From Microcaldota archaeon (lineage in GTDB: Archaea; Micrarchaeota; Micrarchaeia; Anstonellales; Bilamarchaeaceae): a stretch of DNA of 34,033 nt. Location: the NCBI GenBank assembly GCA_030613375.1, contig JAUWMC010000008.1, forward strand, positions 1 through 34,033, written 5' to 3'. Position numbers and translations under genes: made by a program. Below, one piece after another: positions 1-34,033 of this stretch (its first letter is position 1; each line of letters opens with the position of its first letter). Below the pieces are notes generated by a model. It did no database searches. It was not told the DNA's origin and worked only from the letters and a program-made list of their open reading frames with translations.

Positions 1-106
1 TCAGGCGCATAGCCTATCTGCCATCCCAGCAAAAGGAGTAAAGAAGATTTTAACTCCGCTCTCTTTTTATTCATTATGTTGTCTAAACTCTAAAATATGA
101 CATCCT

Positions 107-124
107 CCCCTCTAAAGTGAGGGG
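107..124 (-). repeat. Right-end hairpin of the tnpB element
   Basis: CCCCTC (107-112) pairs with GAGGGG (119-124) around a 6-nt loop, overlapping the tnpB stop codon. Such hairpins at the 3' end of tnpB are typical of IS200/IS605 right ends. In active TnpBs this area forms the omega-RNA scaffold, with the guide just beyond it (here towards base 1). The exact element boundary cannot be fixed from one copy. Confidence 0.6.
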
Positions 125-1239
125 TATCCACACGGTTGGATTTTTGAAGGTTGTGGTGTCGTACAAACAATTTTCACTGCACCACTTTGGAGCGGAGTCA
201 TTGTCGCTCTGTTCTTGAACATATAGTCCAGGAACCTATGGCCAATATTTATTGCGCCATTGATATCTGCATTGTATTCTAATCCACAGTTTTTGCATTT
301 GAAGAGCCCTTTTTTCCTTGTTCCTTTGCACTTGCACCTGTGGCAGGTTTTGGAAGTGTTTCTCTCGCCTATTAAGGCTACAGGTATCCCTGCACTAATG
401 GCCTTGTATGTAATGAATTGCTGGAGTCTGTAGAAAGGCCACTGGTTGATTATTCGCCTCATTTTCCTTCCTTTCTTTTGTGCTGCTTTTCGTATATGTT
501 TAAGGTCGCCTAACAAGATTACTGGGCGTTTTCCTGTCTTTTTGAGGTTTTGTGCATGGGTTACCAGATCTTTGCTTATTTTGTGCAATACTGCATTTAC
601 TGCCCTTTGCTCTTTTTGTGCAATTTGCTTTATCTTTTTCAGGAGTTTTTTCTTTCCCAGTGCTGTTCTCAACCTTCTGTGGTGAGCTCTTATTTTTCTC
701 AGGGTTTTTCCTCCGTGGAAAATTGGGTTCATTAAAGTGTGGTGCAGAGTCACGGAAACTGCAGGGTTCCTCTCGCCTAAGTCCACGGATATTGGAATGG
801 AATTTTTGTGTATTGTTGATTTGTTTTTCTTCTTTCTGCAGGTTAGGTGCAGAAAGAAGTCTTTTCCCTGTTTTGTTATTTTGGAATCTCCGAATGAATC
901 AGAATTGCACATTATGGGTGTGTGATAACCGGTTACGTGAAGAGGTGCAAGTATCCCTCCACGAACTCCATAAATTGGGATTTTGAAGAAATATTTGTAT
1001 CTTTTGTTTTTTGTTTTTAGGAGTTTGAATACGTCGTTTCTTAGTGATAGGGGATAGGGTTTGTTTTTCTTTATTCTGTTCTTTTTGTAGTATCTTGTTG
1101 TGTGCTGAAGCGTTGCTGAGTAGAGTGGTGCTTTTTCCCCTCTTAAGTTTCTGTTGAAGTTTTCTATTTCTGTTTCTAAGAGTTTTCTTTTCTTTGAGGT
1201 TAGTTGGCCCAACTTTATTTTTATTGTTTTTATGCGCAT
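112..1239 (-). CDS. tnpB: TnpB-family RNA-guided nuclease (solitary IS200/IS605 OrfB)
   Basis: Family role: TnpB is an RNA-guided DNA endonuclease carried by IS200/IS605 elements. It has a RuvC fold and a C-terminal zinc ribbon. Seen here: RuvC-I Asp153 in SVDLGER, RuvC-III Asp325 in YNADINGAINI, and zinc cysteines C299/C302 and C315/C318. The usual RuvC-II Glu is Gly (LLGDL, G244). A Glu sits 48 residues later at E292, in GERNTSKTC just before the zinc ribbon, a layout reported for Fanzor-like TnpBs. No tnpA is present, so it is a solitary IS1341-type element. The start is supported by a minus-strand TATA box (1261-1270) about 26 nt upstream. The length of 375 aa is normal for the family. 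It could be active through the relocated Glu, or nuclease-dead. Confidence 0.93.
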   Translation of the reverse strand: MRIKTIKIKLGQLTSKKRKLLETEIENFNRNLRGEKAPLYSATLQHTTRYYKKNRIKKNKPYPLSLRNDVFKLLKTKNKRYKYFFKIPIYGVRGGILAPLHVTGYHTPIMCNSDSFGDSKITKQGKDFFLHLTCRKKKNKSTIHKNSIPISVDLGERNPAVSVTLHHTLMNPIFHGGKTLRKIRAHHRRLRTALGKKKLLKKIKQIAQKEQRAVNAVLHKISKDLVTHAQNLKKTGKRPVILLGDLKHIRKAAQKKGRKMRRIINQWPFYRLQQFITYKAISAGIPVALIGERNTSKTCHRCKCKGTRKKGLFKCKNCGLEYNADINGAINIGHRFLDYMFKNRATMTPLQSGAVKIVCTTPQPSKIQPCGYPSL

Positions 1240-1350
1240 TGAATGTAGTTTCTTAATTTATATTTATATAGAAAAGGAAGGGGTAGGTTTCCGGTGTTTC
1301 CACTAATCTGTTTATTAACCTTATTACGAAATAAATTTATGCCAGATTCA

Positions 1351-1373
1351 ACTGCTCGATTGAAATCGGCAGT
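1351..1373. repeat. Hairpin upstream of tnpB, possible left end
   Basis: ACTGC(T)CGATT pairs with AATCGGCAGT: ten base pairs with one bulged T and a 2-nt turn. It lies 112 bp upstream of the tnpB start. Bulged subterminal hairpins are recognised by HUH transposases at IS200/IS605 ends, so this may be the left end. It could also be unrelated, as it lies about 40 bp before tRNA-Gly. Confidence 0.35.
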
Positions 1374-1413
1374 ATTCTCTGGTTTTTCACAATAAAGAAA
1401 TGTTAGACATTTT

Positions 1414-1485
1414 GCGGCCGTAGTCTAGTGGTTATGATTCGAGATTGCCAATTTCGAGGCCCGGGTTCAATTCCCGGCGGCCGCA
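1414..1485 (+). tRNA. tRNA-Gly (anticodon GCC)
   Basis: The cloverleaf folds by eye. The acceptor GCGGCCG/CGGCCGC has 7 pairs, the anticodon stem is CGAGA/TTTCG with loop TTGCCAA, and the T stem is CCGGG/CCCGG with loop TTCAATT. The discriminator is A1485 and CCA is not encoded. There is no intron. A weak TATA-like AATAAAG lies about 20-25 nt upstream. Confidence 0.95.
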
Positions 1486-1486
1486 T

Positions 1487-1588
1487 TTTTCCCGGATGGG
1501 AAAATGTGGCGTATTTGCCGTCAGGCAAATCTAAGCCGCATGGCAGTGAGAAGTGCCCGCGCTTTGCGCGGCACAAGTGCTTCGCACT
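1487..1588. repeat. Cluster of four tandem stem-loops
   Basis: Four inverted repeats lie in about 100 nt. They are TTTTCCC/GGGAAAA (1487-1504), ATTTGCC/GGCAAAT (1513-1530), GTGC(C)CGCGC/GCGCGGCAC (1553-1574) and AGTGC/GCACT (1576-1588). The first could terminate tRNA-Gly, but the rest are too many for one terminator. The block is GC-rich compared with its surroundings and sits before the promoter of the next gene. It resembles a REP/BIME-like repeat or a structured RNA. No second copy was seen in the window. Confidence 0.6.
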
Positions 1589-1637
1589 AACAGCATAGTT
1601 TTTATAATTAAGTTGAGATGAAAGATTTGGTGAGCTT

Positions 1638-1991
1638 ATGGCTGAAGATAGAACTCCTCCGGAAGATGAATTAGCTGAAGACGTTGACATGACTTTTAAA
1701 AGAGAAGAAGACCTCCTTAGTTTCGTAGAAGAGAGGGCGAAGCAGATAAACCTAAGGCTAAATGACCTCGAGAGGATGCAGAACGCGGAAAGCACTGAAG
1801 ACTTTAAGACTCATGCAAATACAATCCAGAATAACATCTACAAACTTCAGAACATAATCAAGAATAATTATTCCCATTTCGAAAAGGGAAATGTGGTGGA
1901 GAACTGGGAGGAAATGCCTATGTACAGCATCACCGTAACCTTGCTTGAAAGGCTCACTGAAATCAAGGACACAAACACAGTTGGGGTTTAG
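1638..1991 (+). CDS. Small acidic helical protein, unknown function
   Basis: A 117-aa protein with no recognised family. The N-terminus is acidic and disordered-looking (residues 1-20). It is followed by amphipathic helices rich in Glu, Lys, Asn and Leu (about 25-90) that suggest a coiled coil or helical bundle. There are no Cys or membrane segments. The start is supported by GGTGA four nt upstream of the ATG and by a TATA box (GTTTTTATAATTAAG, about 1599-1608). It stands alone between two tRNA genes. The opposite-strand ORF at 1403-1795 is a shadow. Confidence 0.75.
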   Translation: MAEDRTPPEDELAEDVDMTFKREEDLLSFVEERAKQINLRLNDLERMQNAESTEDFKTHANTIQNNIYKLQNIIKNNYSHFEKGNVVENWEEMPMYSITVTLLERLTEIKDTNTVGV

Positions 1992-2043
1992 CTTTTAAAG
2001 AAAACCCCTCTAGTTATTCTTCACTTTTCTAGTTTTGGAAAGT

Positions 2044-2079
2044 AATCTCTCAAAATCGTTTTTCTTTGGGAGAACCGAA
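2044..2079. repeat. 36-nt intergenic motif, copy A
   Basis: This 36-nt stretch matches 16812-16847 at 33 of 36 positions by my alignment. The core TTTTTCTTTGGG and the following GAACCGAA are shared. Copy A lies between the 117-aa gene and tRNA-Leu. I do not recognise it. Confidence 0.6.
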
Positions 2080-2104
2080 CCTTTCTTTTTCTGAAAAAGA
2101 AAGG
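2080..2104. repeat. 11-bp perfect hairpin before tRNA-Leu
   Basis: CCTTTCTTTTT (2080-2090) and AAAAAGAAAGG (2094-2104) form an 11-bp stem with a 3-nt loop CTG. It ends 8 nt before the tRNA, where a TATA box would be expected. It may be a processing signal or terminator, or part of the adjacent 36-nt motif. Confidence 0.55.
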
Positions 2105-2112
2105 GACGACGA

Positions 2113-2196
2113 GCAGGGGTAGCCAAGTGGTCAACGGCGCCAGATTCAGGGTCTGGTCGGTTAGTCCGTTCGAGGGTTCGAATCCCTTCCCCTGCA
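2113..2196 (+). tRNA. tRNA-Leu (anticodon CAG)
   Basis: The acceptor GCAGGGG pairs with CCCCTGC and the discriminator is A2196. The anticodon stem CCAGA/TCTGG encloses loop TTCAGGG, so the anticodon is CAG. A long variable arm (TCGGTTAGTCCG) is typical of Leu, and the T arm is GAGGG TTCGAAT CCCTT. There is no intron and no encoded CCA. Confidence 0.95.
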
Positions 2197-2233
2197 TTGA
2201 GAATTTATAAAATGTTGCAATCTAAATATTTTT

Positions 2234-3484
2234 ATGAAAATAGATGGTAGGGGCTTGCAACTGAAAAAAAGAAAATCTCAGTTGCCACCTAAGATCTCTT
2301 TCAGGGCAAAAGCAGCTAAGTATCTTGGAATTTGCGGCCTGGCGCTGCTCACTTCATGCAATGCATACTCCAGGCTGCCGCAAACCGTTCGTGATGAGGT
2401 TGCCCAATGCCACGTAAAGGCCTCAGAATACAAAGGGAAGAGGCTCCACCATTGTCTAAAGAAGATTGCCATAGAAGAAAGCACAGTTGTGGCTGCCAAG
2501 GAAAAAATAATTGATTATTTTGAAGAGATGTTGCAGGATAGCAAAAAATCTGTGAGGGAAGATGCCATGGGCCACCTTAACTCAATCTTCTGGAATGCAA
2601 AAACGGGATTTGCTGAGCGCAAGCGAATTGTGGAAATTTTCGGGAAAGTGTCCAGGTTGGCAAAACATTCTATTTGTGCCTGGTGTAAAGACATGCGCTT
2701 GCATGGAGATGCAATCAGTAACCTCCTTATGATTGCCACTAACAAGGAACTGGGCCGTGAACTCAACGAACTCGCGATAGCTTCGCTGGAATACCCATGG
2801 GAAGAAGACCAGCTGTCTGATTTTTCTGTGGAGGGCCGCCAAGAATACCAGCACAGGATGTCTGAGCTAGAGGATTCATGGGAAGGTTACCTAAAACACC
2901 AGCACAGGATGTCTGACCTAGAATTCGGGGAAAGGACGATCGGGGTACTGGAAAGGATCATAAAGCATGAACGCGGCAGGGAGGAGCTTGTTGCCCTTCG
3001 TTTGCTTGCAGAATTCGGCAAGGATGAAAAAGCCGGACCGGGGATGAGAAATCGCATATTTGGATTATTGGAAGGGTTTTGGTCCAAGAAGGAATGGCGG
3101 CCTGACAAACGATATCACGCGCTTACCCATATAGAGCGGGACGATTGCAATGGCAATATTTTGGTGTCATCACTCCAAAGGATTTCCCTAGCAGAAAAAA
3201 AAGACCAGAAGTTGAGAAAGCGTATGGTCGATTTCCTGTATTCCGGATGGAAAAAGCGTGAATGTTTCGACAACCCTTACATCTTAACCCTGCTTAAAGA
3301 GATTAAGGAGGACGAGCATACGGATTCATTGCTGAAGATAATGATTAAAACGATTGCGGCTGAGATCCGGAAGGACCCGCGGACCAAAATCCAGGACGAT
3401 GAGCATAAAGCATGGACAGATAAGTTGAATCGTGATACTAGAACAAGAGGGATAAGGGGGTTTACCCCTCCTTTTTCTCTTTAA
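2234..3484 (+). CDS. Lipoprotein-like helical-repeat protein, unknown function
   Basis: A 416-aa protein. After a basic N-terminus, a hydrophobic stretch ends in a lipobox-like LLTSC (about residues 38-42), so export with a lipidated Cys is plausible. The rest is almost all helical, with HEAT/ARM-like Leu/Ile spacing and many charged residues, but no family is recognised. Residues about 205-240 carry a duplicated QHRMS(E/D)LE unit, reflected in DNA as two near-identical 24-mers 51 bp apart (2848-2871, 2899-2922). The gene follows tRNA-Leu by 37 nt; a TATA-like TTTATAAAATG lies between them. Its 3' end overlaps the converging small membrane gene by about 23 bp. Confidence 0.72.
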   Translation: MKIDGRGLQLKKRKSQLPPKISFRAKAAKYLGICGLALLTSCNAYSRLPQTVRDEVAQCHVKASEYKGKRLHHCLKKIAIEESTVVAAKEKIIDYFEEMLQDSKKSVREDAMGHLNSIFWNAKTGFAERKRIVEIFGKVSRLAKHSICAWCKDMRLHGDAISNLLMIATNKELGRELNELAIASLEYPWEEDQLSDFSVEGRQEYQHRMSELEDSWEGYLKHQHRMSDLEFGERTIGVLERIIKHERGREELVALRLLAEFGKDEKAGPGMRNRIFGLLEGFWSKKEWRPDKRYHALTHIERDDCNGNILVSSLQRISLAEKKDQKLRKRMVDFLYSGWKKRECFDNPYILTLLKEIKEDEHTDSLLKIMIKTIAAEIRKDPRTKIQDDEHKAWTDKLNRDTRTRGIRGFTPPFSL

Positions 3485-3656
3485 TTTTGAGATAATTGCC
3501 TGTTACTCCGGTGAAAATCCAGAGTACCGCTCCGCCCATTATTCCATAATCTGCAGGGTAGAGGCTCGTAAAAATGCCTACGAGCATGACCACCAGACCA
3601 AGAATGGCCATGGCAGGAATTCATGCTGCGTTTTCTTCCTTTTCTCTAATTATCAT
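3462..3656 (-). pseudogene. Small two-TM membrane protein broken by an in-frame TGA
   Basis: Missing from the ORF track. Reading minus from ATG 3656, the frame gives MIIREKEENAA, a TGA stop (3621-3623), then IPAMAILGLVV and about 45 more residues with two hydrophobic segments and a lysine-rich tail. The ATG at 3656 overlaps the upstream gene's stop as ATGA, the coupling used repeatedly in this window, so it is probably the original start. TGG to TGA (Trp) is the simplest explanation. A shorter 49-aa product from ATG 3611 is possible, but it has no ribosome site. TGA is a normal stop elsewhere here, so a changed code is unlikely. Confidence 0.6.
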
Positions 3657-3976
3657 TCTCCAGCTCTCTCCTTGAAATCAATGTCGATTCCTCCTCCGAC
3701 TCCGAGAACGATATTGTAAACTATCGCACTGACTGCGCCTACGATGAACATTATAATTGCAGAAACTACCAGGCCTGCAACGCCCATCCCAAGGCCGATT
3801 ACCAGCCCAATGAATGTACCTACCATATCTGTTCCGGCTGCAAGGCCGATCAAGGCCATGAGCATCATTAGGACAGTATAGAGCACCAGCGAAATCAATC
3901 CAATTACAAAAGTCCAGATTGCGAGCAGCCTCCCTAATGAAACTACCCCAATGTGAGTTAAGGTCACCTTGTGCAT
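3653..3976 (-). CDS. DUF3566-like small membrane protein
   Basis: A 107-aa protein with two to three hydrophobic segments. It ends in IVYNIVLGVGGGIDIDF, which resembles the C-terminus of DUF3566 transmembrane domains (YN-x-GGIE). Function is unknown. I chose ATG 3976 (MHKVTLTHIG) over the longer ORF start at 4060. GGTGA lies about 5 nt upstream, and a TATA-like TTTTTATTATT sits about 30 nt upstream, inside the longer ORF. It is the first gene of a minus-strand pair with the broken small membrane gene. Confidence 0.72.
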   Translation of the reverse strand: MHKVTLTHIGVVSLGRLLAIWTFVIGLISLVLYTVLMMLMALIGLAAGTDMVGTFIGLVIGLGMGVAGLVVSAIIMFIVGAVSAIVYNIVLGVGGGIDIDFKERAGE

Positions 3977-4139
3977 TTCTTCACCAAAGGGGCTAGTGCT
4001 GCAAATAATAAAAAGATATGGAAAAGGCTGAAGGAAAAAATAAGTGAAGATGAATGCCAAGAGGCAGCTCGCTTTTTCGCCTTAGTTCATTTCAAAAATT
4101 TCTGTGCCTTATTAAAGGCTTAGAGAATAGAATTGGCTT

Positions 4140-4754
4140 ATGGACCAAGTGATCACAATTACAATGAAGAATTTAGAAAAAAATAACATGAAAACTTTTT
4201 TTGTAGGGACCAAAGAAGAAGCCTTAGCCAAAATTCTGGATTCTATTCCTGAAAACGCAACAATAGGTTTTGGTGGCAGCAAAACACTGAAACAGATTGG
4301 CGTTTTTGCAGCGTTGGAAAAAAAGAAATATGAACTATTGGATTGGGGAATGGCAAACTCTGGGGAAGAGGCTGCAGAAATACGAAAACAAAGCCTTTTT
4401 GCTGATGTTTATCTGTCTTCGAGCAATGCAGTAACCCAGGATGGAAAGCTGGTCAACATGGACGGCACCGGAAACAGAGTTAGTGCCATTACATTCGGGC
4501 CCAAAAAAGTTATTATCGTCGCTGGAAAGAATAAAATTGTGGAAAACGAGGAAAGGGCGGTTGAAAGAATCCGGAATGTTGCAGCTCCGGCAACTGCAAA
4601 ACACTTCGGCAAAAAAACACCGTGTGTAATTACTGGCAAATGCATGGATTGCAGCAGCACGGACAGGATATGCTGCACTAAAGTTGTTCATAGCTGGCAA
4701 AAGATGCCCGGAAGAATAAATGTTATCCTAGTGGCTGAGAATTTGGGCTATTGA
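4140..4754 (+). CDS. LUD-domain protein (LutC/YkgG-like)
   Basis: 204 aa. The LUD (DUF162) fold is shown by the Gly-rich segment TIGFGGSKTLKQIG, the SSSNAVTQDGKLVNMDGTGNR segment typical of the family, and a C-terminal CVITGKCMDC...RIC cluster that some stand-alone members carry. LutC proteins act with LutA/LutB in lactate oxidation. No lutAB genes are nearby, so the role is open. A TATA-like TTATTAAA about 30 nt upstream supports the first ATG and a leaderless mRNA. Downstream, the 5S rRNA gene ends 9 nt after its stop on the opposite strand. Confidence 0.85.
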   Translation: MDQVITITMKNLEKNNMKTFFVGTKEEALAKILDSIPENATIGFGGSKTLKQIGVFAALEKKKYELLDWGMANSGEEAAEIRKQSLFADVYLSSSNAVTQDGKLVNMDGTGNRVSAITFGPKKVIIVAGKNKIVENEERAVERIRNVAAPATAKHFGKKTPCVITGKCMDCSSTDRICCTKVVHSWQKMPGRINVILVAENLGY

Positions 4755-4762
4755 AGATGAGT

Positions 4763-4876
4763 GTCAACAGCAGCTCGCTTTTCCGTTCATAGAACAGTAC
4801 TGGCAAAGCCGTGGAGCCGCTTAACTTCCGAGTTCGAGATGGGTTCGGGTGTTTCCAGCTCCCTATGGCCGTTGAC
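4763..4876 (-). rRNA. 5S ribosomal RNA
   Basis: The reverse complement carries conserved 5S segments: CGGCCATAGGG near the 5' end, then ACCCATCTCGAACTCGGAAG and TTAAGC. The ends pair as GTCAACGGC/GCTGTTGAC, nine pairs with one G-U, which sets the boundaries to within one or two bases. A TATA-like ATTTTTAAA on the minus strand (4901-4910) lies about 27 nt upstream. No 16S or 23S gene is in the window, so 5S is a separate unit. Confidence 0.93.
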
Positions 4877-4967
4877 GAGCTATTAGAGTGCAGCGAACGG
4901 TTTAAAAATATGCGCTTGGTCGGGAGAGAAAAGCAACAAATATAAAATACACTAAAGAATAGCCTGC

Positions 4968-5693
4968 ATGAGCATTGAATCTGCTAATGGTGCCGAAGCT
5001 ATTGCGGGAATGATCTGGAATAGATTTATGGATCTTCTCGCGGCTCCCGCAACCGAACCAGATATGCTGTGGTTTGCTGTTCCACTTATTTTTGCAACTT
5101 TTATGATGACGCTGTACTACGGAAGGTACAGGAAGGAACTATTGGGGTGGAACACGGCTTTTGAGAACACGATGATTTTCCTTTTCGTTTCGTTCGATTT
5201 GTTCAGGCAAATGTACGAATCTGTGGTGCCACACTCCTGGGTAAACATCTACAATAATCCGCTTTATTTCTCGATTACCCTTGGGCTGGCAGCAGTGAGC
5301 TTCTTTTCGATGATTCTGGTGTATTACCACCTGCTCCCTAAGAAGATTGCATTCATGCTGTTTGCAAAGCTCCCCATAAACATCGCGCTGTACGTAACAA
5401 TGTGTATAGTGTATGTGAATGTGGCTGCGGACTGGATTACTGTGGGTGCAGGAGTGCTGCTGTTCATACTGGTCTGGATAATCGTTAAGCTGATACAGGT
5501 AGTCCAGGGAATATCTGCAAGAAAGCAGGAAGCTGAAGAGCATGGGGATTGGGAAGAGGAAGGAAACGGGGAGTACGAGCTGGATGATGAGGACATTAAA
5601 AAGGGCGCTTCAAGATCCCTTACTGTAAAGGAAGCTGAAGCAAAGAGGAAAACCGCAAGAATGAACGCAACAAGGAAGAAAAGGAAGAAATAG
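4968..5693 (+). CDS. Polytopic membrane protein with charged cytoplasmic tail
   Basis: 241 aa, family not recognised. There are about five hydrophobic segments between residues 35 and 180, followed by a tail of about 60 residues. The tail is first acidic (EEHGDWEEEGNGEYELDDED) and ends very basic (RKTARMNATRKKRKK). The tail may bind RNA or ribosomes, but this is only inference. A TATA box (AAATATAAAATAC, about 4937-4949) lies about 25 nt before the ATG. It stands in front of the PIN-ATPase gene (44 nt gap), which has its own TATA-like element. Confidence 0.78.
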   Translation: MSIESANGAEAIAGMIWNRFMDLLAAPATEPDMLWFAVPLIFATFMMTLYYGRYRKELLGWNTAFENTMIFLFVSFDLFRQMYESVVPHSWVNIYNNPLYFSITLGLAAVSFFSMILVYYHLLPKKIAFMLFAKLPINIALYVTMCIVYVNVAADWITVGAGVLLFILVWIIVKLIQVVQGISARKQEAEEHGDWEEEGNGEYELDDEDIKKGASRSLTVKEAEAKRKTARMNATRKKRKK

Positions 5694-5736
5694 CCCTGGA
5701 GGGGGCTAAACCTATTTATTCTACACTGGGCAAATA

Positions 5737-7335
5737 GTGCCAGGTGTTAATGTGGATTACGTTTGCGATACCAGTGTAATTGTAGATGGCAGAATAGTTG
5801 AGCTAATCAAGAAGAAGAAACTTACTGGGAGGTTTTACGTTCACCGGGCCACTATTGCAGAGTTAGAGCACCAGGCAAACATGAACAAAGAGATTGGATT
5901 TGCCGGGTTTTCTGTGATTGGAAAATTACGGGAAATGGAAAAGGACGCAGATATTGAGGTTGTTGTTGAGGGAGAACGGCCTAGGGGAGATCAGGTAAGA
6001 TATGCAAAAACTGAGGGAACGCTAGACTTCATGATTAGGGAGCTTGCAAAGGGATTGGGAGCAAAGCTCATTACTGGAGATAGAGTACAGCATGAGGCTG
6101 CGCTTGCGGAAGGGATTGAAACTTTGTATTTGGGTGCGCATGAGGAATTCAAGAAACTAGAGTTTGAAAAATACTTTGATAAACCGGACGTGATGAGCGT
6201 ACACTTCAAGGAAAATTGCACTGTTGTAAGAAAAAGAGGAAATCCTGGAGAGGTGCTTGTAGAGGAAATGGGAAAGCCGATTGCTCTGGACTATATTCGG
6301 AAAATGGGGGAGGAAATAATTGAAGCTGTTACCAGAAACAGGAGTTACTATTTTGAGATAGATAAAGTGGGGGCTTCGGTTATCCAAATGGGATTGTACA
6401 GAATTGTAATTGCAAAGACTCCTTTTTCGGATGGGTTTGAAATTACTGTTGTAAGACCGATAACAAAACTGAAGTTTTCGTATTACAATGTTTCTGAGAA
6501 ATTGAAGGATAGGATTGACAATAAGGCGGAAGGAATATTGATTTGCGGGCCACCCGGGTCCGGAAAATCCACGTTCGCTGCTGCGCTTGCGGAATACTAC
6601 TACGGAAAAAAGAAGGTTGTAAAAACCATGGAAAGTCCTCGTGATATGAGGGTGGTGGATGCAATTACACAGTATACTGCATTGGAAGGGGATTTTGACA
6701 ATACTAAAGAGGTTTTGCTGCTTGTGAGGCCAGATTACACCTTCTATGATGAGGTGCGCAAGATGAAGGATTTCCAGATTTTTGCGGATATGAGGCTTTC
6801 GGGAATTGGGCTCGTAGGAGTTGTGCACGGGCACCGTGCGATTGATGCAATTCAGAGGCTTATTGGAAAGGTGGAGCTTGGAGTGATTCCGCAGATTGTA
6901 GATACTGTTATCCTGATTGATAAAGGAGAAATAGGGCATGTGTATGAGCTTGAGCAAGTTGTAAAAGTGCCTACTGGTATGAGAGAACAGGATTTAGCGA
7001 GGCCTGTGATTGAGGTGAGGGAGTTTGAGAGCGGAGATCTTGATTATGAGCTGTATAAATTTGGAGAAGAAACGGTTGTGCTTTCAATGGAGAAGGCTAC
7101 TCCATTTGGAGGAAGCAGGGGGCGTGGAAGGAGTTCAGGAAGAGGAGGAGGCTCAGGAAGGCTTGAATCCACTCTTTCCAAAATAATGAGTTACCAGTTT
7201 AAAGTTGAGAAAAAGGGAAACCAGTTTGTGCTGTATGCACACCCCCATGACATGGCTTACTTGTTTGGAAAAGGAATCAAAAAATTGAGGAAACTCGAAA
7301 AACGCTATGGGCCAATCCAGGTTGAGGAAATATGA
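5737..7335 (+). CDS. PIN-domain ATPase with C-terminal KH-like domain
   Basis: 532 aa, matching the archaeal COG1855 layout. The N-terminal PIN nuclease-like domain has acidic residues D11 (CDTSV), E44 (ELEHQ), D97 and D115 (TGDR). The PilT/VirB11-like ATPase core has Walker A GPPGSGKST at 271-279 and a His-box region VVHGHRAID. A Gly/Arg/Ser linker (GGSRGRGRSSGRGGGSGR) leads to a C-terminal KH-like segment with FGKGIKK. It is probably an RNA-acting ATPase/nuclease, but the substrate is unknown. The start is GTG, supported by TATA-like CTATTTATT about 22-26 nt upstream. It overlaps the Sua5/TsaC gene by ATGA, so the two are translationally coupled. Confidence 0.92.
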   Translation: MPGVNVDYVCDTSVIVDGRIVELIKKKKLTGRFYVHRATIAELEHQANMNKEIGFAGFSVIGKLREMEKDADIEVVVEGERPRGDQVRYAKTEGTLDFMIRELAKGLGAKLITGDRVQHEAALAEGIETLYLGAHEEFKKLEFEKYFDKPDVMSVHFKENCTVVRKRGNPGEVLVEEMGKPIALDYIRKMGEEIIEAVTRNRSYYFEIDKVGASVIQMGLYRIVIAKTPFSDGFEITVVRPITKLKFSYYNVSEKLKDRIDNKAEGILICGPPGSGKSTFAAALAEYYYGKKKVVKTMESPRDMRVVDAITQYTALEGDFDNTKEVLLLVRPDYTFYDEVRKMKDFQIFADMRLSGIGLVGVVHGHRAIDAIQRLIGKVELGVIPQIVDTVILIDKGEIGHVYELEQVVKVPTGMREQDLARPVIEVREFESGDLDYELYKFGEETVVLSMEKATPFGGSRGRGRSSGRGGGSGRLESTLSKIMSYQFKVEKKGNQFVLYAHPHDMAYLFGKGIKKLRKLEKRYGPIQVEEI

Positions 7336-7919
7336 CTGAAATACTTTCGATTGAGAAAGAATATGATAAATCTTTTGCACGGGCAAAGGAAGTTCTTTCT
7401 TCTGGAGGGGTTTTGATTTATCCTACGGATACTGTTTATGGAATTGGGGGGGATGCAAGAAATTCTGAAGTAGTAGAACGGGTGAAGAGAATTAAAGGAA
7501 AAGAGAGTTCTGCGTTTTCAGTTTTGCTTGGTGGAATGGGAATGGTAAAAGAATATGCAGAAGTTGAAGGGAAAGCGCTGGGCGCGGTAATGGAAGCCTT
7601 TCCTGGAGCAACCACATTGATTTTAAAAGCGAAAAACGAGCTTCCGGTTGTGAAGGAGGGAAAGATCGGGGTAAGGATCCCAGAGCATATTTTTATGCGG
7701 AAATTAAGCCTGGAATTGAATATGCCAATAATCACTACGAGTGCGAACAAGAGCGGGGGGAAAGCTCCTGTAAGTGTTTCAGAAATTGATAATGAAATTA
7801 TTGAGAAAGTAGATCTTGTTTTAGATGGAGGGGAAACCCTGCATAGGATGAGCTCAACTGTGCTGGACGTTGAAGAAAAGAAAGTAAAAAGAGTGGGAGT
7901 AGGAGAAATTATTTTTTAG
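7332..7919 (+). CDS. Threonylcarbamoyl-AMP synthase (Sua5/YrdC/TsaC family)
   Basis: The family makes L-threonylcarbamoyl-AMP from Thr, bicarbonate and ATP for t6A37 of ANN-decoding tRNAs. Seen: GGVLIYPTDTVYGIGGDA near the N-terminus, KRIKGKESSAFSVLL, FPGATTLILKA, GVRIPEH and ITTSANKSGGKAP, all family hallmarks. With 195 aa it is the short YrdC/TsaC form without the C-terminal Sua5 domain. It overlaps the PIN-ATPase stop by 4 nt, linking t6A synthesis with an RNA-related ATPase. Its 3' end overlaps the converging SPFH gene by 11 bp. Confidence 0.93.
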   Translation: MTEILSIEKEYDKSFARAKEVLSSGGVLIYPTDTVYGIGGDARNSEVVERVKRIKGKESSAFSVLLGGMGMVKEYAEVEGKALGAVMEAFPGATTLILKAKNELPVVKEGKIGVRIPEHIFMRKLSLELNMPIITTSANKSGGKAPVSVSEIDNEIIEKVDLVLDGGETLHRMSSTVLDVEEKKVKRVGVGEIIF

Positions 7920-8706
7920 GCTTCTCCTTTTTCTTCCCAAGGAACTTTGAAACGCCCATTCCTTCCATTGCTCTCAGTACTTCCAGCGGTGTAACCAATA
8001 CTATTGTGTTGGACTGATCTGCACTTACATCCGCCAATGTTTGGAGTGTTCTAAGATGCAAACCTCCAGTGGATTTTGAGAGGTTCTCCGCCGCTTTCCT
8101 GAGGTTTTCAGAGGCTTCGAGTTCTCCCCCAGAGAGGATGATTGTTGCTCGCTTTTCACGCTCTGCTTCTGCCTGTCTTGCCATCGCACGCTTCATGTCC
8201 TTCGGAAGCTCTACGTCCTGGATTTTGATTGCGGTTATGTCTACTCCCCATTGATCTGTTTCGCGATCTACAAGTTCCTTGATGTCCTTTGAGATGGATT
8301 CTCGTTCTACAAGCAGGGTATCGAGGGTTATTCCTCCAATTACATCCCTGAGGGCAGTTTGTGCATACTGTGCAACTGCATAGGGATAGTTTTGAATCTC
8401 TAGAATTGCATCCTTGGTTTTGTGCACGCGGAAATAAACTACTGCATTTACAGCTACAGGAACATTATCTCGAGTCATTACTTCTTGTTTAGGAATGTCT
8501 ACCGTAGTAATTCTTTTATCTACTGTAATGAGGGTGTGAACAATAGGGATGATTATGTTGAGACCTGGCTTTACATCTTTTGTGTATTTACCAAAGGTAA
8601 GGAGAACCCCTTCTTTGTATTGAGGAACGATCCTTACGGCGGCAACCATGAAGAAAATGCCAATTACTGCTACTATTGGGAGCACCCCACACATTATTTC
8701 GAGCAT
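7909..8706 (-). CDS. Stomatin/SPFH (Band 7) membrane protein
   Basis: 265 aa from the chosen start. It has one N-terminal membrane anchor (LPIVAVIGIFFMVAAV). An SPFH domain follows (RIVPQYKEGVLLTFGKY, PGLNIIIPIVH, VDIPKQEVMTRDNV), then a coiled-coil segment (MARQAEAEREKRA) and a short lysine-rich tail. Family members form membrane scaffolds and often sit beside an NfeD protease, which is absent here. The ORF track starts at 8883, but that extension runs through the promoter region. A minus-strand TATA-like CTTTTTATTCC about 25 nt above ATG 8706 supports the shorter form. MLEIMCG also offers a second Met. Confidence 0.9.
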   Translation of the reverse strand: MLEIMCGVLPIVAVIGIFFMVAAVRIVPQYKEGVLLTFGKYTKDVKPGLNIIIPIVHTLITVDKRITTVDIPKQEVMTRDNVPVAVNAVVYFRVHKTKDAILEIQNYPYAVAQYAQTALRDVIGGITLDTLLVERESISKDIKELVDRETDQWGVDITAIKIQDVELPKDMKRAMARQAEAEREKRATIILSGGELEASENLRKAAENLSKSTGGLHLRTLQTLADVSADQSNTIVLVTPLEVLRAMEGMGVSKFLGKKKEKPKK

Positions 8707-8788
8707 GGAGGTATTTTGAAGAAAAGGAATAAAAAGAGTGGGGAAACGCGGGGAATAGGTTTTTATTTCTGAATTGAGTAAGTAAGCT

Positions 8789-9151
8789 ATGGTAACAAAA
8801 ACAGAGTTGAGAAAAGCAGAATCAAGATTAAGGGGGATGACCCCAAGCAAAATGGGTGTTGGCAGGGTTAACGACACATTCATGAGAATGCAGGGACCGA
8901 GGACTCCGTTTTATGAGCTAACTGCAGGAGAGAGGGAAATTATGGATTTCCCCCTTACCTTCCTGAAGGAAAGGGGGGTTAACGTTCCTGTGATGGATGA
9001 GAAAACAATTTATGTGGCCACTGGGCCGAGAAGTGGGCGGCTGGAAAGCAGGGATGGGACTTTTTCAGTTGAGTGCAGCGGAAATGACATTTTGTATTCG
9101 ATAAATGGAGGCCCAAAGAAGAAAATGAATAAGAGGGGTCTGCGGGGATGA
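8789..9151 (+). CDS. Hypothetical protein, 120 aa
   Basis: No family is recognised. The N-terminal half is basic and helical, and the C-terminal half alternates short hydrophobic and polar runs (TIYVATG, FSVEC, DILYSING) that look like a beta sheet. It has one Cys and a basic tail KKKMNKRGLRG. TATA-like GTTTTTATTT (about 8759-8768) lies about 25 nt upstream, so it is divergent from the SPFH gene. It is followed after 9 nt by the 122-aa gene, so the two probably form an operon. Confidence 0.68.
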   Translation: MVTKTELRKAESRLRGMTPSKMGVGRVNDTFMRMQGPRTPFYELTAGEREIMDFPLTFLKERGVNVPVMDEKTIYVATGPRSGRLESRDGTFSVECSGNDILYSINGGPKKKMNKRGLRG

Positions 9152-9160
9152 GGTGCTAAT

Positions 9161-9529
9161 ATGAAAGAATTTAAGGATAATGAGATTCAAACTGAAGAAA
9201 AAATGACAAAGGTTAATCCGCTTTCTGAAATACCCGAGAGGGTTATGGGTGTGAGGGAATACTGCCTGCGCGCATTTGAAGAAGCGCATAAGGCATTTGG
9301 AGAGCAGATGGGCTCTGATTTTGAGAGGGCTCTTGAACGCCTGGATGAAGCGGATTTCGCAGTGAGCGTTGACAAGGCAACTCATACAATAAGCACAAGG
9401 GATGCACATGGATATCTTCTTTCCCTGAGTGTGGACCATGAGATCGTTACTTTGACTCTTTCAAGGGATGGAAAGGAGGATACGATTACTTACAAGAATG
9501 GAGAAATAAGTAGGAGAAGGCAGGTTTAG
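9161..9529 (+). CDS. Hypothetical protein, 122 aa
   Basis: No family is recognised. The N-terminus is acidic, a central helix (FEEAHKAFGEQMGSDFERALERLDEA) follows, and the C-terminal half is made of short beta-like strands with regular polar turns (TISTRDAHGYLLSLSVDHEIVTLTLS). There are no membrane segments. GAGGTG upstream of the ATG is a good ribosome site, consistent with translation in an operon with the 120-aa gene. Its stop TAG overlaps the stop of the converging zinc-ribbon gene. Confidence 0.7.
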   Translation: MKEFKDNEIQTEEKMTKVNPLSEIPERVMGVREYCLRAFEEAHKAFGEQMGSDFERALERLDEADFAVSVDKATHTISTRDAHGYLLSLSVDHEIVTLTLSRDGKEDTITYKNGEISRRRQV

Positions 9530-10023
9530 ATTTCTTCTTGTTTTTTCTTTTCTGGTTTTATTGATTGGGACTCTTTTGGGGCCTCTTCTATTTCTGCACG
9601 CTCGTATTTTTCTTCTTCTTTTCCGGTAATTGCATCAATTAGTCTCTGGAAAAGGCCTTTTTCTTCATTTTCTACCTTGGTTATGCGAATAGGTGTGGCT
9701 GAGCCTCCAGGGCCCCTGGAAAGGAAATCCTGGGAAGACATATCGTAGCAAATTTTGCAAAGCTTTCTTCCCCCTAACATGTAGAATACATCTGTGGATC
9801 TTCCACAACGTTCACATTCCCCTACTGTAGTACTTATTTCTTCACTTGTTTCGGATTCACGGGCTTTTTCCTCCATTTTTTCCTCTTTTTCCCTTTCTTC
9901 TTCTTGGAGTGTACCGTGGCAAGCAGGGCAAATGAGCATGCCTTCAAAATATTGGGCTTCATCTGCAGGAAAATAGCTGCCGCAGTGCTGGCATTGTTTA
10001 TGGGTGGCCGTGAAATCATCCAT
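9526..10023 (-). CDS. Dual zinc-ribbon protein
   Basis: 165 aa. Two four-Cys zinc sites are clear: C11/C14 with C32/C35 (CQHC...CPAC), and C70/C73 with C89/C92 (CERC...CKIC). They are joined by a Glu/Lys-rich helix, and the tail is acidic/basic and low in complexity. Such proteins often act in nucleic-acid or protein contacts, but no specific function is recognised. TATA-like CTATATA on the minus strand (about 10048-10054) lies about 25 nt above the ATG, so it is leaderless. Confidence 0.78.
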   Translation of the reverse strand: MDDFTATHKQCQHCGSYFPADEAQYFEGMLICPACHGTLQEEEREKEEKMEEKARESETSEEISTTVGECERCGRSTDVFYMLGGRKLCKICYDMSSQDFLSRGPGGSATPIRITKVENEEKGLFQRLIDAITGKEEEKYERAEIEEAPKESQSIKPEKKKQEEI

Positions 10024-10127
10024 AATACTCTATAGAAAAGGAGGGGTATATAGTATTTTAGGGAAGTGTGTCAATAAATGGAAGAAAGTATAACATTTAA
10101 AAGGGTTTCTATGGAAGAATATGTACT

Positions 10128-13100
10128 ATGAATACTACTCAAAAGCCATCCAAGGATAAAGATGGCCCTCCAGAGCCAAAGGTTCGTTCACTTCCAAAGG
10201 GAGCAAAGAATACTATGGATATCAGGGACAGAGATGGTACACTAAGGGCAGCACTGGTAGGTGCAGGCACGAACAAACCCTTGCCAGAGGTCAAGGAACC
10301 GAGCACTATGATGTGGGGGGTAAGAACCAGCTCAAATAACACTCCTACCGAGAACGAAGCAGAAAGGCTCGAGCATGAGAAGAACAATAGAAAATTCCTT
10401 CCTTACGCAAACGTTCACACGCTTATTTCTGAAACACTCAACAGGGACAAAAACGAATGGCTGCACAACCACGAGAGGACAAGAGCGGCTGTAACCGAAG
10501 CGGTTGAGGTTCTTTCTGAGCAAAAGAAAAGAGACCTTACTAATGATTATACTCGTGCAAAGTACGGGCTTGTAAAAGGGTTTGGAGACATTACACAAAC
10601 CAAAGAAGCACTTTATGATTTTGAGATGTGGCTTATCAAAAAGGAAAGCCAGTATGAAAGCCTGAGCGGTGCATACTCTGAATTGAGGATGCTCAGCTTT
10701 GCTCCGTATGAGCAGGTTGTGGACCGCTGCAGGGAAATTATACAGACTTCTGACATTGTAAGGGACTATTACGTGTTAGTGGGAAACACCTTGGGAATGA
10801 ATGGCGCTTCTGCAGAAGATACAATAGAAATGGAAGATGGTCTTACAGGAAAGTCATATTCAACAATTGGCGAACTGGAAAAGCTTAGATTTGATGTTTG
10901 GCTTCAGACCCGGGTACCCATACAGGAAAAAGACCTGATCAGAGAGAATAAATCTGCACTCGAGAGGATTGGAGAACTTTTGGAAACCCTGGATAACGCC
11001 AATGCTGCGAGTGCGGCAGCAGAAGCAAGGGCAGACAGGGCATACCTGATGCTCGAACTTGTGGATGAAGATGCTTATGGGCTTGAGGCAGTGGCAGAAC
11101 GGATTGAGGCAAGAGTAACTGAGATGGAAAATAAGTTTACAATACTTACTGAGAAGCTTGAAGGAGGAGATTCCGGAGAAGTGCTTACAGAAGAGGATGC
11201 GGCAGGAGAAGAGATTGAACAGATTTCTGCTGAAGAACTTGTTGGGGAGACTACTGCGGCCCTTGGTGAAGAAATTGAAGGCATTACAAGTGATGATGTC
11301 CGAGAACCCTCTGAAGAGGGGACCTTTGACAGCGGAGTAATTGCTGACCTTGAAGCACTGCAGGCTGCTGAAACAAAGGCTGCAGAAGCAGATGCGGCAG
11401 CGCTTCTTGAAGCTGCAGAGGCAGCTGTTGAATCAAAACTGCCTGCAAGGGAGATTACTGAAGAGGTTCCACTTGAAGAGGTTGAAGAGATTGAAGAACC
11501 TGAGAAGAGGGGAAGATTCTGGAAGACTCTTTCGGGAAGGGTTATTGATAATATTGTTGTTTATGGATTTAAAGGAGAAGGAAACAAGAAATTACCTCCC
11601 AAATTCGAGGATTTTGTGGGCCAGGAAAACCAGCAGCAGAAATATCTTAGGGCGGAAGGAGTTTACAATTCTTGGTATGGGCAGGCTGGAAGGAGTATAA
11701 GGAAAACACTTGATGGCACAAGAAATAACTGGAAGGCAGTTACTGCAGTTGCAACCGGTGTTGCAGTATTGGCTGCAGCTACTACAGGATACTTTATGTA
11801 TGCACCTGCGCAGGAGAGGCCTGAGCAGAGAGCACTTAGCGAGCTTGCGAAGCCTACAGTAACGCAGGTTGCAGTTGTAGATGAAGTTGCTCCAGAACTG
11901 GATGGGGACGGAGAGAAAGTTGAACCTAAACCTGAACCTCTTGAGAAGCCTGCACTTGCAGATGTGCTTGCAAAGAACGGACTTGAGCTTGAGAAGGGAA
12001 CCAACATGGCAAAGTTCTACAGGGGCCTGAATGTTGAGGATGTGCAGGAGAGATATGTAATATTAGAGGAAGCGCTCAGGACTGATGAGCAGCTTCAGAA
12101 ATACGAGAGGAAGTACAGTGAAAAGCCAATCCTTGAGATGTACGCGGACTTCTTGACTACTGCGATGGCATATGTGCAGCTTGAAGGCCAGACGGATGTT
12201 GAAAAGGCAAATGCAAAGGCAACTGGAGAAAGAGTTGCAAAGAGGCTCGAAAAGCTTACCCAGCAAAAGAGGATTAAGAAAAAACTGGGCAATGAAAGGG
12301 CTTCGGAGATGAAGAAACTTGCAGAGGAGTTTAACGAGTCTGTAGAAGATCTTCCATTAGTTCAGGAAGTGCAGACTGAAGAGGAAAAGATCATTGAATT
12401 GCCTGTGGTTACACTTGAAGAGCTTGAAGAGATGAAAAAGGCAGGCGAAGAGCCGGAAATACCTGTGATTATACTGCCTGACACAACAGATGAGAAGCCA
12501 TTCAATATGAAGGATGCAACTGGAGGAGTAGTTGGCGCAGAATTCAAGAGCCTTGATTCCGTATCCAAGGTGAATGAATTCAACAGAAAAGTCAACAAAG
12601 CCAAGGACCTGAAAACAAAGTTCCTGCTTTCTGCACATCTTTCAGACCAGCTGATCGAGCATGGCATGGGTGCCAAGATGTCAGAAAAGAGAGTCCTCTT
12701 GATGCACGTTGATGCAATGAATGCAGCAATACTGTTTGCAAGGGCTGAAGGTCAGGGAATGACTGCGATAGCAGAGGCCCTGAATGTGTTTGATTCTGCC
12801 AATGCTATAGTAAAACAGTACATGGGATACAAAAAGATCAAGGAAGCGATGAAGAAAAGGGCAGGCCTTGAAAAGAACCTTACTTGGCTAAGGAAGAGGG
12901 CAGAGGAACTCAAGAACAAGGTGGATGCTTATGAGAGAAACAAGGATGAAGCAATTCCGTTCCCAGGGTCCCCTACAGTAGAGAATGAAAATGGGGCACC
13001 TACTACAATGCCTGAGAAAGTCCGGATTAACCGAGACAATATATACGTCGCAATGCAGACAAAGGTATTCTCGGACCATGGCCTGAGCATACTCGAGCAC

Positions 13101-13553
13101 CCACTCAAAGTGCAGGAAAAAATGAGGGGGATGAAGATCAACAGCTTCGACAAGTTTATAATCATGGAAAAGCTCGCAGATGAAGTGATGAAGAACCCAA
13201 AAAGGATGGATGGAATTACAAAGGCGGAACGCTTTGAGATGCTTGGAATATTAGCGGATTTTCTGGATTCTTCCCGGGGGGCAGCAAACGAGCCAAAGCA
13301 CTGGCCTGCAGATTATACTCTGGGTGATTTTCTGCTGGACTCACTTGCAATCGATGTGAGCGATTTGATTCATACACTGAGGAAGAAGAGGACTAATGAC
13401 TCAGAACCTCCGCAGGGCAAGGGACACCTCTACTTCCCGCTTGATGAAGGAACGTTCAAGAAAATCGGGGTAGCGGCAAAAACATTCGATGAACAGATTA
13501 ACTACCAGTACAAGCAGAAGAAAAGAATGAAGAATGGATCTAACGGGGAATAA
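10128..13553 (+). CDS. Giant bitopic coiled-coil protein, unknown function
   Basis: 1141 aa with no family recognised. There is no signal peptide. Residues about 1-535 are hydrophilic and helical, with an Ala/Glu-rich stretch (about 280-460). One membrane span lies at about 537-558 (AVTAVATGVAVLAAATTGYF). The remaining 580 residues are again helical, with Glu-rich linkers (EVQTEEEKIIELP). A short patch before the span (RSIRKTLDGTRNNWK) is basic, suggesting the N-terminal half is cytoplasmic. TATA-like CATTTAAAAGG lies about 30 nt upstream. It is the longest gene here and stands alone. It may be a structural or cell-surface scaffold, by inference only. Confidence 0.8.
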   Translation: MNTTQKPSKDKDGPPEPKVRSLPKGAKNTMDIRDRDGTLRAALVGAGTNKPLPEVKEPSTMMWGVRTSSNNTPTENEAERLEHEKNNRKFLPYANVHTLISETLNRDKNEWLHNHERTRAAVTEAVEVLSEQKKRDLTNDYTRAKYGLVKGFGDITQTKEALYDFEMWLIKKESQYESLSGAYSELRMLSFAPYEQVVDRCREIIQTSDIVRDYYVLVGNTLGMNGASAEDTIEMEDGLTGKSYSTIGELEKLRFDVWLQTRVPIQEKDLIRENKSALERIGELLETLDNANAASAAAEARADRAYLMLELVDEDAYGLEAVAERIEARVTEMENKFTILTEKLEGGDSGEVLTEEDAAGEEIEQISAEELVGETTAALGEEIEGITSDDVREPSEEGTFDSGVIADLEALQAAETKAAEADAAALLEAAEAAVESKLPAREITEEVPLEEVEEIEEPEKRGRFWKTLSGRVIDNIVVYGFKGEGNKKLPPKFEDFVGQENQQQKYLRAEGVYNSWYGQAGRSIRKTLDGTRNNWKAVTAVATGVAVLAAATTGYFMYAPAQERPEQRALSELAKPTVTQVAVVDEVAPELDGDGEKVEPKPEPLEKPALADVLAKNGLELEKGTNMAKFYRGLNVEDVQERYVILEEALRTDEQLQKYERKYSEKPILEMYADFLTTAMAYVQLEGQTDVEKANAKATGERVAKRLEKLTQQKRIKKKLGNERASEMKKLAEEFNESVEDLPLVQEVQTEEEKIIELPVVTLEELEEMKKAGEEPEIPVIILPDTTDEKPFNMKDATGGVVGAEFKSLDSVSKVNEFNRKVNKAKDLKTKFLLSAHLSDQLIEHGMGAKMSEKRVLLMHVDAMNAAILFARAEGQGMTAIAEALNVFDSANAIVKQYMGYKKIKEAMKKRAGLEKNLTWLRKRAEELKNKVDAYERNKDEAIPFPGSPTVENENGAPTTMPEKVRINRDNIYVAMQTKVFSDHGLSILEHPLKVQEKMRGMKINSFDKFIIMEKLADEVMKNPKRMDGITKAERFEMLGILADFLDSSRGAANEPKHWPADYTLGDFLLDSLAIDVSDLIHTLRKKRTNDSEPPQGKGHLYFPLDEGTFKKIGVAAKTFDEQINYQYKQKKRMKNGSNGE

Positions 13554-13566
13554 ACTTCCCCTGAAT

Positions 13567-14301
13567 TTATTTTTTAGACTGGAGTTTTATTGCGTGCTTT
13601 ATTGCCTGGTAGACTGCAGCTGATTCCAATTCTTTGATTCCTTTTTCAGTTACTCCTCCTTTTGTTGTTACTTTTTCCATTATTTCTTCGCATGAAGATT
13701 TGCTTAGCAATGCTCCTGTTCCTGATAGAACCTGGGCTAAAAGAAGATTTGCGGTTTCTTCTGGGACTCCCTGCTCTTTTGCAGCTTCGCGCATTGCTCG
13801 GGCAAAATAAGCGAAATATGCCGGGGAAGAACCCACTATTGCAGTAATTATGTCCATCTGGGATTCTTCTACCTTCACTGTTACACCCACCCTGGAGAAG
13901 AACTCCTTGAATGTGTTTTCGTCTTCCTGAGAAACTGATTTTCCGAGAGCATATGGAATGGGAGAAAGGTTTTGGGATGCTGCAATATTGGGCATTACCC
14001 GGATTAGTTTTGAATTGGGGGAAGCTTCCTGCATCTCTGCAAGCGTAAGCTTGGCTGCAGGGGAAACAAGGAGTTTCTCTGTGGGATTTTCCTTGAGCAC
14101 GGAAAGAATTGCATCTGGCTTAAGGCCAAAGAAAACCATTTCGGATTTCTCAAAAACTTCTTTAGGGGAAGAAGCTTTCCGGATTCCCTCTAGGTTTAAC
14201 TTCTCTTCAGAAGAATCGTATGCGAGAACTTTGACACCGGCGTTTAGGAAGCCCTGGGCAAATGCGCTCCCGAGTTTTCCAAAACCGATTATGCCAATCA
14301 T
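13567..14301 (-). CDS. proC: Pyrroline-5-carboxylate reductase
   Basis: Catalyses the last step of proline synthesis, from P5C with NAD(P)H. Seen: N-terminal Rossmann motif IGIIGFGKLGSAFAQGF, FFGLKPD, RVMPNIAA, the substrate-side GSSPAY segment, and the C-terminal signature TKGGVTEKGI. At 244 aa it is slightly short of the usual 260-280 but complete. Its ATG overlaps the stop of the membrane thioredoxin as ATGA, so it is the second gene of a two-gene unit. No proA or proB is in the window, so the P5C source is unknown. Confidence 0.93.
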   Translation of the reverse strand: MIGIIGFGKLGSAFAQGFLNAGVKVLAYDSSEEKLNLEGIRKASSPKEVFEKSEMVFFGLKPDAILSVLKENPTEKLLVSPAAKLTLAEMQEASPNSKLIRVMPNIAASQNLSPIPYALGKSVSQEDENTFKEFFSRVGVTVKVEESQMDIITAIVGSSPAYFAYFARAMREAAKEQGVPEETANLLLAQVLSGTGALLSKSSCEEIMEKVTTKGGVTEKGIKELESAAVYQAIKHAIKLQSKK

Positions 14302-14720
14302 ACCTCAACCTCGCAACCTGTAAGGGAACCAAGGTGTTCAAGGCTTTTGGCCCCCAGGTGTTTCTTCCCATCAATAATCCAAGTGGGATAAGCCTCTATT
14401 CCTGCAAGAACACATAGATCTCTGCTCTCATCGCAGTTTACAAAAGTTATTTCTTCAAAATGTTCTCCAAACAGTCCCTTCTGGTCCTGGCAATGGGAGC
14501 ACCAATCGGTTCCATAGAATACTGCACCACTTTCAGTGATGCAGGTTGCGAATTCTGAGGTTAAGGTCTGGCCACTATAAGTAGTAGTTGTTCCGCTTTC
14601 ACTCCCATATCCTACGCTAAGCGTAAGGAAGAAAGCAAACAAAACTGCAACACATATCACTGCTATCTGTACCCACCCCTGGGTTGTAACTCCTAAAACT
14701 TCTTTCTTTTTTTTGCTCAT
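14298..14720 (-). CDS. Membrane-anchored thioredoxin-fold protein
   Basis: 140 aa. A basic N-terminus is followed by one membrane span (about residues 17-38), then a Ser/Thr/Gly linker and a small thioredoxin fold. The active site is YGTDWCSHCQDQK (CxxC) and the cis-Pro region is AYPTWIIDG. This resembles the thioredoxin-like domain linked to VKOR-type DsbB partners, so it is probably an outward-facing disulfide oxidoreductase. The start is supported by GGTG upstream of the ATG and a TATA-like CTATAAACG farther up. It overlaps proC by 4 nt. Confidence 0.86.
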   Translation of the reverse strand: MSKKKKEVLGVTTQGWVQIAVICVAVLFAFFLTLSVGYGSESGTTTTYSGQTLTSEFATCITESGAVFYGTDWCSHCQDQKGLFGEHFEEITFVNCDESRDLCVLAGIEAYPTWIIDGKKHLGAKSLEHLGSLTGCEVEV

Positions 14721-14770
14721 TCCTGCACCTTGAAATAGTTTTTAGTAGAGATACGTTTATAGAGGTTAAT

Positions 14771-15055
14771 ATGGCAACTGTTGAGGATATTGTAAGGGCT
14801 TCGGATAAGAGAGATGGAGGGAGAGAAGAGGCGAATAAGTATACGCTGAAATCTATGAAAGCGCATGCAGATGAGATTGCAGAGCTTTTTGAGGGGAAGG
14901 ATGAACACTGGAAAGATGAATGTACGGATATGATGATTCATTGCCTTGTTTTGTTTAAGCGGGAGGGCGTGGATGAATTGAAGGTCCTTGAACTTCTAGA
15001 AAAGAGAAAAGAAAGGTTTATGGAAAAAATTGAAGGAAGTCCGGAAATCATCTAG
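14771..15055 (+). CDS. MazG/HisE-like all-alpha NTP pyrophosphohydrolase
   Basis: 94 aa. The metal-binding pattern is E35xxE38 then E50xxD53 (EIAEL ... ECTDMMIH), close to the family ExxE-x12-28-ExxD. The following [25 protein letters not shown] resembles the end of phosphoribosyl-ATP pyrophosphatases (HisE). Members hydrolyse nucleoside triphosphates or PR-ATP to monophosphates and PPi. No his genes are near. The tail-to-tail neighbour is dCMP deaminase, so a dCTP/dUTP house-cleaning role is attractive but inferred. TATA-like GTTTTTAG lies about 28 nt upstream. Confidence 0.62.
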
Positions 15056-15609
15056 ATCTCCAGGATGAGTTGGATGGATTTGCGCTTGGGCTCTAGTTTT
15101 CTGTATTTTATCCCAGCCATATCAAACATCCTTTTTGCTGCTTTTACTGAATCTGTTTCTGCATACTTGTCCTCAAGATAGATTACCTCTTTGACTCCGG
15201 ATTGGATTATCACTTTAGAACATTCATTGCATGGGAAAAGAGCAACGTATATCTTTGCATCGTGAAGTTTCTTGGTGGAGTTGAGGATTGCATTTACTTC
15301 TGAGTGGACTACATAAGGGTACTTGGTGTCGTTTATGTTTTCTGCGTTCCTGCACCATGGAAGCTCATCGTCCGAACAACCCCTTGGGAAACCATTGTAA
15401 CCGATTCCTACTATTTTGTTGTTCTTGTCTACAAGGCAAGCTCCAACCTGGGTGTTTGGGTCCTTGCTTCTTTGAGCGGATAATATTGAAACACCCATGA
15501 AATAGTCATCCCAGCTTAGGTAGTCTTCTCTTTTTTTGGCCTGTTTTCCATCAGGCTCGTTTTCCTCGAATGCGGTTTTTGCTCCATTTGAATGTGTAGT
15601 ATCAGTCAT
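15052..15609 (-). CDS. Deoxycytidylate (dCMP) deaminase
   Basis: Converts dCMP to dUMP for thymidylate synthesis. Seen: [26 protein letters not shown], the zinc His with catalytic Glu in VHSEVNA, and the two zinc Cys in FPCNEC. The run from GIGYNG through DTKYPYV to MAGIKYRK closely resembles animal DCTD enzymes. I start at ATG 15609, which has GGGTGG about 5 nt upstream, rather than the GTG at 15618. A TATA-like TCATAAATAT lies farther up. The first ~28 residues are polar and disordered-looking. The stop codon shares a CTAG with the converging MazG-like gene. Confidence 0.94.
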
Positions 15610-15717
15610 AGAATCCACCCGGATAGGTTATTCTGTGGAAATATTTATGAAGGAAGAGGATTTACTTCAGTGATGGGTGCTCAAAATAGGAAGCCACCGT
15701 GGCGGAAGTGTGCCCCC

Positions 15718-15755
15718 TAATTTAGGTGACTACAAATAGGTTGTATGTAGTCACC
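15718..15755. repeat. 3'-side repeat block of the Fic gene
   Basis: It contains TAATTTAGGTGACTACA (15718-15734), a perfect copy of 16700-16716, and an inverted partner TGTAGTCACC (15746-15755). Together they form a perfect 10-bp inverted repeat with an 11-nt spacer that covers the Fic stop codon. It could be a terminator, a regulator site or one end of a mobile cassette. Confidence 0.75.
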
Positions 15756-16695
15756 CAGTTTTCTTTAGAGACTTCTTCAATCTTTTATACTCTTTGAGCA
15801 TGAGTTCAATTGTAGGACGGAGATCATGCCCAGTATGGTACGCCTGGAGAGAAGCATAATACTCCATCCGGTTTTCCAGTTCAATATTGACCGGAGGTAT
15901 GCCATGCTTAATTAAGATATTGTTTAACAGCAGGCGCCCTACTCTTCCGTTCCCATCTTCAAAGGGATGGATGTTCTCAAATTGGTTATGGACTATTGCA
16001 GCCAAGACCAAAGGAGGATAAAACTTCCTGTTTTCTTCATACCATTCAACCAACTCCTTCAGAAGCGAAATAACTTGGGAAGAGGGCGCACCCCTGTGAA
16101 TTATATTTCCGAACCTGTCGGATATCACCACTTCCCTTCCCCTGCGCCTAAGTTTTCCTCCGAAAGACTTTGAGTTCTCGAACACTATTCTGTGCAGTTC
16201 CTTGATTAAGTCCAAGGAGAGGTGATCTTTTGTTTTTCTTATGTATTTGACTGCTTTGGCAACCCCATATGTTTCTGAGATCTCTCCCTTTGCTTTGTCA
16301 GGCCACTTGTCTTTTTCTAGAATATTTACTACTTCTTTTTCAGTTACAGTAGATCCCTCTATTGCATTGGTATCATAGGTAAATGCTTCAGTAAATTTCA
16401 ACCAGTCTTTTTCGCTTAGGTGGGAAAGTTTTATGTTGCCCGACGCGCCTAGTTTTTTAAGCTCGTTGAGTTCCTTCGGGGAAAGAATAGTGTGGTAGGG
16501 GTCCCGGACAACCTTGAGCGCTTTTATCTGCTCTTGGATTTCTTTTTCTGCCTTTTTCCGCTTCTTTTCAAGCTCTGTTTTGGAGAGGTTTGCTCCGAGG
16601 TACATACGGAGTTTTTTAACCTTCTTTTTTTGTCTGTAGGAGTGGGAAAGGTAGTATTTTTTCTTTCCTTTTTCTGTCCTAATTTCTATGTGCAT
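15751..16695 (-). CDS. Fic-domain protein adenylyltransferase (class II type)
   Basis: 314 aa. The Fic active motif HPFEDGNGR spans residues 243-251 with catalytic His243, followed by VGRLL. An inhibitory-helix motif TNAIEG (109-114, pattern S/TxxxEG) lies N-terminal, as in self-inhibited class II Fic proteins. The N-terminal ~60 residues are strongly basic with a coiled-coil look and may bind nucleic acid. Fic enzymes transfer AMP (or other groups) to Ser, Thr or Tyr hydroxyls, and the target here is unknown. TATA box TTTATAAAA (about 16718-16728) lies 25-30 nt above the ATG, between two copies of TGTAGTCAC. No antitoxin gene is adjacent. Confidence 0.94.
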   Translation of the reverse strand: MHIEIRTEKGKKKYYLSHSYRQKKKVKKLRMYLGANLSKTELEKKRKKAEKEIQEQIKALKVVRDPYHTILSPKELNELKKLGASGNIKLSHLSEKDWLKFTEAFTYDTNAIEGSTVTEKEVVNILEKDKWPDKAKGEISETYGVAKAVKYIRKTKDHLSLDLIKELHRIVFENSKSFGGKLRRRGREVVISDRFGNIIHRGAPSSQVISLLKELVEWYEENRKFYPPLVLAAIVHNQFENIHPFEDGNGRVGRLLLNNILIKHGIPPVNIELENRMEYYASLQAYHTGHDLRPTIELMLKEYKRLKKSLKKTG

Positions 16696-16699
16696 GGAT

Positions 16700-16748
16700 T
16701 AATTTAGGTGACTACATTTTATAAATGTTTTGTAGGAATGTGACTACA
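16700..16748 (-). promoter_or_regulatory. Fic promoter with two TGTAGTCAC sites around the TATA box
   Basis: On the minus strand the order is TGTAGTCAC (16740-16748), then TTTATAAAA, then TGTAGTCACCTAAATTA (16700-16716), then ATG. The two sites are 32 bp apart, about three helical turns, on either side of the TATA box, as expected for a repressor. The longer site is repeated exactly at the 3' end of the gene. Confidence 0.6.
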
Positions 16749-16784
16749 CATCGGATAGTGGAAAGGTAGACTTATCCGATATTG

Positions 16785-16800
16785 TGTAACCATGGTTACA
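16785..16800. promoter_or_regulatory. 16-bp palindrome TGTAACCATGGTTACA, copy 1
   Basis: This is a perfect 16-bp palindrome. The same 16 bases occur at 29130-29145 between two divergent promoters, so it is probably a binding site for a dimeric regulator. Here it lies about 60 bp upstream of the Fic TATA box. Confidence 0.6.
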
Positions 16801-16811
16801 TAAACCGAAAT

Positions 16812-16847
16812 AATATCTCAAAATGGTTTTTCTTTGGGTGAACCGAA
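16812..16847. repeat. 36-nt intergenic motif, copy B
   Basis: 33 of 36 bases match copy A at 2044-2079, in the same orientation. As in copy A, a hairpin-forming sequence follows directly, though with different bases. It lies in the gene-free stretch above Fic. Confidence 0.6.
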
Positions 16848-17019
16848 AAGGTTGGAGTAAAACGAGGGCTTTTTGGCTACTGTTTTTGGCGACGGAGTAA
16901 ACCAGCAGAACAAAAACGGTGTCAGAGCTCCAGTTTCTCATCACCGCAGAATTCCCGAAAGAAAACGCTCAGGTAAAACGAGCTCATCATCAGGCATTAC
17001 GCCCATATCAACTTATGCA

Positions 17020-17490
17020 TCAAATCATTCTTATGTGCTTGTCTGCGAGCAAGTGGGAGGCATATCCTGCAAATCCTGCAAATGCAAAGTTCAAATCGGA
17101 GAAGATGTAGATGAAAATAGCAAAAACCAGGGCGGAGAAGATTGTGTGTGTGATGCCGCGGTGCTTTGGTTTGAAGAAGGTAATTACTATCATGTAAAGG
17201 CCGGTTATTGCGAGACCTAAAATTATTATTGAACGCATGTCATCAAGAGTACACATGACTCCTTCTGAACAGGTGGCTGCAAAGGAGAAACCAAATGCTG
17301 CGATAGGAACTGTGATGTTGGAAATCTTGCGGATTTTGGAGGAATCGTGGTCTATGTCAGGAGCGAGGGCAGAGATTGCAGCCATTCCTGCAACAAGCCC
17401 ACCCTCAATTATTGGAAGTTGAAGGAAAAGGGCTAGGATAAGGCCGAAAAGCGCTCCTATGAACATGTGCTCTGGCCAATTCATGGTCAC
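17020..17490 (-). CDS. DUF457/YdjM-type membrane metal-dependent hydrolase
   Basis: 156 aa with four hydrophobic segments. Family motifs are PDIDHD after the first spans, KPKHRGITHT in the middle and GYASHLLAD near the end. Their His and Asp residues would bind a metal. The family is poorly characterised, and membrane phospholipid-linked substrates have been proposed. Its ATG overlaps the stop of the P-type ATPase by 4 nt (ATGA), so the two are one transcription unit. The gene is followed by the gene-free stretch. Confidence 0.88.
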   Translation of the reverse strand: MTMNWPEHMFIGALFGLILALFLQLPIIEGGLVAGMAAISALAPDIDHDSSKIRKISNITVPIAAFGFSFAATCSEGVMCTLDDMRSIIILGLAITGLYMIVITFFKPKHRGITHTIFSALVFAIFIYIFSDLNFAFAGFAGYASHLLADKHIRMI

Positions 17491-20150
17491 ACATCCGGAT
17501 GCTCCTTATCCCTAAGGAAGAGGTGGTAGATTCCAAGTACAGAAGCAATGCTGACTCCAAGGAACACAAGCAATACTTTCCAGGCTTCCAGGTCAAGCGG
17601 GACTGTTCCAAAGTAAGTGGAAAGCGGAGTGTAGAGAACTAAGAGCTGGAGGATCAGAGATGCGATTATCGCGATCACAAGCCATTTGTTTGAGAAGATG
17701 GTGAGCTTATCCTTCATGCGGATTACAATAAGCCTTGTGGCTTCAGATAATACAAATCCTGTAAACACCATTGTGCGGGCATAATCCTCTCCAAATGGAA
17801 GAGAGTAGAAGAATAATCCCAAGATGAGAATGGTGTCAAGGATACCAATGGAGACTACTGCTTTGAGTACCCACTTGTTTATGATGCCCTCGTTCCTGGG
17901 GCGTGGTCCCTGCTTCATTACATGGGGACGAGAAGGGTCGGCACCTAACACGAGTGCAGGGGCGCCATCAGTTAGGAGATTAATCCAGAGAAGCTGGGTT
18001 GCACGGATTGGGATGAATCCTACAAGCGAGGCAAAGAACACTACGAATACTTCGGAAAAGTTGCTCATCAAAAGATAGGTTACAAAGTTTCGGATGTTGG
18101 AAAAGATTGTGCGTCCTTCTTTTATTGCTTCTACAATTGAGGCAAAATTATCATCGAGCAAAACCATGTCTGAGGCTTGCTTTGCAATATCTGTGCCTCT
18201 AATTCCCATAGCAATTCCCACATGGGCATTGCGGAGTGCGGGGGCATCGTTTACCCCATCACCGGTCATTGCTACATTGTGGCCATTCGCTTGGAGGGCT
18301 TTGAGAATACGATTTTTATCTAAGGGCGCAACACGGGCAAACACGTTTACTTTTTCTACCTGGAGTCGGAGTTCTGAATCAGACATATTCTCTATCTGCT
18401 TGCCTTCCAAAGCTTTTCCGTGAACTCCAATTTCGCGGGCGATTGCCTTTGCAGTATCTATGTTGTCCCCTGTTATCATGATAATGCGCACTCCTGCAGT
18501 CAGGCAGGCGGCTATTGCATCCGGGACCTCTTTGCGGGGAGGGTCAACCATTCCCTGCAAGCCAAGGAATATATGGCCGGATTCTACAATCTTTTCGGAA
18601 ACCTTGGGATTGTTTAGATCCTTGTAGGAGAAGCCCAAGACACGGAGGGCATCCTTAGCCATTTCCTTGTTATAGGCAAGGATTTTCTTTTTCTTGGAAT
18701 CAGTAAGATGAATCACCTTGCCTTTTTCTAATAGGTGAGTACAGTGTTCAAGGATTGTTTCGGGCGCGCCCTTCATGCACGCAACATAGTCATTTCCCTT
18801 GTGCGCAATTACAGTCATTCTTTTTCTTTCAGAAGAAAAAGTGATTTCGTCTATGCGGGCGTAACCTTCTGAAGAGATCTCGCCTTTCTTTGCGGAAATA
18901 AAGAGCGCGACTTCTGTGGGGTCGCCCATATACTTTTCTTTCCCGTTTTCCTTTCCAATTACTACATTATTGCATACAAGACCGCACCAGAGCAGTTTTT
19001 CATAGAAAGATTTGGGAGCGGGCTTTCCATCCGTGAGGAATTTCCCTTCGAGTGTGTGTCCTCTTCCTGTCACATCAACAACCTGGGAATCGTAAAGAAG
19101 TTTGCGCACAGTAAGGGCGTTTTCAGTAAGAGTGCCGGTTTTATCTGTACAGATTACATCTACGCTACTAAGTCCTTCAACTACGGAAAGACGACGAACA
19201 AGGGCGTTCTTGCGGGCCATGCGCATCGTGCCCATAGCAAGCGCAAGGGTTACTACTGCAGGAAGGCCTTCAGGAATTGCGGCAACTGCGAGCGCGATTG
19301 CAGTAAGGAAAATTGTGATGGGGTCCATTGTGCTTACAAGAAACTGGACTAGTGCGATGAATATAATTACTCCAATAAGACCTGTTCCAATTGTTTTTCC
19401 GAGCTTGTTGAGCTCAACTTGGAAAAGAGTTGGGGGATCTTCAGCCTTGTGGATTTCCTGGGCAATAAGCCCCACTTCTGTTTGGAGAGCAGTGTTTACT
19501 ATTACCGCTTCCCCATTTCCACGGCTTACGTAAGTGTCTGCATAGAGCATGTTCTTGCGGTCGCCAAGGGAAAGATCCTTATTGAGCGAGATGTCTTTCT
19601 TGGAGGAGGGAACACTCTCTCCTGTGAGGATGGATTCGTCCATTAGCAGATTTTTGGAAAAGATGATGCGGGCATCCGCAGGAATCATGTTACCCTCATT
19701 AAGAATTATAATATCTCCTGGAACTAGCTCGGTAGAGCTAAGTTCCGTTGGGATTCCATTTCTGCGGACCATTGCGTTAGGAACCGAGAGCTTTTTTAGC
19801 GCTTCAAGGGATTTTTCTGCTTTGTAGTTTTGGAAGAATCCAAAGAGGCCGTTGAGGACTACGATTGTTATTATCAGGCCTGCATCGAAAAAGTATTCCT
19901 CGCTTTGCTCTATGTACCCTAGCGCTAAGGATACGATTGCTGCCCCAATAAGTATAAAGATGAGGAAATCCTTGAACTGATCTAGTAATATGGAAAGTGG
20001 AGAGATTTTTTTCTCCAGTATGATTTCGTTCTTTCCGAATTTTTCAAGGCGCTCTTTTGCCTCCTTATCTGTGAGGCCTTCGGTGCGCGTATTGAGACGA
20101 TTTAAAACATCGTCTCTGGGTATCGAATGCCAGGGTACGCGCGTTGCCAT
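17487..20150 (-). CDS. P-type Ca2+-transporting ATPase (IIA, SERCA/PMR1-like)
   Basis: 887 aa from the chosen start. Seen: N-terminal cation ATPase domain, actuator TGES (176-179), M4 IPEGLPA (E294), phosphorylation site D336 in DKTGTLT, and hinge MTGDGVNDAPAL. The Ca2+ ligands of SERCA M4, M5 and M6 all have counterparts: PEGLP, SNFSE and NLLTD. Calcium is therefore the likely ion, pumped out of the cytoplasm. I prefer ATG 20150 (MATRVPW) to 20157-20159 because a minus-strand TATA-like GTTTTTAATT (20171-20180) lies 25 nt upstream. It overlaps the DUF457 gene by ATGA. Confidence 0.94.
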   Translation of the reverse strand: MATRVPWHSIPRDDVLNRLNTRTEGLTDKEAKERLEKFGKNEIILEKKISPLSILLDQFKDFLIFILIGAAIVSLALGYIEQSEEYFFDAGLIITIVVLNGLFGFFQNYKAEKSLEALKKLSVPNAMVRRNGIPTELSSTELVPGDIIILNEGNMIPADARIIFSKNLLMDESILTGESVPSSKKDISLNKDLSLGDRKNMLYADTYVSRGNGEAVIVNTALQTEVGLIAQEIHKAEDPPTLFQVELNKLGKTIGTGLIGVIIFIALVQFLVSTMDPITIFLTAIALAVAAIPEGLPAVVTLALAMGTMRMARKNALVRRLSVVEGLSSVDVICTDKTGTLTENALTVRKLLYDSQVVDVTGRGHTLEGKFLTDGKPAPKSFYEKLLWCGLVCNNVVIGKENGKEKYMGDPTEVALFISAKKGEISSEGYARIDEITFSSERKRMTVIAHKGNDYVACMKGAPETILEHCTHLLEKGKVIHLTDSKKKKILAYNKEMAKDALRVLGFSYKDLNNPKVSEKIVESGHIFLGLQGMVDPPRKEVPDAIAACLTAGVRIIMITGDNIDTAKAIAREIGVHGKALEGKQIENMSDSELRLQVEKVNVFARVAPLDKNRILKALQANGHNVAMTGDGVNDAPALRNAHVGIAMGIRGTDIAKQASDMVLLDDNFASIVEAIKEGRTIFSNIRNFVTYLLMSNFSEVFVVFFASLVGFIPIRATQLLWINLLTDGAPALVLGADPSRPHVMKQGPRPRNEGIINKWVLKAVVSIGILDTILILGLFFYSLPFGEDYARTMVFTGFVLSEATRLIVIRMKDKLTIFSNKWLVIAIIASLILQLLVLYTPLSTYFGTVPLDLEAWKVLLVFLGVSIASVLGIYHLFLRDKEHPDV

Positions 20151-20235
20151 GGGGTGCATTCAGTATTAAGAATTAAAAACCCTCACGGGTTGATGCCATA
20201 TAAATAAAAAGATTACCACACACAAAAAAGTAGCA

Positions 20236-21069
20236 ATGGCAGTATATATAAGTAGGGTAATTGCAAAACCCGAGCATATCCCTCGTGCAACAAAAAAGAG
20301 GAGAAAGCTTGCGCGGGAAATTATGGTATTTGCGGCAAAGGTAAAGCCAAGCATCAGTGATAAGAGATGTGCTCAATTCCATAAAGAGCTTTCAACAATT
20401 ACTGAAAGAATGAGCATTTCGGAGCTGAAAAAATTCAAGAGAAACATTCAAACGGGAAAGGATGAATCTTGGTTCCCGGTTTCGGCAGTAATGGAAAGAA
20501 CTGGGCCAGCTGCAGAGCATATTGCGGATTTTTTTGGAATTGATTATGTGGACTTTATGCTGGAAGCTGCAAGGAGAGGAGGAAGGATAGACAACATGAA
20601 GGTTGGAAAGGAGTACCTGGAATGGGCTTCGGAATATGGGGGAACAAAAGTGAGGGCAAGGGCGCTGGCAGGTGTTGCGAAGGTTGCCGCGAATGAGATA
20701 ATGCAGGGGAATGGAGATTTCCTGGAAAGGGAGATGATTAAGAGAAGGGGGATTATGAGAGTATTGAGCAGGAAAATAGGGGAAAAAGAGGCGTGGGGTA
20801 TAGTCAGGGAACAAATCAGGGAAGAGCAGGCAACGAAGAAGATTGCTGTGATTATATCTTCTATGGCAGGAGCATGCGTTGCTGCATCATACTTAATTTT
20901 TCAGAGTGTATCAGAGATGAGGGAAGTTAGCACAGCGCTGATTGCGGTGATTGGCTCTTCGGCAATTACAGGGCTTGTTGCAGGGATTAATTTTCTGGGA
21001 ACGATAAATATGAGAATGTTACAGAGAAAGATTGGAAAGATTCTGAAAGCAGAACATGGGCACGTTTAA
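20236..21069 (+). CDS. Hypothetical membrane protein, 277 aa
   Basis: No family is recognised. Residues 1-205 are soluble-looking, basic and helical (KKRRKLAREIM, ELKKFKRNI). Two membrane spans lie near the C-terminus (KIAVIISSMAGACVAASYLI, about 209-228, and STALIAVIGSSAITGLVAGI, about 236-255), so it would be a hairpin-anchored cytoplasmic protein. TATA-like CATATAAATAAAAAG lies about 30 nt upstream, divergent from the Ca2+ ATPase promoter. It ends 40 nt before psmA. Confidence 0.75.
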   Translation: MAVYISRVIAKPEHIPRATKKRRKLAREIMVFAAKVKPSISDKRCAQFHKELSTITERMSISELKKFKRNIQTGKDESWFPVSAVMERTGPAAEHIADFFGIDYVDFMLEAARRGGRIDNMKVGKEYLEWASEYGGTKVRARALAGVAKVAANEIMQGNGDFLEREMIKRRGIMRVLSRKIGEKEAWGIVREQIREEQATKKIAVIISSMAGACVAASYLIFQSVSEMREVSTALIAVIGSSAITGLVAGINFLGTINMRMLQRKIGKILKAEHGHV

Positions 21070-21109
21070 AAACCTTATATTCTTATTCTAACCTGAGAGG
21101 TGCTTTATT

Positions 21110-21829
21110 ATGTATGGAGTTACACCACAAGCATATGATAGGACGATTACTATATTCAGCCCAGATGGAAGGCTTTTCCAGGTTGAGTACGCAAAAGAGG
21201 CAGTAAAGAGGGGAGCTACTGCGATTGGAGTTAGCTGCAATGAAGGAGTTGCACTTATCGCATACAAAAGTGCGCACTCAAACCTTATTGTTTCAGAATC
21301 ACTGAAAAAAACATTTGAGATTGATGATCATATTTCAGCAACTGCGAGCGGGCTTATAGCAGATGCAAGAAAGCTCATAGAGATTGCAAGAAACAACGCA
21401 CAGAGGCACAAGATGACCTATAATGAGCCTGCGTCCCCTGAATCTATTGCAAGGGGAGTGTGCGATATTATGCAACTTTATACGCAATATGGAGGGATTA
21501 GGCCATTCGGAGTATCTTTGCTTATTGCAGGAATTGGGCCAAATGGGCCTGAGCTTTTCGAAGCAGAGCCAAGTGGGGCAATGACAGGATATTATGCAGA
21601 TTCAGTGGGAAACGCAAAAAAAGAAGTAGATGATTACCTTGAAACGAAATACTCTTCGGATATGCCACTAGAGGAAGCAATTAGGATATCGGTGAGTGCA
21701 TTGAAGAAGTTCAGCGAAACAAAGATCCTGCCTTCAAACATGGAAATTACTTATGCATATACTAAGGACAAAAAGTTCAAGTACCTGGGAGAGAAAGAAA
21801 TCATAAAGATTCTCAAGCCTGGAAAGTAA
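21110..21829 (+). CDS. psmA: Proteasome subunit alpha
   Basis: Forms the outer rings of the archaeal 20S proteasome and gates substrate entry. The N-terminal alpha signature YDRTITIFSPDGRLFQVEYA is intact. RGATAIGV and the following fold are typical, and 239 aa is normal. GAGGTG about 7 nt upstream and TTTAAAAACC farther up (about 21065-21074) support the start. The beta subunit gene is not in the window. Its stop TAA is directly followed by the stop of the opposite-strand gene, with no spacer. Confidence 0.97.
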   Translation: MYGVTPQAYDRTITIFSPDGRLFQVEYAKEAVKRGATAIGVSCNEGVALIAYKSAHSNLIVSESLKKTFEIDDHISATASGLIADARKLIEIARNNAQRHKMTYNEPASPESIARGVCDIMQLYTQYGGIRPFGVSLLIAGIGPNGPELFEAEPSGAMTGYYADSVGNAKKEVDDYLETKYSSDMPLEEAIRISVSALKKFSETKILPSNMEITYAYTKDKKFKYLGEKEIIKILKPGK

Positions 21830-22177
21830 TTAGATTATGCAGTCCTGAGGGCAATTGCACTTATTTTCATTATTTTCTATGTCGCAGACTCCGTTTCCGC
21901 AGTCTGCACATGTATATAGGAGGGCAGAAGGCATGGGAACAGTACAATCTCCTTCATATCCTCCTATTCCGGAAAGGCGGGTGAGATTTTCGCAGCAGGT
22001 GCGGGGCAATCCATACTCTCCTGTTTTTTCTCCTTCTTCTGCGCATTTGTGTTCTACAGGGCCATAAACAAAATCCGCAAAGGTTGTGAAGATAAGGAGG
22101 CCTGAGGCAAGGCCAAAAATAAGCAGGAACAATAGCGCTACAGCTACTAATTCATAAGTGCGGTCGTTTTTGCCCAT
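21830..22177 (-). CDS. Membrane-anchored Cys-rich extracellular protein
   Basis: 115 aa. One N-terminal span (about residues 10-32) is followed by an exported Cys-rich domain. Near the C-terminus is CGNGVCDIENNENKCNCPQDC, the CGNGVC-x-CPxDC type of module common in archaeal surface proteins, probably disulfide-bonded and possibly Ca2+-binding. Function is unknown. It is tail-to-tail with psmA, and its start lies about 20 nt from the pyrH stop. Confidence 0.78.
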   Translation of the reverse strand: MGKNDRTYELVAVALLFLLIFGLASGLLIFTTFADFVYGPVEHKCAEEGEKTGEYGLPRTCCENLTRLSGIGGYEGDCTVPMPSALLYTCADCGNGVCDIENNENKCNCPQDCII

Positions 22178-22198
22178 AAATTAGTGGGGGCAGAAACA

Positions 22199-22873
22199 CT
22201 ATTTAATTGTTGTCCCCCTGTGGGCAGTTCCTTTCATTGCTTTGGGCAAATCGGAAATGTTCTTTCCCCCTACAAAATGAAGTTCCATTTTTGTGCGCGC
22301 TGCGAGCTTGCAGGCGATTACATCGAATACGAAATTTGTGCCTGGCTTTCTTTTGTCTGAGGCATTTGCAAGAGTAAGTAGTTGATTGAACTCCATCTTT
22401 TTGAACATCTTGGCTTTCTTGTTTTTGCGCGGGTCAGAGTCGTAGACCCCATCTACGATGCTTACGTTTACCACGCGCTTTGCACCCATTGCCTCTGCAA
22501 GCAAAACCGCATCCGTATCAGTTGTTATGCCAGGGATAGTGCCGCCCATTACAACAATTCGGTATTCCTTAGAGGCGATTGCAGCGCTTTCAAAATCCTG
22601 GAAAACAACTGGGCAGGCTTCCCCTACAAATGCACGGGTTACAAGGGCTGCATTTAGGCGAGTTGCATATACTGCAAGCGTGTCTCCCCAAAACTGGTTT
22701 TTTGAGAAATTCTGGGATGCTTTTACGTAGTCTCGGGCTATTTTGCCTCCACCTACTACGATTCCAATTTTTTCCTTTCCTTTGAGAAGGGATTTGAATT
22801 TCTTAAGGAATGAAATGTCTGGGTTCCCTGTTCCATTAACCATGCTTCCGCCGAGCGAAATTACGACTGCCAT
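22199..22873 (-). CDS. pyrH: UMP kinase, archaeal type
   Basis: Phosphorylates UMP to UDP with ATP (amino-acid-kinase fold). Seen: VVISLGGSM at the N-terminus, VVGGGKIARDY, VVMGGTIPGITTDTDAVLLAE and DGVYDSDPRKN. A start at ATG 22873 (MAVVISLGG) matches other archaeal UMP kinases. It lies about 25 nt below a TATA-like TTTTTTAATTT and has GGAG just upstream. The track's ATG 22882 adds only MEH and is too close to the TATA box. Length is 224 aa. Confidence 0.94.
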   Translation of the reverse strand: MAVVISLGGSMVNGTGNPDISFLKKFKSLLKGKEKIGIVVGGGKIARDYVKASQNFSKNQFWGDTLAVYATRLNAALVTRAFVGEACPVVFQDFESAAIASKEYRIVVMGGTIPGITTDTDAVLLAEAMGAKRVVNVSIVDGVYDSDPRKNKKAKMFKKMEFNQLLTLANASDKRKPGTNFVFDVIACKLAARTKMELHFVGGKNISDLPKAMKGTAHRGTTIK

Positions 22874-22895
22874 GTGCTCCATATCAAAGACTAAA

Positions 22896-23195
22896 TTAAA
22901 AAATGAAGTGGTTGGCGAGATAAGAGATTGCTTCGAGAATCAGGAGCAGGCCCAGTACAAGGAGGACGATTGCGCCAAAAAGCCAAAGTTCCTCTGCTTT
23001 TTTGTGGCCCTTTACCTTCTGGAGGTAGATAAAGTATGCGAGAACAAGGAAAGCAATTCCGAGAACGGATTGGAATGCAACAGTAAGCAGAGATCTGGCG
23101 GCCTTGGAAACGTCCTGTAAGGTGTTTGGGTCTTCGAAAGGCGGCTTTGCAAAGAGCAGACTGAGAAGAAGCAGGAGGAAGATTGCGTTTCGCAT
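22896..23195 (-). CDS. Small exported two-TM protein, TrbC/VirB2 pilin-like shape
   Basis: 99 aa. A signal peptide-like start (MRNAIFLLLLLSLLFAKP) is followed by a short polar stretch and two membrane spans with a KVKGHKKAEE loop. Size and layout resemble TrbC/VirB2 pilin subunits, but so do many unrelated proteins. Function is unknown. TATA-like TTTTTTAATTTTC lies about 22 nt above the ATG. It ends about 22 nt before the pyrH start, inside the pyrH promoter. Confidence 0.72.
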   Translation of the reverse strand: MRNAIFLLLLLSLLFAKPPFEDPNTLQDVSKAARSLLTVAFQSVLGIAFLVLAYFIYLQKVKGHKKAEELWLFGAIVLLVLGLLLILEAISYLANHFIF

Positions 23196-23289
23196 ATGAA
23201 AGATTAGAAAAGAAAATTAAAAAAGGAATTGGTACTCAAGCAGTTTTGGGATGGGTAATGAAAAGAAGATTAGAAAACGAAAATTGATA

Positions 23290-23362
23290 TGAGCCCGCCC
23301 GGGATCGAACCGGGGATATCCAGCGTGTAAGGCTGGCGTCTTGACCGCTAGACCACGGGCTC
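23290..23362 (-). tRNA. tRNA-Val (anticodon TAC)
   Basis: On the minus strand GAGCCCG pairs with CGGGCTC, and A is the discriminator. The anticodon stem CCAGC/GCTGG holds loop CTTACAC, so the anticodon is TAC. The T arm is CCCGG TTCGATC CCGGG. There is no intron or encoded CCA. It begins 6 nt after the DUF655 stop, so it may be cut from the L21e operon transcript. Confidence 0.95.
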
Positions 23363-23368
23363 GAAAAT

Positions 23369-23914
23369 CTAGTAGGGACGCAGGGGCTTGGTAAAGAGGA
23401 AATATCTTTCCTTGCCTTCAAGCTCGGAAATAATCCTGTTTACAAATACGCCCGCAGGGTCTGAAATAGTAGAAACACGAGCCTTCATGTCAGCAAAGCT
23501 CTCGAAGGGAGATTTTTCACGCTCTTTGAGGATTTCTTCCATATTGCGCTTTCCTATTCCAGGAAGCAAATCAAGCTGGTGGACGCGCATGGAGATTGGG
23601 GCGGCTTTGTTCAGGAAATTCACAAAGAGATCTTCGCGCTCCTCAACTATCCTTTTGACTATTGTAGAGAGGATCTCCTGTGCTCCATTGGTAAGGTCAT
23701 TGTAGCCAATTCTACGCTTTATGCGGTCGACTTCCTCGCGGTCACCCTTTCCTACAAATATCTTAGTGCCTACGACAACAGAAGCGTGGGGCTTTAGGCT
23801 TGCTTCAAGCAGCGTAAAGAATTGATGGCCTACAAGCTGGGCAAGAGGTTCCTTCCTCATGTCCTCAGCCCTTCCCGAAGGAAGGTATTCAACAACCCAT
23901 GCGTAATCTTCCAT
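23369..23914 (-). CDS. DUF655 family protein (helix-hairpin-helix)
   Basis: 181 aa, a conserved archaeal family. Seen: DYAWVVEYLPSGRA at the N-terminus, an S1/OB-like middle (VVVGTKIFVGKGDREEVDRIKRRIGY) and a helix-hairpin-helix LDLLPGIGKRNMEEILKEREK, which suggests nucleic-acid binding. Its exact function is unknown. Its place after rpl21e and rpoF is the usual archaeal order. GGGTGA lies about 6 nt above the ATG. Confidence 0.94.
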   Translation of the reverse strand: MEDYAWVVEYLPSGRAEDMRKEPLAQLVGHQFFTLLEASLKPHASVVVGTKIFVGKGDREEVDRIKRRIGYNDLTNGAQEILSTIVKRIVEEREDLFVNFLNKAAPISMRVHQLDLLPGIGKRNMEEILKEREKSPFESFADMKARVSTISDPAGVFVNRIISELEGKERYFLFTKPLRPY

Positions 23915-23920
23915 AAGACT

Positions 23921-24247
23921 TCACCCTTTGATTGTGATAAGTACTTTTTCGATTTCCTCTTCAGGAAGCTCGACTTTTGAGTATAATAATATTGATTTAA
24001 CAAGCTCGGGGGCAGAAGGCTGGATTTCTGCAAGCTTCATTGCAGCCTCATCTGTGAGGGAAGAAACTTCCTTCTTCAGCTTTGAAGCAAGGGAAGTTGT
24101 TTTCTTTGCATTAAGCTCTGTGAACTCAATTGCATGTTCAAGGGCATTCTGCTGCTCATATCCAAGTTCTTCTCCATCTTCTGCGCGCTTCTCAAGAACT
24201 TCCTTTATCCTGGAAACTGAGGTTGGTGTGGTAGAAATTACCTTCAT
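23921..24247 (-). CDS. rpoF: DNA-directed RNA polymerase subunit Rpo4/F
   Basis: 108 aa. An Rpb4-like helical protein that forms the stalk of archaeal RNA polymerase with Rpo7. Seen: RIKEVLEKR, ALEHAIEFTELNAKKTTSLASKL and the C-terminal AEIQPSAPELVKSIL typical of the HRDC-like part. The ATG overlaps the L21e stop as ATGA. Rpo7 is not in the window. Confidence 0.94.
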   Translation of the reverse strand: MKVISTTPTSVSRIKEVLEKRAEDGEELGYEQQNALEHAIEFTELNAKKTTSLASKLKKEVSSLTDEAAMKLAEIQPSAPELVKSILLYSKVELPEEEIEKVLITIKG

Positions 24248-24525
24248 TGCGTCACCCCTGTAAGATGAATCGGAGAAATAACGAGCCTTTTCCTGGCTTT
24301 TCCGTCCTTTACTTCGACTATGTATGCAGCTCCTTGTTTCTTTAGTATCGTTCCATGCCTTCCATTATATCGAGGGGAAGGCATCCCATCCCTAATAGGT
24401 TTCACTGAAACAAGAACCTTGTTTCCGACCTCGAAGGTCCTGACCATGTCTGAAACCGTAAGCTTGCGCTTGTGTTTTAGATTCCTTGTTCTTCCGCTGA
24501 GGAATCCTCTTGAGCTTTTAACCAT
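24244..24525 (-). CDS. rpl21e: 50S ribosomal protein L21e
   Basis: 93 aa. A basic N-terminal SSRGFLSGRTRNLKHKRKL is followed by an SH3-like core (VGNKVLVSVKPIRDGMPSPRYNGRHGTILKK), both diagnostic of L21e. It is the first gene of the operon L21e-rpoF-DUF655-tRNA-Val. A minus-strand TATA-like ATTTAAAAACAGG (about 24553-24565) lies about 30 nt upstream, separate from the tbp boxes. Confidence 0.96.
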   Translation of the reverse strand: MVKSSRGFLSGRTRNLKHKRKLTVSDMVRTFEVGNKVLVSVKPIRDGMPSPRYNGRHGTILKKQGAAYIVEVKDGKARKRLVISPIHLTGVTQ

Positions 24526-24608
24526 ATTCCCACCTATTCATTTTTGCCTAGCCCTGTTTTTAAATCCAACATTGAACGTAGCCAGAATTAGGGCTGCTTT
24601 GCTATATT

Positions 24609-24630
24609 ATTTATAAACCATTTATAAACC
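24609..24630 (+). promoter_or_regulatory. Tandem TATA boxes of the tbp gene
   Basis: Two perfect head-to-tail copies of ATTTATAAACC (11 bp each) end about 24 nt before the GTG start. The centre of the second box is about 29 nt from the start, which fits a leaderless mRNA. The 11-bp step puts both boxes on one DNA face, so TBP could regulate its own gene. Confidence 0.7.
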
Positions 24631-24653
24631 TTTCTTTACTTTATTTAAAAAGG

Positions 24654-25229
24654 GTGGATTCTTTGGTTAAATTAAAAGGCATAGACTATAAGGTAACTAA
24701 TATTGTCGCATCGGCCAATCTCGGTCTTGAGCTCGACCTTTTTACTCTTGCAAGAGACATACCAAAAATTGAGTATGAGCCGGAACAATTTCCGGGAGCG
24801 ATTCTTAAGTTTGATGATCCGAAAGCGACACTTCTTCTGTTCAAGAACGGAAAAGTAGTGTGTGTAGGATGCAAAACAAAGGTTGCAATCGAGAGGACCC
24901 TTGAGAAGACGCTGAAAATGCTTAAACCGCACGCGAAAAAAATTACAAAGACTATGAAGAAGGCGAAGTTTGAGATTACGAACATCGTAGCTTCCGCGAA
25001 CCTGAATATGGGGCTCGACCTCTACACAATTGCTTATGAAGTTGAGGATGTGGAGTACGAACCGGAACAATTTCCGGGAGCGATTCTTAAGTTCAGGGAA
25101 CCTAAGGCATCACTTCTTCTGTTCAAGAACGGAAAAGTGATTTGCGCTGGCGCAAGGGACGAAAAAAGTATCGTGGCTGCGCTCAAAAAAGCAAAGAAGA
25201 TACTTAAGCCGTTCGCATCTAAAGTGTGA
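24654..25229 (+). CDS. tbp: TATA-box-binding protein
   Basis: 191 aa with two saddle repeats, each holding NIVASANL, EYEPEQFPGAILKF and LLLFKNGK. The four phenylalanines that kink DNA (QF and LF in each half) are kept. Most archaeal TBPs have GLVYR where this one has GAILK in both halves. Two DNA blocks (24780-24811/25062-25093 and 24829-24856/25111-25138) are identical between halves at the same 282-bp offset. The start is GTG (MDSLVKLKG). It leads a unit with the DUF59 gene. Confidence 0.96.
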   Translation: MDSLVKLKGIDYKVTNIVASANLGLELDLFTLARDIPKIEYEPEQFPGAILKFDDPKATLLLFKNGKVVCVGCKTKVAIERTLEKTLKMLKPHAKKITKTMKKAKFEITNIVASANLNMGLDLYTIAYEVEDVEYEPEQFPGAILKFREPKASLLLFKNGKVICAGARDEKSIVAALKKAKKILKPFASKV

Positions 25230-25234
25230 TAAAA

Positions 25235-25534
25235 ATGGTCACTGAAGAAGAGGTCATGAGTGCACTAAGCAAGGTTATGGACCCAGAGCTTGGGATAAGC
25301 CTCGTGGACCTCGGCCTCATTTATGGGGTGGAGATTACAGAAACAAAGGTGGGAGTGAAAATGACGTTCACTACCCCTGCGTGCCCGATGGTTCACTTCC
25401 TTGTTTCAAGCGTTGAAGACGCGGTGAAGAAAGTTGAGGGAGTGAGTGAAGTGGAAGTGCAGCTCGTTTGGGATCCGCCTTGGACTCCTGATAAGATGTC
25501 TGATGCAGGAAAGGAGAAGTTGGGGCTGAAGTAA
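25235..25534 (+). CDS. DUF59/MIP18-family protein (SufT/PaaD-like)
   Basis: 99 aa from ATG 25235. The family helps iron-sulfur cluster assembly or transfer. Seen: SKVMDPELGISLVDLGLIYG, the conserved-Cys segment TTPACPM, and the C-terminal VQLVWDPPWTPDKMSDAGKEKLG. The track start at GTG 25226 overlaps the tbp stop. ATG 25235 has AGTGA about 5 nt upstream and a normal N-terminus (MVTEEEV). It is co-transcribed with tbp. Confidence 0.93.
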   Translation: MVTEEEVMSALSKVMDPELGISLVDLGLIYGVEITETKVGVKMTFTTPACPMVHFLVSSVEDAVKKVEGVSEVEVQLVWDPPWTPDKMSDAGKEKLGLK

Positions 25535-25576
25535 TGATTATTGTCAACAAGAAAAAATGAAAAAGAGGATGAGAAA

Positions 25577-25804
25577 ATGCCATATGACGCAAGTTTGGAT
25601 AAGACACTATGGGAAGAGAAAGTGGAAGTTGGCGAATTTGCCTTTGAAGTGAAGGTAATGCAGTACAACGAGGGTGTAAAAAAGATAAACATCCAAAGAT
25701 TCAGGGGAGAGATGTTCAGCAAGCTCGGAAGGATTACTGTGGAAGAAGCAGAGGCAATAGTACCCCTGGTGCAAAAAGCAGTAGAAGAAATAAAGAAGGA
25801 TTGA
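25577..25804 (+). CDS. Small conserved archaeal protein, possible PC4-like fold
   Basis: 75 aa from ATG 25577 (MPYDASLDK), preceded by GAGGATGAG. The track start at 25541 adds only a polar extension. The pattern YNEGVKKINIQR ... KLGRITVEEAEAIVPLVQKAVEEI, beta strands then a helix with a Gly-Arg-Ile-Thr turn, recalls YdbC/PC4 single-strand-binding proteins, but this is a shape argument. It sits third in the tbp unit. The stop TGA abuts the stop of hsp20 as TGATCA. Confidence 0.68.
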   Translation: MPYDASLDKTLWEEKVEVGEFAFEVKVMQYNEGVKKINIQRFRGEMFSKLGRITVEEAEAIVPLVQKAVEEIKKD

Positions 25805-26386
25805 TCAGGAGAAGACTAGCTCTAGTACGCCATTGTTGTACTTTTGCTTCATCTTTTTCTTGGTGAACTTTTTTGGGAGCTCAAGCTTTCGATAGTATTT
25901 GCGCTCCCCTTTATCCACCTTTATTTCCAGGGTTTTGCCGCTCAGGCTTGTCTTAATGTCTTTTTCGGCAACACCCGGGAGTTCTGCAACAACAGTAGTC
26001 TTACCCTTGGAAGTAAACACGTCTATTAGAGGTTCCCTTCCTCCAGATTCCTGCTTTCTTTCCTGTGGGGCTTCCTTTCCTTCCTGGAGCATTAATTCTC
26101 CTTTTTGCTGAGGCTTTGTGTTTCCGAATTCTCGGATTTGAGGTTTTCCATCCGGGCCAACACGCATGGAATAGCCATAAACTTTTACATTTGGATTTTG
26201 GGACATGCGCTTGATCTGCTCATCATCAATCTGAAGGCGGAATGACCCCATGCGCTGCATTTCCTCTTCCATTTCTTCACGCATGCGCTGAAACATCTCT
26301 TCAAAGCTCCCGAAAGATTCATCGTTCCTCCCCCCTCCAAAGAAATTGAAAAATCCTCTTCTTTTCTTTTTGTTTTCATTAGACAT
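25805..26386 (-). CDS. Small heat shock protein (Hsp20/alpha-crystallin)
   Basis: 193 aa. The alpha-crystallin domain is at the C-terminus: PLIDVFTSKGKTTVVAELPGV, DIKTSLSGKTLEIKV, YYRKLELP and NNGVLELVF. The N-terminal ~90 residues are unusual, with a Phe/Gly patch, a Glu/Met-rich helix (FEEMFQRMREEMEEEMQRM) and a Gln/Glu-rich linker. The C-terminal IxI oligomerisation motif is missing, because the protein stops at LELVFS. It would be an ATP-independent holdase. TATA box ATATTTAAAT is shared with the divergent TRAM gene. Confidence 0.92.
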   Translation of the reverse strand: MSNENKKKRRGFFNFFGGGRNDESFGSFEEMFQRMREEMEEEMQRMGSFRLQIDDEQIKRMSQNPNVKVYGYSMRVGPDGKPQIREFGNTKPQQKGELMLQEGKEAPQERKQESGGREPLIDVFTSKGKTTVVAELPGVAEKDIKTSLSGKTLEIKVDKGERKYYRKLELPKKFTKKKMKQKYNNGVLELVFS

Positions 26387-26417
26387 TTGCGCACCAATCA
26401 GAATGTAAGGAGTATAG

Positions 26418-26429
26418 ATATTTAAATTT
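26418..26429. promoter_or_regulatory. Shared symmetric TATA box of hsp20 and the TRAM gene
   Basis: ATATTTAAATTT contains the palindrome ATTTAAAT and is the only clear TATA element between the divergent hsp20 (start 26386) and TRAM (start 26464) genes. It lies 30-42 nt from both starts, so one box may serve both directions. Confidence 0.5.
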
Positions 26430-26463
26430 GAGGTTGGTTATGGAGTTCACTAAATACAAGGTG

Positions 26464-27120
26464 ATGAACGTGACAGAAGAAGAGAAAGTTGAAGTACAGG
26501 AAGCTCCTACGGAGGAGCCAAAGGAAGAAGTTTTAGTTGAGGCGGCGGCTCCTGAAGAGGAAAAGCAAGAAGAAACTACTGAAGAATCAACTGCGGAAGA
26601 GGAGAAAACTGAAGAAGCTCCGGCAGAGGAAGCTCCGGCTGAAGAGGAAAAGCAGGAAGAAGAAAAAACTGAAGAAACACCTGCGGAAGAGGAAAAGAAG
26701 GAAGAAAAAGCAGAGGAAACTCCGGCTGAAAAGCCTGAAGAAGGGGAAGAGCTCCTTGAGGAAGAGGAGGAAAATACTCTATCCAAAGAAGCCGCTGAAG
26801 AAGGGGAGGAGGCTCCGGCTGAAAAAGAAGTGATTAGCGAAGATGTTGAAGAAACTGCAGGGGAAGAAGTAAAGGAAGCGGAACCTGAGGAGGAGAAAAC
26901 TGAAGAGCCAAAGGAGGAAAGGAAGATTGCAGGCCTTCCAAAACCAGTAGAAGTTGGAGATGAGCTTGATGTTACTATTGAGTCAGTAGGCGCAAAGGGA
27001 GACGGAATCGCAAAGAAAGACGGATTCGTTGTATTTATCCCAGGAGTGCAGAAAGGAGAGACAGTGAAGATAAAAATTACGGAAGTGAAAACAAGCTTTG
27101 CAATTGGTGAAAAGGTCTAG
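26464..27120 (+). CDS. TRAM-domain protein with Glu-rich N-terminal region
   Basis: 218 aa from the chosen ATG (MNVTEEEKVEV). Residues about 5-155 are low-complexity, mostly Glu/Ala/Pro/Lys repeats (APAEEE, KTEETPAEEE). The C-terminal ~65 residues are a TRAM domain (VGDELDVTIESVGAKGDGIAKKDGFVVFIPG), an RNA-binding OB fold common in archaea. The track's TTG start (26428) is unlikely. ATG 26440 would be upstream of the start site expected from the TATA box at 26418-26429, so 26464 is preferred. The 46-aa gene follows after 2 nt. Confidence 0.85.
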   Translation: MNVTEEEKVEVQEAPTEEPKEEVLVEAAAPEEEKQEETTEESTAEEEKTEEAPAEEAPAEEEKQEEEKTEETPAEEEKKEEKAEETPAEKPEEGEELLEEEEENTLSKEAAEEGEEAPAEKEVISEDVEETAGEEVKEAEPEEEKTEEPKEERKIAGLPKPVEVGDELDVTIESVGAKGDGIAKKDGFVVFIPGVQKGETVKIKITEVKTSFAIGEKV

Positions 27121-27122
27121 GC

Positions 27123-27263
27123 ATGGGAGAGGTTAAGGATCCATATAAGGGACTTAAAAAACTGAAGAAAAAGCTTAGGGGGCAGGAGCCAGATATTTTT
27201 GAGAAGGATGTGGATATCCTTACTGGCTCAGGCCTCAAAAAACCAAAAAAGAAAAAGAAGTGA
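27123..27263 (+). CDS. Lysine-rich 46-aa protein, missed by the ORF track
   Basis: The frame from ATG 27123 to TGA 27263 encodes MGEVKDPYKGLKKLKKKLRG then a short acidic middle (EPDIFEKDVDILTG) and a KKPKKKKK tail. It fills the gap between the TRAM gene and the membrane thioredoxin-like gene with 2-5 nt spacers, and its codons look coding. It may bind RNA or DNA, but no family is recognised. Confidence 0.62.
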   Translation: MGEVKDPYKGLKKLKKKLRGQEPDIFEKDVDILTGSGLKKPKKKKK

Positions 27264-27268
27264 ATTCA

Positions 27269-27868
27269 ATGGAACATACCAAGGTAAAGAGGAAAATCAG
27301 CATGAATCTTTACATCACAGCATTAGTGTTGACCGTGCTTGTTTTCAGCCTTGGGATTTACATTGGAATGGTTATTGACGAAAGTGCAAAGGATAAGGTT
27401 GAAAGCGAACTGCTCGCGCTTGAGCAGGACCTTTATCTTTCAAGAATTCTGCTTTTGATGGAGGAAGAAATTGGGGAATTCTGTCCAATTTACTCAGAAA
27501 AGCTTGAGGCGGTTAATGCAGAAAGGGAGCTGATTGGGGATAGATTAGAGTACTTAGAAAGCGTTAGGGGGCTTTATGATGAAACGCTCAAAGAGAGGTA
27601 CTATTATCTGGAGTTTGAAAACTATCTTTTGATGAAGAAGATGAAGAAAGATTGTGATGAGGATTATGTGCTTGTGCTCTTTTTTTATGATGAAAGTGAA
27701 GAGTCCAGAGTTCAAGGAGATGAGCTGAATACGCTTCGGGCTTCGGATTCAAATGTAAAGGTGTTTTCGTTTGATGGAACTTCTGATTCTGCGGTTGTGA
27801 AAGTGCTTAAGGACCAGTATTCTGTAAAGTCTTACCCTACAGTTGTTATGGATGGAGAGCTGCAATAA
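27269..27868 (+). CDS. Membrane-anchored thioredoxin-like protein without CxxC
   Basis: 199 aa from ATG 27269, preceded by AAGTGA. A basic N-terminus and one span (about 13-35) are followed by a coiled-coil region (ESELLALEQDLYLSRI) and a thioredoxin-like half (YVLVLFFYDESEESRV, VKVFSFDG, VKSYPTVVMDG). The cis-Pro region is present, but the active-site position lacks CxxC. The fold ends abruptly at GELQ, before the usual last strand and helix. It may be a degenerate, non-catalytic member. It converges with GT2, with 12 nt between stops. Confidence 0.72.
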   Translation: MEHTKVKRKISMNLYITALVLTVLVFSLGIYIGMVIDESAKDKVESELLALEQDLYLSRILLLMEEEIGEFCPIYSEKLEAVNAERELIGDRLEYLESVRGLYDETLKERYYYLEFENYLLMKKMKKDCDEDYVLVLFFYDESEESRVQGDELNTLRASDSNVKVFSFDGTSDSAVVKVLKDQYSVKSYPTVVMDGELQ

Positions 27869-27880
27869 CTGGGTAAATAC

Positions 27881-29077
27881 TTATCCTGATTCCCAGGTCA
27901 TTTTCTTTAGGGTTAATTCTTTGAATATTGCTGCGAACCAAAAGAGTGTAATCAGGTAAGCATAGCTTACTATATATACAAGGACCATGAGGGGGTTTAT
28001 GCCTTCCCCACGGAAGAAATGCATGCCTGCAAAAACCCATCCAAGTGTGAGAATAAGGATCGTTACCCCTATTATATGGATTGGGTTAATGAGGAAAAGA
28101 AAACTTCCCATATCAACGAATGCAGGGTGGATTGTGAAGAAATAGTAATAGATAGATACAAAAATTACTGCGAAGATTGCGGCTACTGCAATAAGGCCGA
28201 GGGGCATTACAATCATGCCTAAATCTCCATACTTGGGGCCGATAAGCTTTGCGTATTTGGCCGCGTTGTGGAGGCCTCCGCGGTGCCAGCGGGTTCTTTG
28301 TTTTAGGAGGCCCATGAAAGATTTCGGAACTTCCGTGTATACGGATGCGGTCAACGAGGAGCGGATTTTGTAATTATACGATTGGATGCGCATTGCGATG
28401 TCCTGGTCTTCAAGAATGTTATCGGGATCAAAACCTCCAATTTCATCAAATATCCATTTGCGGAACATTGAAAACGGACCGGGAGTTACGTGCACTGCAT
28501 CTATAAAACAGAGAATCCTCCTGGAGAAAAGTGTGTAGATATATTCTACCTTTTGGAGTTCCTGAATAAAGTTTTTGGGAGGTTCTGTTTTTACTGCGGC
28601 GGTTACTGCAACTACCGCTTCCTCGTTGAAGTGAGGAAGCATTTTCCTTATTGTATCCGGAAGGATGTATGAGTCTGCATCCAAAGTGGCAAGGATTTCC
28701 CCTGTGGCACGCTTTATTCCGTAATTAAGTGAATTGGCTTTTCCTGAATTTTTTTTGTGGAAAACCTTTACTCCTTTTTTCTCGTATGCTTTTGCAATCT
28801 CGAAGGTGTTGTCCTCGGATCCATCATCAATTACCAGGAGTTCGAGTTTCTCTTTTGGGTAATTGGAACTAAGGATTGAATCAAGGCAACGGGCAATGTT
28901 GCGCTTCTCATTGTAGGCAGGGATTACTATAGATATTTTAGGCTCCCAGCCTTTTGAGGGAGGGATATCTCCAAGGTGCTTCCGGTTCTGGAGGTAAATT
29001 AGTATATAGAATATCGTAACGTAGAGGGCAAGGAATGCAACTCCGTACTCTATGAGCTTCACTGTGCTCAAATCCAT
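27881..29077 (-). CDS. Processive family 2 glycosyltransferase, membrane protein
   Basis: 398 aa. One N-terminal span is followed by a GT-A domain: VIPAYNEKRNIARCLDSIL, IDDGSEDN (84-85), DADS (133-136), acceptor EDQD (223-226) and QRTRW (260-264). Three to four C-terminal spans follow. This is the layout of NodC/HAS/BcsA-like enzymes that extend a polysaccharide while exporting it. The sugar is unknown. TATA-like CTCTTAAAAACC on the minus strand (about 29098-29110) lies about 28 nt upstream. A 16-bp palindrome lies between it and the ferredoxin promoter. Confidence 0.92.
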   Translation of the reverse strand: MDLSTVKLIEYGVAFLALYVTIFYILIYLQNRKHLGDIPPSKGWEPKISIVIPAYNEKRNIARCLDSILSSNYPKEKLELLVIDDGSEDNTFEIAKAYEKKGVKVFHKKNSGKANSLNYGIKRATGEILATLDADSYILPDTIRKMLPHFNEEAVVAVTAAVKTEPPKNFIQELQKVEYIYTLFSRRILCFIDAVHVTPGPFSMFRKWIFDEIGGFDPDNILEDQDIAMRIQSYNYKIRSSLTASVYTEVPKSFMGLLKQRTRWHRGGLHNAAKYAKLIGPKYGDLGMIVMPLGLIAVAAIFAVIFVSIYYYFFTIHPAFVDMGSFLFLINPIHIIGVTILILTLGWVFAGMHFFRGEGINPLMVLVYIVSYAYLITLFWFAAIFKELTLKKMTWESG

Positions 29078-29129
29078 AGAGTGGAATTGCGATAATCTGG
29101 TTTTTAAGAGTTGGGACAGATCAATTCTA

Positions 29130-29145
29130 TGTAACCATGGTTACA
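29130..29145. promoter_or_regulatory. 16-bp palindrome TGTAACCATGGTTACA, copy 2
   Basis: A perfect palindrome identical to 16785-16800. It lies between the divergent GT2 and ferredoxin promoters, about 25 bp from one TATA box and 12 bp from the other (TACTTAAAAACT, 29157-29168), a good place for a regulator of both. Confidence 0.65.
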
Positions 29146-29197
29146 CAAACGGGCAATACTTAAAAACTCAAAGCAGATATGGGACCAGGAGATTAAG

Positions 29198-29413
29198 ATG
29201 GCAAAAGTAATTCAGGAAAGAAACCTTTGTGTAGGATGCGGCGCATGTGCGGCAATATGCCCGAAATACTGGGAAATGGGCGGGGACGGAAAAGCCCACC
29301 TGAAAGAGTCCACAGTAACGGGTGAAAACCATATTATAATTGTCGAAAACGTGGAATGTAATACAGATGCTGCAAACGCATGCCCGGTAAAATGCATCAA
29401 GATTGAAGAGTAA
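29198..29413 (+). CDS. Single-cluster [4Fe-4S] ferredoxin
   Basis: 71 aa. The pattern CVGCGACAAICP near the N-terminus plus ACPVKC near the C-terminus matches Thermotoga/Pyrococcus-type ferredoxins. C11, C14, C17 and C62 would bind the cluster, and C21 with C54 could form a disulfide. It would serve as a low-potential electron carrier. TATA-like TACTTAAAAACT lies about 30-40 nt upstream. It probably shares a transcript with the adenosyltransferase gene 14 nt downstream. Confidence 0.93.
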   Translation: MAKVIQERNLCVGCGACAAICPKYWEMGGDGKAHLKESTVTGENHIIIVENVECNTDAANACPVKCIKIEE

Positions 29414-29427
29414 ATCCGGGTGTGCCT

Positions 29428-29946
29428 ATGACCATCATAACAAAGACAGGGGATAACGGAACGACTTCCGTAAATGGGGGAAAACGAGTAAGCAAAGCAG
29501 ACCCGATAATCGAGGTATATGGGACTCTTGATGAATTGAATGTTGCACTTGGAACCGCAATCGAGTTTTCAGAAACTGACAAGAGCAAGAAACTTCTTCC
29601 TGAAATCCAAAAATATATTTTCGAGATTAGTAGCCACGTCGCAGAAAAAAAGCCGAGGGTGGGAGACCTGGAAATAAAGAAAATGGAAAACGAAATCAAG
29701 CTTATGGAAGAGAAACTTCAGGTTATACAGCACTTTGTAATTCCCGGGGGAACAAAAGGCTCATGCTTTATTCACCAGGCCCGCATAGCCGCAAGGGAAG
29801 CAGAAAGAAGGCTCGTGGGAATAAAGGCACACGCAACCTACCTTGCATATTTCAACAGACTCTCAGACCTTTTGTTCGTGCTTGCAAGATGGGAGAATAA
29901 AGAAGAAGGAATAGATGAAGAAATCTGGAAAGAGTGGGAATCCTAG
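29428..29946 (+). CDS. ATP:cob(I)alamin adenosyltransferase (PduO/MMAB type)
   Basis: 172 aa from ATG 29428. The track's GTG 29422 adds only MP. The enzyme makes adenosylcobalamin. Seen: TKTGDNGTTSV at the N-terminus (ATP binding), YGTLDELNVALG, VIPGGTKGSCFIHQARIAAREAERR and the C-terminal FNRLSDLLFVLAR, all family signatures. No B12-dependent enzyme is in the window. In small archaea the likely user is a class II ribonucleotide reductase. The preceding ferredoxin could provide the reduction to cob(I)alamin, by inference. Confidence 0.94.
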   Translation: MTIITKTGDNGTTSVNGGKRVSKADPIIEVYGTLDELNVALGTAIEFSETDKSKKLLPEIQKYIFEISSHVAEKKPRVGDLEIKKMENEIKLMEEKLQVIQHFVIPGGTKGSCFIHQARIAAREAERRLVGIKAHATYLAYFNRLSDLLFVLARWENKEEGIDEEIWKEWES

Positions 29947-30192
29947 TTATTTCTTTTTCACTGTCCAGACATACTTGCCCCTTGTTGCAATCTCATCAAC
30001 TTTCACTTTAACATTTGCATTGTTTACTTCGATAAATTTGTTGAGGAGCTCAAGCATGTTGTCATCTACTGGATCTGCGTTCACCCATGAAAGAGAATTG
30101 CCGTTTACCATGCAGTCTGCTAGCGCTTCAGAGTCTGATTCTGAAAAGCCCATTTTCATTATTTCAATAGAAACCTGCTCTTTATCTGCCAT
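29947..30192 (-). CDS. Small hypothetical protein, 81 aa
   Basis: No family is recognised. An acidic helical N-terminal half (VSIEIMKMGFSESDSEALADCMV) is followed by a short beta-like C-terminus (VKVKVDEIATRGKYVWTVKKK). It has one Cys and no membrane segment. TATA box CATATAAAC (about 30214-30222) lies about 26 nt above the ATG, between two copies of TA(A/T)CCCGAGAA. It abuts the adenosyltransferase stop directly. Confidence 0.7.
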   Translation of the reverse strand: MADKEQVSIEIMKMGFSESDSEALADCMVNGNSLSWVNADPVDDNMLELLNKFIEVNNANVKVKVDEIATRGKYVWTVKKK

Positions 30193-30200
30193 GGTGGGGT

Positions 30201-30234
30201 TTCTCGGGATAAAAGTTTATATGTTCTCGGGTTA
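30201..30234 (-). promoter_or_regulatory. Promoter of the 81-aa gene with paired operator-like repeats
   Basis: On the minus strand TAACCCGAGAA (30224-30234), the TATA box CATATAAAC and TATCCCGAGAA (30201-30211) follow each other. The two repeats differ at one base and are 23 bp apart, bracketing the TATA box as a repressor site would. The distal copy includes the uppP stop codon. Confidence 0.5.
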
Positions 30235-31008
30235 TCCAGGATAATTCAGCATCATTGCCAGAATTCCAAGAAGCAGGCAATATACTCCAAATAGATGGAA
30301 GGTTTTCCTTCCTATGAAATTGAGGAGGATGTGGATTGATGCATATCCCGAGAGGAATGAGCCGATTACTCCTATGGACATAAGACCCCAGTCAATTGAA
30401 TCTGAAGGAGTTTCCAAAAAGAGGAAAAATGTTGCCCCAAAAATCGCAGGTATTGCAAGGAGAAAGGAAAAGGAAGCAGCTTCTTTCCAGCTCATTCCCA
30501 ACTGGAGGCCTGCAGAAATTGTAGTTCCGCTTCTGGAAATTCCCGGGGCTACTGCCAATCCTTGGCCGATTCCCATAGCTATTGCGTTCTTCTCGTTTGG
30601 CTCTGCTTTCTTTGAAGATGAGAATTTTACTGAGAAGAGAATCAATGAAGTAACAACCAGGCCCGCACCCACAAGAAACGGATTAGTATACATGGAAACA
30701 AAGAATCCTTTGAAGGAAAAACCGATTATTGCAGTTGGGATTGAACCTAGAATTATCAAAAGGATTAACTTGAAATCCTTGGATTTTATATCGACTTTCA
30801 GGAGACTAAAAATCATGCCCAGGATCTTTTTTCGGAAGTAGAGTAATACTGCAAGCATTGTCCCTACATGCATTCCCATGTCGTAAATTATTGGAAGTTC
30901 CCCAAAGAAGTAATGCTGTGCTAATGCTAAATGTCCTGAGCTGGAAACAGGAAGCCATTCGGTTATTCCCTGAATTATTGAAAGTATCAGCATTCCCAGA
31001 AAATCCAT
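30232..31008 (-). CDS. uppP: Undecaprenyl-diphosphatase (UppP/BacA)
   Basis: Recycles polyprenyl diphosphate to the monophosphate lipid carrier at the membrane. 258 aa with seven to eight spans. The two active-site loops are intact: IQGITEWLPVSSSGHL near the N-terminus and PGISRSGTTISAGL in the middle. In archaea the substrate is probably a dolichyl-type carrier. The gene starts directly after the nitroreductase stop, so it is translationally linked to it. It could serve glycan building with the GT2 in the window. Confidence 0.95.
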   Translation of the reverse strand: MDFLGMLILSIIQGITEWLPVSSSGHLALAQHYFFGELPIIYDMGMHVGTMLAVLLYFRKKILGMIFSLLKVDIKSKDFKLILLIILGSIPTAIIGFSFKGFFVSMYTNPFLVGAGLVVTSLILFSVKFSSSKKAEPNEKNAIAMGIGQGLAVAPGISRSGTTISAGLQLGMSWKEAASFSFLLAIPAIFGATFFLFLETPSDSIDWGLMSIGVIGSFLSGYASIHILLNFIGRKTFHLFGVYCLLLGILAMMLNYPG

Positions 31009-31548
31009 CTACTCTATCCTCTTTTGTATTTTTGCTTCCCTTGTTTTAGGAGGGGGCCATTGAGTAGGATACCCAAAGATTAGGGGGCAGTATAATTGTT
31101 GGCCTTCGTCTATCCCTATGGAACTGAGGGTTTCTCTGTCCTCTTCAATCTTGTTCATTAAGCCTATGTAGCAGCTCCCTAGGCCCAGCTCATATCCCCT
31201 GAGCATCATGTTTTCTGCTGCCAAAGCGCAGTCATTTTTTGTCCATTTCTCCTTGTCCCCAACCAGAAGTATAAGCAATGGGGCCTCATAGAATATGAGG
31301 TCCTCTTCTGATTCTGCCCTTTTTCCATATTTATCCCCTAGGGAACTCAGCGCTTCTTTTACTTTGCCTGAAAGATCCTTGATCTTCTCCTTGTTTGTGA
31401 TTACAATGTAGCGGACAGGCTGCAGGTTCCTTGCAGAGGGTGCCATTGCACCTGCTTTCAGAAGTTTCTGGATATCTTCTTCAGGAACAGGCTTATCCTG
31501 GTAGCTTCTCACGGATCTCCTGTGGGTTATGCATTCTTCAAGCTCCAT
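31009..31548 (-). CDS. Nitroreductase-family flavoprotein
   Basis: 179 aa. Seen: RRSVRSYQDKPVPEEDIQKLL and AGAMAPSARNLQPVRYIVI, the FMN-binding N-terminal signature, plus GYELGLGSCYIG near the middle. It is an FMN and NAD(P)H-dependent reductase, and the substrate cannot be told from sequence. It is the first gene of a pair with uppP. TATA-like ATAATATTAA (31571-31580, minus strand) lies about 27 nt above the ATG, so the structured element at 31590-31663 is probably a separate transcript. Confidence 0.93.
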   Translation of the reverse strand: MELEECITHRRSVRSYQDKPVPEEDIQKLLKAGAMAPSARNLQPVRYIVITNKEKIKDLSGKVKEALSSLGDKYGKRAESEEDLIFYEAPLLILLVGDKEKWTKNDCALAAENMMLRGYELGLGSCYIGLMNKIEEDRETLSSIGIDEGQQLYCPLIFGYPTQWPPPKTREAKIQKRIE

Positions 31549-31589
31549 GGATAACTATCAGAGAAAAAGATTAATATTATAGAAGTATA

Positions 31590-31663
31590 AGGGCGACTCG
31601 AAAGCTACTCCGGCGGTCATCGGGCAAAGCCCTCTCTCTGGGACGGTCATCTCATTGTCGCCT
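31590..31663 (-). ncRNA. Structured RNA candidate, about 73 nt
   Basis: GGCGAC (31592-31597) and GTCGCC (31657-31662) close the element, plus a G-U pair. Inside is a perfect hairpin GGGC-AAA-GCCC (31622-31632). The 8-mer CGGTCATC occurs twice (31614-31621, 31644-31651). A minus-strand TATA box CTTTATAAA (31685-31693) lies 26 nt from the 5' end, so minus is favoured. It lies in a 153-bp gap with no ORF. It is neither a tRNA nor a clear box C/D RNA. A riboswitch-like leader of the nitroreductase gene is an alternative. Confidence 0.45.
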
Positions 31664-31701
31664 GTAATTATTGCTCATCCGTTGTTTATAAAGGTGTGGG
31701 T

Positions 31702-32049
31702 TCACGGAACAGAACTAGCTGGCCCAGGTTTCGCCAAAGCTTCTTTTTTCTCTTCCAAAGAACCTGCAAATTCCATGCTCAGCTTCAAATCCAGCTCTAT
31801 GAGTTCCTGAACTACGGGATTCTCCTTGTTTAATTTGTATAGCGTAGTGTTTCCGATCTTTCTGCTTGGTTTCACAAGTTCAAACCTCTCTAGAACCGGC
31901 CAGACATTGTATAAAGACGCCCGGGAGATGGTTGCGTTCTCTGCAATCTCTGTTTTTGTGTAATCAAAAATGCTGTTTTCAATCAGGAAATCAACTACAA
32001 GTATCAGAGGCGTATCCCCGAACAGCTTCACAAGTAACGATTCTTCCAT
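31702..32049 (-). CDS. Winged-helix transcription regulator
   Basis: 115 aa. Residues about 10-75 form a winged helix: FLIENSIFDYTKTEIAENATISRASLYNVWPVLERFELV with a wing NTTLYKLN. The C-terminal helix (ELIELDLKLSMEFAGSLEEKK) may dimerise. TATA-like TATATTTATAAAC lies 26 nt above the ATG and is shared with the divergent gene. The inverted repeat in that promoter is a candidate operator for this protein. Confidence 0.84.
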   Translation of the reverse strand: MEESLLVKLFGDTPLILVVDFLIENSIFDYTKTEIAENATISRASLYNVWPVLERFELVKPSRKIGNTTLYKLNKENPVVQELIELDLKLSMEFAGSLEEKKEALAKPGPASSVP

Positions 32050-32070
32050 ACTGTACTAAAGGGTGGAAAT

Positions 32071-32099
32071 GTTTATAAATATATACTTTGAATGTATAT
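32071..32099. promoter_or_regulatory. Shared bidirectional promoter with inverted repeat
   Basis: TTTATAAATATATA (32072-32085) works as a TATA box for the regulator (minus) and for the winged-helix/trm56 pair (plus). The inverted repeat ATATAC/GTATAT (32081-32086, 32094-32099) overlaps the TATA box and the plus-strand start region. Confidence 0.55.
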
Positions 32100-32113
32100 T
32101 ATGGTGGACAGTG

Positions 32114-32386
32114 ATGCCTGATTTGACAGATGATGCTTTTATCCCATGGATCCTGGACAAATTTGCACGCCATGGCTGGTGGAAGGCAAAACACACAAGT
32201 TTTGATAACATTGCGAAGGGTGCCCCGCAACATGTGCGGTCAAAAATAAGCAAGGCTGCAGAAGAGTTAATAAAAAAGAACTTTCTCATCAAAAAGCCTA
32301 CTGGATATGGCACAGAAGTGAGCTTGAATTTCGCCAAGAAAAAGGAAATATTTGAAATAATCAAAAGATGGAAGTTGAAAAAATGA
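32114..32386 (+). CDS. Small winged-helix-like archaeal protein next to trm56
   Basis: 90 aa from ATG 32114 (MPDLTDDAF). The longer track start at 32063 runs through the TATA box. The pattern WWKAKHTSFDNIAKGAPQHVRSKISKAAEELIKKNFLIKKPTGYGTEVSLN looks like a winged helix with basic recognition helix. The GYG-x-VSLN tail fits a small conserved archaeal family that I cannot name with certainty. Nucleic-acid binding is likely. Its TGA overlaps the trm56 ATG (ATGA), so the two are coupled and may act together on tRNA. Confidence 0.78.
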   Translation: MPDLTDDAFIPWILDKFARHGWWKAKHTSFDNIAKGAPQHVRSKISKAAEELIKKNFLIKKPTGYGTEVSLNFAKKKEIFEIIKRWKLKK

Positions 32387-32931
32387 AAAATAGAGAACTC
32401 ATCGTCTTCAGGCTCGGGCACCGCCTTCCCCGTGATGAGAGGATTACAACACACGTTTGCTTAGTTGCAAGAGCTTTTGGAGCCTCTTCAATCTACTATT
32501 CGGGGCAGAAGGACCACTCATTAGAAAAAAGCGTCCGTGGCGTAGTGGATAACTGGGGTGGAAAGTTTTCCATAGAACATGAGAAAAGCCCGCTAAAACT
32601 CCTGAGGGGCCTCAAAAAAGACGGATTTTCCATTGTTCATCTTACCGTATATGGAATGCCTATCGAAGAGAAAAGGGGCATTCTGGCCCGCCTGGAGAAG
32701 GCTGTACTCATCGTCGGAGGAGAAAAGGTCCCTCCGGAAATCTATGAGCTTGCGAATTACAATATCGCGGTGGGAAGCCAGCCGCATTCTGAAGTGGCAG
32801 CGCTCGCAATTGCTTTAGACAGGATAATGGAAGGAAAAGAGCTGGAGAGGGAATTTGACTCTAATTTTAAGGGAAAAATACATTTGGAGCCTTCAGAAAA
32901 AGAAAAGAAAATAAAAAGAAAAGAAGGGTAG
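32383..32931 (+). CDS. trm56: tRNA (cytidine(56)-2'-O)-methyltransferase
   Basis: 182 aa from ATG 32383, the ATGA overlap with the upstream gene. The track's 32368 adds MEVEK and lies inside that gene. Trm56 is an archaeal SPOUT methyltransferase that makes Cm56 in the T loop with SAM. Seen: VFRLGHRLPRDERITTHVCLVARAFGA, SVRGVVDNWGG, VHLTVYG, VGGEKVP and NIAVGSQPHSEVAALAIALDR (SPOUT knot). The last ~25 residues are a lysine-rich tail. Confidence 0.95.
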   Translation: MKNRELIVFRLGHRLPRDERITTHVCLVARAFGASSIYYSGQKDHSLEKSVRGVVDNWGGKFSIEHEKSPLKLLRGLKKDGFSIVHLTVYGMPIEEKRGILARLEKAVLIVGGEKVPPEIYELANYNIAVGSQPHSEVAALAIALDRIMEGKELEREFDSNFKGKIHLEPSEKEKKIKRKEG

Positions 32932-32936
32932 GGAGC

Positions 32937-34033
32937 CTAGTTGCAGGCACCACTCGAACATCCGCTCGGGCAGGTGACCATTCCGGCTTCTATTGGCGCA
33001 TACTCATTGTTTACTGTACAATAGTAGTCCACTACTGTGTTGTCGTTTATGCAGTAGTCGTCATATGTGCCATAATTGCCTTCATAGTCTCCTGTTGCTG
33101 AGCCAGGAGAATAATAATCCGGTCCGTTCTCATCATCTTCACAAAGGTGGGCGGTTTCTGGCTCACAGAACTCCATATAACAGAATCCTCCAGGACAACA
33201 GGGAATTCCAGCTGATGTATACCCTCCACAGAAATCTCCTACATCTGCACACTCCTCGCACTCGTCATTGTCGTTGCAGAAAAGTCCATTGCAGCATTCT
33301 ACTCCAAGCCCACAGGTATCTCCATCTTCTCCACATTCTGTTTCTTCTGCGCAGTGATTATCAAGGCAGATCAGGTCATCGCAGCAGTCTGAATCCTTGT
33401 TGCACCTGTCTCCTTCTTCATCACATGGATTTTCGGGCTCACACTCGAACTCCCAGCACCTGTACCCATCGCAACAAGTAGCTGCACCTGGAGTACAGCT
33501 TCCAGAGGTTTTACAATCAGCGCAAATCCCGTCCAGACAAAATCCTTCGCAGCAGTCATTATCTGTTTTGCAGGTATCACCGGTGTCTATGCATCCGGCA
33601 AGGCACACGTTGTTCAGGCAGAAAAGGGGCTCGCAGCACTCTCCGAGGTCCTGCTCAATCTGTTGTGAGCCTGTCATATAGGTCACAACACCGCAGCCTT
33701 CGGTTTCTTCCTGACAGTCTTCCTCTCCACACAGGTTGTCTACACATTCATAAGGAGGACAACATTCTCCGTAATCTGTATATGCTGCATGGGTCATGAT
33801 GCTTGGGTCCTGTACCTGACCACAAATTTGCCCATAGTCAACACATTCTTCAGGAGGTGTACATACATTGTTTACACACTCATCCGGTGGGCAACAATCG
33901 CCAAGAAATTGCCCGGCAGGTGCACCGGTCACATCTTGTAAGTAACCACAGCCATCTCCGGTTTCAACGCACCCGTTACCTTCACGGCCACAAGTGTTGT
34001 CTACACATTCATAAGGAGGACAACATTCTCCGT
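32937..34033 (-). CDS. Cys-rich knottin-like repeat surface protein, 5' end beyond the window
   Basis: The frame is open from the stop at 32937 to the right edge, so the track's start (33932) is artificial and the gene is partial. Over 360 residues are visible. Repeats of the type CC-x-G-x-C-x-N/D-x-C recur, such as DNDCCEGFCLDGIC and DSDCCDDLICLDNHC, like disulfide-knot modules. The C-terminal ~60 residues (DDYCINDNTVVDYYC...CPSGCSSGACN) match a module common in DPANN surface proteins. No membrane span is in the visible part. It is probably secreted and oxidised, which the window's membrane thioredoxins could help with. Confidence 0.88.
   Translation of the reverse strand, partial: GECCPPYECVDNTCGREGNGCVETGDGCGYLQDVTGAPAGQFLGDCCPPDECVNNVCTPPEECVDYGQICGQVQDPSIMTHAAYTDYGECCPPYECVDNLCGEEDCQEETEGCGVVTYMTGSQQIEQDLGECCEPLFCLNNVCLAGCIDTGDTCKTDNDCCEGFCLDGICADCKTSGSCTPGAATCCDGYRCWEFECEPENPCDEEGDRCNKDSDCCDDLICLDNHCAEETECGEDGDTCGLGVECCNGLFCNDNDECEECADVGDFCGGYTSAGIPCCPGGFCYMEFCEPETAHLCEDDENGPDYYSPGSATGDYEGNYGTYDDYCINDNTVVDYYCTVNNEYAPIEAGMVTCPSGCSSGACN
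33735..33772 (-). repeat. 38-nt exact repeat inside the Cys-rich gene, copy 1
   Basis: These 38 bases are identical to 33996-34033 at the window edge. The period of 261 bp is 87 codons and the frame is kept. The repeat encodes GECCPPYECVDN. It may run on beyond the window. Confidence 0.85.
33996..34033 (-). repeat. 38-nt exact repeat inside the Cys-rich gene, copy 2
   Basis: Identical to 33735-33772 and cut by the window edge. It shows recent duplication of a module of about 87 codons. Confidence 0.85.

What the first reader, a model, noticed from the sequence alone, without database searches (positions are those of the whole stretch)
15718..16748. Fic gene bracketed by four copies of one 9-mer and a 17-bp direct repeat
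GTGACTACA occurs at 15726-15734, 16708-16716 and 16740-16748, and inverted at 15746-15754. All copies lie within about 55 bp of the gene ends. A 17-bp copy (TAATTTAGGTGACTACA) is exact on both sides, 982 bp apart. In the promoter, two sites flank the TATA box. The pattern suits a self-regulated unit with the basic N-terminus of Fic as possible DNA binder, or a mobile cassette with direct repeats.
Basis: partly seen in the sequence, partly recalled or inferred. Interest (0 to 1): 0.65.

Follow-up and report, generated by a model that had tools for sequence, protein, structure and literature searches.

The report
Self-regulated archaeal Fic gene with operators
An archaeal protein-modifying (Fic) gene carries matching short DNA sites around its promoter and at its end that look like docking sites for the Fic protein itself, and about 170 relatives show the same arrangement with a different site sequence for each Fic subtype, which would be a new, directly testable way for such enzymes to control themselves.

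Summary
The four 9-mers and the 17-bp repeat are real and not chance: only two other GTGACTACA copies exist in the 1.16-Mb genome. Of 31 members of this Fic subfamily, 29 have the two direct sites 30-33 bp apart around the TATA box and 28 the inverted pair 20-22 bp apart at the stop codon. Across 167 Fic promoters, mostly of the same archaeal class, 75% have a strong repeat pair (shuffles 6.5%, neighbouring genes 8%). The motif differs by N-terminal subtype: Fic paralogues inside one genome have unrelated motifs, same-subtype genes in different genomes share one. 3' sites co-vary with promoter sites. No partner gene is conserved. The N-terminus is predicted to be a three-stranded sheet plus helix; a transposase carrying it also has TATA-flanking repeats. 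Best reading: Fic is its own operator-binding repressor, as shown for Yersinia CccR, but with an N-terminal beta domain instead of a C-terminal HTH, and with extra operators at the gene end. The mobile-cassette reading is mostly rejected: two gene-less loci keep all four sites, and a sibling's possible empty junction has no 17-mer. Operator pairs also persist without their Fic genes. Binding itself is not shown.

The parts
15751..16695 (-). Fic gene, 314 aa: N-terminal beta3-alpha domain (residues 1-58), class II inhibitory motif TNAIEGS (109-115), Fic motif HPFEDGNGR (243-251)
   Evidence: ORF; Pfam Fic E 5.1e-21; alignment A1; AlphaFold model, mean pLDDT 86.6
16522..16695 (-). coding part of the N-terminal domain, proposed DNA-binding domain (three strands 2-8, 11-22, 25-35, helix 39-58)
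   Evidence: weak fold match to the arm-type DNA-binding domain of HPI integrase (3jtz, prob 0.66, E 0.2); same domain on transposases
16740..16748 (-). promoter site P1 (TGTAGTCAC, read with the gene), 32 bp upstream of P2
   Evidence: conserved 30-33 bp spacing in the subfamily
16718..16725 (-). TATA-like box TTTATAAA, about 30 bp before the ATG, so the transcript is probably leaderless
   Evidence: similar box, average offset -29, in 30 of 31 subfamily members
16700..16716 (-). promoter site P2, extended form TGTAGTCACCTAAATTA (one 17-mer copy), directly after the TATA box
15746..15754 (.). 3' site T1 (GTGACTACA read with the gene), contains the TGA stop codon
   Evidence: same place in most subfamily members
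15718..15734 (-). 3' site T2 (TGTAGTCACCTAAATTA), inverted partner of T1 about 20 bp away; the other 17-mer copy
16750..16780 (.). orphan operator-like pair of a different Fic class: ATCGGATA-N15-TATCCGAT
   Evidence: 22 places in 15 of 83 genomes, spacer always 15, reversed control 0; no Fic of that class found in this genome
15709..15720 (+). orphan half-site TGTGCCCCCTAA, the promoter motif of the MAYIEKK-type Fics
15690..16804 (.). stretch absent from the comparable place in sibling genome G001, where ATTATTCCGG joins CACTCATCACTAAAG directly
   Evidence: one comparison, inside a dispersed genus repeat

Best explanation
The locus is a solitary, self-regulated class II Fic (AMPylation-type) gene. 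Its N-terminal beta-sheet domain is proposed to bind TGTAGTCAC sites. Two direct sites, three helical turns apart, sit on either side of the TATA box, so a bound Fic dimer or oligomer would block TBP/TFB or RNA polymerase and keep the gene off (negative feedback). The same protein would also bind the inverted pair at the stop codon; I infer that this blocks read-through or antisense transcription, or lets the two ends loop together. SHOWN here: sites, layout, conservation, motif-by-subtype pattern, 5'/3' co-variation, absence of a partner gene. INFERRED: that Fic itself is the binder, that binding represses, the role of the 3' pair, and what Fic modifies.
For: Locus-specific 9-mer. Same plan in the subfamily: 29 of 31 with the promoter pair at spacing 30-33, 28 of 31 with the 3' pair at offset 20-22, TATA at about -29. 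167 promoters: repeat score >=9 in 75% vs 6.5% of shuffles and 7.9% of 177 neighbouring promoters. Motif similarity follows Fic identity (N-term identity >=0.6: mean 16.2; <0.4: 6.3), while paralogues in one genome sit at background (6.5), which argues against one shared regulator. Partial Mantel for the N-term given the catalytic part 0.24, 0 of 300 permutations; N-terminal columns predict motif similarity better than catalytic ones, p 0.0005. Promoter and 3' sites of one gene co-vary, 0 of 5000 permutations reach it. The commonest neighbour family occurs in 10 of 170 loci and is itself another Fic. Beta3-alpha model. The same domain on a DUF4277-type transposase comes with TTGTAGTGTCAA twice around its TATA box, apart from the element's ends; an IS630-like protein shows a weaker pair. 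Precedent: CccR autorepresses through AGATAATCAT-N26-ATGATAATCT (PMC9755527).
Against: No binding or expression data. The fold match to a DNA-binding domain is weak, and no Pfam family matches the domain. The catalytic domain correlates with the motif at least as well as the N-term in the partial Mantel (0.37 vs 0.24), so sequence alone does not say which domain reads DNA. Permutations do not remove phylogeny. Fic classes without this domain also have TATA-flanking repeats (14 of 24 at score >=9): one carries an HTH_17-like stretch, but for the 430-440 aa class no DNA-binding domain was recognised. Sites persist without the gene, which simple autoregulation does not need.
Confidence: 0.75

Rival explanations
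1. The sites are operators, but a separate trans-acting repressor (an antitoxin-like or other transcription factor encoded elsewhere) binds them; Fic is only the regulated gene.
For: Binding by Fic is not shown; the site layout would look the same; Fic/Doc toxins are often paired with a partner antitoxin (PMC2701414).
Against: No conserved neighbour; paralogues in one genome have unrelated motifs, so each would need its own factor; motif follows Fic subtype across genomes; the same domain on a transposase has a similar promoter.
Confidence: 0.15
2. The repeats are ends of a mobile cassette (direct or inverted repeats used by a recombinase) that carries Fic as cargo.
For: Sites at both gene ends; a stretch of about 1.1 kb is missing at the comparable place of a sibling; four-site loci without a gene; Fic genes often sit near other Fic genes or their sites; the domain is shared with transposases.
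Against: Promoter sites keep a fixed distance to TATA and ATG; loci L269 and L272 lack the gene but keep all four sites; the sibling junction has no 17-mer or duplication; in the G019 element the domain's sites are at the promoter, not the terminal repeats; no recombinase gene next to the Fic.
Confidence: 0.08
3. The 3' pair works as an RNA hairpin (terminator or stability element), and the promoter copies are a separate matter.
For: The window's pair folds well as RNA (-18.1 kcal/mol, z -4.9).
Against: Half-sites of one pair often differ so that the stem is broken (L002, L131, L191), yet each half still matches the promoter variants; 5'/3' co-variation is unexplained by RNA, since the promoter sites would not be transcribed in a leaderless gene.
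Confidence: 0.05

Closest known systems
CccR of Yersinia pseudotuberculosis (Fic + C-terminal HTH; PMC9755527)
   Same: One-gene class II Fic with a DNA-binding domain; footprinted repeat pair (arms 36 bp apart start to start) near -35/-10; represses its own promoter as a dimer.
   Different: CccR uses a C-terminal HTH, is a secreted effector, and has an inverted pair; the window gene has an N-terminal beta-sheet domain, direct promoter sites and an additional 3' inverted pair.
CbFic2 of Coxiella burnetii and SoFic (C-terminal winged helix; PMC10628234)
   Same: Class II Fic with a DNA-binding or putative DNA-binding domain; in CbFic2 DNA binding changes the balance of AMPylation and deAMPylation.
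   Different: Different domain and position; no specific operator known for CbFic2; DNA binding of SoFic is stated as undemonstrated in that paper.
Phd-Doc and other Fic/Doc toxin-antitoxin operons
   Same: Autoregulated Fido-fold genes with operator repeats.
   Different: Two-gene operons in which the antitoxin binds DNA; here no partner gene is conserved.
Arm-type / AP2-like DNA-binding domain of integrases (e.g. 3jtz)
   Same: Three-stranded antiparallel sheet followed by a helix; best Foldseek match.
   Different: Match is weak (E 0.2, prob 0.66, TM 0.46/0.39); no detectable sequence homology.

Membership tests
Fic (Fido) enzyme, class II | HPFx(D/E)GN(G/K)R motif and Pfam Fic domain | tested here: met
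   HPFEDGNGR; PF02661 E 5.1e-21
Fic (Fido) enzyme, class II | N-terminal inhibitory motif (S/T)xxxE(G/N) before the Fic domain | tested here: met
   TNAIEGS, E113 and G114 invariant in 21 sequences
Fic (Fido) enzyme, class II | AMPylation or deAMPylation activity | not testable with these tools
   needs an enzyme assay
Autoregulatory Fic of the CccR kind | repeat pair across the promoter core of its own gene | tested here: met
   P1 and P2 around the TATA box, conserved
Autoregulatory Fic of the CccR kind | C-terminal HTH DNA-binding domain | tested here: not met
   Pfam finds only Fic, at residues 159-261; the rest of the C-terminus is two or three helices ending at residue 314 in the model
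Autoregulatory Fic of the CccR kind | direct binding and repression shown | not testable with these tools
   needs EMSA, footprint, reporter
Two-gene toxin-antitoxin operon | conserved adjacent antitoxin gene | tested here: not met
   commonest neighbour family in 10 of 170 loci, itself a Fic (ORFs of 60 aa or more)
Mobile cassette / transposon | terminal repeats at the element ends with full/empty sites | tested here: inconclusive
   one possible empty junction without repeat or duplication; gene-less loci keep all sites
Arm-type (AP2-like) DNA-binding domain | beta3-alpha fold with significant structural match | tested here: inconclusive
   topology agrees, match not significant

The most novel reading that the evidence does not exclude
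Operator pairs are kept in genomes that have lost, or do not have, the matching Fic gene, because they protect: DNA-bound Fic would be held in an inactive or reversing state, so genomic sites act as built-in antidotes or decoys against Fic proteins that arrive from elsewhere. In this reading the gene-end pair and the orphan pairs are part of the control of the enzyme, not only of its transcription.
Probability: 0.07. Interest if true: 0.85.

Novelty: new variant of a known kind. Interest (0 to 1): 0.6.

Why it matters
It would make solitary Fic enzymes of small archaea a large natural set of one-gene feedback circuits, each with its own DNA address written next to the gene (about 170 protein/site pairs collected here). 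The protein-DNA code could be read out by simple binding tests. It would name a job for a common N-terminal domain that Pfam does not recognise and that is shared with transposases, and it gives a way to ask whether DNA binding also switches the enzyme.

Tried and rejected
(2) Pfam and PDB sequence searches with the N-terminal domain: nothing meaningful. (3) Mantel test as proof that the N-term alone sets the motif: not decisive, the catalytic domain correlates too. (4) Fics without this N-term as a 'no repeats' negative control: failed, they have their own TATA-flanking repeats; this widened the rule and weakened the link to this one domain. (5) 17-mer as target-site duplication or recombination site: not supported. 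(6) Relatives of the two domain-bearing transposases: multiple copies only in G019; few or none elsewhere in the order. (7) RNA hairpin for the 3' pair: folds well in the window but broken in some relatives. (8) Papers on archaeal Fic autoregulation: none found in the open library; the idea that HTH domains fused to Fic may regulate fic is in PMC2686095.

Full report
OBSERVATION. The Fic gene runs on the minus strand, 16695 down to 15751. Read with the gene, the order is P1 (>, -53), TATA (about -30), P2 (>, -21), ATG ... TGA inside T1 (<), then T2 (>) about 20 bp on. GTGACTACA is not common: 6 copies in 1,155,921 bases, 4 of them here, against 6 for the reversed control pattern.

SAME SUBFAMILY. 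Homologues at 66-70% identity in the same genus, another genus and another family keep the layout. In 31 members found, P1-P2 spacing is 30-33 bp (29 scored), the inverted pair is offset by 20-22 bp in the 28 that have it, and a TATA-like box starts on average 29 bp before the ATG, suggesting leaderless mRNA. Variant sites appear at both ends of the same gene: TGTAGCCCCC in L184, L191 and L228, TGTGGTCACC in L182 and L188, TAGTCATA in L165 and L199. L002 even has the G variant in P1 and T1 and the A variant in P2 and T2. Own-promoter/own-3' similarity exceeds all 5000 permutations (not corrected for relatedness).

ALL SUBFAMILIES. I collected 170 distinct full-length Fic genes with this N-terminus, mostly from the class of the window genome (301 genomes searched); named archaeal relatives are chiefly Woesearchaeota and Nanoarchaeota-like records. 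In the 167 with enough upstream sequence, promoters carry a repeat pair, direct or inverted, usually across the TATA box: score >=9 in 75%, against 6.5% of dinucleotide shuffles and 7.9% of 177 neighbouring promoters (those are less AT-rich, 55% vs 68%). Motifs go with the N-terminal type, for example MHIEIR: TGTAGTCACC; MAYIEKK: TGTGCCCCCTAA; MPIKKR: GTGGGTATAAC; MARIIKRK: AGTGATAAC; MVxIKKK: TACCCTTACAT/ATGTAAGGGTA; MSFIEKQ: TGTAGACAT; MAFIRRR: TGTAGTGG. In one genome (G008) four Fics have four unrelated motifs. The own promoter motif recurs near the own stop codon in 23.5% of genes versus 2.0% of mismatched controls.

WHO BINDS. No partner gene is conserved. The N-terminus is predicted with good confidence as a three-stranded sheet plus helix, topologically like arm-type integrase domains, but the structural match is weak. 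The same domain occurs without Fic: on an IS630-like protein (L301), on a DUF4277-type transposase of a multicopy element in G019 (L302; the DUF4277 match is below Pfam's cut-off), and as a 45-residue protein ahead of an IS1182-like transposase (L300; family named from memory). L302 has TTGTAGTGTCAA twice, 44 bp apart, around its TATA box, while its element ends look different (AACCTAACTTACGCAAATT, read from the copies). L301 has a weaker inverted pair (score 7); the best repeat found for L300 is AT-rich and uninformative. This natural domain swap favours the N-term as the reader of the sites but rests on one strong case. Fics of other architecture also have TATA-flanking repeats: a roughly 305-aa class with a C-terminal HTH_17-like stretch (E 7e-5, below Pfam's cut-off) uses ATCGGATA-N15-TATCCGAT, seen with N16 upstream of two bacterial Fics. 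So promoter operators seem general for these Fics, and the DNA reader differs by class.

GENE-LESS SITES. GTGACTACA-N9..13-TGTAGTCAC occurs at 21 places in 19 of 301 genomes, control 0. L269 and L272 have all four sites in order and spacing but only about 20-30 bp where the gene should be; L277 and L305 keep only a Fic-like tail before the pair. ATCGGATA-N15-TATCCGAT occurs at 22 places in 15 of 83 genomes, always with a 15-bp spacer; seven of the loci examined have no Fic nearby, and one of these (L341) keeps only what looks like the last Fic codons. The window has such an orphan pair at 16750-16780, touching P1. Loss of genes with retained sites is the simplest reading; selection on the sites is the novel one. 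Incompleteness of these draft genomes is a caveat.

MOBILITY. In sibling G001 the place upstream of the same deaminase lacks 15690-16804 and joins the flanks of a dispersed genus repeat directly, without a 17-mer. This shows variable presence, not a mechanism.

KNOWN SYSTEMS. CccR is an experimentally shown Fic autorepressor with a C-terminal HTH and an AGATAATCAT-N26-ATGATAATCT operator (PMC9755527); CbFic2 changes activity on DNA (PMC10628234); regulation of fic by fused HTH domains was suggested in 2009 (PMC2686095). The window gene works like CccR by this evidence but is not a member of its architecture.

VERDICT. Real, conserved and informative; a new variant of a known kind. I put operator function at about 0.9 and Fic itself as binder at about 0.75.

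Noticed in passing
window 16750-16780; L339, L341, L344, L346, L347, L348, L350: ATCGGATA-N15-TATCCGAT, promoter operator of a different (305-aa, HTH) Fic class, occurs as orphan pairs; G015 has such a pair (L346) although no Fic match was found in that genome.
   Followed up: partly
L269 1501-1596; L272 1439-1528: Two loci keep the complete four-site arrangement but have no Fic gene between the promoter and 3' sites.
   Followed up: partly
window 16786-16803 and 29128-29150: A 16-bp perfect palindrome, TGTAACCATGGTTACA, occurs twice in the window, once next to the Fic promoter; it may be another operator or dispersed element.
   Followed up: no
window 16805-17003 and 2040-2079: A dispersed intergenic repeat of this genus (32 matches over 6 genomes) flanks the Fic locus.
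   Followed up: partly
L302, L308-L311 (G019): Multicopy insertion element whose transposase carries the Fic-type N-terminal domain; several copies appear internally deleted.
   Followed up: partly
L300 1001-1138: A 45-residue stand-alone protein of the same domain is encoded directly ahead of an IS1182-like transposase.
   Followed up: no
window 112-1239: TnpB/Cas12f1-like protein (PF07282, E 9e-22) on the minus strand, possibly an IS605-type remnant.
   Followed up: no
L239, L262, L278, L008: GTGACTACA-type sites lie just behind Fic genes whose own promoters use a different motif, as if a Fic of another subtype had stood there.
   Followed up: partly
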